Shown: positions 1 to 64,000 of the stretch, in pieces | Position numbering within the stretch: position 1 is the stretch's first letter | Layout: every line of letters begins with the position of its first letter | Source: an uncultured Eubacterium sp. | GTDB taxonomy: Bacteria; Bacillota; Clostridia; Oscillospirales; Acutalibacteraceae | Direction of reading: 5' to 3' | Assembly (NCBI RefSeq): GCF_945980375.1 | Contig: NZ_CAMFQO010000005.1 | Span: 1 to 64,000, forward strand | Length of the DNA: 64,000 nucleotides | Translations under genes and position numbers: made by a program | The notes under the pieces: model-generated | Told to the model about the DNA's origin: nothing | Database searches by the model: none | What the model saw: the letters and a program-made list of their open reading frames with translations, nothing else

Positions 1-863
1 AGAACAGAAAAGGATAGCATGTATGAACTGTCCGCAAAAAATGACCGACTGATATGGTTCAGCGTGAGGGCAGAATTTTGCGTAAAGGCAACGAAAACAA
101 GGAGGTGTTTATTTATCGTTATATTGCCGAGGGTAGCTTTGATTCATATTCTTGGCAAATACTTGAAACTAAGCAGAATTTCATATCACAATTTTTGAGC
201 GGAAGCACATATCAAAGGTGCATCGCAGATCTTGAGGAAAGTGTTTTAACTTATGCCGAAGTTAAGGCATTGGCACTTTCAAATCCATTGATGAAAGAAA
301 AGGCAGAAAAAGAAAACGAACTTAAAAATCTGCTTATTCTCAGTGCAAAGAATAATGAATATGAGTGGTCTCTCAAGGAAGAATATAAAGAATTAAAAGA
401 CGCTATTGAAAGACAAAAAATTCGCCTTTCCAACTCAAAATACAATGCACAATATATACAGGAAATCAGTAACACAATTTTAGCGAAACTCAAAGAATTT
501 AAAAATTCCTTCACTCCTGAATTTATTAATTCAAAATCCGATAATATTAATATAGATTTTTTCAATTTCAGTATTTATCCACCATATAATCAAGATAAAA
601 AGAAACCGTATTTATTTATTGAAAGGCTTGAAACAAAATATATTTTATATGTTGGGGAAAGCGCTTCGGGCAATGCAAGAAGACTCAAAAATTTCTTTTC
701 AACATTTGATTTGCAGATCAAAAAAGACAAAGAAGCATTGCTAAATCTTGAAAAACGAAAATTTGATATTGAAAATCACGAAAGCAAATCCCAATACAAA
801 GAGCAAATTAAAAAATGTAGAGATGAGCTTGCAGAAATTGAAAAGCAACTTTCTTTATACTAA
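1..863 (+). pseudogene. C-terminal fragment of a mobile-element SNF2/DEAD-type helicase, 5' broken
   Basis: The reading frame that is open from 54 begins in the helicase motif VI region (VQREGRILRKGNENKEVFIY), typical of the very large helicase/methylase proteins carried by Firmicutes conjugative elements, followed by a coiled-coil-rich tail of about 200 residues. In those proteins motif VI is preceded by a stretch like DCPWRPTD. Here NCP is readable in a different frame at about 26-34 and PTD in the ORF frame at about 45-53, with a stop (tga, 42-44) between them, so the ATG at 54 is an internal Met and not a real start. This suggests a small frameshift indel near 35-44, or a truncation. The gene would begin outside the window. 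It could not be an active helicase alone, because the Walker domains are not in this fragment. Confident on family, moderately confident that it is broken. Confidence 0.7.
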
Positions 864-940
864 ATCGTTGCCGTGAAAATTATCTGGATATTAAAACTCC
901 TTTGTGGTATTGTGTGGTACTGCAAAGGAGTTGATTATTT

Positions 941-1189
941 ATGACAACACTACAAGATTTATGGTATGGGAATATTAGACCAAACGAAGATAAAGTTATT
1001 AGTGACGAGGAGAAAAGATTGGTTGAGTTGATTGCACGGCATCACGAAACATTATCTTCTTCCCTCAAGAATGATGAGTTAGTTGTGTTTGAAAAATATG
1101 TTGATTGTTTTACCGAATACGCTTCATTGATTGAGGCTCAGGCATTTGAAATCGGTTTCAAATTAGCACTCAAACTAATGAAAGAATAG
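941..1189 (+). CDS. DUF6809-like small protein of mobile element
   Basis: An 82-residue protein opening with MTTLQDLWYGNIRPNE, a pattern I associate with the DUF6809 family found in Firmicutes integrative elements. The rest is predicted helical (FEKYVDCFTEYASLIEAQAFEIGFKLALKLM). The ATG follows a GGAG-containing site (aaaggagttgattattt). It lies 77 bp after the helicase fragment and 9 bp before the next small gene, so it is probably co-transcribed cargo of the element. Members have no known biochemical function. Confidence 0.7.
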   Translation: MTTLQDLWYGNIRPNEDKVISDEEKRLVELIARHHETLSSSLKNDELVVFEKYVDCFTEYASLIEAQAFEIGFKLALKLMKE

Positions 1190-1198
1190 GAGAACATC

Positions 1199-1480
1199 AT
1201 GTGTAAGATTATTGAATCTTATAGACACGCAGAGCTTATCTCTGTTGAAAAAATATCGGATAAAAATTATCGTGATTGGAGATGGCGTGAGTGTTTCCTT
1301 TTCCTAGAAGGTCAGTTGTATATTTTAGAAAGTAAAGATATAAGACAAGGAGAATGCTTCATATATTTCAATCTTAGAGATGGTTATCTAAGAACAAATT
1401 TCGGAACATATATAATCGAAGATAACATAATCACAATGACAACCAAAAACAGCGTTTACAAATTCAAGATTTACCATTGA
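1199..1480 (+). CDS. hypothetical protein (mobile-element cargo)
   Basis: A 93-residue protein I do not recognise. It contains many aromatic and charged residues (NYRDWRWRECFLFLEGQLYIL) and looks beta-rich, with no signal peptide or membrane segment. The ATG sits 9 bp after the DUF6809-like gene with an aggaga ribosome site (1189-1194), so the two are probably translated from one transcript. A hairpin terminator follows at about 1510. Base composition is as AT-rich as the flanking element genes. No function is proposed. Confidence 0.6.
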   Translation: MCKIIESYRHAELISVEKISDKNYRDWRWRECFLFLEGQLYILESKDIRQGECFIYFNLRDGYLRTNFGTYIIEDNIITMTTKNSVYKFKIYH

Positions 1481-1509
1481 TAACAAAATAGGATTGACCC
1501 AAACAGTAA

Positions 1510-1548
1510 AAAATGCAGTCGAAAATCGGCTGCATTACTTTTTGTTTA
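1510..1548 (+). terminator. intrinsic terminator between convergent genes
   Basis: Stem AATGCAG...CTGCATT with a short loop, followed by ACTTTTTG on the plus strand. The A-run on its other side allows it to serve the convergent AraC-type gene as well. Confidence 0.55.
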
Positions 1549-1553
1549 TAAAC

Positions 1554-2420
1554 CTATTCATTTTTGGAAATCGGAAGATAGATTTCAATATATCTTTCTT
1601 CTTTATTAATCATAGTCCAGTTAGTTACATAAAGCTGATTGCGTTCATCATCTAATTTGTATCCGCTATTTAACAGCCATTCATTATCAACAAGTGTATG
1701 ATAATATACATCCTTTAACTGTTCTGTAGGATACTTGCATTTTTCGGTTGTTACCTTTGCGAATAAACCGCCGTCGAAATGTACTTTTTCACATCCGGCT
1801 GGAGTATTGTCGCATTTTGTGCAGATGCAGTGAACATACTGAAAATCATCAATCTTTTTATAAACTTCATACCAGATGTGGTCATCTGTCATTATATCGT
1901 TTTGCTCTTTTCTTGATGCTTCCCACGCGTCGTCATCATTATCCCATCGAATATCAATATCTGTATTCATATTGCCGGGAGCGATAGTTTTGTAGCCTGT
2001 AAAATCTTGACTGCCTAACTTAACAATTTCAAATTTCATTTTGCTTCCTCCGTTTACTTTGATTTCAAGTGTGATTTTGTTAAATAGGTTAAAATTTGTT
2101 TTACCCTTTTTGACCTTGTTAGGATTGATGCCGTGGAATTCTTTAAAAGCTCTTGAAAAGCCTTCACTGCTGTCATATCCGTACTTCAAAGCAATATCAA
2201 GTACAGAGCTTTTATTGTTGATTAGTTCAAAAGCGGCAAGCGTCAGTCTGCGATTTCTGATATATTCTCCGACTGTATATCCTGTGATGCTCAAAAAAGT
2301 TTTCTGAAACTGATTGATATTCATTGAAGTAACGAACTGTAAATTATCATATTTTATTTCTTCCATTAAGTTACTTTCAATATAATCAATACCATTTTGC
2401 AAGTTGTCAACTTGATTCAT
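1554..2420 (-). CDS. AraC-family regulator with GyrI-like effector domain
   Basis: About 288 residues. Residues 1-105 form an AraC-type double helix-turn-helix (VGEYIRNRRLTLAAFELINN...VLDIALKYGYDSSEGFSRAFKEFHGINP). Residues ~130-288 resemble the GyrI/AraC-E bacterial transcription-activation effector domain that binds small hydrophobic ligands (MKFEIVKLGSQDFTGYKTIAPG...YIEIYLPI). I choose the second ATG (2420): the AAAGGAGG site directly abuts the first ATG (2426) but is 6 nt from the second. This architecture (Rob/MarA type) usually controls drug or stress responses. No obvious target gene lies next to it, and the gene sits inside the mobile-element remnant. Confidence 0.82.
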   Translation of the reverse strand: MNQVDNLQNGIDYIESNLMEEIKYDNLQFVTSMNINQFQKTFLSITGYTVGEYIRNRRLTLAAFELINNKSSVLDIALKYGYDSSEGFSRAFKEFHGINPNKVKKGKTNFNLFNKITLEIKVNGGSKMKFEIVKLGSQDFTGYKTIAPGNMNTDIDIRWDNDDDAWEASRKEQNDIMTDDHIWYEVYKKIDDFQYVHCICTKCDNTPAGCEKVHFDGGLFAKVTTEKCKYPTEQLKDVYYHTLVDNEWLLNSGYKLDDERNQLYVTNWTMINKEERYIEIYLPISKNE

Positions 2421-2625
2421 ATTCATCCTCCTTTCAACACTATTTTAGTAAACGGAGAGTAATTTTTCTTGATATTTAAAATTTATTTTTATCGGTTATA
2501 TATTCCAAGAGGTTTAGTTGTTATCCTATGAAATATTTCGTTAATCTTATCATACTCACAGGCAATTGCATAAATTAATCTATGCCGAATGCTTTGCGAT
2601 AAGTTCCTTTAATAATTTTGAGAAA

Positions 2626-3651
2626 CTAATATCCTTCTTCATCGGCAAAGTCTTTACCTTTGCTGTATGCTTGATAGTTTGGAGTTTGTTCCTTGATTTC
2701 AGAGATGAGCTTGTCACCGTCGTAATTTCCGTTTTTGTAATCAGCGATTTTTGGTTCAAACATTTCAACCCAGTTATAATAATCATAAAAGAAATCGTAG
2801 CTGTCAAGTTTACTTCTTGTGCAGTACATTTCAATTCTGTGCTTTTCTTTGTGGTACAAATCAAGCACAGGATCGTTCTTAATATTTCTATGGTAAGTCA
2901 GCTTGGCTCCAAGCACCTTGCAGGTCTTACCTTTAATGTTCACCCTGTCACAGTACAGGGTGACTTTTTTCGTTTTAGGAACAAAATATTTGTCGCAGTA
3001 CTTACACTGTGCAATCATTGGATTTGAAATTACATAGTTGTAAAAAAGTGCATTGTAGTAATCGGCAATAGAATCAAGCAACAAATATTCTTTTGATGCC
3101 TTGTCCTTGTATTCAAATATGGTTTGCAGATTTAGGTTTAACTCCCGGTCGTACATAGCAACATTTTTTCTGTCTTCATTGATTAGCTGTATATGTGATA
3201 GGTGCGTTAAATCCTTTTTGAAATTAAATTGCATATAGATTATGGTTTCGATTTCATACCAAACCTTATCCATATCATCAATATTGATTTGACCTTGAGT
3301 TTGTTCTTCCAATCTTTGAATTAAGCATAACAGAATTGCAGAAATAGGATGTGAATATTTCTTAATTTCTTTCACTATCCTTTTTGCCTCAACAAAGAAT
3401 TGTCTGTAAGTGAAGAAGTCGGAATTGTTTTGCTTAACCTTGTTATAAAACTTTGAAAGTCTCTTTCTGCCCTGTGATATAAACGACAAATCTGCTTCAA
3501 GCATTTTGAATATTTCGTTATTAACCGTTGACTCATAATAATGCTCAAAGCAACCGTCCTTTGTTTCTTCGTAATAGTATAACTCTATTTCTTTTCCATT
3601 GTGAACATAGAGCCTTGCCGGCTCTAACATATAGTAGTTAATCGGATTCAA
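2626..3651 (-). CDS. DUF6076-like protein with a Cys-rich zinc site
   Basis: A 341-residue, largely helical protein. Near residues 215-245 it carries CKYCDKYFVPKTKKVTLYCDR, a CxxC...C pattern likely to bind zinc, as in DUF6076 proteins common in Firmicutes mobile elements. The start is TTG, 9 nt after aaggaagtg. No enzymatic motif is visible. It lies on the opposite strand from most element genes, between the AraC regulator and the HTH gene. Role unknown; it is confidently a coding gene because of its length, the clean ribosome site and the family-like Cys motif. Confidence 0.7.
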   Translation of the reverse strand: MNPINYYMLEPARLYVHNGKEIELYYYEETKDGCFEHYYESTVNNEIFKMLEADLSFISQGRKRLSKFYNKVKQNNSDFFTYRQFFVEAKRIVKEIKKYSHPISAILLCLIQRLEEQTQGQINIDDMDKVWYEIETIIYMQFNFKKDLTHLSHIQLINEDRKNVAMYDRELNLNLQTIFEYKDKASKEYLLLDSIADYYNALFYNYVISNPMIAQCKYCDKYFVPKTKKVTLYCDRVNIKGKTCKVLGAKLTYHRNIKNDPVLDLYHKEKHRIEMYCTRSKLDSYDFFYDYYNWVEMFEPKIADYKNGNYDGDKLISEIKEQTPNYQAYSKGKDFADEEGY

Positions 3652-3826
3652 GCAATCACTTCCTTGTGATGGATTAAAAATTGAAAAATCGTAATTATCA
3701 ATCCCTCACGCAAAAAGTTGAGGGGTACGGTTCAATTCTGCTACCATAATATCACAAGGAGGTGGTACAGGCAATAATAATACATCAATAGTACAGAAAA
3801 TGTATCTGTGGCAAGGAGGTGAAAAA

Positions 3827-4111
3827 ATGAATCGTAAAGAAGGTAATTATTTTCGTGTTCCAAATGATATATTCGGCAGTGGAATTGAAAAGAGAGCATT
3901 CGTTGTTTACTGCTACCTGTCAAGGTGCTCGGATATGAAAACAAGGCAATGCTATCCATCACTTAAAACAATAGCAAAGGCTTGCAACTTATCTGTCACA
4001 ACAGTAAGACGAGCATTGGCTGATTTGGAAAACGGTGGCTGGATTGATATAGCCCAAAGGTTCACAGACAACGGTCAGGAATCAAACCTATACACAGTGC
4101 TAAATATTTAG
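3827..4111 (+). CDS. HTH_36-type helix-turn-helix protein
   Basis: About 94 residues. Opening NRKEGNYFRVPNDIF followed by a winged-helix core (CYPSLKTIAKACNLSVTTVRRALADLENGGWI) matches the HTH_36 domain seen in plasmid and conjugative-element replication or regulatory proteins. The track start at 3800 is not favoured: the ATG at 3827 follows a strong AAGGAGGTG at 3814-3822, placed inside the longer ORF. It probably binds DNA as a regulator or as the N-terminal part of a RepA-like initiator; the protein ends soon after the HTH, so the initiator body is absent. Confidence 0.75.
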   Translation: MNRKEGNYFRVPNDIFGSGIEKRAFVVYCYLSRCSDMKTRQCYPSLKTIAKACNLSVTTVRRALADLENGGWIDIAQRFTDNGQESNLYTVLNI

Positions 4112-4561
4112 GCTACCCCAGTGGTCAAAAGTAGCAACAAACAATTAAAAACCCTTTCAAAAAACTTAATACGAATACGACAAGGTAATCGGCTAACACA
4201 CAAAAATCAATTGTGAGCAATTTGTGAGAGCGATTTGAGAGGTTAAAAGACAACTTAATAACGGCGATATGCTGACGATTTTGGAGTGAAATCAGCCTCA
4301 AAAAATAGGGTGGATTTTTAAGCAGGATAAAGCAGTGTGCTTAAAAGCACCCTGCGAATCACATCGGACCGGCAGTGCCGACCGAAAAAGTCAGTGTTTT
4401 AAGTGGGTTTGAGAGTTAGTGCAGGCTAAAATCCTTGGTGTCTTTCAGTGTTACGAAAATGACGGTTTGATGAAAAATTGATGTCTTTAATATGGTAACA
4501 CCCCATATTATAGACTTTTCGGGAGGTCTAATGTTGGTGTAATAAGAAATAGGAGGTAAAA
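4112..4561. other. 450-bp non-coding stretch, possible transfer-origin region
   Basis: No credible ORF. It holds a small hairpin (CGGCAGTGCCG region near 4369-4382) and, just before the next gene, an imperfect inverted repeat with arms TAACACC...TAGAC and GTCTA...GGTGTAA around 4495-4541. A structured AT-rich tract directly upstream of ribbon-helix-helix-like genes is the usual place for an oriT or for an autoregulatory operator. Neither can be shown from sequence alone. Confidence 0.35.
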
Positions 4562-4978
4562 ATGAGCAATGAAAATAAGCAAAGAGTTGCTCTGTATCTG
4601 GATAAAGAGTTAGTCCGAAACGCAGACATAATCAAAACTAAATACGGTTACAAATCACGCAATGATTTCTACGCCAAAGCAATAGAAGCATTTATCGCAA
4701 ATAAAATTATCGAAAGCAATGACAATGCCATTTGCGAAATACTTGCCAAAGCGATTGAAAAGAGCAGTGAAAAAAGCAAGGGTGCTATTGCACAAGGCTT
4801 GTTCAGATATGCAGTTCAATTGGAAATGCTGATGAGAATGTATGCTGAAGATACACAGCACTCTCCAAATGAGATTCGTGCAATAGAGCGTGAGGCAATC
4901 AATAATGTTCAGCGAAAGCGTGGCAAGGTTAATCTTGAAGAAATCATTGCAGGATACTACAACGACTATAACGGTTAG
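4562..4978 (+). CDS. ribbon-helix-helix-like protein, mobilisation accessory candidate (copy 1)
   Basis: A 138-residue protein with a CopG/Arc-like opening (QRVALYLDKELVRNADIIKTKYGYKSRNDFYAKAIEAFIANK): one beta-strand then two helices, as in RHH DNA-binding proteins. The C-terminal half (AIAQGLFRYAVQLEMLMRMYA) is helical and is shared with the next gene. AGGAGG lies 5 nt before the ATG. The pair 4562/4988 are paralogues 9 bp apart, downstream of an inverted repeat. RHH proteins in that position often act as relaxosome accessory (MobC-like) or partition factors. No relaxase is seen nearby. Confidence 0.65.
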   Translation: MSNENKQRVALYLDKELVRNADIIKTKYGYKSRNDFYAKAIEAFIANKIIESNDNAICEILAKAIEKSSEKSKGAIAQGLFRYAVQLEMLMRMYAEDTQHSPNEIRAIEREAINNVQRKRGKVNLEEIIAGYYNDYNG

Positions 4979-4987
4979 GAGGAAAAA

Positions 4988-5383
4988 TTGAATAAGATAC
5001 ATTTCAATGCAAGGTTAAGCGAAAGCACTATGGAAATCATTGATAAGTATTATCAATTTGATAATTACAATTCCAAATCGGAATTCATTGAAGAAGCCAT
5101 AAAGCATTATGATTCTTATCTTAACGCAGAGGCATCTACTGAATTTCTTGAAGCGGTAATTGATGATGCAGTAAAAAATAATATGGAAGCCATAGCAAAT
5201 CGTATCGGAACTGTACTGTTCAAGCAGGCAGTTGAGATTGATATGATGATGCATGTTACTGCTGCTACCAATGAAATTGACGAAGGAACGCTGAGCAAGT
5301 TAAGAGGAGAGTGTGTTCAGGAGGTTAAATCTTCACTCGGTCGAATTAGCTTTGACAGTGCAGTAAGAATTCAAAAAGGATAA
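4988..5383 (+). CDS. ribbon-helix-helix-like protein (copy 2, paralogue of upstream gene)
   Basis: 131 residues, starting with TTG 5 nt after AGGAGG. The N-terminus (FNARLSESTMEIIDKYYQFDNYNSKSEFIEEAIKHY) is RHH-like. The middle (GTVLFKQAVEIDMMMHVTAATNEI) aligns with GLFRYAVQLEMLMRMYAEDTQHS of the preceding gene, so the two arose by duplication and may form heteromers. They sit 9 bp apart and are surely co-transcribed. Function inferred only from fold and location. Confidence 0.62.
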   Translation: MNKIHFNARLSESTMEIIDKYYQFDNYNSKSEFIEEAIKHYDSYLNAEASTEFLEAVIDDAVKNNMEAIANRIGTVLFKQAVEIDMMMHVTAATNEIDEGTLSKLRGECVQEVKSSLGRISFDSAVRIQKG

Positions 5384-5431
5384 TAAAAAGTCCCGGTTGG
5401 TTGAGAGCCAGCCGGGCAGAAAGGAAATTTT

Positions 5432-5479
5432 ATGAAAAGAATTTATTATGAAAAATTTGAAACGGAGGTGATGTTTTAA
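5432..5479 (+). CDS. 15-codon leader-like mini-ORF
   Basis: ATG to TAA encoding MKRIYYEKFETEVMF with an aaagga site 6 nt upstream. It is in the same frame as the 5507 small gene, separated only by the TAA, so it may be a leader peptide or the split N-terminus of that gene. Low confidence as a functional product. Confidence 0.25.
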   Translation: MKRIYYEKFETEVMF

Positions 5480-5506
5480 CCTAACAAACTTGCATTGGTG
5501 ATAATA

Positions 5507-5650
5507 TTGGATTTCAATATTAAGAATGTACCAAGTGAAGTTTGGGAATCTATCGCCGAGTTGATTTATCCGCAGGTTGTAGAGTATTTTGAAAACGAAG
5601 AAAATCAAAACAAATATGAGCTTTGGTTAAAGCAACAAAGCGATAAATGA
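5507..5650 (+). CDS. small acidic protein of mobile element
   Basis: 47 residues from TTG (5507), absent from the ORF track because of its size. The sequence DFNIKNVPSEVWESIAELIYP...YELWLKQQ looks like a real folded helix pair and resembles small proteins commonly found in Firmicutes conjugative elements. Start choice is uncertain: GTG 5498 and TTG 5495 are in frame, and a GGAGGTG lies further up at 5464. A hairpin terminator follows directly. Confidence 0.45.
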   Translation: MDFNIKNVPSEVWESIAELIYPQVVEYFENEENQNKYELWLKQQSDK

Positions 5651-5654
5651 GAAA

Positions 5655-5686
5655 AGGCAAGAGCGTAAAAACTCTTGCCTAATTTA
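5655..5686 (+). terminator. intrinsic terminator ending the mobile-element operon
   Basis: Perfect stem AGGCAAGAG/CTCTTGCCT with a short A-rich loop, then AATTTATT. It closes the plus-strand run of element genes. Confidence 0.6.
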
Positions 5687-5711
5687 TTATCTTGCGTAAA
5701 GGTGACTTATG

Positions 5712-5760
5712 CAAAAAGAAAATCCGAACCCATCGCCTAAAAACGTGAAGTTCGGATTTA
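5712..5760 (-). terminator. terminator of tRNA-Asn
   Basis: Inverted repeat AAATCCGAAC/GTTCGGATTT just downstream of the tRNA on the minus strand, followed in that direction by TCTTTTTG. Confidence 0.6.
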
Positions 5761-5767
5761 TCCAATA

Positions 5768-5843
5768 TGGCTCCCCCTGTTGGACTTGAACCAACGACAA
5801 CTCGGTTAACAGCCGAGTGCTCTACCGACTGAGCTAAGGAGGA
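5768..5843 (-). tRNA. tRNA-Asn (GTT)
   Basis: On the minus strand a full cloverleaf is readable: acceptor TCCTCCT/AGGGGGA, D-arm GCTC...GAGC, anticodon arm CTCGG-CTGTTAA-CCGAG giving anticodon GTT, T-arm GTTGG-TTCAAGT-CCAAC, discriminator G and an encoded CCA. The anticodon identifies asparagine. Its 3' end faces the mobile-element genes to the left, so it is a plausible integration target. The T-arm and 3' end appear intact. Confidence 0.95.
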
Positions 5844-5938
5844 ATGTCTTTCTTTCTCTCTCGAGTGCTCACATATAATATCACTTTACAAAAGAGATGT
5901 CAAGACCTTTTTTATATTTTTTTGAATTTTTTTATCTG

Positions 5939-7864
5939 CTAATATCTTATGTATACATTCATTTCATTCTCGCCGCGGTTGCCCCATTTGCAGTACGGAA
6001 TCAGTATTATTTCCTGTTCATCCTCTGCGGGTTTAATGAAGTCAAAATACAGCTCATCATTCTGTCTTTGGCGAAATCCCTTTGCCTTGACTGTACCGCT
6101 TTTACTGTCGTAAATCGGCTGGGTATCTGCGTCTATTCTAAGCATTTGCAAATCAGCCCCGTTGTCAATCTCCTCGACACAGTATACAAACGGACCTCGG
6201 CACACCGAAAGCTTTCCTACATTTTCTCTCACAAGATTTGAACAGCCTACAAGTCTGACAGACATATTGAAATGAGCATTAACGGTGACTTCGTTTGATA
6301 CATCAAAATATGCGTAGCCGTTGGCTATTCTTGCTTTTTTGTCAAACGAATAGTCCTTGCACCAAGCGGGAATTCTTAATGCAACGGTGGTTTCTTTTTT
6401 GGGTGATATTGTGATGCTAACCTTTCCGTTTTCGGTATATTTTGAATTAACGACAACGGTTGCGTTATTTGCACGGTATTCGCCGCCGATATATTGATGT
6501 ATATATATAATGTTATTATTTTCGGTTATACAGTATTCTCCTATTGATGACAGAAGCCTTGCAAGATTCGGCGGACAGCAGGCACAGCCAAACCATTTTT
6601 GACGTTCTGTTTTTACGTGACGCTTTCTGCTATCGCATTTGCTTGCCTTAGGCAAAACCTCAAGCGGATTAACATAGAAAAATCTGTCGCCGTCCTCGTT
6701 CATTCCTGCAAGCACCGTATTGTACAATGCACGCTCAATAGTATCGCCTATTTGTGAGTTCGGTGAGATTTTCAGCATCCTCATTCCGAAAAATATTAAT
6801 CCTATGGAGGCACAGGTTTCGCAATACGCTAAGTCGTTCGGTAGGTCATAATCAAAGGAAAATGCTTCGCCGTCAACCGTGGAGCCAATGCCTCCGGTAA
6901 TGTACATCTTTTTTTGCGTGATGCTTTGCCATATCTTTTGGCATGCCGAATAAAGCTCATCATCTTTAAGCAGTCTTGCAGCATCTGCCATACCGCTGTA
7001 AAGGTAAACCCCTCTTACAGCGTGCCCCACTGCATCCTTTTGTTCCTTTACGGGAAGGTGAGCCTGATTGTATACATAGCCGTTGCCGTCGGTTTTTATG
7101 CCTTGTTCAATGTCAAAATAGTATGGCTTTGTGCCACGTTCGTTGATGAAAAATTCTGCTGTGTCAAGATATTGCCTTTTGCCTGAGGCCTCATAAAGCT
7201 TTATCAGTGCCATCTCTGCAATTTCGTGACCGGGGTATCCTCGTTTTGCGTTGCTGTTAAAGGTTGAACATATTAAATCCGCAAAGAGCATTGCACATTC
7301 AAGAAGCCTGCGGTTGCAGGTTGCCTCATAGAAAGCAACGCCCGCCTCTGCCAAATGGCCAAAGCAGTAAAGGTCGTGATAATCGTGAAGATTGGTGAAA
7401 ATATTTTTGGGATTATTGATGGTATACAAGGTGTCCAAATAACCGTTTGGCTCCTGCGCAGAGCAAATCAAATCAATAACCTCGCAGGCATTTTTATACA
7501 GCGTATCATCCCATTTATTAGTTAAGGAATAAGCAACTGCCTCAAGCCATTTGTAGGCATCCGAGTCTTGAAAAACCCAGCCGTGAAAAGCATTTTCGTT
7601 TGCGTTATTGTCATCGTAATGCCATTTGTCAGTAGGGTATACAGGCAGAGACTCTCCGTTTTTTCTTGCTTCAACAGCCCTTGATGCTTTTTTGAAATTC
7701 TCTATACAATAGCTTTTTTCTGCATTTTCAATTCGGTCGTTAAGCGCTTCGTATTGATAGGGAATAACGCTTTGCGAGATTTTATTTTGGATATTGCTCC
7801 AAAAGCCGTCGTCAATTTTTATGTTTTTTAATTTGACCTGATTTGAATATTGTTTTGTGTCCAT
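5939..7864 (-). CDS. GH127 beta-L-arabinofuranosidase family glycosidase
   Basis: About 641 residues, cytoplasmic (no signal peptide). The family hallmark KWFGCACCPPNLARLLSSIGEY gives the Cys pair used for zinc and catalysis in HypBA1-type GH127 enzymes; upstream YCETCASIGLIFF supplies the further Cys and acid region, and the N-terminus (VKLKNIKIDDGFWSNIQNKI) is also typical. It releases L-arabinofuranose from plant arabinan or glycoprotein oligosaccharides. The track start at 7948 adds 28 residues without family similarity and contains a promoter-like sequence, so I start at 7864 (MDTKQYSNQ). It is divergent from the pseudokinase gene and monocistronic. No transporter or regulator lies beside it. 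Confidence 0.9.
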   Translation of the reverse strand: MDTKQYSNQVKLKNIKIDDGFWSNIQNKISQSVIPYQYEALNDRIENAEKSYCIENFKKASRAVEARKNGESLPVYPTDKWHYDDNNANENAFHGWVFQDSDAYKWLEAVAYSLTNKWDDTLYKNACEVIDLICSAQEPNGYLDTLYTINNPKNIFTNLHDYHDLYCFGHLAEAGVAFYEATCNRRLLECAMLFADLICSTFNSNAKRGYPGHEIAEMALIKLYEASGKRQYLDTAEFFINERGTKPYYFDIEQGIKTDGNGYVYNQAHLPVKEQKDAVGHAVRGVYLYSGMADAARLLKDDELYSACQKIWQSITQKKMYITGGIGSTVDGEAFSFDYDLPNDLAYCETCASIGLIFFGMRMLKISPNSQIGDTIERALYNTVLAGMNEDGDRFFYVNPLEVLPKASKCDSRKRHVKTERQKWFGCACCPPNLARLLSSIGEYCITENNNIIYIHQYIGGEYRANNATVVVNSKYTENGKVSITISPKKETTVALRIPAWCKDYSFDKKARIANGYAYFDVSNEVTVNAHFNMSVRLVGCSNLVRENVGKLSVCRGPFVYCVEEIDNGADLQMLRIDADTQPIYDSKSGTVKAKGFRQRQNDELYFDFIKPAEDEQEIILIPYCKWGNRGENEMNVYIRY

Positions 7865-7879
7865 ATAATCACCGAGATT

Positions 7880-7908
7880 ATTATAGTACATACCGCATAC
7901 TTGTTCAA
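7880..7908 (-). promoter_or_regulatory. sigma-A-type promoter for the GH127 gene
   Basis: On the minus strand TTGAAC, 17 nt, then a perfect TATAAT. It lies inside the N-terminal extension of the longest ORF, which supports the internal start at 7864 and predicts a very short leader. Confidence 0.5.
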
Positions 7909-8006
7909 CATTTTTACGAGCCTTGTTTACACTTTGTTCGCTTGACATTATCGGATAATGTTGATATTATTATATAATAAGCATTAATATATGTGGAGTG
8001 AAATTA

Positions 8007-9650
8007 ATGAAAGATTTGGATTGTCTGTGTGCAGGCTGCTGGAATGAGCTCACCGAGGGTGCGGTTTGTGCCGAATGCGGCTTTGATAATGATACACAAA
8101 ACGAAACAATTAATCTTGGTATAAAAACAGTTTTGGACGGTAGGTATGTTATCGGTAAGGTCGAAAAGGTAGAGAGCGATTCTGTTACCTATTCGGGCTA
8201 CGACGGACAGCTTGACAGGCCTATTATTATCAGGGAGTTTTTCCCAAAGGGAATAGCAAACAGGTTTGATGACAGCGATGAGGTGCATGTTCGTCAAAAA
8301 TATATTAATGAATATGCAAGGTACAAAAAGTCGTTTTACAACCTTTGGACCACTATGCAAAAGCTCCATAATCTGTCTGCTGTTGTTCCGGTTTACGATA
8401 TGGTTGAGGCAAACGGCACATACTATGCAATTATTGAAAGCACCGAGTCTATTCCTCTAAGAGAATATCTTTTAAGAAATGAGGAAGGCTATATTCTTTG
8501 GGATACGGCAAGGCTTATGTTTATGCCCGTTCTTACTACTATTGAGGCACTTCACTCAAACGGTATTGTTCACGGCTCAATTACTCCGGACAACCTCGTG
8601 CTGTGCAGGGACGGCAAGGTGCATTTGGCTCCGTTTCCTATTACAGAGGCAAGCGACAAGGCAACTGTTCTTGAGTTTACGGAAAACGAGGGATACACTG
8701 CACTTGAGCAGTATGATAATAAGCACAGAATTTGTGCCGCAACTGATATTTACAGCTTTTCTGCCTGCATATACAGGGCTTTGGTAGGCACAAATCCACC
8801 GTCTGCCTTGTCTCGCGAGGCTAACGATAAGCTTATGATTCCCAATACTATTGCCGAAAAAATCCCCATGCATGTAATAAAGGCTCTTGTAGGCGGCTTG
8901 CAAATTTATCCGGAAAAGAGAGTTAAAACCGTTGACAGCTTCAGAGAGCTTCTTGATGCGGCTCCTGCTGTTAAGGCAAAGGCTGCCGTTGAGCAGGAGG
9001 ATATTTATCAGGAGGGCGCAACAGGCGGTTATCCGGAATATAACGAAAGTAATGGTGAAAAGAAGCGTAAGGCAGTTGTTATCATTTTAGTTATTTTGAT
9101 TGTAGCCGCAGTTGCCGCAGCGGTTTATGTTGTGCAGTTCTCCGGCTTGGTTGACAAAAAGGAAACAACAACCGCCGTGTCACAGATTAAAACCTATCAG
9201 GTGCCGAACTTTATCAACAACGGCTACACACAAAGCGATATAGAAAACAACGGCGCTTGGAACGAGCAGTTTAACTTTACCTTCCAGGGTGAGTATTCGG
9301 CAGATACCGAGGAGGGAATTATCTTTAAGCAGAATGTTGCTCCGGGTGAAACCGTTGACCAGGGCACAGAAATAATTCTTACCGTGTCAAAGGGTATTCA
9401 AACCCAGGCAGTTCCCGATGTCAGAGGGCTTGCTCTTGAGGAGGCAACAAAGCAGCTTGAGGAGCTTGGCTTTAAGGTTAGCACGGTTGAGGTTTACAAC
9501 GACGGCACACATATTGAAAATACCGTTAAAAATTCCGATGCAAGCGCTCCCGCAGTAGGCAGTCTTGCCGCAGTAGGCGAGGAGGTTATTCTTCAGGTTT
9601 ACGGCGCTCCGGAAACAACAACTGCCCCGACTGCTGTTGTTACAGAATAA
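8007..9650 (+). CDS. membrane PASTA-domain protein with zinc ribbon and degenerate Ser/Thr kinase domain
   Basis: 547 residues: an N-terminal zinc ribbon (CAGCWNELTEGAVCAECG), a protein-kinase fold ~40-310, one TM helix (VVIILVILIVAAVAAAVYVV) and two PASTA repeats outside (VPNFINNGYTQSDI..., VPDVRGLALEEATKQLEELGFKV...). Kinase motifs are lost: the VAIK lysine region reads PIIIREFF, HRD is HGS (IVHGSITPDN), and DFG is replaced by APF. It is therefore probably a pseudokinase that senses muropeptides or wall state through PASTA repeats. ATG 8007 is preferred over GTG 7998 because GGAG is well placed. It stands alone, away from the usual prpC-prkC-rsgA cluster, and ends at a terminator. Confidence 0.85.
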   Translation: MKDLDCLCAGCWNELTEGAVCAECGFDNDTQNETINLGIKTVLDGRYVIGKVEKVESDSVTYSGYDGQLDRPIIIREFFPKGIANRFDDSDEVHVRQKYINEYARYKKSFYNLWTTMQKLHNLSAVVPVYDMVEANGTYYAIIESTESIPLREYLLRNEEGYILWDTARLMFMPVLTTIEALHSNGIVHGSITPDNLVLCRDGKVHLAPFPITEASDKATVLEFTENEGYTALEQYDNKHRICAATDIYSFSACIYRALVGTNPPSALSREANDKLMIPNTIAEKIPMHVIKALVGGLQIYPEKRVKTVDSFRELLDAAPAVKAKAAVEQEDIYQEGATGGYPEYNESNGEKKRKAVVIILVILIVAAVAAAVYVVQFSGLVDKKETTTAVSQIKTYQVPNFINNGYTQSDIENNGAWNEQFNFTFQGEYSADTEEGIIFKQNVAPGETVDQGTEIILTVSKGIQTQAVPDVRGLALEEATKQLEELGFKVSTVEVYNDGTHIENTVKNSDASAPAVGSLAAVGEEVILQVYGAPETTTAPTAVVTE

Positions 9651-9662
9651 TATTGCTGTTTT

Positions 9663-9697
9663 ACTCCCCTTAATACAAGGGGAGTTTTTGTATTTAA
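9663..9697 (+). terminator. intrinsic terminator after PASTA pseudokinase
   Basis: Stem ACTCCCC/GGGGAGT with a 9-nt loop followed by TTTTTGT. Confidence 0.75.
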
Positions 9698-9739
9698 TAA
9701 ACGGTTTTTATTTATATAGTCTATTATTTTCAAAAAAAT

Positions 9740-9768
9740 TTGACAAGCAGGCTGATTTTTGCTATAAC
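9740..9768 (+). promoter_or_regulatory. strong sigma-A-type promoter of secreted FN3 gene
   Basis: Perfect TTGACA, 17-nt spacer, TATAAC. Predicted transcription start is about 9775, directly at a tandem repeat that resembles a WalR box. Confidence 0.75.
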
Positions 9769-9775
9769 ATTAAAC

Positions 9776-9797
9776 GGTTACAAAAAGGTTACAAAAA
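9776..9797 (+). repeat. tandem 11-bp repeat, candidate WalR-type operator
   Basis: GGTTACAAAAA occurs twice back to back. On the other strand this reads TGTAAC-N5-TGTAAC, which fits the WalR (YycF) consensus TGTWAH-N5-TGTWAH. It covers about +1 to +22 of the predicted transcript, a position that would favour repression. Confidence 0.5.
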
Positions 9798-9824
9798 TTA
9801 CAGATTTGTAAAGGAGACATTGTT

Positions 9825-10931
9825 ATTAGTAGATTATCAGTAAAAATCGTTGCTTCGGTAATGTCTGCTGTGTTTATATTGGGCGCTTCATTTACTGCTT
9901 ATGCAGGCTCAATTCATCAGGATTACACAGGAGCAAAGGCGGTCGCTGCTTCAGAGCCGTTATATGTACAAAGCACCTTTGATATGATACGCTCACAAAA
10001 CGAAAACAGCTTTTTTGTTGAAGCATATGATGTTAAGGAAAGCTCGGTAAGGCTAAGGTGGAACGGCGACAGGGTTTATTTGGGCTACAATATTTTTGTT
10101 TACAATCCTGTTACTCATCAGTTTGATGAGTATGCAACCACAAATAAAACCGATGTTGTAATTAATAATTTGCAAAACGACACATCCTATGACTTTATGA
10201 TTACCTCCTGCGTAAATGATGTTATGCTTGGTATGGTGCATGTTGATACCGCATCGCTAAAGCCCGTGCTGCGTGTAAAGGATTCCTCGTCGAACGGTGT
10301 TGCTCTTAAGGTAAGCAATACCTACGATGATTCAAGGGTTGAAATTTACAGAAGCGAGGACGGTAAAAAATTCAGGAAAATAGCCACCGTTACCGACGGT
10401 AAATATTTTGACAGGGATGTTGAACAAAAGGAGTTTTATCGCTATAAGGCGGTTATGCACTTTGAAAACGGCAAAACCGAAAGCGATATTGTTGAGGCAA
10501 ATGTTCCCGAAAAAATGGGGCTTCCAAAGGTGTCGGGTGCAACAAAAACATATGCATATTACACAGCCGTAACGGCAAAGGGCTCGCCTCAGTATGCCTT
10601 GCTTAATTCACCCGAATGCCATACAGATGAAAAAACAGGCATACGAATGATAGGGGATTATTATTGCGTTGCGCTCGGCTCGTACTACGGCAGCCGTATA
10701 GGTACAAGATACCGCATAACATTCTCGACAGGAAAATCTATCAAGGTTATTTTGTGCGACCAAAAGGCTAACAGGCACACCGACAGCAAGCATCAGTATG
10801 CCCGCAGAAACTGCGATGTTATGGAATTTTATGTGGAAAAGTCAAAAATTCCCGACGGCGTTCGCGGAAACTACGGCAATCTTGAGCAGTTTAAGGGTGA
10901 CATTGTCGGCATAGAAAGATACAGCCTGTAA
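9825..10931 (+). CDS. secreted protein with FN3-like domains; apparent AUU start
   Basis: Read from ATT at 9825 the N-terminus is (M)SRLSVKIVASVMSAVFILGASFTAYAGS: a complete signal peptide with basic n-region, hydrophobic core and AYA-G cleavage site. The first ATG (9861) would remove the basic region. AAGGAG (9811-9816) is 8 nt before ATT and far from the ATG, and no ATG, GTG or TTG lies in frame near it. Residues ~60-225 contain two FN3-like sheets (SVRLRWNGDRVYLGYNIFVY). The C-terminal ~130 residues (YCVALGSYYGSRIGT...DQKANRHTD) resemble a conserved domain of clostridial envelope proteins whose name I cannot give. Probably an extracellular wall-associated protein. Confidence 0.72.
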   Translation: MSRLSVKIVASVMSAVFILGASFTAYAGSIHQDYTGAKAVAASEPLYVQSTFDMIRSQNENSFFVEAYDVKESSVRLRWNGDRVYLGYNIFVYNPVTHQFDEYATTNKTDVVINNLQNDTSYDFMITSCVNDVMLGMVHVDTASLKPVLRVKDSSSNGVALKVSNTYDDSRVEIYRSEDGKKFRKIATVTDGKYFDRDVEQKEFYRYKAVMHFENGKTESDIVEANVPEKMGLPKVSGATKTYAYYTAVTAKGSPQYALLNSPECHTDEKTGIRMIGDYYCVALGSYYGSRIGTRYRITFSTGKSIKVILCDQKANRHTDSKHQYARRNCDVMEFYVEKSKIPDGVRGNYGNLEQFKGDIVGIERYSL

Positions 10932-10974
10932 TAATTTTAGTTGAGGGTGTATAGTATTATCAGAGGTGTTTGAT

Positions 10975-11481
10975 ATGTTTGAACAAATTGAATTCAGTCA
11001 AGTAAAGGAAAATGTTGTTGATTTGATTGCAAGGCAATGGGCATTGGTTACCGCAGGCGACGAAAAAGCCTGCAACACAATGACAGTATCATGGGGTGCT
11101 GTCGGCGAGCTTTGGGGTGTTGATACCGCAACAGTTTATATCCGCCCTCAAAGGTATACAGAGCAGTTTATTGACAGCAATGACTATTTTACCGTTTGCT
11201 TTTTCCCGGAAGAGCTCAAGCAACAAATTCACGGTGTGTGCGGCTCCAAGAGCGGCAGAGATACAGATAAAATTGCCGAGGCAGGCATCACTCCTGTCTA
11301 TGATGAAAATGCACCGTATTTTGAGCAGGCAAAGCTTGTGCTTGTTTGCAGAAAGATGGCAAAGGGCAAATTTGAGCCTGCACAGCTCTGTGATAAAGGC
11401 ATTGCGGATAAGTGGTATCCGGAAAACGATTATCACAATATTTACTATGGCGCAATAGAAAAGGTGCTTATCAAAAAATAG
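10975..11481 (+). CDS. flavin reductase-like FMN-binding split-barrel protein
   Basis: 168 residues from ATG 10975 (AGAGGTG 6 nt upstream; the track GTG at 10966 overlaps that site). The pattern RQWALVTAGDEKACNTMTVSWGAVGELWG...ATVYIRPQRYT...DYFTVCFF is typical of the flavin reductase/FMN-binding split barrel fold, which binds FMN and often passes electrons from NAD(P)H. Close homologues in anaerobes are annotated as flavin reductase family without a known partner. It is followed by the SRP RNA promoter and preceded by the FN3 gene, with no evidence of a shared operon. Confidence 0.8.
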   Translation: MFEQIEFSQVKENVVDLIARQWALVTAGDEKACNTMTVSWGAVGELWGVDTATVYIRPQRYTEQFIDSNDYFTVCFFPEELKQQIHGVCGSKSGRDTDKIAEAGITPVYDENAPYFEQAKLVLVCRKMAKGKFEPAQLCDKGIADKWYPENDYHNIYYGAIEKVLIKK

Positions 11482-11484
11482 ATA

Positions 11485-11513
11485 TTGATTTATTACAAAT
11501 AATATTGTATAAT
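11485..11513 (+). promoter_or_regulatory. promoter of SRP RNA
   Basis: TTGATT, 17-nt spacer, perfect TATAAT. Predicted start near 11520, matching the 5' end of the SRP RNA. Confidence 0.7.
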
Positions 11514-11521
11514 AGACAAAC

Positions 11522-11672
11522 AGAGGTGCTTTTACACCTTCTGCGTAGCGTATGGGCCCTGTGCGACAGGAAGCTACGAACCTTGTCAGGCGGGGAACCG
11601 AGCAGCAATAAGTGGATTATTCTGTGTGCCTCAGACAAGTCTGTACGTTACGCTGAGGGCGTAAAAGCATTT
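11522..11672 (+). ncRNA. ffs: signal recognition particle RNA (4.5S/SRP RNA)
   Basis: The conserved domain IV core is present (TTGTCAGG...GGGGAACCGAGCAGCAATAAG) with the GNRA-like tip and the Ffh-binding asymmetric loop. The outer helix closes with GCTTTTAC (11528-11535) pairing GTAAAAGC (11661-11668), and GCGTAGCGT pairs ACGTTACGC further in, giving a single long hairpin of about 145 nt. It precedes dnaX, the standard position in many Firmicutes. The RNA pairs with Ffh to target membrane proteins co-translationally. Ends are estimated from pairing to within a few bases. Confidence 0.92.
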
Positions 11673-11698
11673 ATTCATTTTGAGCGAGGTAAAGGGAT

Positions 11699-13405
11699 AT
11701 GTATCAGGTGCTTTATCGAAAATACAGGCCAAGGGTTTTCTCCGATGTTTACGGACAGGACCATGTTACCTCTACGCTTAAAAATGAAATTCAAAACGGC
11801 AGAGTATCACACGCGTATTTGTTTACAGGCTCTCGCGGTACAGGCAAAACTACCTGCGCAAAGATTTTGGCAAAGGCTGTAAACTGTGAGCATAATGTTA
11901 ACGGCGAGCCGTGTAACGAGTGTGAGGTGTGCAAAGGGATTGATAACGGCTCAATCTATGATGTTGTAGAGATAGATGCTGCTTCAAACAACGGTGTTGA
12001 CAACATTCGTGAGCTCAGGGATGAAACAAATTACGCTCCAAGCCGAGGAAAATATAGGGTATATATAATTGACGAGGTGCACATGCTCTCAACAGGGGCA
12101 TTCAATGCATTGCTCAAAACCCTGGAGGAGCCACCCGCTCACGTAATATTTATACTTGCCACAACAGAGGTGCACAAGCTGCCTGCTACAATTTTGTCAC
12201 GCTGCCAAAGGTTTGATTTCAAGCGTATTCAACCTGAAACAATGGCGGTAAGACTAAAGGAGGTTGCAGGCATTGAGGGACTTGAGCTTGATGATGACGC
12301 CGCAATTCTTATTGCAAGAATTGCAGACGGTGCATTGCGTGACGGCTTGTCTGTTCTTGACCAATGTGCAGGCAGAAGCAAAAGCATTACGGCATCACTT
12401 GTTTCCGAGGTTGCAGGGCTTGCAGGCAGAGAGGCAATGTACAAGCTTTCCGACTGCGTAGCTAACAGAGACAGCAATTCGGCAATGTCAATCATCAGCG
12501 ACCTATACCAAAACAGCTTTGATATGGAACGCCTATGTGTAGAAATGATTAATCATTTTCGCAACCTGCTTGTTGCAAAAACCGTGCGCAAAAGCAGAGA
12601 GCTCATTATCTGCACGGATGATGAATACAATACAATAATAGAGGCATCAAAGGGATTTAGCGTTGAAAGCATTGTTTTTGCACTTGATTTGCTTCAGTCA
12701 ACTCTTGTAAAAATCAAGGGCGGTGCCACCGCAAGAATAGAAATGGAAATGGTGTTCATTAAGCTTTGTGAGCCAAAAATGGAGGAGAGTATTGCTTCTC
12801 TGCTTGACAGAATTTCAAGGCTTGAGAATGCTGTTAAGGGCGGTACGGTTGTACAGGTAACCCCGACAGCTCCCGCAAAAATTGAGGTTAGCGAGCCAAC
12901 TCCTGTTCAGCCTCAGGCAACGCAGGAGATTACAGAGCCGGTGGTTGATGAATTGCCGTCGGAGCCTGATGTAAAGCAAGAGCCGGTGGCAGAGGAGCCA
13001 CCGCTTGACGAACCGCCTCGGCAGGAGGCAGAGGAGCCACAGCCTGCTCCCCGGCAGACGGCACCTGCACCAAGCTCAAACGAAACTGTCGAGTTTATGC
13101 AATGGGGAGAATTTATGGATGTTCTGCACAGAACAAACATTCCTCTTTTCGGGGTGCTCAACGGCTCAAAGGGATATGTCAGAGGCGAGTATTTTCTGCT
13201 TGACAGCCCAAATCCTGCAGTTAGAGATTTTATAAAGCTTCCTATTCATTCAAAATCAATTAAGAGTGCCTTGCTTGAGGTGACGGGTACAAATTACAAG
13301 CTTGGCCTGTTCAAGCGTACGTCGGAGCAATCTGCACCAAAAAGAGATCCGCTTGAGGATTTAATCAATCAGGCATCGGGCTCAATAAATATTGAATACA
13401 AATAA
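11699..13405 (+). CDS. dnaX: DNA polymerase III subunit gamma/tau
   Basis: 568 residues. Starts YRKYRPRVFSDVYGQDHVTSTL; Walker A GSRGTGKTT; zinc-binding CEHNVNGEPCNECEVC; Walker B/DEVH-type IIDEVHMLS; SRC motif TTILSRCQRFDFKR. Domains I-III (clamp-loader ATPase and collar) fill residues 1-365, then a Pro/Glu-rich linker (~395-455) and a short tau-like C-terminal domain. It loads the sliding clamp at the replication fork. It follows the SRP RNA by 27 bp and precedes ybaB by 28 bp. No internal frameshift signal for a separate gamma product is obvious. Confidence 0.97.
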   Translation: MYQVLYRKYRPRVFSDVYGQDHVTSTLKNEIQNGRVSHAYLFTGSRGTGKTTCAKILAKAVNCEHNVNGEPCNECEVCKGIDNGSIYDVVEIDAASNNGVDNIRELRDETNYAPSRGKYRVYIIDEVHMLSTGAFNALLKTLEEPPAHVIFILATTEVHKLPATILSRCQRFDFKRIQPETMAVRLKEVAGIEGLELDDDAAILIARIADGALRDGLSVLDQCAGRSKSITASLVSEVAGLAGREAMYKLSDCVANRDSNSAMSIISDLYQNSFDMERLCVEMINHFRNLLVAKTVRKSRELIICTDDEYNTIIEASKGFSVESIVFALDLLQSTLVKIKGGATARIEMEMVFIKLCEPKMEESIASLLDRISRLENAVKGGTVVQVTPTAPAKIEVSEPTPVQPQATQEITEPVVDELPSEPDVKQEPVAEEPPLDEPPRQEAEEPQPAPRQTAPAPSSNETVEFMQWGEFMDVLHRTNIPLFGVLNGSKGYVRGEYFLLDSPNPAVRDFIKLPIHSKSIKSALLEVTGTNYKLGLFKRTSEQSAPKRDPLEDLINQASGSINIEYK

Positions 13406-13433
13406 TAGAGAAAATATTATAAAGGAGAATACT

Positions 13434-13778
13434 ATGAAGGCAAGAATTCCAAAGGGTATGGGCGGCGGCCCACAGAATATGCAGGCAATGCTTAAGCAGG
13501 CTCAAAAAATGCAAGAGGATATTGAGGCAAAAAGACTTGAGCTTGAGCAAAAGGAATATGTCGTAACATCTGGCGGCGGTATGGTGGAAATCACTATGAC
13601 CGGCAACCATGAGGTTAAGGCAATAGGCATCAATCCGGAGGTTGTTGATCCCGAGGATGTAGAAATGCTTGAGGATATGCTTGTAGCAGCACTTAACGAG
13701 GTTACTCGCCAAATTGACGAAGAGGCTGAAAGAGAGCTTAATTCCGTAACAGGCGGCTTAAACATTCCGGGACTTTAA
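13434..13778 (+). CDS. ybaB: YbaB/EbfC family nucleoid-associated protein
   Basis: 114 residues from ATG 13434 (AAAGGAG 7 nt upstream); the track start at 13392 overlaps dnaX and is not used. It begins with a Gly/Met-rich segment (GMGGGPQNMQAMLKQAQKMQ), then the YbaB core (VTSGGGMVEITMTGNHEVKAIGINPEVV). Small dimeric DNA-binding protein with tweezer-like shape. Sits in the conserved dnaX-ybaB-recR order, 25 bp before recR, so it is co-transcribed with recombination functions. Confidence 0.96.
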   Translation: MKARIPKGMGGGPQNMQAMLKQAQKMQEDIEAKRLELEQKEYVVTSGGGMVEITMTGNHEVKAIGINPEVVDPEDVEMLEDMLVAALNEVTRQIDEEAERELNSVTGGLNIPGL

Positions 13779-13803
13779 TTGATATTAGGTAGGTATAATA
13801 GCT

Positions 13804-14403
13804 ATGGGGTACAATCTTGCACCGCTTCAAAACTTAATAGATCAGTTTGAACGTATGCAGGGTATCGGGCACAAAACCGCACAGCGTATGGCGTTTTATG
13901 TGCTTGGTCTTTCCGATGCACAGGCACAGGAATTTGCCAAGGCAATTACAGATGCCCACTCCAAAATCAAGCAGTGCAAAATTTGCTGTGATTTGGCTGA
14001 TGACGAGCTTTGCCCTATTTGTAAGGAAAAGGATAGAGATAAAAGCATTATCTGCGTTGTGGAGGACCCGAGAGATGTTGTTGCCATAGAACGCACTAAG
14101 GAATACAAGGGCACATATCACGTGCTCCACGGTGCCATTTCGCCTATGGATAATATAGGTCCCGATCAGATAAGGATTAAGGAGCTTATTGCTCGGCTCG
14201 GCAGCGGAGAGGTTGATGAGGTCATAATGGCAACAAATCCTACTGTTGAGGGCGAGGCTACGGCTATGTATATTTCACGCTTGCTGAAGCCTATGGGTAT
14301 CACTGTCAGCAGACTGGCTTACGGTGTGCCTGTCGGTGCGGATTTGGAATATGCCGATGAGGTAACGCTGTCAAGAGCAATCGAGGGCAGAAGCGTTATT
14401 TAA
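13804..14403 (+). CDS. recR: recombination protein RecR
   Basis: 199 residues. N-terminal helix-hairpin-helix (LIDQFERMQGIGHKTAQRMAFYVL), zinc finger CKICCDLADDELCPIC, Toprim domain (SIICVVEDPRDVVAIERT...YHVLHGAISPMDNIGPD) and C-terminal RLAYGVPVGADLEYADEVTLSRAIEGR. It acts with RecO/RecF to load RecA on gapped DNA. Length is the family norm. Third gene of the dnaX operon; smpB follows 25 bp later. Confidence 0.97.
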   Translation: MGYNLAPLQNLIDQFERMQGIGHKTAQRMAFYVLGLSDAQAQEFAKAITDAHSKIKQCKICCDLADDELCPICKEKDRDKSIICVVEDPRDVVAIERTKEYKGTYHVLHGAISPMDNIGPDQIRIKELIARLGSGEVDEVIMATNPTVEGEATAMYISRLLKPMGITVSRLAYGVPVGADLEYADEVTLSRAIEGRSVI

Positions 14404-14428
14404 TACCAAAATAAAGGAGTGGATAGAC

Positions 14429-14893
14429 TTGATTGAAAAAGAGAATACTACCATTGCAACCAATAAAAAAGCCTACCACGACTACTTCGTTTTGGATAAA
14501 TATGAGGCAGGCATAGAGCTTTTCGGCACAGAAATAAAGTCAATTCGTGCAGGCAGAGTTAATCTTAAGGATAGCTTTTGCAGTGTGGATGACGGCGAGA
14601 TGTATGTTATAGGTATGCATATTTCTCCGTACGAAATGGGCAATCGCTTTAACCGTGACCCTATGCGTAAGAAAAAGCTCCTGCTTCACAAAAAAGAGAT
14701 AATGAAGCTTTTTGGCGAAAGTCAGCAGCAGGGTCTGTCAATAGTTCCGCTGGAGCTGTACATCAAAAAAGGCAGAGCCAAGTTGTCAATCGGGCTTTGC
14801 AAGGGCAAAAAGCTTTATGACAAGCGCGCCGTTGAGGCTAAAAAAGCAGCAAACCGTTCAATAGAACGTACACTTAAGGAGAATTACAGATAA
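14429..14893 (+). CDS. smpB: SsrA-binding protein SmpB
   Basis: 154 residues with a TTG start after AAAGGAG. Family signatures: NKKAYHDYFVLDKYEAGIEL, GTEIKSIRAGRVNLKDSFC, FNRDPMRKKKLLLHKKEI and the basic tail KLYDKRAVEAKKAANRSIER. It binds the tRNA-like domain of tmRNA and brings it to stalled ribosomes. Its partner ssrA lies 614 bp downstream with a single unrelated gene in between, whereas in many genomes the two are directly adjacent. Confidence 0.97.
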   Translation: MIEKENTTIATNKKAYHDYFVLDKYEAGIELFGTEIKSIRAGRVNLKDSFCSVDDGEMYVIGMHISPYEMGNRFNRDPMRKKKLLLHKKEIMKLFGESQQQGLSIVPLELYIKKGRAKLSIGLCKGKKLYDKRAVEAKKAANRSIERTLKENYR

Positions 14894-15495
14894 TGAAAAG
14901 GACCTGTGTTGATTGCGGTAAAGCATTTGAAATAACGCCGAGTGAAGAACAATTTTATCGTTCAAAAGGTTACAATTTACCTAAGCGTTGCAAAGCTTGT
15001 CGTGATAATCGTAATGGCAAAAATATAATAACTGTAAAAGAAAACCGTCCTATACTAATCAACATTTCTATTACTCTTATAGCAGCAACAATAGCATTTG
15101 CCTTTTTTACAAAAGATACTTTAAACAATAATACTTCTGTAATTATTTGCTACATTGTTTCTGCAATTTTATCATTACTTTGTTTAATTTTTTCAAGAAA
15201 AACAATAGAAGTCGATTTATCGTTTAACAGCAAATATAAATATGGGTTTTATGATGCCGAAAGCTTATATACCCATTATAAAAAACACGGAAGAGAAACC
15301 AAATGCAAATCCGCAGAAGAATATCTCATAAAAGCTATCAATGTAATAGAAAACAGGAATGCAATTCATAAACAAACCGTTGATGATGACACAGCATATT
15401 ACATTGCCCAAACAGGCGAATTTGTAGTGGTTTCACCGGCAAAATACATTCGAACATATTATAGAACAAACTATACATATTATCTAAAACAATAA
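14893..15495 (+). CDS. zinc-ribbon membrane protein inserted between smpB and ssrA
   Basis: 200 residues. N-terminal zinc ribbon CVDCGKAFEITPSEEQFYRSKGYNLPKRCKAC (CxxC...CxxC), then two membrane helices (PILINISITLIAATIAFAFF; SVIICYIVSAILSLLCLIF), then a soluble tail with YGFYDAESLYTHYKKHGRET. The ATG overlaps the last base of smpB's stop, so it is translationally coupled. The gene is clearly more AT-rich than its neighbours, which suggests later acquisition. Its stop lies 12 bp before ssrA. The zinc-ribbon type is one also found on ribosome-associated proteins; any link to trans-translation is only inference from position. Confidence 0.72.
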   Translation: MKRTCVDCGKAFEITPSEEQFYRSKGYNLPKRCKACRDNRNGKNIITVKENRPILINISITLIAATIAFAFFTKDTLNNNTSVIICYIVSAILSLLCLIFSRKTIEVDLSFNSKYKYGFYDAESLYTHYKKHGRETKCKSAEEYLIKAINVIENRNAIHKQTVDDDTAYYIAQTGEFVVVSPAKYIRTYYRTNYTYYLKQ

Positions 15496-15507
15496 TATTT
15501 AATATAC

Positions 15508-15856
15508 GGGGATGAAAGGATTTCGACGGGGTCGGAAAACCTTGGTCAGCGAGTAGTGGAGTTGCACCACTTAAAAAGTAACAACTTAAAATTAACTGAC
15601 AATAAAACAGTTTCTTTGAAGGCTGCGTAAGCACCCTTCCGTTCTCACCGATAGTGCCACGGATTGGATGAGAGCGTCGATTAGTGGCGAACATGAATAA
15701 GAGAGTGCTTCGGCTCTTATCAGGAATCAGAGGCTACCGTAGCATATAGGCTGTTTGCCGCCGATGTGTGAGGGGAATCCCAAATGACAAACTACACTCG
15801 TAGAGCCCTTGGCAATCCTGCTTCGGACGCGGTTTCGATTACCGCCATCTCCACCA
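15508..15856 (+). ncRNA. ssrA: transfer-messenger RNA (tmRNA)
   Basis: 5' end GGGGATGAAAGGATTTCGACGGGG and 3' end with T-arm GCGGTTTCGATTACCGC and acceptor CATCTCC-A-CCA, so the acceptor stem GGGGATG/CATCTCC closes correctly and CCA is encoded. The tag frame ends ...TDNKTVSLKAA before TAA; the resume codon is not certain from sequence alone. The tag ends in AA as needed for ClpXP recognition, but has Lys where Leu is common (KAA rather than LAA). The RNA rescues stalled ribosomes with SmpB. The 3' end serves as a repeated sequence downstream (see repeat). Confidence 0.95.
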
Positions 15857-16138
15857 AAATAACAACCGCCATACTTGGTGGTTGTTTTTTGTTATGGAGA
15901 TGAGCAGCGTAATCGAAACCGCCTTCTATCAATGCGGAACAACCGCACTGCGCAGAGCGAAGCTCGTTGCGGAGTGCGATTACCGCCATCTCCACCAAAA
16001 TAACAACCGCCATACTTGGTGGTTGTTTTTTGTTATGGAGATGAGCAGCGTAATCGAAACCGCCTTCTATCAATGCGGAACAACCGCACTGCGCAGAGCG
16101 AAGCTCGTTGCAGAGTGCGATTACCGCCATCTCCACCA
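15837..16138 (+). repeat. two 141-bp tandem units plus terminal core, each rebuilding the tmRNA 3' end
   Basis: GATTACCGCCATCTCCACCA occurs at 15837, 15978 and 16119, exactly 141 bp apart. The intervening units differ by a single base that I can see (GTTGCGGAG vs GTTGCAGAG). Each unit contains a hairpin AACAACCGCCA/TTGGTGGTTGTT with a T-run, an inverted copy of the tmRNA T-arm and acceptor (TATGGAGATGAGCAGCGTAATCGAAACCGC region), and a second GC-rich hairpin CGCACT...AGTGCG. The direct repeat starts within the T-loop, the usual crossover site of tmRNA-targeting integrases. Confidence 0.8.
15857..15897 (+). terminator. terminator-like hairpin after tmRNA (copied in the second unit at 15998-16038)
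   Basis: Stem AACAACCGCCA/TTGGTGGTTGTT followed by TTTTTGTT, 7 bp after the CCA end of ssrA. Confidence 0.6.
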
Positions 16139-16177
16139 CGTCGTCACAAGTTACGTATCGCTTGTGACGATTTTTAT
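16139..16177 (+). terminator. terminator after the last tmRNA-end copy
   Basis: CGTCACAAG...CTTGTGACG with an ACGTAT-containing loop, then ATTTTTATTTTT. It may be the original ssrA terminator, displaced by the 141-bp units. Confidence 0.65.
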
Positions 16178-16614
16178 TTTTAATAAAAAATCATCACGCA
16201 CTCACTCCACTGCTCCTCCTTTCCCCAAAAAGTCTTTGACTTTTCGGGGACCCCGATGGACAATAACATAATGTATAATAAAAAGAAAACAGCCCGTCTG
16301 ACTGTTTTCAAAGTGTTTTATTAATGCTTGCATTTGCAAAAAATTGCAATCATTGCTTATCAGCGCTTTCGTTCCCATACACATCAATCCTGTAAAAAAT
16401 ATCAACGACCGATAACTCAAAATTATAATTCATAAAAACAATATACATATGAAAATATTCATTTTTATTGACAAGAACAATATAAACAAATATCAAATAA
16501 TTATGAAATTTTGAAATAAAAGTTAAAGCTAAGTCTGCATTTGAGCAAACTTGCTTTTTGTTGTTAAAATGAATGTAAGCAAATTCAGCTAATTACACAT
16601 TTTTTGAAGAAGTT
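16178..16614. other. non-coding AT-rich stretch with two hairpins
   Basis: Holds a palindrome CCCCAAAAAGTC/GACTTTTCGGGG at 16223-16249 and GAAAACAG/CTGTTTTC near 16284-16308. The minus-strand ORF 16202-16420 reads across these and has no family features, so I see no gene here. The second hairpin could terminate transcription from either side. Confidence 0.45.
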
Positions 16615-17277
16615 TTAGTCTATGTACATTTTTATCTTGTCACAGTGGTCAGCCAATGACTTGTCTGCTTCATTAAATTCTTCTGTAAAGGATTGTAAGC
16701 TTCCGGTTGGATTAATTACCAAGTTTGAAAAATCATTATATTCGTCATACAATGCCAATAATGCTTTATAAGCATCTTTATGTTTTGATGGTGGATTTTT
16801 CATTTCTTTCATCATATTAAGAATGCTTTTTTGTTTGATTTGGATATTGGCTACCTTTTCTGTAAAATCTTTATCGTTATATAGGTTATCCAGTGAGTCG
16901 TTGAAATCTTCGTTAAATTCGTTATTTTCCTTTGTGTATTTGTCAGTATCTTCACTAGTTTCTTTAAAAATAGTATTATACCATACATCATGTATCAAAT
17001 TGCCACATTCTTCTGCTTCAATACCACTTGATATTATTTCATAACATATTGCATTTAGATTTTGCTGGTATGTATATGATTTATATTGGTTGACACCAAC
17101 CCAAATCAGTAATGCTGCAATCACCAATATCACTAATACTACAATTGGATTTTTCTTTTTTTTAGACTTCTCAGCATAAATGTTTTCATATTTAATTATA
17201 GGACAACCACAGTTAACGCACTTATTGGCATTATCACTGATTTCTTTTCCGCATTCAGGACAATTGATTAATGCCAC
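16615..17277 (-). CDS. zinc-ribbon, single-TM protein, partner of nucleotidyltransferase-like gene
   Basis: 220 residues. Zinc ribbon at the very N-terminus (INCPECGKEISDNANKCVNCGCPI), a Lys-rich linker (KSKKKKNP), one TM helix (IVVLVILVIAALLIWVGV) and a ~150-residue acidic, helical domain predicted outside the membrane (QNLNAICYEIISSGIEAEECGNLIHDVWYNTIF...). The start has AAAGGAG 8 nt upstream. It is the second gene of a two-gene operon, 14 bp after 17292-17960. Cytoplasmic zinc ribbon plus a helical exterior is common among clostridial hypothetical proteins. Function unknown; pairing with an NTase-fold protein is the main clue. Confidence 0.72.
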   Translation of the reverse strand: MALINCPECGKEISDNANKCVNCGCPIIKYENIYAEKSKKKKNPIVVLVILVIAALLIWVGVNQYKSYTYQQNLNAICYEIISSGIEAEECGNLIHDVWYNTIFKETSEDTDKYTKENNEFNEDFNDSLDNLYNDKDFTEKVANIQIKQKSILNMMKEMKNPPSKHKDAYKALLALYDEYNDFSNLVINPTGSLQSFTEEFNEADKSLADHCDKIKMYID

Positions 17278-17291
17278 AATAACATCTCCTT

Positions 17292-17960
17292 TTAATCTTC
17301 ATCATCTTCCCATTGCTGAATCCAATTATAAACATTATGAATTGATTCAAGATAAAGAACGAATGACTTCTTGTTTTTATCTTTATTTTTGTTTTTTAAT
17401 TTAAGATATTCGTCCCTTATCCAATTCCAGCCATTTTCATATTCACGTATTATATTAAGTTTCCAATCAATATTCTGAGAAGGCTTTCTTAATTCAAAAG
17501 AATATTTACCATTTTTCCAGTTCTTAAGATAGTAATAACCATCATCAGGATCATCACTTGCATAGTAGATGATTGCTAAATCACAACCATATGTTCTTTT
17601 TTTAGTCTTTCTATCTATACAAGCAAAAGTCAGTGCAGAAGTAGAATCTTCAGGGCAATTAAATCTTGTGCCTTTAACCGCCTTGTTAAAAGCATTCATG
17701 AAATCTTTGTTTACAACATCAGGCAAGTATTTATAACCATGTTCAGGAGGCTCAATTATAAGATTATAGTCAAAATCGTAACCTTTATTACCACCCTTGA
17801 TCCGTGTAATCAAGTGTCTTCGACCACTGCCAATCAATTCAAAATAAAATGGAGTTTCATATTTTTCTTCCATAATTATTTGAGCTCTTTTGATAACGGA
17901 TTCGATTTCGTTTTTTACTGGGCTATATTCAGCGCGAGTCACATATTCGTATTTTTGCAT
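17292..17960 (-). CDS. putative nucleotidyltransferase-fold protein
   Basis: 222 residues. Residues ~40-70 read FELIGSGRRHLITRIKGGNKGYDFDYNLII, which fits the pol-beta-type NTase pattern GS...DxD, and a third acidic candidate follows at ~127 (YGCDLAIIYY). The family seems to be an uncharacterised set of small bacterial proteins with GS-(K/R)RN/HL...NKG(F/Y)DxDY. It is shorter than typical CD-NTases and lacks a recognisable OAS-type C-terminal domain. First gene of an AT-rich operon with the zinc-ribbon TM gene, placed close to the tmRNA 3' end, a frequent integration hotspot. AGGAGG-like site (aggaggttttt) precedes the ATG. Confidence 0.6.
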   Translation of the reverse strand: MQKYEYVTRAEYSPVKNEIESVIKRAQIIMEEKYETPFYFELIGSGRRHLITRIKGGNKGYDFDYNLIIEPPEHGYKYLPDVVNKDFMNAFNKAVKGTRFNCPEDSTSALTFACIDRKTKKRTYGCDLAIIYYASDDPDDGYYYLKNWKNGKYSFELRKPSQNIDWKLNIIREYENGWNWIRDEYLKLKNKNKDKNKKSFVLYLESIHNVYNWIQQWEDDED

Positions 17961-18125
17961 AAAAACCTCCTATAACCCCAAACCGTCCAATTAGTATCAT
18001 TACTAAATCATATCAGTATAACATAATTTTTGATTTTGTCAATATGATAAATTCATTTTATTTATAGTTTGTAACACATCTATTGTAAACCTATACTAAA
18101 AACATTTCTGTTTATATCATTTTTA

Positions 18126-18154
18126 TTGACAACAACTCGCTAACAAAATATTAT
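18126..18154 (+). promoter_or_regulatory. promoter of protein tyrosine phosphatase gene
   Basis: TTGACA, 17-nt spacer, TATTAT. The -10 ends 7 nt before the ATG at 18161, so the mRNA may be leaderless. Confidence 0.55.
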
Positions 18155-18160
18155 ATAGTT

Positions 18161-18622
18161 ATGATTAAAATTATGTTTGTGTGCCACGGGAACATTTGCC
18201 GTTCGCCGATGGCTGAATTTGTGTTAAAGGATATGGTTAGGCGCAGAGGCTTGGAAAAGGATTTTGTAATTGTCTCCTCTGCTACCAGCACGGAAGAAAT
18301 ATGGAACGGTGTGGGCAATCCCGTTTATCCTCCTGCAAGGGCTGTTCTTGAAGCTCACGGTATTAACCCAAGCGGTAAAAGAGCCGTTCAGTTGAAAGCG
18401 AGCGACTATGATAAGTATGATTTGTTCATCGGTATGGACAGTGCCAACATTCGCAATATGACGCGTATTCTCGGCGGAGATAAGGACAACAAAATCCATA
18501 AGCTGATGGAATACACAGGCAGTAGTGCAGATGTTTCGGACCCTTGGTACACCCGTGACTTTGACAGGTGCTACAAGGACATCTATGCCGGCTGCGAAGC
18601 GTTGCTGAACAGCTTAATATAA
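18161..18622 (+). CDS. low-molecular-weight protein-tyrosine phosphatase
   Basis: 153 residues, the family's usual size. P-loop VCHGNICRSPMAEFV holds the nucleophilic Cys and Arg (CX5R), and DPWYTRDFDRCY holds the general-acid Asp with the two-residue DP signature. It dephosphorylates tyrosine on proteins, in Firmicutes often within capsule or stress control. No tyrosine kinase is adjacent. No Shine-Dalgarno lies before ATG 18161 and the -10 box is 7 nt away, in line with a leaderless start; ATG 18173 is the alternative. Followed 33 bp later by a hydrolase gene. Confidence 0.92.
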   Translation: MIKIMFVCHGNICRSPMAEFVLKDMVRRRGLEKDFVIVSSATSTEEIWNGVGNPVYPPARAVLEAHGINPSGKRAVQLKASDYDKYDLFIGMDSANIRNMTRILGGDKDNKIHKLMEYTGSSADVSDPWYTRDFDRCYKDIYAGCEALLNSLI

Positions 18623-18655
18623 TTATTGATTGAAACTACGAAAGGATGAATTTTT

Positions 18656-19414
18656 ATGAAAATTAAACCATTTAAGATAACAAGCGAGGGTAATGCATTA
18701 AGAGGAATAATGCTTAATTGTGATGCGAAAGTGCCTAAAAAGGCAGTCATTTTGTGCCACGGATTTGCAAGCAATATGCTGATTACCTCGCCTTATGCAA
18801 AGGCATTTACAGACGCAGGATATACTGTAATTATGTTTGATTTTTGTATGTCAGGCAGTGGAATTTCCGGTGGCAATAGTGTAAATATGAGCGTACAGAC
18901 TCAAAAGAAAAATCTTTTTGATGTGCTTGAATATGCGAAAAATCTTGATTTTGTTGACAACAATCACATAACCCTTTGCGGTTGCAGTCAGGGTGGACTT
19001 GTATGCTCGTTAGTAGCGGCCGAAAAAGAGGATGAAATTGAGAGGCTGATTATGTATTATCCCGCCCTTTGTATTCCCGATGATTCAAGACGCGGATGTG
19101 TAATCGGAACAAAGATTGACCCAAACAATGTGCCTGACAGCTTTTACGGTGTTTTTGTCAAGCTCGGCAAAAAGTATGTTGAGGATGCAAGAGCACTTGA
19201 CCCTTATGAGCAGATTTGCACCTTCAAAAAGCCTGTTTTGATTATTCACGGAATTGAGGACAAGCTCGTTAAGATTGAATATTCAAGAAAAGCGAATGAG
19301 AGATATGAAAATTGCGAATTGATTGAGGTTCACGGAGACCACGGATTTATCCTAAAGGGCTTAAAAGCCGGCAAGAAAGCAACTGCAAAATATTTGAAGG
19401 ATTTGGCTTTTTAA
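18656..19414 (+). CDS. alpha/beta hydrolase
   Basis: 252 residues, cytoplasmic. Oxyanion region LCHGFASNMLI, nucleophile elbow GCSQGG, acidic residue in IHGIEDKLV and catalytic His in VHGDHGF give a complete Ser-Asp-His triad. Probably an esterase or acyl hydrolase; substrate unknown. GAAAGGATG ribosome site precedes the ATG. Likely co-transcribed with the phosphatase upstream and the YaiI-type gene 6 bp downstream. Confidence 0.88.
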   Translation: MKIKPFKITSEGNALRGIMLNCDAKVPKKAVILCHGFASNMLITSPYAKAFTDAGYTVIMFDFCMSGSGISGGNSVNMSVQTQKKNLFDVLEYAKNLDFVDNNHITLCGCSQGGLVCSLVAAEKEDEIERLIMYYPALCIPDDSRRGCVIGTKIDPNNVPDSFYGVFVKLGKKYVEDARALDPYEQICTFKKPVLIIHGIEDKLVKIEYSRKANERYENCELIEVHGDHGFILKGLKAGKKATAKYLKDLAF

Positions 19415-19420
19415 TGTGCT

Positions 19421-19876
19421 ATGAAAATTTTAATTGATGCAGACGGTTGCCCTGTTGTAAAGCAGACAATCGAGATAGCAAAAGAGAAACAAATTGAGGT
19501 TATGGTGTTTTGCGACACAAGCCACATTATAAACAGTGATTACGCAAAAACCGTAACCGTTTCAAAGGGTGCTGACAGTGTTGATTTTGCACTTGTTAAT
19601 CAGGTCAGCCGAGGAGATATTGTTGTCACGCAGGACTACGGACTCTCTGCAATGGTGCTTTCAAAAGGCGGTAAACCAATCACTCAAAATGGGCTGATAA
19701 TAAATGACAGCAACCTAACAATGCTACTTACAACACGCCACGAATCAAAGAAAGCAAGAATGGCAGGTGCCCACCTAAAAGGCCCAAAGAAAAGAACCAA
19801 TGAAAACGACAAAGCCTACAACGAAATCCTAAATAAACTAACCAAAAAGAAACGAGCAGAAATATTATCAATGTAA
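19421..19876 (+). CDS. YaiI/YqxD family (DUF188) protein
   Basis: 151 residues. Begins ILIDADGCPVVKQTIEIAKE and continues GADSVDFALVNQVSRGDIVVTQDYGLSAMVLSKGG, the hallmark of the YaiI/YqxD family, which has a PIN-like nuclease fold. The C-terminal tail RMAGAHLKGPKKRTNENDK is also typical. Biochemical role not established in the family. It lies 6 bp after the hydrolase. Confidence 0.92.
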   Translation: MKILIDADGCPVVKQTIEIAKEKQIEVMVFCDTSHIINSDYAKTVTVSKGADSVDFALVNQVSRGDIVVTQDYGLSAMVLSKGGKPITQNGLIINDSNLTMLLTTRHESKKARMAGAHLKGPKKRTNENDKAYNEILNKLTKKKRAEILSM

Positions 19877-20138
19877 GACAAGCAGTAATTATAAAGTCAA
19901 AATAAGCTCTCTTTGCGATGGGAGTTTTCTTTTGCACTATTTCAGGTGCAGAAAATTATATTATGGAAAAATAGTAAAAGCCGACAGGTAGAAATATTCA
20001 TAATTTTGGTGTATAATAGGAAATTAAAAGAAAGACAAATTTTGAATTTGCAAAGATCATTTCTCATAAAAGGAAAGTATGACTTGATGGCATGTAACTG
20101 TTCACGCAATTTTGTCATTGAGAGGAATTTCAGATTGT

Positions 20139-21335
20139 ATGGAAATAAAAAACTACAAAAAGACACTGATTACATGTTATATAGGATTTATTACGCAGGC
20201 AATTGTTGCAAATTTTACGCCGCTTCTGTTTTTGCGATTTCATGCCGAGTTTAACATACCGATTGCGCAAATCGCCCTGATTTCCACTGTTTTTTACATT
20301 GTTCAAATTCTTGTGGATGTATTTTGCGCCAAATTTGTTGATCGGATCGGATATCGAAAATGTGTGGTTGCATCGCAAATTACTTCTGCCGTGGGCTTGA
20401 TTTCATTGGCTTTTTTGCCAAGCCTTCTGCCAACCCGCCTTTTGGGAATTCTGATCAGTGTTGTGATCTACGCTGTAGGAAGCGGACTGATTGAGGTTTT
20501 GGTCAGTCCTATTGTGGAGGCCTGTCCGTTTGAAAATAAAGGCAGCGTGATGAGCCTGCTTCATTCCTTTTATTGTTGGGGCGTGGTGGGCGTTGTTTTT
20601 GTCTCAACGTTGTTTTTTTCGCTGTTTGGTATTGAAAACTGGCGTATCATGGCCTGCCTGTGGGCGATCGTTCCGTTCATCAATGCATACAATTTTTCAA
20701 TATGCCCAATTGAGCGTTTAGCGGAGGAAGGCAAAGGAATGACGCCGAAAGAGCTGTTGAGTAAGCCCGCCTTTTGGGTTTTTATCCTTTTGATGATCGG
20801 CGCAGGTGCAAGCGAAGCATCCATGGCACAATGGGCGTCTGCTTTTGTTGAATCTGCTCTGGGGTTTTCAAAGAGCATCGGGGACTTGATCGGCCCTTGT
20901 ATGTTTGCGGCAACTATGGGCCTCAGCCGACTCCTGTACGGCAAATTCGGTCATAAAATAAAATTGCTGAACTTTATGCTGGGTTCCGGAGCTCTGTGCT
21001 TGATATGTTATTTGATGACAGCTATCTCCTCTCGGCCGATCTTCGGACTGCTGGGCTGTATTCTCTGCGGATTTTCTGTGGGGATCATGTGGCCGGGTTC
21101 GATCAGCATTTCTTCAGCCCGGATGCCCATGGGTGGAACAGCCCTGTTTGCCTTGCTTGCTATGGGCGGAGATCTGGGGGCATCTATTGGTCCGAGCGTC
21201 ATCGGCATCTTTACGCAGAATGCAAATGATAATATGAAAGCCGGAATGCTTGCGGGAATCGTTTTTCCTATACTGTTGATCGTTGCGATTTGCATTATAA
21301 AATTCTTCATCCCATCAAGCAAGCACGACACTTAG
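20139..21335 (+). CDS. MFS transporter
   Basis: About 398 residues with twelve hydrophobic segments. The A-like motif DVFCAKFVDRIGYRKCVV lies between TM2 and TM3, and GFSVGIMWPGSISISSARMP in the second half resembles FucP/sugar-type MFS carriers. Substrate unknown. The start is uncertain: ATG 20139 gives MEIKNYKKTLITCY, while TTG codons at 20112/20118 are alternatives, and no ideal ribosome site is seen. Codon use (many ATC, CTG, GGC, CGG) and higher GC differ from the neighbours, suggesting later acquisition. It ends at a terminator-like hairpin shared with the convergent glycosyltransferase. Confidence 0.85.
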   Translation: MEIKNYKKTLITCYIGFITQAIVANFTPLLFLRFHAEFNIPIAQIALISTVFYIVQILVDVFCAKFVDRIGYRKCVVASQITSAVGLISLAFLPSLLPTRLLGILISVVIYAVGSGLIEVLVSPIVEACPFENKGSVMSLLHSFYCWGVVGVVFVSTLFFSLFGIENWRIMACLWAIVPFINAYNFSICPIERLAEEGKGMTPKELLSKPAFWVFILLMIGAGASEASMAQWASAFVESALGFSKSIGDLIGPCMFAATMGLSRLLYGKFGHKIKLLNFMLGSGALCLICYLMTAISSRPIFGLLGCILCGFSVGIMWPGSISISSARMPMGGTALFALLAMGGDLGASIGPSVIGIFTQNANDNMKAGMLAGIVFPILLIVAICIIKFFIPSSKHDT

Positions 21336-21387
21336 TCCCTGCGTTTTCATCGACAACCTTTGGTTTGTCAAACTAACTCTAAATAAA

Positions 21388-21423
21388 CAAAGACTGCTTA
21401 CTTCGTGTAGGCGGTCTCTTTCT
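21388..21423. terminator. bidirectional terminator-like hairpin
   Basis: AGACTGCTTAC/GTAGGCGGTCT (with G-T pairs), flanked by A-rich and T-rich tracts, between convergent MFS and GT4 genes. Confidence 0.5.
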
Positions 21424-22613
21424 TAGTATTCGTACGGCGGGTGAGGGGTGGATTTGAACCTGTCTATTACGATTTGGTATCGCTCACAGGCATTTGCCAC
21501 AGCCTCGTCCCAGCTGATGTAGATGTTGTCTCTTGCTTTTTCACCGACACGGTTGAGCAAATCCTTGTTGTCAATAATACTGTCAATGGTTTTTGCAACA
21601 CTGTGTGCAGATTCAAGACATAAAAAGCCTGTTTCACCGTCGGTAATGCCCTCTGATGCACAGCTGTCTGCTACCACTATTGTTGGTGTTGCAGATGCGG
21701 CTGCCTCACGCACAACAAGACCGTTGGTATCAAATATTGACGGAAACACCTGAACATCGGCTGTTGCGTAGTAGATTTGCAGCTCGTACCTGTCATAAAG
21801 CTGGCCGGTAAAAATGACCTTATCATTCAGTCCGAGCTTGGTGCAATATCGCTTGATTTGAGCTTCCTCGGGACCCATACCAATCATTATCATCCTGAAA
21901 TCCCTGCCGTTTGTTTTTAGTGATTTGCAGGCATCAAGTATGATTTTGATATTCTTATACCACATCATTCTGCCGACAAACAGCAAAACAGGTACATTAG
22001 GCGGTATGCTGTGCTTGCGCCTTATCATTGCACGCATATCATCCGTACATTCAAATTTCGGCAGGTCACAGCCGTTTGGCATAACAACAAAATCACCCTC
22101 GTATCCAACCTTGCGCAGGCTGTCAACGGTGCCGTGGCTGGTAACCCAAACCTCATCTGCACATTTAAGGTTGTTGAGCAAAAAGCCGTAAGCCCTGTGC
22201 CTAATTGCCCAAAGAGGCACGCGCTCTTCAATATCGTACTCATACTTTGTGTGATATGTTAAAATTTGAGGGATACGGTGAAGCCTGTTGATTCTTCTGA
22301 AAAAGTAGCTTGTTGCCATGGGACAATGGCTGTGAAGAATATCAAAATCCTTTGCAATAATGTCAGTAGCAAATTCCTTTTTGAACGGCCAACCTACAGG
22401 ATAGCCCTCGCCAAAGGTGAACAGGCTTTGGTATCTGTAAATCTCGTACGGATACTTATAATCCTCTTGATTCGGATTTTTAGGGGTTACGATAACCGCC
22501 TCGCCGTACTTGTCATTAATTATATCTGCATAGCATTTTGCAACGGTGCTTATTCCGTCTATTGTTGGCGGAAAAGACTCTGTACCTATTGCAATTTTGA
22601 GTTGCTTATTCAT
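21423..22613 (-). CDS. GT4-family glycosyltransferase, diglyceride glucosyltransferase-like
   Basis: About 396 residues, two Rossmann lobes. N-terminal IAIGTESFPPTIDGISTVAKCYAD, then HSHCPMATSYFF and LTYHTKYEYDIEERVP; the C-lobe carries VGRMMWYKNIKIILDACK and the donor-binding FDTNGLVVREAAASATPTIV, in which the usual EX7E start is conserved as E. The pattern resembles clostridial enzymes that transfer glucose to diacylglycerol (glycolipid anchor synthesis). ATG 22613 is 8 nt from AAGGAG; the track ATG 22619 is too close. Single gene. Confidence 0.85.
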   Translation of the reverse strand: MNKQLKIAIGTESFPPTIDGISTVAKCYADIINDKYGEAVIVTPKNPNQEDYKYPYEIYRYQSLFTFGEGYPVGWPFKKEFATDIIAKDFDILHSHCPMATSYFFRRINRLHRIPQILTYHTKYEYDIEERVPLWAIRHRAYGFLLNNLKCADEVWVTSHGTVDSLRKVGYEGDFVVMPNGCDLPKFECTDDMRAMIRRKHSIPPNVPVLLFVGRMMWYKNIKIILDACKSLKTNGRDFRMIMIGMGPEEAQIKRYCTKLGLNDKVIFTGQLYDRYELQIYYATADVQVFPSIFDTNGLVVREAAASATPTIVVADSCASEGITDGETGFLCLESAHSVAKTIDSIIDNKDLLNRVGEKARDNIYISWDEAVANACERYQIVIDRFKSTPHPPYEY

Positions 22614-22684
22614 ATACATTACTCCTTGTCGCCATTATATCACAGCGAAAATCATAAGTAAACCAATTTATTTTTAATCTGTTC

Positions 22685-22713
22685 TTGATTAATGCTAAAA
22701 TGTATTATATAAT
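22685..22713 (+). promoter_or_regulatory. promoter of hprK cluster
   Basis: TTGATT, 17-nt spacer, perfect TATAAT. It starts the plus-strand run of carbon-control and envelope genes. Confidence 0.7.
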
Positions 22714-22746
22714 AAAAATGATTAAGCTTTTATGAGGTGTAAAGCT

Positions 22747-23715
22747 ATGGCTGAAAAATACTATATAACCTTAAAAAAGATTATTGAGGACAATAATCTT
22801 GAGATAGTTTATATCCCAATGTCTGCCGACGAAATCCACATTACCACAAATGAGGTTAACCGTCCCGGCATTCAGCTTGCGGGATATACTGATTATTTTG
22901 ATCCTCTTCGTGTGCAAATACTCGGCTGGACAGAGCTTAGCTTTTTGCAGAATATGTCGGATATCGAAAGAGAAAGAGCACTTGGATATTGGCTCAGCCT
23001 TCATCCTGCGGCAGCAGTTGTAACAAGGGGTCTTGATATTCCTGATTATTTTGTGGATGCCTGTGCAAAATATGAGGTTCCGTTGCTTAAAACCTCAAGG
23101 GAAACCTCACCGTTTTTGGCATCTCTTATTGCACAGCTTAACCGTGAGCTTGCCCCGAGAATAACCCGACACGGCGTTCTTGTTGAGGTTTACGGTGAGG
23201 GTGTTCTTATCGTAGGCGAAAGCGGTGCCGGCAAGAGCGAAACGGCTATCGAGCTTATCAAAAGAGGTCACAGACTTATTGCCGATGACGCTGTTGAAAT
23301 TCGCAAGCTTGGTGACAACACTCTTGAGGGCTCGTCTCCGAGCAACATACGTCACTTCATTGAACTCAGAGGCATTGGCATTATCAACGCAGGCCGTATC
23401 TTCGGTATGGGTGCGGTTAAGCCAAATGAAAAAATTGATATGGTAATTCAGCTTGAGGAATGGGATGCCACAAAGGCTTATGACCGTTTGGGCATAGATA
23501 ATGAGTACACAAAGCTTTTGGATGTTAAGGTACCTGTTATAACCGTGCCTATCACACCGGGCAGAAACCTTGCAGTCATTGTGGAAACAGCGGCAATGAA
23601 CAACCGTCAAAAGAAGATGGGCTACAACGGTGCAAAGGAGCTTATGCAGGGTCTTGGCATTGATGACTTGGAGCCGACGGAAAAAGAGCTTGATTTGTGG
23701 ACTCATAACGAATAA
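22747..23715 (+). CDS. hprK: HPr kinase/phosphorylase
   Basis: 322 residues. The N-terminal DRTGG-like domain (NRPGIQLAGYTDYFDPLRVQILG) is followed by the P-loop GESGAGKSETAIELIKRGH, the acidic DDAVEI, the HPr-K signature IELRGIGIINAGRIFGMGAV and the C-terminal ITVPITPGRNLAVIVETAAMN. It phosphorylates HPr on Ser46 and reverses this, controlling catabolite repression. ATG 22747 is chosen because GAGGTG is 7 nt upstream; the track ATG at 22732 overlaps that site. ROK kinase follows 37 bp later. Confidence 0.96.
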   Translation: MAEKYYITLKKIIEDNNLEIVYIPMSADEIHITTNEVNRPGIQLAGYTDYFDPLRVQILGWTELSFLQNMSDIERERALGYWLSLHPAAAVVTRGLDIPDYFVDACAKYEVPLLKTSRETSPFLASLIAQLNRELAPRITRHGVLVEVYGEGVLIVGESGAGKSETAIELIKRGHRLIADDAVEIRKLGDNTLEGSSPSNIRHFIELRGIGIINAGRIFGMGAVKPNEKIDMVIQLEEWDATKAYDRLGIDNEYTKLLDVKVPVITVPITPGRNLAVIVETAAMNNRQKKMGYNGAKELMQGLGIDDLEPTEKELDLWTHNE

Positions 23716-23752
23716 TAAAATTGGTAAATTAAAAACAAAGGGGAATATTATT

Positions 23753-24697
23753 ATGTACAGAATCGGTATTGATTTGGGCGGAACAAATATTGTGGCGGCA
23801 GTTGTTGACGACGATTGCAAGATTATTGCAAAGGCAAAGACTCCTACTGCTACTCCTCGTTCGGCAGAGGAAATTTTTGATGACATCGCAAAGGTGGCAA
23901 AGCAATCGGTAGACGAAGCCGGTCTTACTATGGATGACATTGCATCCGTAGGTATGGGCTCTCCCGGTACGGTAAATGCCGAGGGTGTTATTGAATATGC
24001 TAACAACCTTGGCTTTGACCATATTCCTGCAAAGGAAATGCTTATTGAAGGACTTGGATGCAAAAATGTTTACATAGAAAATGACGCAAACTGTGCGGCT
24101 CTCGGTGAGGCTGTTGCAGGCTGTGGCCACGGTGCAAAGGACTTTGTTGCAGTAACCTTGGGCACCGGTGTCGGCTCAGGTATTATTGTTGACGGCAAGA
24201 TTGTTTCAGGCTCAAACAATGCGGGCGGCGAGTGCGGTCATACGGTTATTGTTGTTGACGGCGAGCCTTGCACCTGCGGAAGAAAGGGCTGCTGGGAGGC
24301 TTATGCTTCTGCAACTGCGCTTATCAACCAAACAAAGAGGGCTATGGAGGAATATCCTGATTCTGTTATGCATGAGCTTGCAGCAGAGGAAGGCAAGGTA
24401 TCCGGCAGAACTGCATTTGATGCAATGCGCAGGGGCGATATTGCAGGCATTAAGGTTGTAGACAAGTACAACAAGTATGTTGCCTGCGGTCTTATCAACC
24501 TTGTAAATATTTTTCAGCCGGAGGTTATCTGCATAGGCGGAGGTATCTGTAACGAGGGCGAAACACTTTTGCGTCCTATCCGCAGATATGTAGAGAGCGA
24601 AAGATATAGTGTTTACTCAAAGGTTCAGTCAAAGATTTGCAAGGCAGAGCTTGGCAATGACGCAGGCATTATCGGTGCCGCTCTTTTGGGTAGGTAA
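23753..24697 (+). CDS. ROK-family glucokinase
   Basis: 314 residues from ATG 23753 (AAAGGGGA upstream); the longer track ORF overlaps hprK and is not used. ATP-binding GIDLGGTNIVAAVVD, glucose-binding site YIENDANCAALGE, ROK zinc motif CTCGRKGCWEAYASATAL with three Cys and preceding GGECGHTVI. It phosphorylates glucose with ATP. Placement between hprK and murB ties sugar entry to carbon control, and pfkA lies further down the same run. Confidence 0.94.
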   Translation: MYRIGIDLGGTNIVAAVVDDDCKIIAKAKTPTATPRSAEEIFDDIAKVAKQSVDEAGLTMDDIASVGMGSPGTVNAEGVIEYANNLGFDHIPAKEMLIEGLGCKNVYIENDANCAALGEAVAGCGHGAKDFVAVTLGTGVGSGIIVDGKIVSGSNNAGGECGHTVIVVDGEPCTCGRKGCWEAYASATALINQTKRAMEEYPDSVMHELAAEEGKVSGRTAFDAMRRGDIAGIKVVDKYNKYVACGLINLVNIFQPEVICIGGGICNEGETLLRPIRRYVESERYSVYSKVQSKICKAELGNDAGIIGAALLGR

Positions 24698-24718
24698 TAA
24701 TTAATCGGGTGAATTTTT

Positions 24719-25618
24719 TTGACAGAAATTAGTAAATTTTTAGACAGCGCAGGTATTTCATACAGCGAAAACGAGCCTATGAGCCTTCACACCACCTTCA
24801 AAATAGGCGGTCCTGCAAGGCTTGCGGTTTTTCCTAAAAGAGAGGAGGAAATATCTGCAGTAATAAAAAAGTGTAATCAATACGGTGTTCGCTTCATTAC
24901 GGTGGGCAACGGCTCAAATTTGCTTGTGGCTGATGAGGGCATAGATGCAGTGGTTATAATTCTCGGTAAGGATTTTGCCGAGGTGACACTGATAGGCGAC
25001 GACGTCATTTATGCAAAGGCAGGTGCGTCGCTTATGAAGGTGTGCCGTTTTGCCTTGGAAAACAGCCTGTCCGGCTTGGAGTTTGCGTACGGTATTCCCG
25101 GCTCGTGCGGTGGCGGTGCGTTTATGAATGCAGGTGCCTACGGCGGTGAGCTTAAGGACGTAATGTTTAAGTGTGATCATATTGATGCAAACGGAAATGT
25201 CGGCAGTCTTGAGGGTGATAAGCTTGAGCTGTCATACAGACATTCTGCATATTTTGACAACGGCGGCATAATTACAGGCGTTTACTTTAAGCTTAAAAAG
25301 GCTGACGCAAACGAAATTAAAGCCGCTATGGATGACTATATGAGCAGAAGAAGGGATAAGCAACCTCTTGAATATCCGTCTGCCGGCTCAACATTTAAGC
25401 GACCGGAGGGGCACTTTGCGGGAGCGCTGATTGAGCAATGCAACCTCAAGGGCACAAGTGTCGGCGGTGCCGAAATCAGCACAAAGCACGCAGGCTTTGT
25501 TATCAACACGGGCAACGCAACCTGTAATGATGTTTTGCAGCTTTGCAAAAGGGTTTCAGATACCGTTAAGGAACAAACGGGTGTTGATTTGGAAATGGAA
25601 GTAAGAGTTACAAAATAA
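24719..25618 (+). CDS. murB: UDP-N-acetylenolpyruvoylglucosamine reductase
   Basis: 299 residues, TTG start with GGGTG about 9 nt upstream. FAD-binding TTFKIGGPARLAVFPKR, GNGSNLLVADEG, AYGIPGSCGGGAFMNAGAYGGE, and the catalytic region YPSAGSTFKRPEGHFAGALIEQ (Ser in GSTF) of type II MurB, and GFVINTGNATCNDV. It reduces UDP-GlcNAc-enolpyruvate to UDP-MurNAc, the step after MurA (murA is at 41200 here). It lies between the ROK kinase and rapZ, 20 bp before the latter. Confidence 0.97.
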   Translation: MTEISKFLDSAGISYSENEPMSLHTTFKIGGPARLAVFPKREEEISAVIKKCNQYGVRFITVGNGSNLLVADEGIDAVVIILGKDFAEVTLIGDDVIYAKAGASLMKVCRFALENSLSGLEFAYGIPGSCGGGAFMNAGAYGGELKDVMFKCDHIDANGNVGSLEGDKLELSYRHSAYFDNGGIITGVYFKLKKADANEIKAAMDDYMSRRRDKQPLEYPSAGSTFKRPEGHFAGALIEQCNLKGTSVGGAEISTKHAGFVINTGNATCNDVLQLCKRVSDTVKEQTGVDLEMEVRVTK

Positions 25619-25638
25619 AGACATAAGGGGATTATGAT

Positions 25639-26502
25639 ATGAAGGAAATAGTTTTACTTACCGGTGTTTCGGGTGCAGGTAAATCAACCGCCATGGGCTT
25701 TATGGAGGATATTGGATATTACTGTATCGACAATATGCCCGCAGAGCTTATAGGCAGGTTTATTGAGCTTATTGAAAACTCGGAAACATACAAAAAGATT
25801 GCTATTGTTACCGACGTTCGCTCGGCAGGTGTGTATTCAGAATTTTCAAAGAATATTCAGGGGCTTATGGACAGCAATGATTATATTGTAAAAACAATTT
25901 TCCTTGATATTAAAAATCATGTTGCCCTTAAAAGATATAAGCTGACAAGAAGAAAGCATCCCTTTGCCGATATGTTTAACGGCTCGCTTGAGGAGGCCCT
26001 TAAATACGAAAAGGAAATTTTAGCCCCTGTCAGAGAAAAGGCAGGTTATATTGTTGACACCTCCGATTTGGACGCAAATCAGCTTCGTGAAAGATTGACA
26101 CAGATTTTGCTCAGCGACGAAACAGAGGTTATGAATCTTCACATTGTGTCATTCGGATTTAAGCACGGTATTCCTGCCGACGCAGATTTTGTGCTTGATG
26201 TAAGATGTCTGCCAAACCCTTATTGGATTGAATCAATGAGGAATAAAACAGGTCTTGATAAAGAGGTTAAGGATTATGTCTTTAGCTTCGACGAGGCATA
26301 CGGTATTTTGGAAAGAACCAAGAATTTGCTTGATTACCTAAACCCGTTGTACATACGTGAGGGTAAAAGTCAGATAGTAATTGCTATCGGCTGTACAGGC
26401 GGTAACCACAGAAGCGTTGTTTTTGCAGAAGCACTTAAGGAATATTTCTCTCGCAAGTGGGATAATGTTACTGTAAATCACCGTGATATTGAAAGACAAT
26501 AG
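25639..26502 (+). CDS. rapZ: RNase adapter protein RapZ
   Basis: 287 residues. P-loop GVSGAGKSTAMGFMEDIGY, CIDNMPAELI, DVRSAGVYSEF, then FLDIKNHVALKRYKLTRRKHPF and the C-terminal substrate-binding region SFGFKHGIPADADFVLDVRCLPNPYW and IAIGCTGGNHRSVVFAE. NTP-binding protein of the YvcJ/RapZ family that senses amino-sugar precursors in some bacteria. In Bacillus it precedes yvcK and whiA. Here whiA follows after 17 bp and no yvcK lies between. Confidence 0.95.
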   Translation: MKEIVLLTGVSGAGKSTAMGFMEDIGYYCIDNMPAELIGRFIELIENSETYKKIAIVTDVRSAGVYSEFSKNIQGLMDSNDYIVKTIFLDIKNHVALKRYKLTRRKHPFADMFNGSLEEALKYEKEILAPVREKAGYIVDTSDLDANQLRERLTQILLSDETEVMNLHIVSFGFKHGIPADADFVLDVRCLPNPYWIESMRNKTGLDKEVKDYVFSFDEAYGILERTKNLLDYLNPLYIREGKSQIVIAIGCTGGNHRSVVFAEALKEYFSRKWDNVTVNHRDIERQ

Positions 26503-26519
26503 GCAGAGGTACGGTAGAA

Positions 26520-27413
26520 ATGTCGTTTTCTTCTCAGGTAAAAAAAGAGCTTGTGGAATTGCAATGCGAAAATAATTGCTGTAAAAAGAGTCTCCTTTAC
26601 GGAATGGCTCTTTTTTCAAAGAGCTTTTCATATAAGGAGATAGTGTTTCAGTCAAAGAGCAAGCCTACGGCAGAGCTGTTTTGCAGCTTGTTAAAGGAGC
26701 TTTGCTCAATTTCTTCATCAATTAAGGAATCGCCATCGGGCAAGCTGTACACGGTTGCGATAAAAAGACCGTCCGGCGCATCTAAAATAATGGCATATTT
26801 AGGGCATGAAAAAAACGAAACAAGCCTTAGGATAAACTTTTCAAATTTTGATTGTGACGATTGTCAAAGTGCCTTTCTGCGCGGTGCGTTTTTGGCGTGC
26901 GGTGCCGTATCATCGCCGGAAAAGGACTATCATCTTGAGTTTTCCGTTGCGTATATGAACCTGTCGAAAAGCCTTGTTACTGCCCTGCAGGAAAAGGAGC
27001 TTTCTCCAAAGCTTACAAAGCGAAAGGGATATAACATTATATATTTTAAGGACAGCGAGGAAATTGAGGATTGCCTTTACATTATGGGTGCAGGCAAATC
27101 CATGTTTGATATGATGAATGTTAAAATTGTTAAGGAGATTCGCAATACTGCAAACAGAAAGGCAAATTGTGAAACTGCTAACATCGAAAAAACCGTTGCC
27201 GCCGCATCTCCTCAAATTGCCGCTATTATGAAGATAGAAAGAGAAAAGGGGCTTGACTCTCTTTCCGATCCGTTAAGGGAAATGGCCGAAATAAGAATGG
27301 AAAATCCGGACTCCTCTCTGACAGAGCTTGCCGAGATGTTTGATCCTCCGATTAGCAGAAGCGGAGTTAATCATCGTCTTTCAAGGCTTGTAAAGATAGC
27401 TCAGGAGCTTTAA
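26520..27413 (+). CDS. whiA: DNA-binding protein WhiA
   Basis: 297 residues. N-terminal WhiA fold with the LAGLIDADG-like segment FLRGAFLACGAVSSPEKDYHLEFSV, then a C-terminal helix-turn-helix (LREMAEIRMENPDSSLTELAEMFDPPISRSGVNHRLSRLVKIA). Regulates division and chromosome functions in Gram-positives. ATG follows GGCAGAGGTACGG. dnaE starts 11 bp downstream, so it is operon-coupled to the replicative polymerase. Confidence 0.96.
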   Translation: MSFSSQVKKELVELQCENNCCKKSLLYGMALFSKSFSYKEIVFQSKSKPTAELFCSLLKELCSISSSIKESPSGKLYTVAIKRPSGASKIMAYLGHEKNETSLRINFSNFDCDDCQSAFLRGAFLACGAVSSPEKDYHLEFSVAYMNLSKSLVTALQEKELSPKLTKRKGYNIIYFKDSEEIEDCLYIMGAGKSMFDMMNVKIVKEIRNTANRKANCETANIEKTVAAASPQIAAIMKIEREKGLDSLSDPLREMAEIRMENPDSSLTELAEMFDPPISRSGVNHRLSRLVKIAQEL

Positions 27414-27424
27414 GAGGTGAAAAT

Positions 27425-30400
27425 ATGTTTACTCATCTTCATTTGCACACACAGTTTAGCTTGCTTGACGGCGCCTGCCGTTTGAGCGAGCTTGTCAGTC
27501 GTGCAAGGGAGCTGGGTATGACCTCGCTTGCAATAACCGACCACGGCAATATGTACGGTGCCGTGGATTTTTATAAGGAGTGCAAAAAGCAAGGCATAAA
27601 GCCTATTATAGGGTGTGAGGTGTATGTTGCACCGCACAGCCGATTTGATAAGGACAAGACTCGTGACGGTAAATATTCACATCTTGTTTTGCTGGTTAAA
27701 AATGAGACCGGATATAAAAACCTTATTAAAATGGTGTCGCAATCCTTTACCGAGGGCTTTTATTTTAAGCCGAGGATTGACAGGGATTTGCTTGAGGCTC
27801 ACAGCGAGGGACTTATTTGTCTTTCTGCCTGCGTTGCCGGTGAAATCCCGCAGTACCTTTTGCAACGTGATTATGACTCTGCCAAAAGGTCTGCCCTGTG
27901 GTATAATTCCGTTTTTGGTGAGGGCAATTACTATTTAGAGCTTCAAAATCACGGGCTTGATGAGGAACGTGTTGTTGCCGACGGAATTAAGCGACTTGCT
28001 GATGAAACGGGTATTCCTCTTGTTGCAACAAACGATGTGCATTATGTCAGGCGCGAGGATGCCGAAATTCAGCAGGTGCTTATTTGTATTGCAACAAACC
28101 ATATATTAGGCGAGGATACGGGGCTTGAATTTCATTCCGACAGCTTTTATCTTAAAAGCGAGCAGGAAATGGCAGAGCTGTTTGCCGACACCCCTCAGGC
28201 AATTTCAAATACGCAGGTAATCGCGGAAAAATGTAGCTTTGATTTTGAATTCGGTACAACAAAGCTACCGTATTTTGAAACTCCTAATAATATGAATCAC
28301 TATGATTTCTTTAGGCAAAAGTGCTACGACGGTCTTTACGAAAGATACGGCAAGGATGTGCCGCAGGTTTACATTGACCGTCTTGAATACGAGCTTGAAA
28401 CCGTAGAAAAAATGGGATATACCGACTATTATTTGATAGTTCAGGATTTTGTAAGATTTGCGAAAAGCAAGGGCATTCCCGTCGGTCCGGGCAGAGGCTC
28501 GGGTGCAGGCTCAATAGCAGCATATTGCATAGGCATAACAGACCTTGACCCTATGAAATATGATTTGATTTTTGAGAGATTTTTGAATCCCCAGCGAGTT
28601 TCGATGCCGGATTTTGATATAGATTTTTGCTACGAGAGGCGTGGCGAGGTAATAGATTATGTTACAAAAAAATACGGCGCAGACCATGTTGCGCAAATTG
28701 TAACCTTTGGTACCCTGCAAACAAAGGCGGCTCTGCGAGATGTCGGCAGAGTGCTTGGTATGTCTTATGCAAGGGTTGATGCAATTGTGAAAATGATACC
28801 CAATGTTTTTCACATTACACTTGATGATGCTGTTAAAAAAAGCAAGGAGCTTAGGCAGGCTATGGACGAGGACCCACAGGTTGCAAGGCTTGTTGAGATT
28901 GCACGCAAGGTTGAGGGTATGCCGCGCAACACATCAACCCACGCGGCAGGTGTTGTTATTACGCACGATCCCGTGTCGTCGTATGTTCCCCTTGCAACAA
29001 ACGATGATTTGGTTGTAACGCAGTACATTATGACTACTCTTGAGGAGCTTGGATTGCTCAAGATGGACTTTTTGGGTCTTCGTACATTAACCGTAATTGA
29101 TGATTGTGCAAGAGCGTGTAACGTAGACATTGAGCATATTGCCATTGATGACGAGCAGGTTTACAGGCTTTTTTCGCGAGGACAAACTGAGGGTATATTC
29201 CAATTTGAGTCGTCGGGAATGAAGCAAATGCTGATGAGCCTTAAACCGACAGGGCTTGAGGACTTGATAGCGGCTACATCGCTTTACCGTCCCGGTCCTG
29301 CAAGTCAAATTGATACCTTTGTGCACAATTCAAACAATCCGCAGGACATCACATATGATACGCCTATGCTTGAGCCGATACTGAAAAACACCTACGGTTG
29401 TATGGTGTATCAGGAGCAGGTTATGCAGATTTTCCGTGAGCTTGCAGGATACAGCTTCGGCAGGGCTGATGTTGTGCGTCGTGCCATGAGCAAAAAGAAG
29501 CACGATGTTATGGAAAAGGAACGCTCGGCTTTTGTTGACGGCTGTGCAAAAAACGGTATTGCTCAATCGGTTGCCAACGGAATTTTTGATAAAATAAGCG
29601 ATTTTGCTTCCTACGCATTTAACAAGTCTCATGCCGCGTGCTATGCTCTTGTTGCATACCGTTGTGCGTATCTTAAAAAATATCATCCGTCGCAGTTTAT
29701 GGCGGCATTGCTTACATCGGTGCTTGATAATTCAAACAAGGTTGCACGATATATTGCAGAATGTAAAAGGCTTGGTATTCGCCTTGCACCGCCTGATATT
29801 AACAGCTCTATGAAGGGCTTTACCGCAAGCAGTGACAAGGTAATAAACTATGGCCTTCTCGGTATTAAAAACCTTGGAAATGATTTTATTGAGGACATAA
29901 TCAGAGAACGTCAAAACGGCAGATACAAGGATATATTTGATTTTTGTTCAAGGCTTCAGGGCGGAAAATTTAACCGCAGAGCCGTTGAATCACTTATCCG
30001 TTGCGGTGCGTTTGACAATATGGGGGCTAACAGAAAGCAAATGCTCAACGCCTTGCCGGTTATCCTTACAAACATAGAGGAAAAGTACCGTCGTACAATG
30101 TATGGTCAGGTTGGACTGTTTGATTTGAATGATGATTTCAGCGACAGCTTTGAAATGCCAAATGTTGAGGAATATTCCAAATCAGAGCTTTTGCAAATGG
30201 AAAAGGAAATGACAGGGCTTTATCTGTCAGGTCATCCAATGGATAGATTTGATAATTATGTGAAAAGGGCAGGCTGTGTTCGCACCTACGATGTGCTTGA
30301 GGCAGGCAACGAAATGTCAGCCGTTAAGGACGGCTCTGTTGTTACTCTTTGCGGAAGCATAACCCGAATTTCCGTTAAGCAAACCCGAAGCAATAATATG

Positions 30401-30847
30401 AATATGGCATTTGTAACCCTTGAGGATTTGTACGGTACTGTTGAGATTGTGCTGTTTCCAAAGGTGTTTGCTCAATGCAGTATGCTGATTACACAGGGCA
30501 ATGTTATTGCTGTTAAGGGTACCGTATCTATCGAGGAGGAAAAGGAACCTAAAATCTTAGTAAACTCGGTTATTGAGCCAAATGCAGATGTAACGGCACA
30601 AAATGTTGAGCAAAGGTCAAAGCGTAACGGCTTGTTTCTAAAGTTTTCGTCAAGAGGTGATGAACGCGTTAGGAGTGCCTCTGAAATTCTTGCCGGATAC
30701 AGAGGAGATTTTCCTGTGTACTATTATTTTGCAGACGAGAAAAAATATGAAAGGCTGAAAAAGGAGCTTGGCTTTTCATATAATGAAGATGCCGTGGCAA
30801 AGCTTCGAGGGCTTCTCGGCGACGATAATGTGGTTGTGAGGTTTTAG
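27425..30847 (+). CDS. dnaE: DNA polymerase III subunit alpha (DnaE1 type)
   Basis: 1140 residues. PHP domain at the N-terminus (THLHLHTQFSLLDGACRLSELV; DHGNMYGAVDFYKECKKQGIKPIIG), catalytic palm GPGRGSGAGSIAAYCIGITDLDP and PDFDIDFCYERRGEVIDYV with the catalytic aspartates, the fingers QEQVMQIFRELAGYSFGRAD, the tandem HhH region, and a C-terminal OB fold (VTLCGSITRISVKQTRSNNMNMAFVTLEDLYG). Replicative polymerase subunit. Full length for the DnaE1 class. RBS AAGAGGTG lies before ATG 27425. Confidence 0.97.
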   Translation: MFTHLHLHTQFSLLDGACRLSELVSRARELGMTSLAITDHGNMYGAVDFYKECKKQGIKPIIGCEVYVAPHSRFDKDKTRDGKYSHLVLLVKNETGYKNLIKMVSQSFTEGFYFKPRIDRDLLEAHSEGLICLSACVAGEIPQYLLQRDYDSAKRSALWYNSVFGEGNYYLELQNHGLDEERVVADGIKRLADETGIPLVATNDVHYVRREDAEIQQVLICIATNHILGEDTGLEFHSDSFYLKSEQEMAELFADTPQAISNTQVIAEKCSFDFEFGTTKLPYFETPNNMNHYDFFRQKCYDGLYERYGKDVPQVYIDRLEYELETVEKMGYTDYYLIVQDFVRFAKSKGIPVGPGRGSGAGSIAAYCIGITDLDPMKYDLIFERFLNPQRVSMPDFDIDFCYERRGEVIDYVTKKYGADHVAQIVTFGTLQTKAALRDVGRVLGMSYARVDAIVKMIPNVFHITLDDAVKKSKELRQAMDEDPQVARLVEIARKVEGMPRNTSTHAAGVVITHDPVSSYVPLATNDDLVVTQYIMTTLEELGLLKMDFLGLRTLTVIDDCARACNVDIEHIAIDDEQVYRLFSRGQTEGIFQFESSGMKQMLMSLKPTGLEDLIAATSLYRPGPASQIDTFVHNSNNPQDITYDTPMLEPILKNTYGCMVYQEQVMQIFRELAGYSFGRADVVRRAMSKKKHDVMEKERSAFVDGCAKNGIAQSVANGIFDKISDFASYAFNKSHAACYALVAYRCAYLKKYHPSQFMAALLTSVLDNSNKVARYIAECKRLGIRLAPPDINSSMKGFTASSDKVINYGLLGIKNLGNDFIEDIIRERQNGRYKDIFDFCSRLQGGKFNRRAVESLIRCGAFDNMGANRKQMLNALPVILTNIEEKYRRTMYGQVGLFDLNDDFSDSFEMPNVEEYSKSELLQMEKEMTGLYLSGHPMDRFDNYVKRAGCVRTYDVLEAGNEMSAVKDGSVVTLCGSITRISVKQTRSNNMNMAFVTLEDLYGTVEIVLFPKVFAQCSMLITQGNVIAVKGTVSIEEEKEPKILVNSVIEPNADVTAQNVEQRSKRNGLFLKFSSRGDERVRSASEILAGYRGDFPVYYYFADEKKYERLKKELGFSYNEDAVAKLRGLLGDDNVVVRF

Positions 30848-30865
30848 CTTGTATCCTTTTGATAC

Positions 30866-30894
30866 TTGACAATATTTGTAAAATTAAGTAAAAT
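30866..30894 (+). promoter_or_regulatory. promoter of pfkA
   Basis: Perfect TTGACA, 17-nt spacer, TAAAAT, giving a predicted start near 30901. Confidence 0.75.
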
Positions 30895-30946
30895 AGATAT
30901 ATTGCTTAACATTAAATATTTTTATATATTGAACGGAGGAAATATA

Positions 30947-31912
30947 ATGAAAACTATCGCAGTTTTAACAAGTGGCGGTGACGCTCCGGGCATGAATGCT
31001 GCAGTTCGTGCAGTTGTAAGAACAGCCTGCGAAAACGGAATTAAGGTTTACGGTGTTATCCGTGGCTATAACGGACTTATCAACGGAGATTTTATCGAAA
31101 TGGATTTGCGTTCTGTTTCCGATATTATTAACAGAGGCGGTACAATCCTTTACTCTGCGCGTAGCGTTGAGTTTGCAACCGAGGAGGGTATGCGCAAGGC
31201 AGTGCGCACCTGTCAGGAAAAGGGCATTGAGGGTGTAGTCGTTATCGGTGGTGACGGTTCATTCCGCGGTGCTCGTGACTTAAGCGAAAGAGGTATCCCC
31301 TGCGTTGGTATTCCGGGCACTATTGATAATGATATTGCCTGCTGTGATTACACAATCGGTTATGACACCTGTCTTAACACTATTATGGAAATGGTTGACA
31401 GAATCCGTGACACATCGGAATCTCATGACAGATGTGCTGTTATTGAGGTAATGGGCAGAAGAGCAGGCTACCTTGCACTTAACGCAGGTATTGCATGCGG
31501 TGCAACTGCTATCCTTATTCCTGAGGTTAAATTTGATATTGAAAAGCACGTTATCGACAGAATGAGAAAAACCCAAAGAACCGATAAAAAGCACTTTATC
31601 ATCATTGTTGCAGAGGGCTGCGATGTAGATGTAAACGAACTTGCTCAACACATTCAGGAAAAAACAGGTGTAGAATCAAGAGCAATGGTTCTCGGTCATG
31701 TTCAGCGCGGCGGTTATCCTACAGTTAAGGACAGAGTTATGGCAACACGTATGGGTAACTACGCCGTTAAGCTTCTTATGAACAACATCGGCAACAGAGT
31801 TGTTGCCGCTCAAAAGGAAGAAGTTGTTGATTACGATATTTTTGAAGCACTTAATATGAAAAAATCTATTGATATGAACCTTTACAATATTGCACACGAG
31901 GTTTCAATCTAA
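30947..31912 (+). CDS. pfkA: ATP-dependent 6-phosphofructokinase
   Basis: 321 residues from ATG 30947 (CGGAGGAAATATA upstream; the track start at 30866 lies in the promoter). ATP loop LTSGGDAPGMNAAVRAVVR, GGDGSFRGA (Gly-Asp-Gly of ATP-PFK), catalytic PGTIDNDIACCDYTIGYDT and the F6P motif MGRRAGYLALNAGIA; effector/F6P residues in HVQRGGYPTVKDR. Commits fructose-6-P to glycolysis. Own promoter and terminator, directly after dnaE. Confidence 0.97.
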   Translation: MKTIAVLTSGGDAPGMNAAVRAVVRTACENGIKVYGVIRGYNGLINGDFIEMDLRSVSDIINRGGTILYSARSVEFATEEGMRKAVRTCQEKGIEGVVVIGGDGSFRGARDLSERGIPCVGIPGTIDNDIACCDYTIGYDTCLNTIMEMVDRIRDTSESHDRCAVIEVMGRRAGYLALNAGIACGATAILIPEVKFDIEKHVIDRMRKTQRTDKKHFIIIVAEGCDVDVNELAQHIQEKTGVESRAMVLGHVQRGGYPTVKDRVMATRMGNYAVKLLMNNIGNRVVAAQKEEVVDYDIFEALNMKKSIDMNLYNIAHEVSI

Positions 31913-31942
31913 CTGTTACATACAACAATCATAATACAGCAG

Positions 31943-31976
31943 TGCCGTAAGCTTTTTATTGCCTACGGCATTTGTA
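31943..31976 (+). terminator. intrinsic terminator of pfkA
   Basis: TGCCGTAAGC/GCCTACGGCA stem followed by TTTGTATTGTTTC. Confidence 0.7.
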
Positions 31977-31994
31977 TTGTTTCTATTTTTTTCC

Positions 31995-32032
31995 TGTGGA
32001 AATAATGTGCTCAATATGATACAATTTCCACA
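31995..32032 (+). promoter_or_regulatory. inverted repeat upstream of first GH25 gene
   Basis: TGTGGAAAT/ATTTCCACA arms, 20 bp apart, enclosing a GATACAAT-like -10 and ending just before the AAAGGAG ribosome site. It could be an operator or an RNA hairpin. Confidence 0.35.
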
Positions 32033-32043
32033 AAGGAGCATAT

Positions 32044-32841
32044 ATGCCTACAACAAAAAAGAAAATTAAAAAAAGACCTGCAAGAAAGAGAAAAGACACT
32101 CAACGCAAAATCATAATCACTGCGGTTGCGTTGGTGCTTGCAGCAGCGCTTGCGGTAACGGGTATTGCGGTTTCGCACACAGGCAGGAAGCTTCCAAACC
32201 CGCTCGTCGCTCTTGATAAGGATAAGGCATACGGTGTTGATATATCTCACCATAACGGTAAGGTTAATTGGAAAACGCTTAAAAACGAGGTTGACTTTGC
32301 TATCATCAGGGTTGGCTATCGTGGCTATCAAAACGGCGCTGTGTGCATAGATAAAAATGCAAAAAAGAATTTAAGAGCTGCCAACGAAGCAGGAATACCT
32401 GTCGGTGTTTATTTTTACACTCAAGCCGTAAATGAGGATGAGGCAAGGGAGGAGGCAAGAGCCTGCCTTGATGTTATTAAAAAATATGACATCTCTTTGC
32501 CTGTGTTTTATGATTTTGAATATCCGACCTTTAACGGTAAGCACACGGGCAGGCTTTTTGAGGCAGGTCTGACAAAAAAAGAAAATTCACGTCTTATCAA
32601 TGCCTTTTGCACAGAGATTGAGGACGCAGGCTATCAAAGCGGAGTGTATGCATCATCATTTATGTACAAAAGCAATTTTAAGATGAGTGAGCTTTACAAA
32701 TCAATATACATTTGGGTGGCTGATTACAACCCGTCAGTTACCTATAACGGTGATTATGACCTTTGGCAGTTCAACGATAAAGGGCAGGTTAACGGAGTAA
32801 AAAAGAGGGTTGACGAAAATTATTGGTACATAAAAAATTAA
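32044..32841 (+). CDS. membrane-anchored GH25 muramidase
   Basis: 265 residues. A Lys/Arg-rich cytoplasmic start (KKKIKKRPARKRKDTQRK), one TM helix (IIITAVALVLAAALAVTGIAV) and an external GH25 domain: YGVDISHHNGKVNWKTL, DFAIIRVGYRGY, VGVYFYTQAVNEDEAREEA and the catalytic DxE in VFYDFEYP. It cleaves peptidoglycan between MurNAc and GlcNAc. The AAAGGAG site is 6 nt before the ATG. A larger secreted GH25 follows 10 bp later, so both are probably expressed together. Confidence 0.93.
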   Translation: MPTTKKKIKKRPARKRKDTQRKIIITAVALVLAAALAVTGIAVSHTGRKLPNPLVALDKDKAYGVDISHHNGKVNWKTLKNEVDFAIIRVGYRGYQNGAVCIDKNAKKNLRAANEAGIPVGVYFYTQAVNEDEAREEARACLDVIKKYDISLPVFYDFEYPTFNGKHTGRLFEAGLTKKENSRLINAFCTEIEDAGYQSGVYASSFMYKSNFKMSELYKSIYIWVADYNPSVTYNGDYDLWQFNDKGQVNGVKKRVDENYWYIKN

Positions 32842-32851
32842 GGGGATAAAA

Positions 32852-34696
32852 ATGAGGAAAAATAGTGCAAAAAAACTGTTTGCGTTGGCACTTGCTGCCG
32901 TTATTGCAGCGTCGCCGATAACTGCTTTTGCGTTTACAAGCTCAAGCAGGTTTACAACAAAAACCTATACCCATCAGGACAGATTTTTCAACACCGGTAT
33001 TCAAGAGGGTATTGATGTTTCCTATCATAACGGAAAGCTTGATTGGGGCGTTATTAAAAATGCAGGGGTGGATTTTGCCATTATCCGTGCGGCATACCGT
33101 GGCTACGGCAAAAATGGCACCTTGGTTAAGGATACCGAGTTTGCAAACAATATTATGAACGCACAGGCACAGGGTATTCCTGTCGGTGTTTATATTTACT
33201 CACAGGCTATTACTACTGCCGAGGCGGTGCAGGAGGCAAATTTTATCCTTGATATTATCAGCGGATACAGCATCGATTTACCGGTTGTGTTTGACTACGA
33301 GTTTGCGGGCGTAGAGGACGGAAGGCTTGATTCTGCTTGGTCAAGCGGAAAGCTTAATAAAAGCAAAATGACAGATATTACACTCGCATTTTGCGACACT
33401 GTAAAAAATGCGGGCTACGACGCAATGGTTTACGCAAACAAATCGTTTTTGAATACCAATATTGATCACACCGCTATTGAAAACGCAGGCTATCAGGTTT
33501 GGCTTGCTCATTACACAACCAATACAAATTACACGGGTGAATACAAGATTTGGCAGTACACATCGGACGGTTCAATCCCCGGAATTGCCAATAAGAGATT
33601 TGACTGTAACTTTATGTATTCAGGCTCTTTACCGAGCTCTGCACCGAGGATTCTGCCTATTCCTAATCAAACCTATACAGGCTATGAAATTTGCCCGGAG
33701 GTTAAGTTGTCGTACGGTGATTATATTTTAACCGAGGGTGTAGACTACACAACATATTATCAGGATAATGTTGAAATCGGAACGGCTACAGTAAACGTTG
33801 TGGGCATCGGTATGTTTAGCGGATACATTGATCTAAAGGCAAGCTTCAACATAGTTGCGCAAACTGTTGAAAATATGAGGTGCACATCCACCTCGTCAAA
33901 TTCCGCAAATATCGAGTGGGATGCGGTAAACGGTGCCACCGGCTACATTGTTCAAATTCTAAAGAACGGCAAGTGGACCAATGCAGGCACATTTACCGAT
34001 ACAAAGGCAACTGTTACAGGTCTTGCTGTCGGCTCGCTTAACTATATCCACATTGCCGCATATACAAATGTTAACGGTAAAAATTATGTCGGTGCATACA
34101 ACAAGCACATTACTGTTTCAACACAGCTCGGCCCCGTAAACACAAGGGTATCAAAGTACACCAATTCGTACATTACTCTTGCTTGGGATAAGCAAACGGC
34201 ATCAAACGGCTACGAGATTTACAGTTATGATTACGGCAAAAAGAAATATGTGCTGTACAAAACAATTACAAACGGCAACACAGGCTCATACAAGATAACA
34301 GGTCTTTCATCAAATAAAAAGTACAAGTTCAAAATCCGTGCATATAAGCTTGTTAACGGCAAAAAGACCTATGGCTCATTGGGTAATTGGGTGCTTCAGT
34401 ACACATCGGTCAAAAAGCCTACATTAAAATCAGCAACATCTCCGTCAACCAAAAGAATAAAAATGACCTGGTCAAAGGTCAGCGGTGCAACAGGCTATCA
34501 GGTTATGTGGTCTACATACAGTGATTTTTCACAAAACTATTTGACAAAGTCGGTTTCATCAAAAAATTTGTCAACTACATTGACAACCGCAAAGTCAAAG
34601 AAAACCTACTATGTTAAGGTAAGAGCATACAGAACAATTTCGGGCAAAAAGGTTTATTCACCCTGGAGCTCAAAGAAAACATTAAAAACAAAGTAA
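32852..34696 (+). CDS. secreted GH25 muramidase with MBG-like and FN3 domains
   Basis: 614 residues. Signal peptide KLFALALAAVIAASPITAFA; GH25 domain ~48-250 (GIDVSYHNGKLDWGVIKNAGVDFAIIRAAYRGYG, catalytic VVFDYEFA); an MBG-like repeat ~265-345 (IPNQTYTGYEICPEVKLSYGDYILTEGVDY); then three FN3 repeats to the end (VENMRCTSTSSNSANIEWDAVNGATGYIVQ and later copies with WSKVSGATGYQVMWSTY). The repeats likely space the enzyme in the wall or bind glycans. Paralogous catalytic domain to the preceding gene. Ends at a strong terminator. Confidence 0.93.
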   Translation: MRKNSAKKLFALALAAVIAASPITAFAFTSSSRFTTKTYTHQDRFFNTGIQEGIDVSYHNGKLDWGVIKNAGVDFAIIRAAYRGYGKNGTLVKDTEFANNIMNAQAQGIPVGVYIYSQAITTAEAVQEANFILDIISGYSIDLPVVFDYEFAGVEDGRLDSAWSSGKLNKSKMTDITLAFCDTVKNAGYDAMVYANKSFLNTNIDHTAIENAGYQVWLAHYTTNTNYTGEYKIWQYTSDGSIPGIANKRFDCNFMYSGSLPSSAPRILPIPNQTYTGYEICPEVKLSYGDYILTEGVDYTTYYQDNVEIGTATVNVVGIGMFSGYIDLKASFNIVAQTVENMRCTSTSSNSANIEWDAVNGATGYIVQILKNGKWTNAGTFTDTKATVTGLAVGSLNYIHIAAYTNVNGKNYVGAYNKHITVSTQLGPVNTRVSKYTNSYITLAWDKQTASNGYEIYSYDYGKKKYVLYKTITNGNTGSYKITGLSSNKKYKFKIRAYKLVNGKKTYGSLGNWVLQYTSVKKPTLKSATSPSTKRIKMTWSKVSGATGYQVMWSTYSDFSQNYLTKSVSSKNLSTTLTTAKSKKTYYVKVRAYRTISGKKVYSPWSSKKTLKTK

Positions 34697-34726
34697 AAAA
34701 ACGGCACTCAGTGCCGTTTTTCTCTT
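34697..34726 (+). terminator. intrinsic terminator of GH25 operon
   Basis: AAACGGCAC/GTGCCGTTTTT compact hairpin immediately after the stop codon. Confidence 0.8.
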
Positions 34727-34781
34727 TTATTATTTTATTATGTGTGATATAATTGTTTTATCATTTATTGTGAGGATAAAT

Positions 34782-37172
34782 ATGAAAAGGATTATTTCTG
34801 CATTGATAGCTATGTGCGTTGTGCTTTGTGTTTGCTTGCCTGCATATGCTCAATCAAACGCAACGCTTAATATTTCAAAAAATGATATTGGTGAAAAGAC
34901 ATCTCCGTCCCTATATGGCTTAACTCTTGATGAAGATTCGTTTGCGGTTGACGGCGGCTTGGTGTCCAATATGGTGTGCAACAATTCCTTTGAGTATGCC
35001 GACAATCCTGAATATGCGTGGAGCTTTAACGGTGTGTCGCCGGTTGTTTCATCTCAAGGGGCTGTCAATTCCAACAACCCAACCTACGAAACCGTAACCG
35101 TTGAGTCATCGGGAAATATGATAAACAGGGGTTATACTCCGCTTTTTGACAGCAAGGGTAATTATGACGAGGCTGTTGCCGACGGTGCGGGTATGAGCTT
35201 TGTAAAGGGCAAAACATATCTGTTTTCCTGCTACCTGAGGAATGTTGACTTTGAAGGAAAAATCGGTGTGTTCATCGACTCAAAGGGCAACAAAGCAGAC
35301 CCTGTTCAGCTAAACATTAATTCCGTTAGCCAAAAAACATGGACAAGGATTAATGTAAAAATTAAGTCAAGTGCAACAGAAAGCGGTAGGCTCGGTATAA
35401 GCTTTAACGGCACAGGCTCGGTGTGTATTGATTATGTTACACTTTGCCCTGATGACAGCTACGGTACGGGGGATGAATGGAAATATGTTACCTTGCGACA
35501 GGATATGGTGGATGCAATTAAAAACCTTAAACCGTCATATTTGAAATTTCCGGGTGCGTGCTCGGTTGAAGATACAGATTTTTCGTGGAAAAACACTATC
35601 GGCGAGCCGGCACTTCGTAAACAATGTGCAGGTGCCGAAAACGATTATTCAAAGGGCATTGCCGTAAACAACACAAGTCTTATGGGGTATCACGAATACT
35701 TTCAGCTTGCAAGGGATATAAATGCCGTTCCCGTTGCCGTTGTGGGTGCAGGTGTTGCCTGCCAAACAAACGGCAGGTATGAGGCGTATTTGCAGGCAAT
35801 GAACAAAACATATATGACCGATGAGCAGTGGGAGACATATCTTGTAGATGAATGCGGATATAAGAAGAGCGAGGTTGCTCAAAGAACGCAGTACATTGAC
35901 TCGCTCGGTGTAAATAGCGTAGATGATTTTGATGCCTTTGTTGACAGTATGTCGCTCAATCCCGACACGGCGGAATTCACAAATTATGCACAGGATGTGC
36001 TTGACCTTATTGAGTATGCAAACGCTCCGTCAACAGCAGGCTATTGGGCGTCACTTCGCAGTGCCAACGGCAGCGAGCAACCGTTTAACCTTAAATATAT
36101 TCAGGTTGGCGGGGATAACTACGGTGATGTATATTGGCGTAATTTTGAGGCATTAAAAAAGATAATTAACAAAAAATATCCCGATATTGTTGTTTTGGCT
36201 TCAACCGGCTTTGCAGGTAACGGAGTAGAGTTTGACACAGCGTGGAACAGAATAGGTACAGATGCCATGGTCAGCGAAAACGTGACGGACAGCAGTGAAT
36301 ACCCCTTGTCACAGTTTGTTACAAGGTACGACAGCTATGCAACCGACGGTACGGATGTAATGGTGCAATACAAAAGTGAGGCCTTGAAAAAAGGCACACA
36401 GATAAAAGACAACAATCTTTTTTGTGCCGTGCAGGAGGGCGCGTTTGCTACGGGTATTGAACGCAACAGCGGTGTTGTCAAAATGTCGAGCTATATGACT
36501 GCGTTTTCTAAAATAGATGCCGGTAAAAACACGCAAAGCCTTGCTTGGTTTGATAATGAAAGTATAGTTCTGACACCAAGCTACTACACGCAAATGATAT
36601 TTGCGGGTAATTACGGGGGCAACTATGTCAATTCCAATCTTTCGGCTGATGATGACGGCATATATCAAAGTGTAACTATTGATGAGGGAGCACAGGCATT
36701 GTACATAAAGCTTGTTAATGTCAGCGGTTCAAGGCAAACCTTAAGCATAAATCTGAGTGGCTTTGATGACATTTCGGTTGCATCAATGCAAAGTGTGGGT
36801 GCAGATACAAAATCATCATTTAACAGCCCTAAAAAGCAAACCATTGCTCCCATTCAGCAGGATTTGGAATTTGAGGCGAGTAATATTGATGTTGAGCTTT
36901 TGCCTTACAGTGCCAATGTTGTAAGAGTGGGATACGGTCAAAACAGCGGGGCCGGCTTTTTTAACCTGCCCGACGGTATAGATACGGAGGTTAAATCAAA
37001 TATTCCTATGGGAACTGTAATTTTTATTATTTTGGTAATTGTGTTATTTGTTTTGGGTAGCTTTGGCGGATACTTTGCCTATTCAAAGCTTGTGCTTGGC
37101 GGCAAGGGTATCAAGGATGTAAAAAGAGCAATGAAGGAGAAAAAGGACGATGACGCCGGCAAAGAAGAATAA
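34782..37172 (+). CDS. secreted, membrane-anchored GH51-like protein, probably non-catalytic
   Basis: 796 residues. Signal peptide (IISALIAMCVVLCVCLPAYAQ) from ATG 34782; a CBM4-like sheet ~80-210; then a GH51-type alpha-L-arabinofuranosidase barrel (YLKFPGACSVEDTDFSWKNTIG; FATGIERNSGVVKMSSYMTAFSKI; FDNESIVLTPSYYTQMIF). The acid/base motif GNE reads GGD (IQVGGDNYG), and where the nucleophile VGEY is expected it reads MVQYKSE, so both catalytic Glu seem lost. A C-terminal TM helix (TVIFIILVIVLFVLGSFGGYF) and Lys-rich tail anchor it in the membrane. More likely a glycan-binding or sensing protein than an enzyme. It overlaps the next gene by 23 bp. Confidence 0.78.
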   Translation: MKRIISALIAMCVVLCVCLPAYAQSNATLNISKNDIGEKTSPSLYGLTLDEDSFAVDGGLVSNMVCNNSFEYADNPEYAWSFNGVSPVVSSQGAVNSNNPTYETVTVESSGNMINRGYTPLFDSKGNYDEAVADGAGMSFVKGKTYLFSCYLRNVDFEGKIGVFIDSKGNKADPVQLNINSVSQKTWTRINVKIKSSATESGRLGISFNGTGSVCIDYVTLCPDDSYGTGDEWKYVTLRQDMVDAIKNLKPSYLKFPGACSVEDTDFSWKNTIGEPALRKQCAGAENDYSKGIAVNNTSLMGYHEYFQLARDINAVPVAVVGAGVACQTNGRYEAYLQAMNKTYMTDEQWETYLVDECGYKKSEVAQRTQYIDSLGVNSVDDFDAFVDSMSLNPDTAEFTNYAQDVLDLIEYANAPSTAGYWASLRSANGSEQPFNLKYIQVGGDNYGDVYWRNFEALKKIINKKYPDIVVLASTGFAGNGVEFDTAWNRIGTDAMVSENVTDSSEYPLSQFVTRYDSYATDGTDVMVQYKSEALKKGTQIKDNNLFCAVQEGAFATGIERNSGVVKMSSYMTAFSKIDAGKNTQSLAWFDNESIVLTPSYYTQMIFAGNYGGNYVNSNLSADDDGIYQSVTIDEGAQALYIKLVNVSGSRQTLSINLSGFDDISVASMQSVGADTKSSFNSPKKQTIAPIQQDLEFEASNIDVELLPYSANVVRVGYGQNSGAGFFNLPDGIDTEVKSNIPMGTVIFIILVIVLFVLGSFGGYFAYSKLVLGGKGIKDVKRAMKEKKDDDAGKEE

Positions 37173-38139
37173 AATCACCTTTATTTCCTCTGTTACTTCT
37201 CCCGAGAGGGCATATGCCAATATACCTGAGCTTGACGGATTTGATGTAAAATTTTTTACCATACTTGACGATTTTGACAAAATTATTGAAAATGCGCCCG
37301 ACACCGAGTTTTTGATTGTTGATGCTATGGGTAAGGTTAATGCACAGGTGATTGATGCTATGCCTAACCTACGGCTTATTCAGTCGGAGGGTGTTGGCTA
37401 TCAGGGCATTGATGTTGATTCTGCTTCGAAAAGAGGTATCCCTGTTTGTAATAACAAGGGCATCAATGACACTGCTGTTGCCGAGTCCGCTGTGTTCCTA
37501 ATTCTCGCCTGCCTTAAAAACTATAATGAGGGCGTCAAGGCAGTTTATGACGGCAGACAAATAGAAAAAAAGGCAGAATCCTTTGGTGTTGTAAAAGAGC
37601 TGTCGGAATGTACGGTAGGACTTGTCGGCTTTGGTGATATAGCACGGCAGACCGCAAGGCTGTTAAATGCCTTTGGTGCAAGGGTTGTGTACTATAACCG
37701 CACAAGGTATAAAGAGCTTGAAGATGAGCTTTGCGCCGAATATGTCAGCCTTGATGAGTTACTTAATATGAGCGATTTTGTGTCGCTTCATCTTGCGGTA
37801 TCCGATGAAACAAGGGAGATTGTTAATGCTGATTTTCTTGCAAAAATGAAAAAAACGGCATTTCTTATCAACACCGCAAGGGGCGACTTGGTGGATAATC
37901 TTGCCCTGTACGATGCATTGAAAAACGGCAAAATAAAGGGCGCAGGGCTTGATGTTATTGCTCCGGAGCCTGTCACGGCAGACAATATCCTGCTTGATGA
38001 AGCAATAAAGGATAAGCTGATAATCACCCCGCACATAGCAGGAATTTCAGCACTTACGGTCAAAAAGCTATACCGCAATTGCTATGATAACATTCAGCGT
38101 GTACTAAACAATGAACAACCAAATAACAGGATAAATTAA
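37150..38139 (+). CDS. D-2-hydroxyacid dehydrogenase (NAD-binding)
   Basis: 329 residues. N-terminal substrate lobe, then NAD-binding GLVGFGDIARQTARLLNAFGARVVYYNRT, catalytic Arg in INTARGDLVDN, Glu in DVIAPEPV and His in ITPHIAGIS. These are the conserved Arg-Glu-His of D-lactate, glycerate and phosphoglycerate dehydrogenases; substrate cannot be named. Start overlaps the GH51-like gene by 23 bp (AAGGAG 10 nt upstream), suggesting coupling. Bidirectional terminator follows. Confidence 0.9.
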   Translation: MTPAKKNKITFISSVTSPERAYANIPELDGFDVKFFTILDDFDKIIENAPDTEFLIVDAMGKVNAQVIDAMPNLRLIQSEGVGYQGIDVDSASKRGIPVCNNKGINDTAVAESAVFLILACLKNYNEGVKAVYDGRQIEKKAESFGVVKELSECTVGLVGFGDIARQTARLLNAFGARVVYYNRTRYKELEDELCAEYVSLDELLNMSDFVSLHLAVSDETREIVNADFLAKMKKTAFLINTARGDLVDNLALYDALKNGKIKGAGLDVIAPEPVTADNILLDEAIKDKLIITPHIAGISALTVKKLYRNCYDNIQRVLNNEQPNNRIN

Positions 38140-38174
38140 AAGCGGATTGAACTCGATGTTCAATCCGCTTTTTC
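38139..38174. terminator. bidirectional terminator
   Basis: AAAAGCGGATTGAAC/GTTCAATCCGCTTTTT perfect hairpin between convergent dehydrogenase and trmL. Confidence 0.8.
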
Positions 38175-38243
38175 CCTCCCTTACAATAAAGGCGAGCCAA
38201 GCATAATATCTTTTGGAGTGGTTCAGGCCATTTTTCAATTGTT

Positions 38244-38744
38244 TTACCATTCTAAATTGTGGAGTTTGCCTTTTTGGACTAATTCGGGGTAATCCCATTG
38301 ACGCAGGACCTCGTATGTGCCGATTGCCACTGCGTTTGAGAGGTTCAGGCTTCTGATGATGCCCCTCATTGGCATACGCACGCAGGTGTCGTGGTTAGCT
38401 TTGAGGAGCTCCTCCGGAAGTCCCTTTGTTTCCTTGCCGAAAATAAGGTAGCAGTTGTTTGGATATTCAACATCCGAGTGTGTCTGCTCTGCCTTGGTGG
38501 TAAAGTAGTAGAATTTGCCGTCCTTGTTTTTTTCAAAAAATTCATCGGTGCTGTCGTAAAAGGTGATGTCGAGCTTGTCCCAATAATCAAGACCTGCTCT
38601 TTTTACTTGCTTGTCTGTAATGTGAAAGCCCATAGGTCCTACAAGGTGCAGACGTGCGCCTGTTGCGGCACAGGTGCGTGCAATGTTGCCTGTGTTTTGC
38701 GGAATTTCAGGCTCAATTAGTACAATGTTAAGCGAGTGCTCCAT
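38244..38744 (-). CDS. trmL: tRNA (cytidine/uridine-34 2'-O)-methyltransferase TrmL
   Basis: 166 residues, a SPOUT fold. Motif 1 IPQNTGNIARTCAATGARLHLVGPMGF, motif 2 LIFGKETKGLPEELL and motif 3 VRMPMRGIIRSLNLSNAVAIGTYEVLRQ. It methylates the wobble ribose of tRNA-Leu in characterised relatives. Length matches the family. Its start overlaps the nagA stop region (17 bp overlap), so nagA and trmL are co-transcribed on the minus strand with dus. Confidence 0.95.
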   Translation of the reverse strand: MEHSLNIVLIEPEIPQNTGNIARTCAATGARLHLVGPMGFHITDKQVKRAGLDYWDKLDITFYDSTDEFFEKNKDGKFYYFTTKAEQTHSDVEYPNNCYLIFGKETKGLPEELLKANHDTCVRMPMRGIIRSLNLSNAVAIGTYEVLRQWDYPELVQKGKLHNLEW

Positions 38745-39837
38745 TTATGTAAACCTCTTTTATGTTCAAATTTTCATCGGCAACAATGAGGTCAGCACAT
38801 TTGCCGACTGCAATTGAGCCTATTTTGTCATCCTCTTTGATAACCCTTGCAGGATTGATTGTGCATGATTTTAATGCGGTTTTGAAATCAATGCCTATTT
38901 CCAAAAGGTTTTTGAACTCGTCAAATACATTTGTGATAGATGCCGCGATCGTGCCGTCCTCAAGCTTTGCAACCTTGTAACCGTCCTTAACATATGTCAT
39001 CTGACCGCCAAGCTCGTATTCGCCTATGCCGAGACCGGCACCACGCATTGAGTCGCTTATTACACAGGCTCTGTCTTCCCCCAAAATGCTAAATGCGTTT
39101 CGCAAAACCGTTGGGCAAATATGCTCACAGTCGCAGATAAGCTCGGCTGTAATATCGCTGTCAAGCACAGCGCCGACAATTCCTGCCTCGCGGTGAGTCA
39201 TAGGAGTCATTGCGTTAAACAGATGGGTTGCGTGAGCAATTCCTTTATCAATTGATTCTCTTGCTTCTTTTTCGTTTGCACAGCTGTGACCGATAGAAAT
39301 CGTCATTTTTTGCTTTAACTGTGTGATAAACTCACTTGTGTCGCTTACCTCGGGAGCAATGGTGATAAGCTTTATCTTGTCGCAAATATCAAGCAATTCG
39401 TTAACCTCGTCAACGCTTGCATTACGGATATATTCTCTGTTTTGTGCACCCGCTTTTGCGTTTGCAATATACGGACCTTCAAGATTTATTCCCACGAGCT
39501 TTGATTTAGGAGAGTTAAAGCTATTTACCACCTCGGCTATTTCCTTTAGCTTTTTGTGCGGCAAAGTCATGGTTGTTGCGCAAAAGGAGGTAACACCCTT
39601 TGATGCAAGATAGGTGCTGATTTTTTCAAAGCTGTCGGCAGTGCCGTCAGAGCAATCTGCACCGTTGCCACCGTGAATATGTATGTCAACAAATCCCGGC
39701 AGAATAATGCTTCCACTCATATCAACACCGTCATCGTTGATAATTCCGATTTCGGTTATTATTCCGTTTTCGATTTTTATATCGCCGAATTCTTTTTCAA
39801 ATTCCTCGTTATAAAATGTACAATTTTTAAGTATCAT
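38728..39837 (-). CDS. nagA: N-acetylglucosamine-6-phosphate deacetylase
   Basis: 369 residues. Metal site and loop PGFVDIHIHGGNGADCSDG, GINLEGPYIANAKAGAQN, SIGHSCANEKEA, THLFNAMTPMTHREAGIVGAVL and the catalytic Asp in VISDSMRGAG. It converts GlcNAc-6-P to GlcN-6-P in amino-sugar recycling. No nagB is adjacent. It overlaps dus by one base and trmL by 17, forming a dus-nagA-trmL unit. Confidence 0.96.
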   Translation of the reverse strand: MILKNCTFYNEEFEKEFGDIKIENGIITEIGIINDDGVDMSGSIILPGFVDIHIHGGNGADCSDGTADSFEKISTYLASKGVTSFCATTMTLPHKKLKEIAEVVNSFNSPKSKLVGINLEGPYIANAKAGAQNREYIRNASVDEVNELLDICDKIKLITIAPEVSDTSEFITQLKQKMTISIGHSCANEKEARESIDKGIAHATHLFNAMTPMTHREAGIVGAVLDSDITAELICDCEHICPTVLRNAFSILGEDRACVISDSMRGAGLGIGEYELGGQMTYVKDGYKVAKLEDGTIAASITNVFDEFKNLLEIGIDFKTALKSCTINPARVIKEDDKIGSIAVGKCADLIVADENLNIKEVYINGALA

Positions 39838-40799
39838 TATTCTATCTCCTTGATTATGCGGTATGACAGCTCCTGAAGCTGTTCAAAGTGCTCGTATTTG
39901 CTGATTTCGGCACGAAGCTTCGCACCGCCTCGCATACCCTTTGTGTAGTATGCGGCATGGTGCCTTGCCTCTCGCATGGCTGTGTATTCGCCCTTGTATT
40001 CTATGATTTTTTGTATATGCTTTAGCATTACGTTCATTTTTTCAACAGTTGAAGGCTCCGGTATTACCCTACATTCGCCAAGGTATGCGTTTATTCTTGA
40101 AAATAGCCACGGATTGCCAAGTGCTCCTCTGCCAATCATTATTGCATCTGCATTTGTTTTTTCAAGCATAATTGCCGCGGTTTGCTCGTCGACAATATCG
40201 CCGTTAGCAATGACGGGAATGTCAACTGCCTTTTTTACATCTGCGATTATTTGGTAATCAACCGTACCGCTGTACATCTGCTGACGTGTTCTGCTGTGAA
40301 CGGCTATGGCACTTGCACCTGCTTTTTGTGCAAGGGTTGCCATTTCTACTGCGTTTACTCTGTCGTCATCCCAGCCCTTGCGAATTTTGACAGTTACGGG
40401 AAGGTCAACAGCCTCAACAACTGCCTTTGTTATTTCGTATGCAAGCTGTGGATTTTTCATTAGGCTTGCACCGCCGCCGTTCATTGCAACCTTTGGCGCA
40501 GGACAACCCATATTTATGTCGATTACATCAGGCTTGAATTCCAGGCATTTTATTGCCGCCTGTGCCATAATCTGCGCTTCGTCGCCGAATATCTGTGCAC
40601 CGCACGGCCTTTCGTTACCTATGGTTAAAAGCTCTGCGCTTTTTTTGTCACCCATGGTAAGCCCTTTGGATGACACCATTTCCGTTACGGTATATGCGGC
40701 ACCGAACTGAACGCAAAGCTCTCTGAATGCTCTGTCGGCTATGCCTGCCATCGGTGCCAAAAAAGCAATATTTTCAAAATTCAAATTGCCGATTTTCAT
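39837..40799 (-). CDS. dus: tRNA-dihydrouridine synthase
   Basis: 320 residues, TIM barrel with FMN. FLAPMAGIADRAFRELC, MVSSKGLTMGD, the active-site Cys in DINMGCPAPKVAMNGGGASLM, KIRKGWDDDRVNAVEMA and FMN-phosphate site MIGRGALGNPWLFSRI. Reduces uridines in tRNA D-loops. First gene of the dus-nagA-trmL unit; upstream is a ~400-bp regulatory stretch shared with murA. Confidence 0.94.
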   Translation of the reverse strand: MKIGNLNFENIAFLAPMAGIADRAFRELCVQFGAAYTVTEMVSSKGLTMGDKKSAELLTIGNERPCGAQIFGDEAQIMAQAAIKCLEFKPDVIDINMGCPAPKVAMNGGGASLMKNPQLAYEITKAVVEAVDLPVTVKIRKGWDDDRVNAVEMATLAQKAGASAIAVHSRTRQQMYSGTVDYQIIADVKKAVDIPVIANGDIVDEQTAAIMLEKTNADAIMIGRGALGNPWLFSRINAYLGECRVIPEPSTVEKMNVMLKHIQKIIEYKGEYTAMREARHHAAYYTKGMRGGAKLRAEISKYEHFEQLQELSYRIIKEIE

Positions 40800-40944
40800 A
40801 AAAAATTACCTCTGTTATTCTGCTGATAATATACCATATTAATAACGAGAAATCAAATAATTTAGTTATAATATATCAATATTTGGTAGTTTTTTACAAT
40901 TAATATAAAATGTAAAAAAAGTCATTGACATATTTGTAATAATA

Positions 40945-40961
40945 TGTTACTCTTTTGTTAC
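40945..40961 (+). promoter_or_regulatory. candidate WalR box in the dus-murA intergenic region
   Basis: TGTTAC-N5-TGTTAC fits TGTWAH-N5-TGTWAH exactly. It lies about 150 bp upstream of the murA promoters and a similar distance from dus. Confidence 0.4.
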
Positions 40962-41095
40962 CTATTGCGATACAAAATATAGTTAATTTATCGGAGTATT
41001 AAGTACAAACACAATATATAGCGTGTTTTTATTTTTTGAGCAATATATTTTGATTTTGCACAAATTACATTTTGGTAAAAATAGATGCATAGATG

Positions 41096-41136
41096 TTCAC
41101 ATTTACGATGATTTTTGATATAATTTACATCGTAAA
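41096..41136 (+). promoter_or_regulatory. upstream murA promoter with overlapping palindromic operator
   Basis: TTCACA (41096-41101), 17 nt, TATAAT (41119-41124). A perfect 9-bp inverted repeat TTTACGATG/CATCGTAAA (41102-41110 and 41128-41136) starts just after the -35 and covers the -10 and predicted start. The geometry fits a repressor operator. Confidence 0.55.
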
Positions 41137-41147
41137 AATGCGTGATT

Positions 41148-41175
41148 TTGATTTTGTTACTACTTCATATATAAT
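41148..41175 (+). promoter_or_regulatory. downstream murA promoter
   Basis: TTGATT, 16-nt spacer, TATAAT, ending 24 nt before the GTG start. Together with the upstream site murA seems to have tandem promoters. Confidence 0.5.
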
Positions 41176-41199
41176 TTCCTAATGAACGGAGGGTGAATC

Positions 41200-42486
41200 G
41201 TGGATAATTTTGTAATTAACGGTGGGCATGAACTGTTCGGCGAGGTTGACATCAGCGGAGCAAAGAATGCGGCAGTAGCTATTATCCCGGCAGCTCTTTT
41301 GGCAGAGGATACCGTCAGAATAGAGAACATTCCGCAAATCAGCGATGTTCAGCTTATTATAGAAATTCTCAGCAGAATGGGTGCACAAATCAAGGTTGTA
41401 AACAAAAACACCCTTGATATAGATACTACAAATATAAACTATCAAAGCGTTCCGTATGAGCTTACATCTCATTTCAGAGCAAGCTATTACCTTATCGGTG
41501 CAATGCTCGGCAGATTCAGCAAGGCAGAGGTTGCACTTCCGGGCGGATGTGATTTCGGTGTAAGGCCGATTGACCAGCACGTCAAGGGCTTTAAGATGCT
41601 CGGCTCGCAGGTTGATATAATTGACGGTGTTGTTTGTGCAAAGGCAGACAAGCTTGTAGGCACACCGATTTATATGGACGTTGTCTCTGTGGGCGCAACA
41701 ATCAATATTATGCTCGCGGCCGTTAAGGCAAGGGGTCTTACTGTTATTGAAAATGCGGCAAAGGAGCCTCATATTGTTGACCTTGCAAACTTCTTGAACT
41801 CCATGGGCGCAGATGTCCGCGGTGCAGGTACGGATGTTATCAAAATCCGTGGCGTAGAAAAAATGCACGGCTGTACCTATTCCATCATTCCCGACCAAAT
41901 CGAAGCGGGAACATATATGGTTGCGGCTGCTGCCTGCGGAGGTGATGTTCTTATAAAGAATGTTATTCCAAAGCACCTTGAGTCTATTTCGGCAAAGCTT
42001 GAGGAGGCAGGCGCAGAGGTTATTGAATACGACGACGCCGTTCGTGTAACTCGCTTTAAGGCACTTACAAAGTGTAATGTAAAAACCATGCCTCATCCGG
42101 GCTTCCCAACCGATATGCAACCGCAGATGGTTGTGCTTTTGTCCATTGCAAACGGTACAAGCATTATGTCCGAAAGTGTTTGGGACAACCGCTTTCAGTA
42201 CGTTCAACAGTTGTTGAGAATGGGCGCTGATATTCAGGTTGACGGTAAGGTTGCCGTTATTGTAGGTGTTCCAAAGCTTGACGGTGTAACCGTTAGAGCA
42301 ACCGACCTGCGTGCAGGTGCGGCAATGATTATTGCCGGCTTGGTTGCAGACGGTACCACAACGGTTGAGGATACAATTTATGTTGAGCGTGGATATGAAG
42401 ACGTTGTTGAAAAATTTGCAGCAATCGGCGCCGACATCAGACGCGTTGCGGTTAAGGAAGAAACTGCACTGCAAACAGCAGGTTGA
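41200..42486 (+). CDS. murA: UDP-N-acetylglucosamine 1-carboxyvinyltransferase
   Basis: 428 residues, GTG start 7 nt after ACGGAGGG. VNGG-type opening FVINGGHELFGEVDISGAKNAAVAIIPAALLA, the catalytic loop LPGGCDFGVRPIDQHVKGF with the phosphoenolpyruvate/fosfomycin Cys, DQIEAGTYMVAAAACGGDV and PGFPTDMQPQMV. First committed step of peptidoglycan synthesis. The C-terminus DLRAGAAMIIAGLVADGTTTVEDTIYVERGYEDVVEKFAAIGADI is typical. Tandem promoters and a palindromic operator precede it. A terminator follows. Confidence 0.97.
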   Translation: MDNFVINGGHELFGEVDISGAKNAAVAIIPAALLAEDTVRIENIPQISDVQLIIEILSRMGAQIKVVNKNTLDIDTTNINYQSVPYELTSHFRASYYLIGAMLGRFSKAEVALPGGCDFGVRPIDQHVKGFKMLGSQVDIIDGVVCAKADKLVGTPIYMDVVSVGATINIMLAAVKARGLTVIENAAKEPHIVDLANFLNSMGADVRGAGTDVIKIRGVEKMHGCTYSIIPDQIEAGTYMVAAAACGGDVLIKNVIPKHLESISAKLEEAGAEVIEYDDAVRVTRFKALTKCNVKTMPHPGFPTDMQPQMVVLLSIANGTSIMSESVWDNRFQYVQQLLRMGADIQVDGKVAVIVGVPKLDGVTVRATDLRAGAAMIIAGLVADGTTTVEDTIYVERGYEDVVEKFAAIGADIRRVAVKEETALQTAG

Positions 42487-42501
42487 TAATTTGTTAAAAT
42501 A

Positions 42502-42531
42502 AAATCCTCGTCACAGACGGGGATTTTTTTG
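42502..42531 (+). terminator. terminator of murA
   Basis: AATCCTCGTC/GACGGGGATT stem followed by TTTTTT, just before the MBL gene's ribosome site. Confidence 0.65.
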
Positions 42532-42541
42532 AGGTAATTAT

Positions 42542-43327
42542 ATGGCGAAGGCGTGTCAGCTGTTTTCGGGCAGCAAGGGTAATTCAATATATGTCGCATC
42601 ATCCTGCGGAAAATTTCTTGTTGACGCAGGCGTGAGCGCAAAAAGACTTGATGAAAAGCTTTTGTCCATCGGTGTGGACCCTGATGAGCTTGACGGTATT
42701 TTCATTACGCACGAGCATACGGACCATATCGGTGGCTTGCGGGTTTTTTCCGCAAAGCACAATCTGCCCGTTTTTGCTCACAGAGATGTTGTGACAAAAA
42801 TAAAGGACGGCGGTTATGTAAAGGACGGCGTGCCTGTTTATGAAATTGAAAAGAATATGGAGCTGTGCTCGGTAGAGATTGTTCCGTTTGAAAACAGTCA
42901 CGACAGTGTTGCCTGCGTTGGCTACCGCTTCAATTTCGGTGAACGTTCAATTTCGGTTTGCACCGATACGGGCTATGTAACCGACGAAGCGAAAAACGCA
43001 CTGCACGGTACAGATATGATTTATCTTGAGTCCAACCACGAGGTAACTATGCTTCAAAACGGAATTTATCCGTATCCGTTAAAGCAGAGGATTTTGTCTG
43101 CCAAGGGGCATTTGAGTAATTTTGCCTGCTCCGAATTTGCAAAGGAGCTTGTCGCCTCCGGCACAACACGGATAGCACTTGCCCATTTGAGCAAGGAAAA
43201 CAACATACCCGATGTTGCGCGTCAGGCAACCCTGTGTGCACTTGATGAAGCAGGATTTTGCGAAAATGTAGATTTTCGTTTGTATGTATCTCCTGAAGAA
43301 TGTTATGAAAGACCGATTGTATTATGA
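42542..43327 (+). CDS. MBL-fold metallo-hydrolase, WalJ/YycJ-like
   Basis: 261 residues. Opens FSGSKGNSIYVASSCGKFLVDAGVSAKRL, with the metal motif ITHEHTDHIGGLRVF (HxHxDH), then YLESNHEVTMLQNGIYPYPLKQRILSAKGHLSN. This start and the SKGHLSN-type motif mark the YycJ/WalJ family linked to the WalKR cell-wall response in Firmicutes. Here walKR themselves are not in the window. rlmH overlaps its stop by 4 bp, the same neighbour as in many Firmicutes yyc clusters. Confidence 0.9.
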   Translation: MAKACQLFSGSKGNSIYVASSCGKFLVDAGVSAKRLDEKLLSIGVDPDELDGIFITHEHTDHIGGLRVFSAKHNLPVFAHRDVVTKIKDGGYVKDGVPVYEIEKNMELCSVEIVPFENSHDSVACVGYRFNFGERSISVCTDTGYVTDEAKNALHGTDMIYLESNHEVTMLQNGIYPYPLKQRILSAKGHLSNFACSEFAKELVASGTTRIALAHLSKENNIPDVARQATLCALDEAGFCENVDFRLYVSPEECYERPIVL

Positions 43328-43806
43328 TTAAGATAACCGTTATTGCTGTCGGCAGGCTAAAGGAAAAATATCTTTGCGATGCCTGTTGTGAATACATAAA
43401 AAGACTTGGGCTGTTTGCAAAGCCTAATGTTGTGGAAATTGCAGAGGAGCGTTGCGGTGACAATCCAAGTGCCTCTGAAATAGAAAATGTTAAGCAAAAG
43501 GAAGGTCAGCGAATAATTGCAAAAATTCCAAAGGGCTCATTTGTTGTGCCTATGTGCATAGAGGGTGTTCAGCTTTCAAGCGAGGATTTTGCAAAAAAGA
43601 TTGAGAACACGGCTGTTGCAGGCTTTGGAGAAATAGTCTTTATTATAGGCGGCTCATTTGGTTTATCTCACGAGGTTAAGGCACTCGGTAACATAAAGCT
43701 TTCTTTTGGCAAGCTCACATTACCGCATCAGCTTATGAGGGTTGTTCTGCTTGAGCAAATATACAGAGCCTTTACTATACTTAATCACACAAAATATCAC
43801 AAGTGA
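43324..43806 (+). CDS. rlmH: 23S rRNA (pseudouridine-1915-N3)-methyltransferase RlmH
   Basis: 160 residues, a minimal SPOUT enzyme. ITVIAVGRLKEKYLCDACCEYIKRL at the N-terminus, SAM-binding VFIIGGSFGLSHEVK and the C-terminal signature KLTLPHQLMRVVLLEQIYRAFTILNHTKYHK. It methylates pseudouridine 1915 in helix 69. Overlaps the MBL gene (ATGA) and ends before a terminator. Confidence 0.96.
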   Translation: MIKITVIAVGRLKEKYLCDACCEYIKRLGLFAKPNVVEIAEERCGDNPSASEIENVKQKEGQRIIAKIPKGSFVVPMCIEGVQLSSEDFAKKIENTAVAGFGEIVFIIGGSFGLSHEVKALGNIKLSFGKLTLPHQLMRVVLLEQIYRAFTILNHTKYHK

Positions 43807-43816
43807 AATATTAATT

Positions 43817-43847
43817 TTACATCTCGGTGATGCCGAGGTGTTTTTTA
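43817..43847 (+). terminator. intrinsic terminator after rlmH
   Basis: CATCTCGG/CCGAGGTG stem with a short loop, then TTTTTTATTG. Confidence 0.75.
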
Positions 43848-43882
43848 TTGCAATAAGGTTTTGAATATATTATAATAAGCAT

Positions 43883-44626
43883 ATGGAATATAATTATGAA
43901 AGATTGTCAGACAATATTAAAATTGCTGTAAGCAGTGACCACACCTTTGGTACAGATGCAGTTCTTTTATCTCATTTTGCAACTCCGAAGTACAAGGACA
44001 AGGCGCTTGATATGGGAACAGGCTGTGGCATAATACCTATGCTGTGGCTTCGTGATGACAGGCAGAGCGATATTCATTGCCTTGATATTCAGCAAAATGC
44101 GATTGAGCAGGTTAATGCTTCAATAAAGGTTAATAATCTTCAGGACAGGCTTACCCCTCATCTTTGTGATTTGCGAGAGGTTAACAGTGAATTTCCTGCC
44201 GAGTGCTTTACCCTTGTAACAATGAACCCACCGTACAAGCCGGTTAATACAGGCATTGAGTCGTTGGGCGAAAGTGCAAGGATAGCTCGCCATGAGGTGT
44301 GCTGTAACATTGAGGACGCCGTTAAGGCAGGGGCATATCTGCTTACCTATATGGGCAGGCTTTGTATGTGCCACCGCCCCGAACGCTTGGTGGACACACT
44401 TGCAACTATGCGACAGTACAAAATTGAGCCAAAGCGACTGAGATTTGTTGTTGACAGGCAGGGCGAGGAGCCGTTTTTGTTTTTGGTGGAGGGCAAAAAG
44501 GGAGCAAAGCCGTTTTTGCGTGTTGAGCCAACCCTTGTAATAAAAAACGAGGAGAGCAAATTTACTCCCGAAATGATAGAAATTTACGGCTCATATGCCG
44601 ACGGATACGAGGATAAAATCAGATAA
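43883..44626 (+). CDS. tRNA1(Val) (adenine-37-N6)-methyltransferase-like
   Basis: 247 residues, Rossmann methyltransferase. Motif I ALDMGTGCGIIPMLWLRD, acidic DIQQNAIEQ and the N6-adenine motif VTMNPPYKP (NPPY) are the YfiC/TrmN6 signature. The N-terminal segment SDHTFGTDAVLLSHFA is also typical. rsmI begins on the last base of its stop, so the two rRNA/tRNA modification genes are coupled, as in many Firmicutes (yabB-yabC). A TATAAT-like box (about 43869) precedes it. Confidence 0.92.
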   Translation: MEYNYERLSDNIKIAVSSDHTFGTDAVLLSHFATPKYKDKALDMGTGCGIIPMLWLRDDRQSDIHCLDIQQNAIEQVNASIKVNNLQDRLTPHLCDLREVNSEFPAECFTLVTMNPPYKPVNTGIESLGESARIARHEVCCNIEDAVKAGAYLLTYMGRLCMCHRPERLVDTLATMRQYKIEPKRLRFVVDRQGEEPFLFLVEGKKGAKPFLRVEPTLVIKNEESKFTPEMIEIYGSYADGYEDKIR

Positions 44627-45444
44627 TGAGCGGAAAACTTTATGTTGTAGGCACTCCGATAGGCAACCTTGGCGACCTTTCTCCAAGAGCCGTTCAGGTG
44701 CTTAGTGAGGTTGATTTTATTGCAGCCGAGGATACCAGAGTAACATTGAAGCTGTTAAATCATTTTGATATAAAAAAAGAAATGATCAGCTACTTTGAAC
44801 ATAATAAAATTGAGCGCGGACAGGCTATTATCAATCGTCTTATCAATGGCGAAAGCTGTGCTGTTTGTACAGATGCAGGTATGCCTGCAATATCGGATCC
44901 CGGCGAGGATTTGGTGAGGCTGTGCCATGAAAATTCAATTACTGTTGAAAGTGTACCCGGTCCGACAGCCTTTGCAACAGCACTTGCAATATCGGGCATG
45001 AGCACAAGGCGATTTACCTTTGAGGGATTTTTATCTGCTAACAAAAAGGAACGCAGGCAGCAGCTTGATGAGCTTGCTGATGAAAAAAGAACTATGGTTT
45101 TTTATGAGGCACCGCATAAGCTTGCACAGACCTTAAAGGATATGTACAGCGTGTTAGGTAACAGAGAGGTTGCTGTTGTTAAGGAGATTACAAAGCTTCA
45201 CGAAACCGTGATCCGCACCAATCTTTGCAATGCCTCAACTATGTATGATAATGAAAAGCCGAAGGGCGAGTTTGTTATCATTGTTGAGGGCAAAACACAG
45301 GAGGAAAAGGAAATATCGTTTGAAAGAGCAGTTGAGCAGGCAAGGGCGCTCGTTGATGAGGGGATGAGCATAAACTCTGCATCAAAGCAAATTGCTTCGC
45401 TCACCTCCTACAAGAAAAATGATATTTACAAGGCACTGCTATGA
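44626..45444 (+). CDS. rsmI: 16S rRNA (cytidine-1402-2'-O)-methyltransferase RsmI
   Basis: 272 residues. LYVVGTPIGNLGDLSPRAVQVLSEVDFIAAEDTRVTLKLLNHF, CTDAGMPAISDPGEDLVRL, PGPTAFATALAISGM and YEAPHKLAQTLKDM are the conserved tetrapyrrole-methylase-fold motifs of RsmI. Modifies the decoding centre. C-terminal helical RsmI_HTH-like segment (LTSYKKNDIYKALL). It overlaps genes at both ends: 1 bp upstream and 4 bp downstream. Confidence 0.96.
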   Translation: MSGKLYVVGTPIGNLGDLSPRAVQVLSEVDFIAAEDTRVTLKLLNHFDIKKEMISYFEHNKIERGQAIINRLINGESCAVCTDAGMPAISDPGEDLVRLCHENSITVESVPGPTAFATALAISGMSTRRFTFEGFLSANKKERRQQLDELADEKRTMVFYEAPHKLAQTLKDMYSVLGNREVAVVKEITKLHETVIRTNLCNASTMYDNEKPKGEFVIIVEGKTQEEKEISFERAVEQARALVDEGMSINSASKQIASLTSYKKNDIYKALL

Positions 45445-46322
45445 TATGTAATCAATGTCCGAGAAGGTGCAATGTTGACAGGGAAAATGCTCTTGGCTAC
45501 TGCAGGGCTCCAAATGCCTACAAGCTTGCACGGGCATCGCTTCATTTTTGGGAGGAACCTTGCATCAGCGGTAAAAGCGGATCGGGAGCAGTTTTCTTCA
45601 GCGGATGCAATTTGGGCTGTGTGTTTTGCCAGAATTATGAGATCAGTCACAAATGTAAGGGTGTTGAGGTCAGTGAGGAAAGGCTGATAAGAATTTTTGA
45701 GCACCTTGTTGATGAGGGGGCAAACAATATAAATCTTGTAAACCCTACTCATTATGCCGTTCAGCTTGCCCATACCCTTAAAAAGTACAAGCCGCCTGTT
45801 CCTGTTGTGTACAATACATCGGGATACGACAGCGTGGATACCTTAAAATTGCTTGACGGGCTTGTGGATATTTACCTGCCTGATTTTAAGTATATGCGAA
45901 ATGACAAGGCATTAAGGTACAGCAGGGCAGAGGATTATCCGCAATTTGCAATGGCTGCCTTGACGGAAATGAAAAGGCAGGTCGGCAATGACGTATTTGA
46001 CGAAAACGGAATAATGAAAAGAGGAATGATTATTCGTCATCTTGTTTTGCCCGGCAACACAAATTCTGCAATTCAGGCTCTTGACTATTTGGCAGAAAAT
46101 TTCGGTGATACATATATTTCCGTTATGGCACAGTATGTGCCGTGTACGGATTTGTCCGAATACAAGGAGATTAATCGCAAAATTACCAAGCGGGAGTATG
46201 ATAAGATTGTGAATCACATACTTGAGTTGGGACTTGAAAAGGTATTTTTGCAAAAGCTTGAATCTGCAACAGAGGATTATATACCCGATTTTGATTTAAG
46301 CGGAGTTGTTGATTTGGAATAA
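45441..46322 (+). CDS. radical SAM protein, PflA-related
   Basis: 293 residues. The 4Fe-4S radical SAM motif is SGCNLGCVFCQNYEISH (CxxxCxxC), preceded by a Cys-rich N-terminus MICNQCPRRCNVDRE...GYCRAP that suggests a further cluster or zinc site. Middle: VYNTSGYDSVDTLKLLDGLVDIYLPDFKYM. This is the AmmeMemoRadiSam-like/PflA-homologous family seen in Clostridia, whose substrate is often unknown. It overlaps rsmI by 4 bp and may be expressed with it. Confidence 0.85.
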   Translation: MICNQCPRRCNVDRENALGYCRAPNAYKLARASLHFWEEPCISGKSGSGAVFFSGCNLGCVFCQNYEISHKCKGVEVSEERLIRIFEHLVDEGANNINLVNPTHYAVQLAHTLKKYKPPVPVVYNTSGYDSVDTLKLLDGLVDIYLPDFKYMRNDKALRYSRAEDYPQFAMAALTEMKRQVGNDVFDENGIMKRGMIIRHLVLPGNTNSAIQALDYLAENFGDTYISVMAQYVPCTDLSEYKEINRKITKREYDKIVNHILELGLEKVFLQKLESATEDYIPDFDLSGVVDLE

Positions 46323-46365
46323 ATATTGTGTTAATATACAATTAAAAATAAAGGATAATATTATT

Positions 46366-46794
46366 ATGAAAAAGTTTTTTGAGGAATTCAGAGCATTTAT
46401 TGCAAAGGGAAACGTTCTTGATATGGCAGTCGGCGTTATCATAGGCGGTGCGTTCGGCTCCGTCGTTTCAGGCCTTACCGACAACATTATTCAACCTCTT
46501 CTTAACTGCATCGGCGGTGCAGAGGTTCAAGGTAAAATCCAGCTGTTCGGCACAGAAAACTATCTTGATTACGGCGCATTTATTTCTGCAATTATCAATT
46601 TCCTGATTATGGCTTTTGTTGTGTTCCTTATCGTAAAGTCTGTCAGCAGAGTATCACAGGCTGCACAAAAGCTTTCAAAGAAGGAAGAAGAGGAGGCACC
46701 TGCTCCTACAACAAAGACCTGCCCTTATTGCAGGAGTGAGATTGATATTGAAGCAGTTAAGTGCCCTCATTGTACATCTGACATAACAGAATAG
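46366..46794 (+). CDS. mscL: large-conductance mechanosensitive channel with C-terminal zinc ribbon
   Basis: 143 residues. FFEEFRAFIAKGNVLDMAVGVIIGGAFGSVVSGLTDNIIQPLL is the amphipathic helix and TM1 of MscL; TM2 is FISAIINFLIMAFVVFLIVKSV. The tail, where many MscL proteins have a cytoplasmic bundle, carries CPYCRSEIDIEAVKCPHC, a CxxC...CxxC zinc ribbon. The osmotic safety valve opens under membrane tension. ATG 46366 is used; the track start at 46306 lies inside the radical SAM gene. Confidence 0.94.
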   Translation: MKKFFEEFRAFIAKGNVLDMAVGVIIGGAFGSVVSGLTDNIIQPLLNCIGGAEVQGKIQLFGTENYLDYGAFISAIINFLIMAFVVFLIVKSVSRVSQAAQKLSKKEEEEAPAPTTKTCPYCRSEIDIEAVKCPHCTSDITE

Positions 46795-46826
46795 TAATCA
46801 TTTTATTCTAAAAGGGGTAATACAAT

Positions 46827-47750
46827 ATGATAAAAAAAGAGTATACATATAAGAGCTCATCGGGAATTTGCGACATTAAGGCTTGGCAGTGGGCACCCGA
46901 GGGCGAGGTTAAGGCTGTTATTCAAATGCATCACGGTATGGCAGAATATACACACAGATACCGCAATTTTATCTCTGCGTTTACCGAGCGTGGATATGCG
47001 GTGTTTATGAACGATATGCTTGGTCACGGTCACTCTAATGAAAACCCTGATTTGCTGGGATATTTTGGTGATAAGGACGGATATAAGAACATTATAGCCG
47101 ACGCCAAGGCATTAACCGATATTGCAAGGGCAGAATATCCCGACAAGAAGTTTATTATCGCAGGCCACTCAATGGGCTCTCTTGTAATGAGGTGCTATAT
47201 TAACGAATACGGCTGTGATTTTGACGGTGCAATCTTTATCGGCACGGCAGGACCTACACCTATTGCAAAGGCGGGTATTCCCATTATGAAGGCTGTTGGG
47301 GCTCTTAAGGGAAAGAAGCATCACAGCAGCTTTTTGAATAAAATTTCTCTTGGTGCGTATGATAAGCCTTTTGAGCACAGAACTCATTACGATTGGGGTA
47401 TGCGTGACACAAACGAGGTTGATGAATATGTAAATGACCCATTGTGTGGATTTTTGTTTACCGTTGCAGGATTTATGGATTTAAGTCAGCTGACAATTCA
47501 GTGTAACGAGCCTCAATGGTACGAGAATGTTGACAAAAACGTTCCTGTTCTTCTTACAAGCGGAGATATGGACCCTGTCGGCAATTTCGGCAAGGGTGTA
47601 ACAGAGGTTTACAGACGCTTAATTGAAACAGACCATAAGAATGTCAGCCTTAAGCTTTATCATGATGCACGTCACGAAATCCTCAACGAGATTAACAAGG
47701 CAGAGGTTTACGACGATATTGAAAAGTGGATTGAGGAGAATGTTCTTTGA
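46827..47750 (+). CDS. alpha/beta hydrolase, monoacylglycerol lipase-like
   Basis: 307 residues. Oxyanion VIQMHHGMAEYTHRYRNFISAF, GHGHS motif MLGHGHSNENP, nucleophile GHSMGSLVMR, acid GDMDPVGNFG and His DARHEILNE form a full triad in serine aminopeptidase S33/monoglyceride lipase style. Likely a lysophospholipase or glyceride hydrolase in the cytoplasm. Stop codon overlaps the tatD start by one base. Confidence 0.9.
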   Translation: MIKKEYTYKSSSGICDIKAWQWAPEGEVKAVIQMHHGMAEYTHRYRNFISAFTERGYAVFMNDMLGHGHSNENPDLLGYFGDKDGYKNIIADAKALTDIARAEYPDKKFIIAGHSMGSLVMRCYINEYGCDFDGAIFIGTAGPTPIAKAGIPIMKAVGALKGKKHHSSFLNKISLGAYDKPFEHRTHYDWGMRDTNEVDEYVNDPLCGFLFTVAGFMDLSQLTIQCNEPQWYENVDKNVPVLLTSGDMDPVGNFGKGVTEVYRRLIETDHKNVSLKLYHDARHEILNEINKAEVYDDIEKWIEENVL

Positions 47751-48517
47751 TGTACACCAATATTTTTGACACTCACGCACATTATGACGATGAAGCCTTT
47801 GACGATGACAGAGAATCGCTCATTTTGTCACTTAAGGACAGGGGCGTTGTGGGTATAGTCAGCTGTGGATGTGATATTGCATCTACCGTTGCAAATCAAA
47901 ATTTATCGCATAGCTTTGATGATTTTTATTTTGCAGCAGGCTTTCATCCCGAAAATCTTGAGGATTTTTCTGTTGAAGATTTGGAAAAATTAGAGCCGTT
48001 TTTTGCAGATGAAAAGTGTGTTGCCGTTGGTGAAATCGGTCTTGATTATCATTGGATGAACTCAACAAAGGAAAAGCAAAGGGAACTTTTTGTTGCTCAA
48101 ATTGAGCTTGCAAAGGCAAAAGGTCTGCCCGTTATTGTGCACGACAGAGAGGCTCACGGCGACACTCTTGACATTCTTAAGGCAACCAAGCCAAGCGGAG
48201 TTTTGCATTGCTTTTCAGGCTCGGTTGAAATGGCAAGAGAGGTCATAAAGCTTGGTATGTTCCTTGGCTTTAACGGTGTTGCAACCTTTAAGAATGCACG
48301 AAAAATCCCGGAGGTTATCAGGGAAATTCCTCTTGACAGAATTGTGCTTGAAACGGATTGTCCGTATCTTGCACCCGAGCCTCATAGAGGAAAGCGAAAT
48401 GATTCGTCGTTTATTCCGTTTATCGCACAGCGCATAGGCGAAATCCTCGGTATTTCGGCACAAGAGGTTTTGGACGTAACAAACAAAAATGCAAGAGCAT
48501 TGTACAATTTGACATAA
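47750..48517 (+). CDS. TatD-family metal-dependent DNase
   Basis: 255 residues. Metal ligands in NIFDTHAHYDDEAFDDDR, GEIGLDYHW, VIVHDREAHGDTL, LHCFSGSVEMA and LETDCPYLAPEPHRGKRNDSS are the TatD hallmarks. Exonuclease-type metallo-hydrolase, usually linked to DNA repair. Start ATG 47750, coupled to the upstream hydrolase; TTG 47747 is the track choice. A long repeat-rich intergenic region follows. Confidence 0.94.
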   Translation: MYTNIFDTHAHYDDEAFDDDRESLILSLKDRGVVGIVSCGCDIASTVANQNLSHSFDDFYFAAGFHPENLEDFSVEDLEKLEPFFADEKCVAVGEIGLDYHWMNSTKEKQRELFVAQIELAKAKGLPVIVHDREAHGDTLDILKATKPSGVLHCFSGSVEMAREVIKLGMFLGFNGVATFKNARKIPEVIREIPLDRIVLETDCPYLAPEPHRGKRNDSSFIPFIAQRIGEILGISAQEVLDVTNKNARALYNLT

Positions 48518-48525
48518 ACAAGAAT

Positions 48526-48548
48526 CAGGACACACCCAAGGGGTGTCC
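48526..48548 (+). terminator. hairpin after tatD without a clear T-run
   Basis: AGGACACACCC/GGGGTGTCCT stem right after the gene. Probably a weak terminator or mRNA end. Confidence 0.4.
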
Positions 48549-48604
48549 TCAGACTGTCGATAAAGTGGGCTGAAACACGCCATATAAATTAAACAAACCG
48601 ATTT

Positions 48605-48660
48605 GAGCCTCTCTTGTGTAAAGGGAGGTGGCAACGCGTATGCGTTGACGGAGGGATTGT
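48605..48660 (+). repeat. interspersed repeat of gut Clostridia
   Basis: GAGCCTCTCTTGTGTAAAGG...AGGTGGC...GACGGAGGGATTGT matches in style a short structured repeat that I recall as widespread in intergenic regions of gut Firmicutes: CTCCC/GGGAG-like paired ends around a variable hairpin (here AACGCGTATGCGTT). No coding potential. Confidence 0.6.
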
Positions 48661-48698
48661 AAAAGCGGCTTAGACATCGAATCTAAGCCGCTTTTGGC
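48661..48698. terminator. long perfect hairpin
   Basis: AAAAGCGGCTTAGA/TCTAAGCCGCTTTT, 14-bp stem with a 7-nt loop and A/T flanks; could terminate in both directions. Confidence 0.55.
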
Positions 48699-48786
48699 GT
48701 TTTTCGCCTTTTGCTCGGTCGAGGTACCCTCGTACATCTTCCCTCGCAAGAATGCGAAATTCAGCACCATTTCTCAACAGCCTACC

Positions 48787-48860
48787 AGCGTGTCGAAATT
48801 TATAATTCGACTTTTTCGACACGCTGAGGGCATCCAAAGGGATGCCCTGATTTTTTATGC
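48787..48860 (+). terminator. paired hairpins before convergent SIS gene
   Basis: First AGCGTGTCGAA/TTCGACACGCT (48787-48825), then GGGCATCC/GGATGCCC followed by TGATTTTTT, overlapping the 3' end of the SIS gene. The second is a good plus-strand terminator. Confidence 0.55.
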
Positions 48861-49889
48861 TGATTTTTCGGTTGTGGTTGGGGTTGTGTAAATTTCGAGT
48901 ATTGTTTGCTCAAGTGCTGTCAGTATTGTTATTGGATTAAACAGAGGTATGCTGTCGTCTACCGTTACAATTCCGTCTGTTATTCCAAGCTCCTGTGCCG
49001 TATTTTTTGTTGTGTATATGATAGTGCTTGGGCACTGCTCTCTTATACTGTTTAGGTAGTATGCAGATATTTTTGTTGATGCGTTACTGCTTATTATGGG
49101 AACAATAAGTGCTCCGTCTAAATCGGTGCAGGATGTCGGCACATCGTATATCGGTACTGCAAATGCGGGCACTCCGGTCATTATCCTGAATTCCTGTGCA
49201 ACTGCTTTTGCAACGGCGTTATCCGTTGAGTATCCGCAAAAAATAACCGTGGAGAATTTTGAAATATATTCGCCCACACCCTGAAGCTCCTTTTGGCTGT
49301 TCGAGGTAAAGGATTGCTTGCCCGGCAGCATTTGAGCGAGCTTTAATGCCACACTCATATTTATTTTTGACATTCTGCCAAGGATGTTGCCGATGTGTAT
49401 TCCAAGCATTGCGATGGCAAGATATTCTGATTGAAAGGTGCATATTCCGTCACAGCACTCTGCGGGTATAACCTTGGATTTGCACATTTTTCCAAGCGGT
49501 GAGTCGGGCCTTGTGACAGCTATTATTCTTGCTGAGTTTGCGTTAGCTCTTTTAACTGCACAAATTGTATCGTTATCATCGCCGTCAAGTGATACGGCTA
49601 TTACAAGAACATCACGGTACAGAACACCGCGAGTGCCCATTAGCAGCGGAGCAGGGATGGCCTGCGTGGGTAAATCCGTTAACAGCTCCATATTGTGTGC
49701 CATAGCCTGTGCAGAAAAGTAGGATTGCCCTGTGCCTGTAAGTATTATTTGAGCAATGCCCTTTAGAGTGTGCCTGCTTGTTTTTATGTTAGGCAGGTAC
49801 AGCTTGTCGTTTTGTATTACTCTGTCTAAAAAATGCTTTATTGAGTCGGGTATATCCTTTAACTCGGTTTCGTAAATGCTGTCGGTCAT
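48855..49889 (-). CDS. SIS-domain protein, GlmS-isomerase-like
   Basis: 344 residues with two sugar-isomerase (SIS) lobes: QIILTGTGQSYFSAQAMAHNMELLTDLPTQA, VSLDGDDNDTICAVKRAN, then TVIFCGYSTDNAVAKAVAQEFRIMTGVPAFAVP. The GTGQS and SxDG...D patterns are looser than in GlmS. The amidotransferase half is absent. It probably binds a phosphosugar as an isomerase/deaminase or sensor. Its start overlaps the stop of spoIIE by 4 bp, so it is translated with the sporulation phosphatase. Confidence 0.75.
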   Translation of the reverse strand: MTDSIYETELKDIPDSIKHFLDRVIQNDKLYLPNIKTSRHTLKGIAQIILTGTGQSYFSAQAMAHNMELLTDLPTQAIPAPLLMGTRGVLYRDVLVIAVSLDGDDNDTICAVKRANANSARIIAVTRPDSPLGKMCKSKVIPAECCDGICTFQSEYLAIAMLGIHIGNILGRMSKINMSVALKLAQMLPGKQSFTSNSQKELQGVGEYISKFSTVIFCGYSTDNAVAKAVAQEFRIMTGVPAFAVPIYDVPTSCTDLDGALIVPIISSNASTKISAYYLNSIREQCPSTIIYTTKNTAQELGITDGIVTVDDSIPLFNPITILTALEQTILEIYTTPTTTEKSA

Positions 49890-52000
49890 TTGTTTCGCTC
49901 CAATCTTGCAATAATTATGCTCATATCGTCAATCTTTTTGTCTTTCATTTTTTCCAACGCCTTTTCCAAAATGTAGTCGGCACTTTCCTGTGCACCGTTT
50001 GGCATATTATTAAGCTCGCCTTTGAGCCAATCGTCGCCAAGGTCTGTTATGCCGTCGCTCATAAGTAAAATGCTGTCGTCAACTCCAAGCACGGCAGTAC
50101 GCTTTGCAAATTCTATTCCTCGTAAAATTCCTGCGGGCATGGATGTCAGCTCGCATTTTGTCAGCCTGTTGTTTTTGATGATGTAGCTTGCGGGAGCACC
50201 TGCCTTGAACAGCTCGCACTTGCCTGTAAAAAGGTCAATGTTGGCAATGTCAAGGGTTGCAAGGCTTTCATCGTTGGATTTTACAAGCAGGGCAGAGTTG
50301 ACTATTTTTAATGCGGAATCAAATCCAAAGCCTGCGTTGATAAGCTTTGACAGTAATCCGGCACCCATAGCGCCGTCAAGAGCGGCACGACTGCCCTTGC
50401 CCATTCCGTCACTTATTATCAAAATGGAATGTCCCTTGCTGTCGTTAATAACCTTGATTGTGTCACCGCAAAGCTCGCCCTCGGCGCTGTGCTGTGCAAA
50501 GCCCACCTCGAGCGAGTAGCTCGGCTTTTCAAAAAACGACAGCATGGTGTCGTCCTTAAAGCTTGTAATTCTGCCGTTGTCAAAATATCTGTTGCAAATT
50601 TTTCCTATTTCTTCCTTAAGGTGTGGATTACTCAAATCCTTGCTGTTTGAATTAGTTAAAATCTCAACTCTCATTCTGCCGTATTTGTCAAGTATTGCAG
50701 AAATATTTGACGGGTATATATCATATTCTCCAAGCAATCTGCGTATTTTGTTGCTTGCTGTGGAATCAAAAATTTCTGCCTCGCTGAATTCGTGGGCAAG
50801 GTCGTTTAACATGCCCGATATGGAAATAAACTGGTCGGAGGCAACCATTCGTATTTGATTTGTTTTTTCAAGAATAACCTCCTTGGTAACGTATTCCTCG
50901 GGGGTCATATACTCCTTTTCTTCCTCGTTTTTCCTGCGGGTGACATCATTTATTCTCTCGCGCACCTGGTCAACGCTGTCGGATATTGCCGCCATGGCAT
51001 TTGATGCAAAACGAAGCTTCAAAACAAGATTTTGCCTCAATGTTCCGTCGGGAGGCAGGTCTGCTCCCGATTCAAAGAAGGACTCGATTTTATCGGTTAA
51101 GCCTGTCGGTAAAAGCACAAACGCAAGTGTGCCTATTAGTACGTCAAGGAATATAGATATTCCCATATCTCCACCCGATGCAATAGCAAAAAATGTTAAA
51201 GAGCATAGATATGCACCTGCGCCTGCAAAAACGGATTGCGCAGTAAACAGACCTGCTATAAGTGCCGAAAAGCCATATGCCCCGCATAATATTGAGGTGT
51301 CTTTGCTCCTTATCCCCAGGGCAAAGCCGAGTGTCAGCGAAAGCAAAATACCGAGCCTTTCGCCTCCATAGTGCAGAGCGATTAATATTATCCCTGTTGC
51401 GATTATTCTTATAGGATGTATTCGCCAAATTGCGAGGCCGTCAAGGCTTAAAAGCAGGGTTGCACCGGAAATAATTATGCACACAAGGTCATTTATGGGC
51501 AGAGCCTTAAAGCGTATTTGCCTGTAATTTGCGTTTATGGCCCTGTAATAAAAATAGGATATGCCTGCCGTAAGCAACGCCTCTGCTATCAGTAATATGT
51601 ATTCGCCTGCTTCGGCAGAGGTTCTTATTTTTACAAATGCACCTGTTACAAGATTGGCAAAAACCGCAACCGCCACACAGTAGGGCGGTATATGGTAAAG
51701 GTCAAGCAGCTCTATTAAAAATGCGCCGAGCCCTGCAATCAAAGCTGCACAAAGGTACCTTATGCTGTTTACCGAAAATCCAAAGGCAAGATGGCCAAGT
51801 ATTGCACCCATTGCAGAAAATATGTAGCCCTTCTTTTTTGATACGGCAACCAATGCTATCCCAAACGGCTTTATATCATATATTGCTCCACCGAGTGCCG
51901 ATATTAATCCGGCAAAAAAATATCCGCAGTATATCCCTATCTGCTTTAATCCTTCCTTGCTGATGCTGTCTTTAATTTTACTTTTGACTTTAATTTCCAT
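49886..52000 (-). CDS. spoIIE: stage II sporulation protein E
   Basis: 704 residues. About ten hydrophobic N-terminal segments (residues ~20-310), a middle oligomerisation region, and a C-terminal PP2C phosphatase with ILIISDGMGKGSRAALDGAMGAGLL and DDSILLMSDGITDLGDDWL supplying the metal-binding aspartates. It dephosphorylates SpoIIAA to activate sigma-F in the forespore. Somewhat shorter than the Bacillus protein. Its presence is the best sign in the window of a spore former. Confidence 0.94.
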   Translation of the reverse strand: MEIKVKSKIKDSISKEGLKQIGIYCGYFFAGLISALGGAIYDIKPFGIALVAVSKKKGYIFSAMGAILGHLAFGFSVNSIRYLCAALIAGLGAFLIELLDLYHIPPYCVAVAVFANLVTGAFVKIRTSAEAGEYILLIAEALLTAGISYFYYRAINANYRQIRFKALPINDLVCIIISGATLLLSLDGLAIWRIHPIRIIATGIILIALHYGGERLGILLSLTLGFALGIRSKDTSILCGAYGFSALIAGLFTAQSVFAGAGAYLCSLTFFAIASGGDMGISIFLDVLIGTLAFVLLPTGLTDKIESFFESGADLPPDGTLRQNLVLKLRFASNAMAAISDSVDQVRERINDVTRRKNEEEKEYMTPEEYVTKEVILEKTNQIRMVASDQFISISGMLNDLAHEFSEAEIFDSTASNKIRRLLGEYDIYPSNISAILDKYGRMRVEILTNSNSKDLSNPHLKEEIGKICNRYFDNGRITSFKDDTMLSFFEKPSYSLEVGFAQHSAEGELCGDTIKVINDSKGHSILIISDGMGKGSRAALDGAMGAGLLSKLINAGFGFDSALKIVNSALLVKSNDESLATLDIANIDLFTGKCELFKAGAPASYIIKNNRLTKCELTSMPAGILRGIEFAKRTAVLGVDDSILLMSDGITDLGDDWLKGELNNMPNGAQESADYILEKALEKMKDKKIDDMSIIIARLERNK

Positions 52001-52091
52001 TTTTACGACCTTAATCCTAAACTTTTATTGCCTATTATATTATTGTGTGGGCGAAAAAAATGTCATAAACGGTTGGTGCATAAAAATTTAG

Positions 52092-52120
52092 TTGAAATTA
52101 ATTGTGCTATGTGATAAAAT
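52092..52120 (+). promoter_or_regulatory. promoter of ABC-F gene
   Basis: TTGAAA, 17-nt spacer, TAAAAT, upstream of a GAAAGGTGAGG ribosome site. Confidence 0.65.
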
Positions 52121-52158
52121 ACTGTGGATTGTGAATAATTGAAAGGTGAGGTATAATT

Positions 52159-53766
52159 ATGATTTCTGCAAATAATATTTCCGTTCAGTTTGGCGGACGC
52201 TCATTGTTTGAAAGAGTAAATGTTGCGTTTACACCCGGCAACTGCTATGGTATCATCGGTGCAAACGGTGCTGGCAAGTCGACATTTCTTAAGGTTCTCA
52301 GCGGCGATCTTGAGCCGTCAAAGGGTGAAATTCATATTACTCCGGGCGAAAGACTTTCTGTTTTGAAGCAGGACCACTTTGCTTATGACGAATACGAGGT
52401 TGTTCGTACCGTGCTTATGGGTAACCCCCGTTTAATTGAAATTATGGAGGAAAAGGACGCTCTTTATGCAAAGGAGGATTTTTCCGAGGAGGACGGTGTA
52501 AAGGCAGGCGAGCTTGAGGCAGAGTTTGCAGACCTTGACGGCTGGAACGCGGAAAGCGATGCAGAATTTATGCTTAATAAATTAGGCGTGCCGGATGAAT
52601 TCCATTATCTGAAAATGGCAGAGCTTCCGTCGGATATGAAGGTAAAGGTGTTGCTTGCACAGGCTTTGTTCGGCAACCCGGATATTCTTCTTCTTGACGA
52701 GCCTACAAACCACCTCGACCTTATTGCTATCAGCTGGCTTGAAAACTTTTTGCTTGATTTTGAAAATACTGTTATAGTTGTATCGCACGACCGTCACTTT
52801 TTGAACAAGGTGTGCACACATATCTGCGATGTTGATTACGGCAAGATTACACTTTACACAGGTAACTACGATTTCTGGTACGAATACACACAGATGCGTC
52901 AGCGTCAGGCGAGAGACCAAAACAAAAAGAACGAGCAAAAGATTAAGGAGCTTCAGGATTTTATCAACCGTTTCTCTGCAAATGCCGCAAAGTCAAAGCA
53001 GGCAACATCCCGTAAGAAACAGCTTGACGCTCTTGAAATGATTGAAATGCCTGTATCATCACGTCGTTTTCCTTATGTTGACTTTAAGCCTGACAGAGAA
53101 TGCGGTAACGACCTTTTAAGAGTTGACCATATTTCAAAAACTATCGGTGACCGCAAGGTGCTTGATGACATCAGCTTTGTAATTCACCCGAGAGAAAAGG
53201 TTGCCTTTGTCGGCTCTGACGTTGTTGCAAAAACAACTCTTTTCAAAATTATTATGGGCGAGATGGAGCCTGATGAGGGTAGCTACAAGTGGGGAGTAAC
53301 AACAACTCAAAGCTATTTCCCAAGCGATAACAGTGCTTATTTTGACGGCGTAGACCTTAACCTTGTTGACTGGCTCAGACAATATACTACCGAACAGCTT
53401 GAGGCTGACATAAGAGGTTGGCTCGGCAGGATGCTTTTCTCCGGTGATGAGGCTCTCAAGATGGCAAACGTTCTTTCCGGTGGTGAAAGGGTAAGGTGTA
53501 TGCTTTGCAAGATGATGCTTTCAGGTGCCAATGTTCTCATTTTTGATGAGCCTACAAACCACCTTGACCTTGAATCCATTGCGGCGCTTAACAACGGGCT
53601 TATCCGTTACCCCGAAACCGTGCTTTTCACCTCGCACGACCATCAGTTTGTCGAAACCGTTGCTGACAGAATTATTGAGATTTCAGGCAGTACCTATATC
53701 GACAGAAAGGGAAGCTATGATGAGTTCCTTTCAACCTTTGATGAGGAACAGCTAAAAAGACTGTAA
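52159..53766 (+). CDS. ABC-F ATP-binding protein (YkpA/YbiT-like)
   Basis: 535 residues, two ATPase domains on one chain and no membrane segments. First P-loop GANGAGKSTFLKVLSGDL with Walker B DILLLDEPTNHLD and signature region ELPSDMKVKVLLAQAL; second P-loop GSDVVAKTTLFKII, signature LSGGERVRCMLCKMM and VLIFDEPTNHLD. The reduced P-loop with AKTT and altered first signature occur across the YkpA/YbiT subgroup. Interdomain linker (QNKKNEQKIKELQDFINRF) reaches the ribosome. Acts on translating ribosomes rather than transport. Own promoter and terminator. Confidence 0.93.
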   Translation: MISANNISVQFGGRSLFERVNVAFTPGNCYGIIGANGAGKSTFLKVLSGDLEPSKGEIHITPGERLSVLKQDHFAYDEYEVVRTVLMGNPRLIEIMEEKDALYAKEDFSEEDGVKAGELEAEFADLDGWNAESDAEFMLNKLGVPDEFHYLKMAELPSDMKVKVLLAQALFGNPDILLLDEPTNHLDLIAISWLENFLLDFENTVIVVSHDRHFLNKVCTHICDVDYGKITLYTGNYDFWYEYTQMRQRQARDQNKKNEQKIKELQDFINRFSANAAKSKQATSRKKQLDALEMIEMPVSSRRFPYVDFKPDRECGNDLLRVDHISKTIGDRKVLDDISFVIHPREKVAFVGSDVVAKTTLFKIIMGEMEPDEGSYKWGVTTTQSYFPSDNSAYFDGVDLNLVDWLRQYTTEQLEADIRGWLGRMLFSGDEALKMANVLSGGERVRCMLCKMMLSGANVLIFDEPTNHLDLESIAALNNGLIRYPETVLFTSHDHQFVETVADRIIEISGSTYIDRKGSYDEFLSTFDEEQLKRL

Positions 53767-53779
53767 CACACAATAAAAA

Positions 53780-53818
53780 ACACCCTAAAGCAAAAAATGC
53801 TTTAGGGTGTTTTTGCAT
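53780..53818. terminator. bidirectional terminator
   Basis: ACACCCTAAAGCA/TGCTTTAGGGTGT hairpin with A- and T-runs on both sides, between convergent ABC-F and CHAP genes. Confidence 0.85.
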
Positions 53819-53829
53819 CATCATCATCA

Positions 53830-54540
53830 TTATAGGTTTGAGTTCAATTTGTCTGCAAGTGTCATTGCAACAGGGATTCTTTCTTCCTTTTCGGAGGTTG
53901 TGCTTTCAACGTCCATCTTTGCCAGGGTGAACTGATTTTGAACCTCGTGAGTCATAGATTTCTCTGTCATATATTTATCTGAATTTTGATTTGTTGCATT
54001 GAGCAGCTTTTTCTCGAGTGCTCGTGTTACGCCACCGTTGTATGTGTAAATGTAGCCGTAAAAGGTTTGACCGTAGTGCGAATACATATTGCTGTATGTT
54101 ACGGTGTCAAAATATCTGCCGCCCCAATGCGACTCTGATAGGGTGACGCTGCCGTTTTCGTTTATTTTTTCAACAACTGCAACGTGCCTGCTCCAGCAGG
54201 CAACTGCACCTAATTTTGGCTCACTGCCGTAATCGTAATAGCCGTTTGCCTTGTTGATAAAATACCAATCACCTGCACTTCCGTGGGTGATTAACGGCTT
54301 TTCGCCGTTCATTTCGTAAATTCTGCCGTATGCATATGCCACGCAGTTTGGCATACCTGAGCCAACCTGAAAGTAGCGGTTGAGCTGTCTGCTGTAATAT
54401 GGGCTTGAAGAGCTTGGTGCACTTAAGCGTGGCTCATAGCCGTTATCGTTTGCGTAAACCAAAACAGGCGTTGCAAGCGAAATAATTACAGTCATTATAA
54501 TTACAAATGGAATTATAAGCAGGGTTTTCTTCTTAGTCAT
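53830..54540 (-). CDS. secreted/anchored CHAP-domain peptidoglycan hydrolase
   Basis: 236 residues. N-terminal signal-anchor LLIIPFVIIMTVIISLATPVLVYA; CHAP domain ~50-170 with catalytic Cys in GSGMPNCVAYAYGR and His in GAVACWSRHVAVVEKI, then SLSESHWGGRYFDTVTYS. Amidase or endopeptidase acting on wall peptides. The tail after 180 is unstructured and acidic. Upstream on the minus strand is TATAAT with no -35 and two TGTWAH-like pairs, suggesting activation by a WalR-type regulator. Confidence 0.9.
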   Translation of the reverse strand: MTKKKTLLIIPFVIIMTVIISLATPVLVYANDNGYEPRLSAPSSSSPYYSRQLNRYFQVGSGMPNCVAYAYGRIYEMNGEKPLITHGSAGDWYFINKANGYYDYGSEPKLGAVACWSRHVAVVEKINENGSVTLSESHWGGRYFDTVTYSNMYSHYGQTFYGYIYTYNGGVTRALEKKLLNATNQNSDKYMTEKSMTHEVQNQFTLAKMDVESTTSEKEERIPVAMTLADKLNSNL

Positions 54541-54654
54541 TAGATACCTTCCTTTTTCTTTGGCGATATTGCTATCGCTTTGGGATGATTACGAAAATCT
54601 ATGTTTTCGATTGAACTCGCTTATTAACTTTGTGTTGCACATACAACGCTATCA

Positions 54655-54723
54655 ATTATACCAAATGTTACATTTTGTAATCTATATAAAAAATGCACAA
54701 TGTATTTGTAACCTTTTCGTAAC
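54655..54723 (-). promoter_or_regulatory. CHAP promoter with candidate WalR boxes
   Basis: On the minus strand a perfect TATAAT (54655-54660) lacks a good -35. Read on the plus strand, TGTAAC-N5-CGTAAC lies at 54707-54723 (one mismatch to the WalR pattern) and TGTTAC-N4-TGTAAT at 54666-54681. Confidence 0.4.
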
Positions 54724-54795
54724 TTTTATGCTTTTTTTACAAAATTTATCGATTAGCCTTGACAAAAAATCACGATTTTTGGAGGATTTTGCTTA

Positions 54796-54824
54796 TTGTA
54801 ATAGTAGGTGCTATGTGATATAAT
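54796..54824 (+). promoter_or_regulatory. promoter of reduced P-type ATPase gene
   Basis: TTGTAA, 17-nt spacer, perfect TATAAT, 32 nt before the ATG. Confidence 0.65.
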
Positions 54825-54856
54825 GTCACTATTATTTGAACCGAGGCGTTAATGTT

Positions 54857-56053
54857 ATGAGTGAACATAATCATAGCTCTCATCATCACAATTATCAAAA
54901 TTGTTGTGATAATCACACACCGGACAATCACGGTTGTGGCTGTTGCGGTGATGAGCATTTTAATGAGCATAAAAAAGAAAAGCTTACAAAAATCATAGTC
55001 AGCTCTGTGTTTTTTGCTGCAGGATATGTTATCAGTGAATTTACACAGCTACCTGATTTTGCATATCTTATTTGTTATATCATTGCATATCTTATGGTTG
55101 GCTTTGATGTTGTAAGAGATGCGGCAGACAGTGTAATTCACGGCAAAATCTTTGATGAAAACTTTTTGATGAGCTTTGCAAGCATAGGTGCATTTGCAAT
55201 TAAGGAGTACACCGAGGGCGTAGCGGTTATGCTGTTGTTTACCGTTGGTGAATTTGTGCAGGGGCTTGCAGTGTCAAAAAGCAGAAGGTCTATTGACAGT
55301 ATCTTTTCCCAAAAGCACGATTCGTATACCTTACCCCGACATTATGATAATAAGGAAAGCCGTACCGAAAAGATGATAACCCGATTTGCAAGGGTGTACA
55401 CACCTGCAATTTGTATTATTGCGGTGGCTATTGTTGTTGTACCTCCGCTCCTTTTTCATAAGGAGTGGCAGGAATGGCTTCACAGAGGTCTTGCCGCACT
55501 TGTTGTCGGTTGCCCATGTGCCATTGTTATTTCGGTTCCGCTTTGTTACAGTGCGGGCATCGGTGCTTGTTCAAGGAAAAACATTTTTGTTAAGAACACA
55601 TCAACCTTGGATGAAATTAATAATTGCGATACTATTATTACCTACAACGATGATAAAAGTATTGATGACATTAAGGTTTTGCAAAATAATGGAAAAAGGG
55701 TTGTGTATCTTGGCAAGGGAATAAATGATATTACAATGCTTGAGGCTGCCGATGTTGCAGTTGCAGTTGGTGAGGATTGCACAGGTGATGCCGTTAATGT
55801 TGCCGATATGGTAATGATTAATTACAGCGAGCGCGCTATTGATGACACAAAGAAAATTGCCAAAAAAATACGTACAATAGCTATGGAAAACATTTACTTT
55901 TCCATTATAGTAAAGCTGATTATTCTTGTGCTTGATGTTTTGCTTGAGAAGAGTATTCCTATGTGGTTTGCAATTTTCGGCGATATAGGAGTTTGCTTGT
56001 TAGCGGTTGCAAACTCGGCAAGGGCAATATCTATAGGTAAAAGTAATAAATAA
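54857..56053 (+). CDS. reduced P1B-type ATPase relative lacking phosphorylation and actuator domains
   Basis: 398 residues from ATG 54857 (GAGG 10 nt upstream). A His/Cys-rich metal-binding N-terminus (HNHSSHHHNYQNCC...HGCGCCGDEH) precedes hydrophobic helices matching CadA/ZntA-type pumps, including the metal-translocation motif VVGCPCAIVIS. Between SKSRRSIDSIFS and TEKMITRFARVYTP, where the actuator domain with TGE should lie, only ~20 residues remain. After CPC, the DKTGT site reads IITYNDDKSIDD and the nucleotide-binding domain is missing, but the later hinge survives as GKGINDITMLEAADVAVAVGED. The frame is intact throughout. It cannot work as a phosphorylating pump; it may be a metal sensor, channel or chaperone. 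Confidence 0.82.
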   Translation: MSEHNHSSHHHNYQNCCDNHTPDNHGCGCCGDEHFNEHKKEKLTKIIVSSVFFAAGYVISEFTQLPDFAYLICYIIAYLMVGFDVVRDAADSVIHGKIFDENFLMSFASIGAFAIKEYTEGVAVMLLFTVGEFVQGLAVSKSRRSIDSIFSQKHDSYTLPRHYDNKESRTEKMITRFARVYTPAICIIAVAIVVVPPLLFHKEWQEWLHRGLAALVVGCPCAIVISVPLCYSAGIGACSRKNIFVKNTSTLDEINNCDTIITYNDDKSIDDIKVLQNNGKRVVYLGKGINDITMLEAADVAVAVGEDCTGDAVNVADMVMINYSERAIDDTKKIAKKIRTIAMENIYFSIIVKLIILVLDVLLEKSIPMWFAIFGDIGVCLLAVANSARAISIGKSNK

Positions 56054-56054
56054 T

Positions 56055-56096
56055 AAAATCCCTTTAGCATATATGATGCTAAAGGGATTTCTTTAT
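56055..56096. terminator. bidirectional terminator
   Basis: AATCCCTTTAGCAT/ATGCTAAAGGGATT hairpin with flanking A and T tracts, between convergent genes. Confidence 0.8.
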
Positions 56097-56100
56097 ACTG

Positions 56101-57273
56101 TCAGATTCTTGCTACGCCGTCTTTTCTTGCAGCGTCTGCAACGGCAGATGCAACGGTGTCCTTAATTCTTGGGTCGAATGCGTAAGGCAAAATATAATCT
56201 TCGTTCAGCTTGTCGTCGTCTACAAGTGATGCGATTGCATATGCAGCAGCGATTTTCATATTTTCCGTAATAGCAGATGCCCTGACATCAAGTGCACCTC
56301 TGAAGATACCCGGAAAGGCAACAACGTTGTTGATTTGGTTAGGGAAGTCGGAACGGCCTGTTCCCACAATCCTTGCTCCTGCCGTCTTTGCCTCGTCAGG
56401 CATAATCTCGGGTGTTGGATTTGCCATTGCAAGAACGATAGGGTCCTTGTGCATTGTTTTTATCATTTCTTCCGTCAGCACGCCCGGAGCAGAAACACCG
56501 ATGAATATATCGGTGCCTACGATTGCTTCCTTGAGTCCGCCCTTAACCATTGCACGATTTGTAACTCTTGCAATTTCTGCCTTTGATGCGTTAAGGTTTT
56601 CTCTGCCCTCGTAGATTGCGCCTGTTCTGTCACAAAGGATAACATCCTTGAGCCCCAGTGTCATAAGTAGCTTTGCTATAGCCGTACCTGCTGCACCGGA
56701 GCCGTTGATAACAGCCTTACATTCGCCAAGCTCCTTGCCGATGATTTTTGTTGCATTGATTAGAGCGGCAGATACAACAACGGCTGTACCGTGTTGATCG
56801 TCGTGGAAAATAGGAATGTCGCACATTGCCTTTAGCTTTTCCTCAATCTCAAAGCATCTTGGTGCAGAAATGTCCTCAAGGTTAATGCCACCGAACGAGC
56901 CTGAAATGTTGTATACGGTTTGTACAAACTCGTCAACATCCTTTGTTCTTACGCACAGAGGAAAGGCGTCAACATCACCGAACTCCTTAAACAATACGCA
57001 CTTGCCCTCCATAACAGGCATACCTGCCTCGGGTCCTATATCGCCCAAGCCCAAAACAGCCGTGCCGTCGGTGATAACGGCAACAAGGTTGTTACGGCGG
57101 GTAAGCTCGTAGCTTTTGTTGTAGTCCTTTTGTATTTCAAGGCAAGGCTCTGCAACACCCGGTGTGTATGCCAGCGAAAGCGCCTTGCTGTCGTTTACCT
57201 TTGCTTTGGCAACGACCTCAATTTTTCCGTTCCATTCGTAATGCTTTTGCAATGATTCTTCACGAATATTCAT
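56101..57273 (-). CDS. NAD(P)-dependent malic enzyme
   Basis: 390 residues, the short bacterial type. Catalytic Tyr region LAYTPGVAEPCLEIQ, NLEDISAPRCFEIEEKL with the metal-binding acids, IPIFHDDQHGTAVVVSAALINA, and the Rossmann segment AVINGSGAAGTAIAKLLMTLG. Converts malate to pyruvate and CO2. It lies 115 bp from an Ldh2-family dehydrogenase upstream on the same strand; a terminator separates them. Confidence 0.95.
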   Translation of the reverse strand: MNIREESLQKHYEWNGKIEVVAKAKVNDSKALSLAYTPGVAEPCLEIQKDYNKSYELTRRNNLVAVITDGTAVLGLGDIGPEAGMPVMEGKCVLFKEFGDVDAFPLCVRTKDVDEFVQTVYNISGSFGGINLEDISAPRCFEIEEKLKAMCDIPIFHDDQHGTAVVVSAALINATKIIGKELGECKAVINGSGAAGTAIAKLLMTLGLKDVILCDRTGAIYEGRENLNASKAEIARVTNRAMVKGGLKEAIVGTDIFIGVSAPGVLTEEMIKTMHKDPIVLAMANPTPEIMPDEAKTAGARIVGTGRSDFPNQINNVVAFPGIFRGALDVRASAITENMKIAAAYAIASLVDDDKLNEDYILPYAFDPRIKDTVASAVADAARKDGVARI

Positions 57274-57315
57274 AGCTTTAATCCTTTCATTTGCCTTTTT
57301 GTATTTGTGATTTTT

Positions 57316-57372
57316 TTCACAAAAAACGGGCAGGCTACTCTCGGACAGAAGCCCGAGGGCATCCTGCCCTTT
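57316..57372 (-). terminator. terminator between dehydrogenase and malic enzyme
   Basis: On the minus strand GGGCAGG/CCTGCCC with an inner GCCCTCGGGC/...CCGAG hairpin, followed by GTTTTTTGTG. Confidence 0.6.
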
Positions 57373-57388
57373 GTGTTATTTGATTTTA

Positions 57389-58552
57389 TTACTTTCTTTC
57401 AATGTGAGAGGTAATCTTTTCGTCCTTTTCGTAAGGAACGTAATTGTCTTCCCAAGGGAAGGTGTAGCTCAAGCCAAGCTTGTCCCTTACCTCGCAGATT
57501 TCCTTTTGAACAGCCTCGTTGATAGGAACACCGCTGTTTTCTCTTTCCTTCCAAACAAGATATTCCTTTTCGCCTGCAGTATAAATTCTTTCCTCGCCCG
57601 GAGCCTTCTTTGATGCTCTGATGTCACGAAGGATTTCGCCTGTCTTCTTTCTTGTTTCGGCCTCGCCTACAAACTTTGATGTGTCAATAGCGAGGAAGAA
57701 GTGACCGAGATGATAAGGAACAAGGTTGCCGTTTTCGTCCTTGCCGTTAAGAGCCTTACCGTAATTGCCGTCCTGAAGAACTGCCGAAAGCAATTCAATT
57801 ATCATAGCATAGCCGTAGCCCTTGTATCCACCGAGTGCTTCGCCGATACCGCCGAGAGCAGTAAGAGCAGCAGAGCCCTCACGAATTCTCTTTAGTGCCA
57901 CACCTGCATCGCCCTCAACAGGCTCACCGTCAATGCCGATGATAGTGCCCGGGTGAACAGGCTCGCCGATTCTTTCGTAATATTCAATCTTACCGTTTTG
58001 AGTGATTGATGTTGCACAGTCGAGTACAAAATCAAATTCTTCATCTGACGGAATGCCCATTGTGAGTGGGTTGGTACCAAACATACCCTCAACACCGAAG
58101 GTCGGTGCAACAGACGGCCTTGCGTTTGTACCTGTAAATCCTATACAACCCTGCTCGGTAGCCTGTGTTGCGTAGTATCCTGCAATGCCGTAGTGGCAGG
58201 AGTTACGAACAGCAACCATACCCAAGCCGTATTCCTTTGCCTTGTCGATAGCCATTTGCATAGCCTTGTAGCCGATAACCTGACCCATACCGTCGTGTCC
58301 GTCTACAACAGCTGTACAAGGTGTTTCCTTAACTACCTCGAAGTTTGTAACAGGATTTTGGATACCTGCAACAATTCTGTCAATGTAAATTGGCTTAAAT
58401 CTGTTACAGCCGTGGCTTTCAATACCTCTTTTGTCAGACTCCAAAAGGACATCCGTACAAATTTCTGCGTCCTCTCTCGGAACACCGTAGCCAACAAAGG
58501 CATCGGTTACAAAATCGGTAATTAAGTTCCAAGGACAAACAACCTTTCCCAT
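57389..58552 (-). CDS. Ldh2-family malate/L-lactate/ureidoglycolate dehydrogenase
   Basis: 387 residues. Family signatures: VLLESDKRGIESHGCNRFKPIYIDRI, catalytic His/Asp region VRNSCHYGIAGYYATQA, GTNARPSVAPTFGVEGMFGTNPLTMGIPS and LGGYKGYGYAMIIELLSAVL. This NAD(P)-binding fold is distinct from classical LDH. The nearby malic enzyme supports malate as substrate, but lactate or a related acid is possible. RBS AGGAGG (ttaggaggtttat) lies before the start. Confidence 0.92.
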   Translation of the reverse strand: MGKVVCPWNLITDFVTDAFVGYGVPREDAEICTDVLLESDKRGIESHGCNRFKPIYIDRIVAGIQNPVTNFEVVKETPCTAVVDGHDGMGQVIGYKAMQMAIDKAKEYGLGMVAVRNSCHYGIAGYYATQATEQGCIGFTGTNARPSVAPTFGVEGMFGTNPLTMGIPSDEEFDFVLDCATSITQNGKIEYYERIGEPVHPGTIIGIDGEPVEGDAGVALKRIREGSAALTALGGIGEALGGYKGYGYAMIIELLSAVLQDGNYGKALNGKDENGNLVPYHLGHFFLAIDTSKFVGEAETRKKTGEILRDIRASKKAPGEERIYTAGEKEYLVWKERENSGVPINEAVQKEICEVRDKLGLSYTFPWEDNYVPYEKDEKITSHIERK

Positions 58553-58628
58553 AATATATAAACCTCCTAAAATATTCTAAATCTATTATATCACCAAAAG
58601 TGATGTATAGTCAAACATTAACGACAAA

Positions 58629-60131
58629 TTATCTTTCCCAATTTCTGCTTCGCTCAACTGCTCGCTTCCAGTCGGAATACTTTTTGTTTCTCAAATCCTC
58701 CGGCATTGACGGAACAAATATTTTGTCAACCTCGCGGTTAGCCTCAATTTCATCCGTGCTTTCCCAAACACCTGTTGCAAGGCCTGCAAGATAAGCCGCA
58801 CCCAAGGCGGTAGCCTCTCTGTTCTTTGGACGGTTAACATTACAGCCTGTCATATCAGCCTGAATTTGCATCATAATGTCCGAAATGCTGGCACCGCCGT
58901 CAACACGAAGATCCTTGAGTCTGATTGAGCTGTCCTTCATCATAGCCTCAAGCAAGTCTGTCATTTGGTATGTAATGCTTTCAAGCACGGCACGGCAAAC
59001 ATGCTTTTTGTTGATAGACCTTGTCAACCCAACCATTATGCCGCGTGCATACATATCCCAATACGGAGCGCCTAAGCCTGTAAAGGCAGGCACAAGATAC
59101 AAGCCGTTACTGTCCTCAACCTGCATTGCAAGCTCGTCACACTCGGCGGCGGAGCCGATTAATTCAAGCTCGTCACGAAGCCACTTGATTACAGAGCCTG
59201 CGTTAAATGCAGAGCCCTCAAGGTCATATATAACCTTTCCGTCAAGTCCCCAAGCAATACCGGTGAGCAGGTTAGACCTGCTTTCAATTCTTTTTTCACC
59301 TGTGTTCATAAGCAGGAAACAGCCTGTGCCGTATGTATTTTTTGCCTGGCCAACCTCAAAGCAGCCCTGACCGAACAATGCACCCGGCTGGTCGCCTATT
59401 GCACCTGCGATAGGTACTCCCTCAAGGTCCTCAATTCCCGTGATTTTTGCAACAGTTCCATAGATATGGCTTGACGGCTTAACCTCAGGCAAAATGCTCA
59501 TTGGTATGCCCATCTTTTCGCAAAGGTATTCGTCCCAGCAAAGCCTGTCAATATCAAAAAGCATTGTTCTGCACGCATTGGAGTAATCCGTAACGTGAGC
59601 CTTACCGCCTGTCAAATTCCAAATTAGCCATGTATCAATTGTGCCAAACAGTACCTCGCCTCGCTCTGCCTTTTCTCTTGCGCCCTCAACATTATCTAAA
59701 ATCCACTTGATTTTGGTTGCGCTGAAGTATGCGTCAATCAAAAGGCCTGTTGTGCTTTTGATGTAATCCGAAAGGCCTTGAGCCTTTAGCTCCTCGCAGT
59801 ATTCCGCTGTTCTTCTGCACTGCCAAACGATAGCATTGTACAATGGTGTGCCGGTTTCTTTATCCCAAAGGATAGTAGTTTCTCTTTGGTTGGTGATGCC
59901 TATGCCTGCAATGTCTTTTGGATTAACAGTACCCTCACGCAGTGCACCGATCATAGAGCTTACAACGGAGAATAAAATCTCGTGCGGATCATGCTCAACC
60001 CAACCGTTTTGCGGGTAAAACTGTGTAAATTCATTTTGGTTTTTAGCAACAATTTCACCCTTTTTGTTAAAAATAATGGCACGGGAGCTTGTTGTGCCCT
60101 GGTCAAGTGCCATAACAAATTTTTCTGCCAT
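58629..60131 (-). CDS. glpK: glycerol kinase
   Basis: 500 residues from ATG 60131 (AAAGGGG 6 nt upstream; the track adds 10 residues). [97 protein letters not shown] and [15 protein letters not shown] are the FGGY-family glycerol kinase hallmarks. It makes glycerol-3-phosphate. No glpF or glpO is next to it. Strong promoter upstream at 60183-60211. Confidence 0.97.
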
Positions 60132-60182
60132 ATTAAACCCCTTTGTTTTATGGTTGATCATACTGTATTATCATATAATATA

Positions 60183-60211
60183 ATTTTACTCTATATATAT
60201 ACTACTGTCAA
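60183..60211 (-). promoter_or_regulatory. promoter of glpK
   Basis: Minus strand: perfect TTGACA, 17-nt spacer, TAAAAT. Confidence 0.75.
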
Positions 60212-60259
60212 CGACCTAAAATAACGAAAATTATTGTATTAATTTGTAAAGTTCTACAA

Positions 60260-60288
60260 AATGAAAAGAGGGCGAAATTGCCCTCCCT
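60260..60288 (-). terminator. terminator of acpP
   Basis: GAGGGC/GCCCTC hairpin followed on the minus strand by TTTTCATTTTG. Confidence 0.65.
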
Positions 60289-60324
60289 GCAAATTTTGTA
60301 TATTAGTCGATATTTGTATAAATA

Positions 60325-60561
60325 TTACGATTCGGTATAGTTGCTTTCTATAAAGGTAACAATATCCTCAACGGTTTTCATTCCTTCAATAACACTGTCG
60401 GGAACCTCTAATCCGTATTGATCCTCGATGCTCATAACAATATCGATTGCATCAAGAGAATCTGCACCAAGGTCAGCCGCAAGGTCGGATGTCAACTCTA
60501 TTGTGTTAGGATCAAGATCAAGATTTTCTGCCAATATATCCTTTACTTCTTCAAAAATCAT
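60325..60561 (-). CDS. acpP: acyl carrier protein
   Basis: 78 residues, strongly acidic. The phosphopantetheine site is DLGADSLDAIDIVMSIED with the Ser of DSLD. Helices MIFEEVKDILAENLDLD and VPDSVIEGMKTVEDIVTFIE complete the four-helix bundle. It carries acyl chains in fatty-acid synthesis; here it stands alone, without plsX or fab genes beside it, so it may also serve another acyl pathway. AAGGAGC precedes the ATG. Confidence 0.95.
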   Translation of the reverse strand: MIFEEVKDILAENLDLDPNTIELTSDLAADLGADSLDAIDIVMSIEDQYGLEVPDSVIEGMKTVEDIVTFIESNYTES

Positions 60562-60615
60562 AGTAATATGCTCCTTAAAAAAATGTTGTGATATTTAGTA
60601 TTATATGTTATTATC

Positions 60616-60644
60616 ATATTAGTAAGTTTTGAATAATTTGTCAA
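60616..60644 (-). promoter_or_regulatory. promoter of acpP
   Basis: Minus strand: perfect TTGACA, 17-nt spacer, TAATAT. Confidence 0.7.
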
Positions 60645-60686
60645 TAATTTTATTGCAAGATTTTTCAAAATTCGGAGGTAAGCAAA

Positions 60687-61538
60687 ATGGAAATAAAAAG
60701 GAATAATAAGTACGGACTTACCGGATACCCTTTGGGACACTCCATGAGTCCGGTTATTCATAGAGAGCTTTTCAAAATCAGCGGAGTGGATGCAACCTAT
60801 GATTTGGTTGAATCTGCACCGGAAAAGCTGGGTGAAGCATTTGAGTCTATCCTTTGCGGTATGCGAGGCTTTAATGTTACTATTCCGCATAAGATTGATA
60901 TTATTAAATATTTGGACGAGCTTTCTCCGAGGGCAGAGCTTTTCGGTGCCGTAAACACCGTAGATGTCAGAGAGGATAAAGCAGTCGGTCACAATACCGA
61001 TTGTGCAGGCTTTTTGTCAGCACTTCAAATGGCGGATATAGAGCTTAAGGGTGATGTCCTGCTACTCGGCTGCGGAGGTGTTGCAAGGATGATTGCCTTT
61101 GAAGCAATTATTGCAGATGCAAGCCTTACCATTGCTGTAAGAGAGGCAGATTTGCCCGTGGCAGAAAAGCTTAAGCAGGAGATTGCAGACAAGCTTGGCA
61201 GGGAATGTAAAATTATTCTTTTAGGCGAGGCAAAGGGCGGATATGATTTGGTTGTTAACGGCACACCTGTCGGTATGTATCCCAATATTGACGCCTGCCC
61301 TGTAAGTGAAGAGGTTATTAAAAGCTCGAAGGCAGTGTTTGATGTAATCTACAATCCGCAGGAAACCGTGTTTATAAAATATGCAAAACAGGCGGGGGTT
61401 AAGTGCTCCGGCGGTCTTTCAATGCTTGTTTGGCAGGCAGCCGTTGCACAGGAGATTTGGAATGGCGTTAAATTCTCCAATGATGATATTGCCAAGGTTA
61501 TAGAAATAACACAAAGGGAGCTTGATAAAAATGAATAA
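60687..61538 (+). CDS. aroE: shikimate dehydrogenase
   Basis: 283 residues. Shikimate site TGYPLGHSMSPVIHRELF, catalytic Lys/Asp in FNVTIPHKIDIIKY and GHNTDCAGFLSAL, NADP loop VLLLGCGGVARMIAFEA, then VVNGTPVGMYPN and GLSMLVWQAAVAQEIW. Reduces 3-dehydroshikimate. It overlaps aroK by 8 bp, so the two shikimate steps are coupled. AGGAGGTAAG-like site (cggaggtaag) precedes the ATG. Confidence 0.97.
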   Translation: MEIKRNNKYGLTGYPLGHSMSPVIHRELFKISGVDATYDLVESAPEKLGEAFESILCGMRGFNVTIPHKIDIIKYLDELSPRAELFGAVNTVDVREDKAVGHNTDCAGFLSALQMADIELKGDVLLLGCGGVARMIAFEAIIADASLTIAVREADLPVAEKLKQEIADKLGRECKIILLGEAKGGYDLVVNGTPVGMYPNIDACPVSEEVIKSSKAVFDVIYNPQETVFIKYAKQAGVKCSGGLSMLVWQAAVAQEIWNGVKFSNDDIAKVIEITQRELDKNE

Positions 61539-62022
61539 TATTGTTCTTTGTGGATTTATGGGCAGTGGCAAAACCGTTGTAGGCAGGGAGCTTGCAAAGA
61601 TAATGGGAGCCAAATTTGTTGACACCGATGAGCTTATAGAAAAGGAGCAGGGGATTGCCATTAAGGCAATTTTTGCCACTCACGGAGAGGATTATTTCAG
61701 GGATTTAGAATATGAAATGTGCAAAAAGGTTGCACAAATGAAGGGTGCCGTTGTCTCAACAGGCGGCGGTGCAATGACATTTGCCCGCAATGTTGAGGCG
61801 ATAAAGCAGGGCTCAAAGGTTGTTTTTCTTGATGCCTCCTTTGATGTAATTTGTGACAGGATAGGAAACAGTACAACAAGACCTCTTTTTCAGGACAGGG
61901 AAAAAGCAAAAAGGCTGTATGATGAACGCAAGGATAAATATCTTGCAGCAGCCGATTATGTTGTTAACGGCGATATGGGAGCAAGAAAAACTGCTCTGGA
62001 AATTGCTGACCTTTTTAGATAA
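61531..62022 (+). CDS. aroK: shikimate kinase
   Basis: 163 residues from ATG 61531 (the track ATG at 61522 adds three residues). Walker A LCGFMGSGKTVVGRELA, shikimate-binding FVDTDELIEKE and EDYFRDLEYEMCK, STGGGAMTF and the lid TTRPLFQDREKAKRLYDER. Phosphorylates shikimate. Coupled to aroE. Confidence 0.96.
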   Translation: MNNIVLCGFMGSGKTVVGRELAKIMGAKFVDTDELIEKEQGIAIKAIFATHGEDYFRDLEYEMCKKVAQMKGAVVSTGGGAMTFARNVEAIKQGSKVVFLDASFDVICDRIGNSTTRPLFQDREKAKRLYDERKDKYLAAADYVVNGDMGARKTALEIADLFR

Positions 62023-62088
62023 TAGACTGATTTGAGCTGTTACGTATGTATAAAAAGTTACGATGTTGTAACCATTTGCCAAAATGTG

Positions 62089-62117
62089 TTGAAAAATGCA
62101 AATGCATATGATATAAT
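62089..62117 (+). promoter_or_regulatory. promoter upstream of inverted-repeat leader
   Basis: TTGAAA, 17-nt spacer, perfect TATAAT. The predicted start (~62124) is directly at the left arm of the 279-bp inverted-repeat element, so a transcript would carry the whole element as its leader. Confidence 0.65.
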
Positions 62118-62126
62118 GGCACAGAT

Positions 62127-62405
62127 TTAAGTTGGCGGTAGCCGAAATAATATGCCTAAAATACAAAATAATGGCACCTTTGCACATTTTTTGTTTTGAC
62201 ATACGCAAGTATGCCTGCAACAAAGAAATGCACAAATTTCCTCATAATTTTGTATTTTAGGTGCCTTGCAGTTTTGATGTAAAGATTTTTCGTCAAGACA
62301 AGGCATAATTATTTTTGCATACTGCCGTATTCAAAAATAATTTAACAACGTATTGGCGGAAAATATTGTATCAAAACCACATTATTTCGACTACCGCCAA
62401 CTTAA
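62127..62405 (+). repeat. 279-bp MITE-like element with 25-bp terminal inverted repeats
   Basis: TTAAGTTGGCGGTAG... at the left (62127-62151) is repeated in reverse at 62381-62405 (...CTACCGCCAACTTAA) with one mismatch in 25 bp. Inside are nested stems: CCTAAAATACAAAAT pairs ATTTTGTATTTTAGG; CATACGCAAGTATG; TGCCTTG...CAAGGCA; AATTATTTTTG...CAAAAATAATT. No coding capacity. TA/TTAA at both ends fits a TA-targeting (IS630/mariner-type) miniature element; a structured regulatory leader is the alternative. Confidence 0.7.
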
Positions 62406-62445
62406 GAGTCTGATTTTTCAGCTGAAAATAGAGGTGTTCAATTTA

Positions 62446-63303
62446 ATGAGTGCTGAAACACAAAAGGTTGAGGTTAAGCATACCGTCGATATGTTCAGGA
62501 AGTACAAGGATTTATTGTTGGAGCTTACCCGCAAAAATGTTAAGCTCAAATACAGAAATTCATGGCTTGGTATTTTTTGGAGCTTTTTACAGCCGCTTCT
62601 TAATATGATAGTATTGTCTGTTGTATTTGGTACGTTGCTTGGCAGAAAGGCAGACGGTGTGGTTTGCTATCCGGTATATTTGTTTTCAGGCAGATTGATA
62701 TATGAATTCTTTGTTACATCAACAAAGCAGTCGCTCACAGCATTTAGGCGCAACGCGGCGATTATTAAAAAGGTATATGTTCCAAAGTATATGTATCCGT
62801 TGTCATCAACGCTTTCAACCTTTGTTACATTTGCAATTTCAACACTGTGCTATGTATGTGTTTGGATATTCTTTAAGCTAACAGGCATCAGCGGCGGTGC
62901 TGATTTGACAGTAAGCTGGAAGATAGTTCTTGTGTTCCTGCCAATGATATTGCTGCTTATGTTTTCGGTAGGCATCGGCTTGGTGCTTTCGGTAGTTAAT
63001 GTTTATTTTAGGGATATAGAATATATCTGGGATGTGTGCACAAAGCTTTTGATGTATGTGGTGCCTATTTTGTATTCACTCAAAAGATTTGAAGGCAGAA
63101 AGCTTGTATGGTTCATTAAGCTTAATCCACTGTATTCTATGATAGAATTGTTCAGGCAATGCGTGCTTTACGGTGACAGTGTTCCTGCACAGTTCCTTAG
63201 CTGGAAGCTTGTGCTTTACGCAACCGGGGTGTCGATCGCATCACTTGTAATCGGCATTTATGTGTTTAATAAGTATTCGGACAAAATTGTTTATCATTTG
63301 TAA
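62446..63303 (+). CDS. polysaccharide/teichoic-acid type ABC transporter permease
   Basis: 285 residues, six hydrophobic segments. KYKDLLLELTRKNVKLKYRNSWLGIFWSFLQPLLNMIVLSVVFG is the ABC2-type export signature of TagG/RfbA/Wzm permeases; IEYIWDVCTKLLMYVVPILYSLKR lies in the second half and LNPLYSMIELFRQCV near the end. It exports lipid-linked glycans with an ATPase partner that should lie elsewhere (none is in the window). The track start at 62353 falls inside the inverted-repeat element; ATG 62446 with GAGGTG upstream is used. Confidence 0.9.
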   Translation: MSAETQKVEVKHTVDMFRKYKDLLLELTRKNVKLKYRNSWLGIFWSFLQPLLNMIVLSVVFGTLLGRKADGVVCYPVYLFSGRLIYEFFVTSTKQSLTAFRRNAAIIKKVYVPKYMYPLSSTLSTFVTFAISTLCYVCVWIFFKLTGISGGADLTVSWKIVLVFLPMILLLMFSVGIGLVLSVVNVYFRDIEYIWDVCTKLLMYVVPILYSLKRFEGRKLVWFIKLNPLYSMIELFRQCVLYGDSVPAQFLSWKLVLYATGVSIASLVIGIYVFNKYSDKIVYHL

Positions 63304-63307
63304 AAAG

Positions 63308-63347
63308 TAATTCCTTATGAAGTATATGCTTCATAAGGAATTTTTTA
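63308..63347. terminator. bidirectional terminator
   Basis: AATTCCTTATGAAG/CTTCATAAGGAATT hairpin followed by TTTTTATAG on the plus strand and A-rich on the left. Confidence 0.8.
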
Positions 63348-63530
63348 TAGCTCGTTTTCTTCCTCGTATTCTTTGGAATACTCGGTGTTTTCAAGGCTTG
63401 GGATAGGCACACCCATTTCGGTAGTGCCGTCAGGCTGAACTGTTGGGTTGTACACACTTTCACAGTATTTGTTGGTAATATTCGGATTGAGCCTATATTT
63501 TCTTTTGTAGCTCTTTTTTTCTTTTTTCAT
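63345..63530 (-). CDS. small basic/acidic hypothetical protein downstream of M23 gene
   Basis: 61 residues, Lys/Arg-rich start (KKEKKSYKRKYRLNPN) and acidic end (YSKEYEEENEL), no membrane segment. Its start overlaps the stop of the M23-like gene by 4 bp (ATGA), indicating translational coupling. Not a family I recognise; the coupled start and terminator on its 3' side make it a probable real gene. Possibly a sporulation protein by association. Confidence 0.55.
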   Translation of the reverse strand: MKKEKKSYKRKYRLNPNITNKYCESVYNPTVQPDGTTEMGVPIPSLENTEYSKEYEEENEL

Positions 63531-64000
63531 TCTGTTTTGCTCATAACGTCAAGTGGGTTTACTGTTTGATTGTTAAGCTTTGTGTAAAGGTGAAGATGAA
63601 CACCGTCGCTTGATTCGCAGGGGATTTTTCCAAGGGTGCCTATTGTGTTGCCGATGTCAACAAAATCTCCCTTTTTGACCGACGCACTTTCAAGCCCGCA
63701 GTAGCGTGCAACAAGCTTTGCACCGTGGTCAATTTCTACACACAGCCCGTACATAGAATCGTTGTACACATTTGTTACAAGACCGTCGTTGATTGCAACA
63801 ACCTTATCGCCCAACGCACCGCTGAAATCAACTGCCGTGTGTGCCCTGTAATCGTTTAAGGTTTTGTTTAAGGTAAGCTCCTCGCTGTATCCCTTTGTAA
63901 CTGCCTCGCCGAGTGGATACTTGTAATAGCTTTTGTACGGAGTGTTGTTTTCGTTTTGCTCCATTGTGGCTTTTTCAGTTGTTTGCTTTTTTGTAGTGCT
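63527..64000 (-). CDS. M23-family (SpoIIQ-like) protein, N-terminus outside window
   Basis: The frame stays open past the ATG at 63964 to the window edge (…STTKKQTTEKAT), so the gene continues beyond 64000. Peptidase M23/LytM core: HTAVDFSGALGDKVVAINDGLVTNVYNDSMYGLCVEIDHG, and the final metal-binding pair in GVHLHLYTKLN. Both HxxxD and HxH are present, so it may be catalytic; the compact form resembles SpoIIQ, which bridges the forespore membrane. The presence of spoIIE in the window fits but does not prove this. Clear M23, moderate on SpoIIQ. Confidence 0.8.
   Translation of the reverse strand, partial: STTKKQTTEKATMEQNENNTPYKSYYKYPLGEAVTKGYSEELTLNKTLNDYRAHTAVDFSGALGDKVVAINDGLVTNVYNDSMYGLCVEIDHGAKLVARYCGLESASVKKGDFVDIGNTIGTLGKIPCESSDGVHLHLYTKLNNQTVNPLDVMSKTE

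Follow-up and report, generated by a model that had tools for sequence, protein, structure and literature searches.

P-type ATPases are the textbook case of transporters in which the membrane path and the ATP engine are thought inseparable. In the zinc and cadmium pump ZntA, residues E202, E214, C392, P393, C394, K693 and D714 serve the inlet, binding site, exit and lock of the metal path (PMC6305203, PMC8880997). Here we describe a gene, found in the window (the whole 64,000-nucleotide stretch of DNA that was analysed), whose product appears to have kept this path and lost the engine.

The gene is an intact open reading frame of the forward strand, running in a single frame from the ATG at 54857 to the TAA at 56053 and encoding an ATPase-less P1B-2 derivative of 398 aa, a form that we call T398. 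It is preceded on the same strand by a predicted sigma70-type promoter at 54796-54824 (-35 TTGTAA, 54796-54801; 17-bp spacer; -10 TATAAT, 54819-54824). Start and promoter are kept across T398 orthologues, and the promoter is also kept in the homologous intergenic region of a full-length pump gene from a close relative, genome G041. The protein begins with a His/Cys-rich cytoplasmic tail (aa 1-39; 54857-54973), modelled with low pLDDT, which is present in all five T398 proteins (pN 0.05 versus pS 0.72 between the window protein and that of G001). Helices MA, MB, M1 and M2 follow (aa 32-150; 54950-55306), including the inlet and outlet residues N102, E120 and E132, which align with ZntA E184, E202 and E214 (the first of these from an ungapped alignment). 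A linker of about 18 residues (aa 151-168; 55307-55360) replaces the actuator domain. Helices M3 and M4 (aa 169-240; 55361-55576) hold the predicted metal site C219-P220-C221 (codons 55511-55519), equivalent to ZntA C392-P393-C394 and invariant in full-length and shortened proteins. A remnant of the phosphorylation domain (aa 241-326; 55577-55834) contains GKGIND (55712-55729), an altered GDGxND. Helices M5 and M6 (aa 327-394; 55835-56038), with K353 and D376 matching ZntA K693 and D714, carry N(x)7K and DxG(x)7N. Elsewhere in the window, a SpoIIE-like phosphatase with a membrane N-terminus (PF07228, PF19732) is encoded on the reverse strand at 49886-52000.

An AlphaFold2 model (pLDDT 87, pTM 0.82) has all eight helices, MA, MB and M1-M6, leaves residues 151-168 unstructured at the position of the actuator domain, and forms a small alpha/beta fold from residues 241-326 (pLDDT about 90). 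The initial annotation had proposed an intact frame of 398 codons with a good promoter, a CPC motif within the helices of a pump, an actuator loop of about 20 residues, a replaced DKTGT and a His/Cys-rich N-terminus, all in agreement with our results; its claim that the phosphorylation part was lost holds for the catalytic core, but about 80 residues persist as a predicted fold. Foldseek matched the model first to ZntA 4umw and then to 4umv, and the top match in a sequence search of the PDB was likewise ZntA (4umv), in three pieces separated by gaps that correspond to the missing domains. In Pfam, PF00122 was matched in its C-terminal half only (profile positions 105-181), and no match to PF00702 was found. 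The NCBIfam models TIGR01512 (167.7 versus a cut-off of 313.5 bits) and TIGR01525 (154.7 versus 346.25 bits) matched in pieces and below cut-off. With 66.0 bits against a cut-off of 62.3, the general model TIGR01494 narrowly passed, and automatic annotation may therefore misname the protein a P-type ATPase. Judged by its sequence, the protein is a relative of the P1B-2 Zn/Cd ATPases of the ZntA/CadA type. We do not assign it to the P-type ATPase family, despite its P1B-2 descent and retained membrane machinery, because three defining features are missing: the Asp of DKTGT, the actuator TGE, and the nucleotide domain with GDGxND. As the initial annotation had supposed, we found no named family of this architecture in Pfam, NCBIfam, the PDB or the open-access papers searched.

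Within the genus, five of the 80 species genomes have the T398 form: the window genome, G001 (84% identity), and G059, G060 and G061 (73-74% identity to the window protein). Fourteen further species genomes among the 80 carry a shorter form of 315-357 aa, T322, from which the phosphorylation remnant is also gone. The 18 other shortened proteins are 41-84% identical to the window protein, and all 19 reading frames are open and keep GCPCAIVIS or ACPCAIVIS. None of the 19 shortened proteins has DKTGT, the actuator TGE or GDGxND, all of which the full-length relatives checked do have; a TGE triplet in four T322 proteins lies solely within the short linker. At the DKTGT strand T398 reads TIITYNDDKS, and the corresponding region is missing from T322. 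At position 287 all five T398 proteins have Lys instead of the Asp of GDGxND (D287), giving GKGIND, and the nucleotide domain is deleted. A family-level search covered 398 genomes from 135 genera, two shortened-form genomes of the home genus falling in the sample, and recovered no shortened form from the 391 sampled genomes of the 134 other genera. Shortened and full-length forms of this pump, which we call A, never occur in one genome. An assembly artefact was ruled out because independent assemblies share the identical structure.

The metal path is conserved throughout the shortened proteins. The CPC motif (CPCx4SxP: C219-P220-C221, S226, P228) is invariant; N345 and K353 (N(x)7K, in M5) and D376, G378 and N386 (DxG(x)7N, in M6) are kept in 19/19, as are identical equivalents of ZntA E202, E214, C392, P393, C394, K693 and D714. 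T322 has in addition gained a Cys at the position of ZntA E184 (14/14) and a His at that of E217 (13/14), both in the cytoplasmic inlet. Where at least 90% of full-length pumps agree, T398 retains 100% of positions in MB, M1, M2 and M5 and 91% in M6, versus 47% in the phosphorylation remnant, which argues that the membrane part was selected and the catalytic part released. NG86 dN/dS is 0.03-0.10 for T398 pairs, has a median of 0.11 for T322 pairs and is 0.09 for full-length relatives, values that are rough as most pairs lie near synonymous saturation; close pairs of shortened genes give 0.03-0.14. By these estimates, purifying selection acts on the shortened genes no less strongly than on full-length pumps.

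The full-length A pumps of the genus are 656-697 aa long with TGE, DKTGT and GDGxND intact, and the window protein is 49-51% identical to those of G041 (L125), G062 (L126) and G077 (L124). T398 and the G041 pump gene occupy the same genomic site, beside a divergent gene for a CHAP-domain protein (44% identical), and the intergenic DNA is homologous between them (73% over 173 bp, E = 8e-24). Since a close relative thus has a full-length pump where T398 lies, T398 was shortened in place. T322 lies at the usual site of full-length A pumps in the genus, preceded by genes for a DUF421 protein and an ArsR protein. A protein tree from which linker columns were excluded groups T398 with T322 (97/92), the protein data weakly reject a grouping of T398 with G041 (AU p = 0.027), and the gene tree accordingly suggests a single shortening. 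An RpoB tree places T398 with G041 (82/94), apart from T322. We consider two independent shortenings the probable history, because synteny and species tree agree, and because long stem branches could pull the shortened clades together.

Species with shortened A typically have another complete Zn-type pump, B (60-74% identical to G000:C33). Pump B accompanies shortened A in 17 of 19 genomes and full-length A in 8 of 42, and it occurs in 16 of 19 without A, counts that are not phylogenetically independent; the two shortened-A genomes without B are incomplete assemblies (74% and 84% complete). B has no His/Cys-rich tail. Directly upstream of B at L223, L221 and L211, and behind an ArsR-like operator, lies the gene of a free-standing small HMA-like protein with a CANCA or CAACA metal-binding motif.

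Regulatory context separates the two shortened forms. The T322 start is overlapped or abutted by the stop of an ArsR/SmtB gene (PF01022; ATGA overlap in several genomes) of the zinc-sensor type, with a complete alpha-5-type D..H..H..E motif, and the T322 promoter has TCATATGA repeats adjoining its -10. In many of these genomes the B operon is preceded, at about 265-300 bp, by TATGAA-N6-TTCATA sites; TATGAA/TTCATA-type operator half-sites are common to T322 and B promoters. No such operator was found upstream of the window gene, the T398 promoter is conserved without it, and no regulator gene adjoins T398. The T398 genomes do have a solo CadC/SmtB-like ArsR (L206:7818-8261, reverse strand; L207:7813-8187; L208:7669-8043) with an ECC...C N-terminus, CVCDL and an alpha-5 motif, which adjoins purine genes and lies away from any pump. 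The DUF421/YetF gene before ArsR encodes about 138-187 aa at most T322 loci versus 223-233 aa at most full-length-pump loci (L117:6836-7369 versus L127:4838-5509), its N-terminal membrane part being reduced at the loci of the engine-less pump. Divergent to the DUF421-ArsR-pump operon is a gene for a short Cation_efflux protein (PF01545, about 200 aa; L117:6198-6806, reverse strand, and equivalents), found at both T322 and full-length loci.

From the missing domains and the established P-type mechanism we infer that ATP-driven pumping by the shortened proteins is excluded. The best reading is a membrane protein that binds or conducts metal independently of ATP: a former P1B-2 Zn/Cd pump whose ATP engine was deleted in place, within the genus, in species with another complete Zn pump. 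Selection would then act on the metal path itself, from the cytoplasmic inlet through the intramembrane CPC/Asp site to the exit Glu and lock Lys, and metal would bind and cross without ATP, driven by its gradient and the membrane potential. The His/Cys tail could serve as a local metal trap or gate. We infer Zn or Cd as the metal, conduction independent of ATP, and the direction of passage, which in T398, not being under the ArsR operator, is probably inward. Of the roles that the initial annotation had offered, we prefer passive conduction to that of a sensor or of a pump partner, because inlet, binding and exit-side residues are all conserved, which favours transmembrane passage over cytoplasmic binding alone. 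Gradient-driven conduction by T398 is nonetheless a tentative choice, to which we give slightly less than even weight. P-type pumps are built so as not to leak; without the actuator and phosphorylation domains the path might be locked closed, and K693 and D714 are possibly structural. For T322, control by an ArsR repressor, with the induction by excess zinc that this leads one to expect, is ill-suited to passive import.

Two further readings were rejected. A decaying pump fragment, open by chance, would fit the redundancy with pump B, which would permit loss of A (wholly lost in 16 genomes with B), and the long stem branches of the shortened clades. Against this stand 19 intact reading frames in 19 genomes, which are under selection (close pairs give dN/dS 0.03-0.14), have promoters and starts that are conserved, and keep invariant metal-path residues; decay is very improbable. 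The initial annotation, which had judged the gene maintained, is borne out by low dN/dS and by 18 further species genomes whose homologues lack the same parts. It had also set a test for a split pump, in which another gene supplies the missing domains, namely a second reading frame encoding them. Nothing but the absence of the domains speaks for this. A search with a full-length relative in seven genomes (96-99% complete) found no stand-alone gene for an actuator, phosphorylation or nucleotide domain; the matches were the intact second Zn pump, CopA, the shortened gene and, in some, a P-type ATPase of about 900 aa. We regard a split pump as scarcely credible.

Two other functions are serious alternatives to conduction. 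The shortened protein might be a partner or metal-feeding subunit of B that binds zinc through its tail and membrane site and either hands it over or regulates B. The presence of B in 17 of 19 shortened-A genomes, versus 8 of 42 with full-length A, would fit such a role, as would the half-sites shared by T322 and B promoters, which make co-regulation plausible, and the want of a His/Cys-rich tail on B itself. We nevertheless think it unlikely: B occurs without any A in 16 genomes, and so does not need it, and alongside full-length A in eight; a cytoplasmic donor would have no need of exit-side residues; and P1B-2 pumps are described as single-subunit. Still less likely is a membrane metal sensor, buffer or transceptor, in which zinc at the CPC/Asp site or the tail would be signalled or stored with no net transport. 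The overlap of T322 with an ArsR/SmtB gene, the Cys and His gained at its inlet, and the T398 remnant, folded in the model and a potential signalling surface, are consistent with such a role, but we saw neither an output domain nor a conserved signalling partner, T398 has no neighbouring regulator, and exit-path residues are retained. Both alternatives are relatively stronger for T322, given its ArsR context.

We suggest that in some gut bacteria an active pump, kept under strong natural selection with its full metal path but none of the parts that use ATP, has seemingly turned into a different, ATP-free metal protein. The fuller account is possible, though we lean towards doubting it: that in each of two sister lineages within a single gut genus a primary Zn pump cleanly shed its actuator, nucleotide and phosphorylation domains and so became an ATP-free Zn channel or transceptor, with another Zn pump present each time. 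A natural, maintained, membrane-only P1B protein would allow a direct test of whether metal is bound, gated or conducted by the path on its own, a question hard to answer with engineered deletions, and would reveal how an active pump can turn into a sensor or a passive transporter. One genus preserves the full-length form, the half-stripped T398 and the fully stripped T322.

The window protein resembles the P1B-2 ATPases ZntA and CadA, including Shigella sonnei ZntA (4umv/4umw), in its eight-helix membrane domain, its CPC, N(x)7K and DxG(x)7N motifs, its equivalents of E202 and E214, and its metal-rich N-terminus. Unlike them, it is without actuator and nucleotide domains and a phosphorylatable DKTGT, and its GDGxND is altered, making an ATP cycle impossible. 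Its direct relatives are the full-length His-rich A pumps of the genus, that of G041 sharing its site and a homologous promoter region, but these retain 656-697 aa and all three catalytic motifs. Chan and colleagues reportedly described, in 2010, the fusion ATPases of FUPA family 24, in which the type I P-type ATPase part is without function; there, an active ATPase is fused to the inactive half, whereas the window protein stands alone and keeps its metal path. This is also reminiscent of KdpFABC, in which the ion path (KdpA) is distinct from, yet works with, a P-type ATPase engine (KdpB); KdpA, however, is a relative of potassium channels, unlike the window protein, which is a stripped P-type pump.
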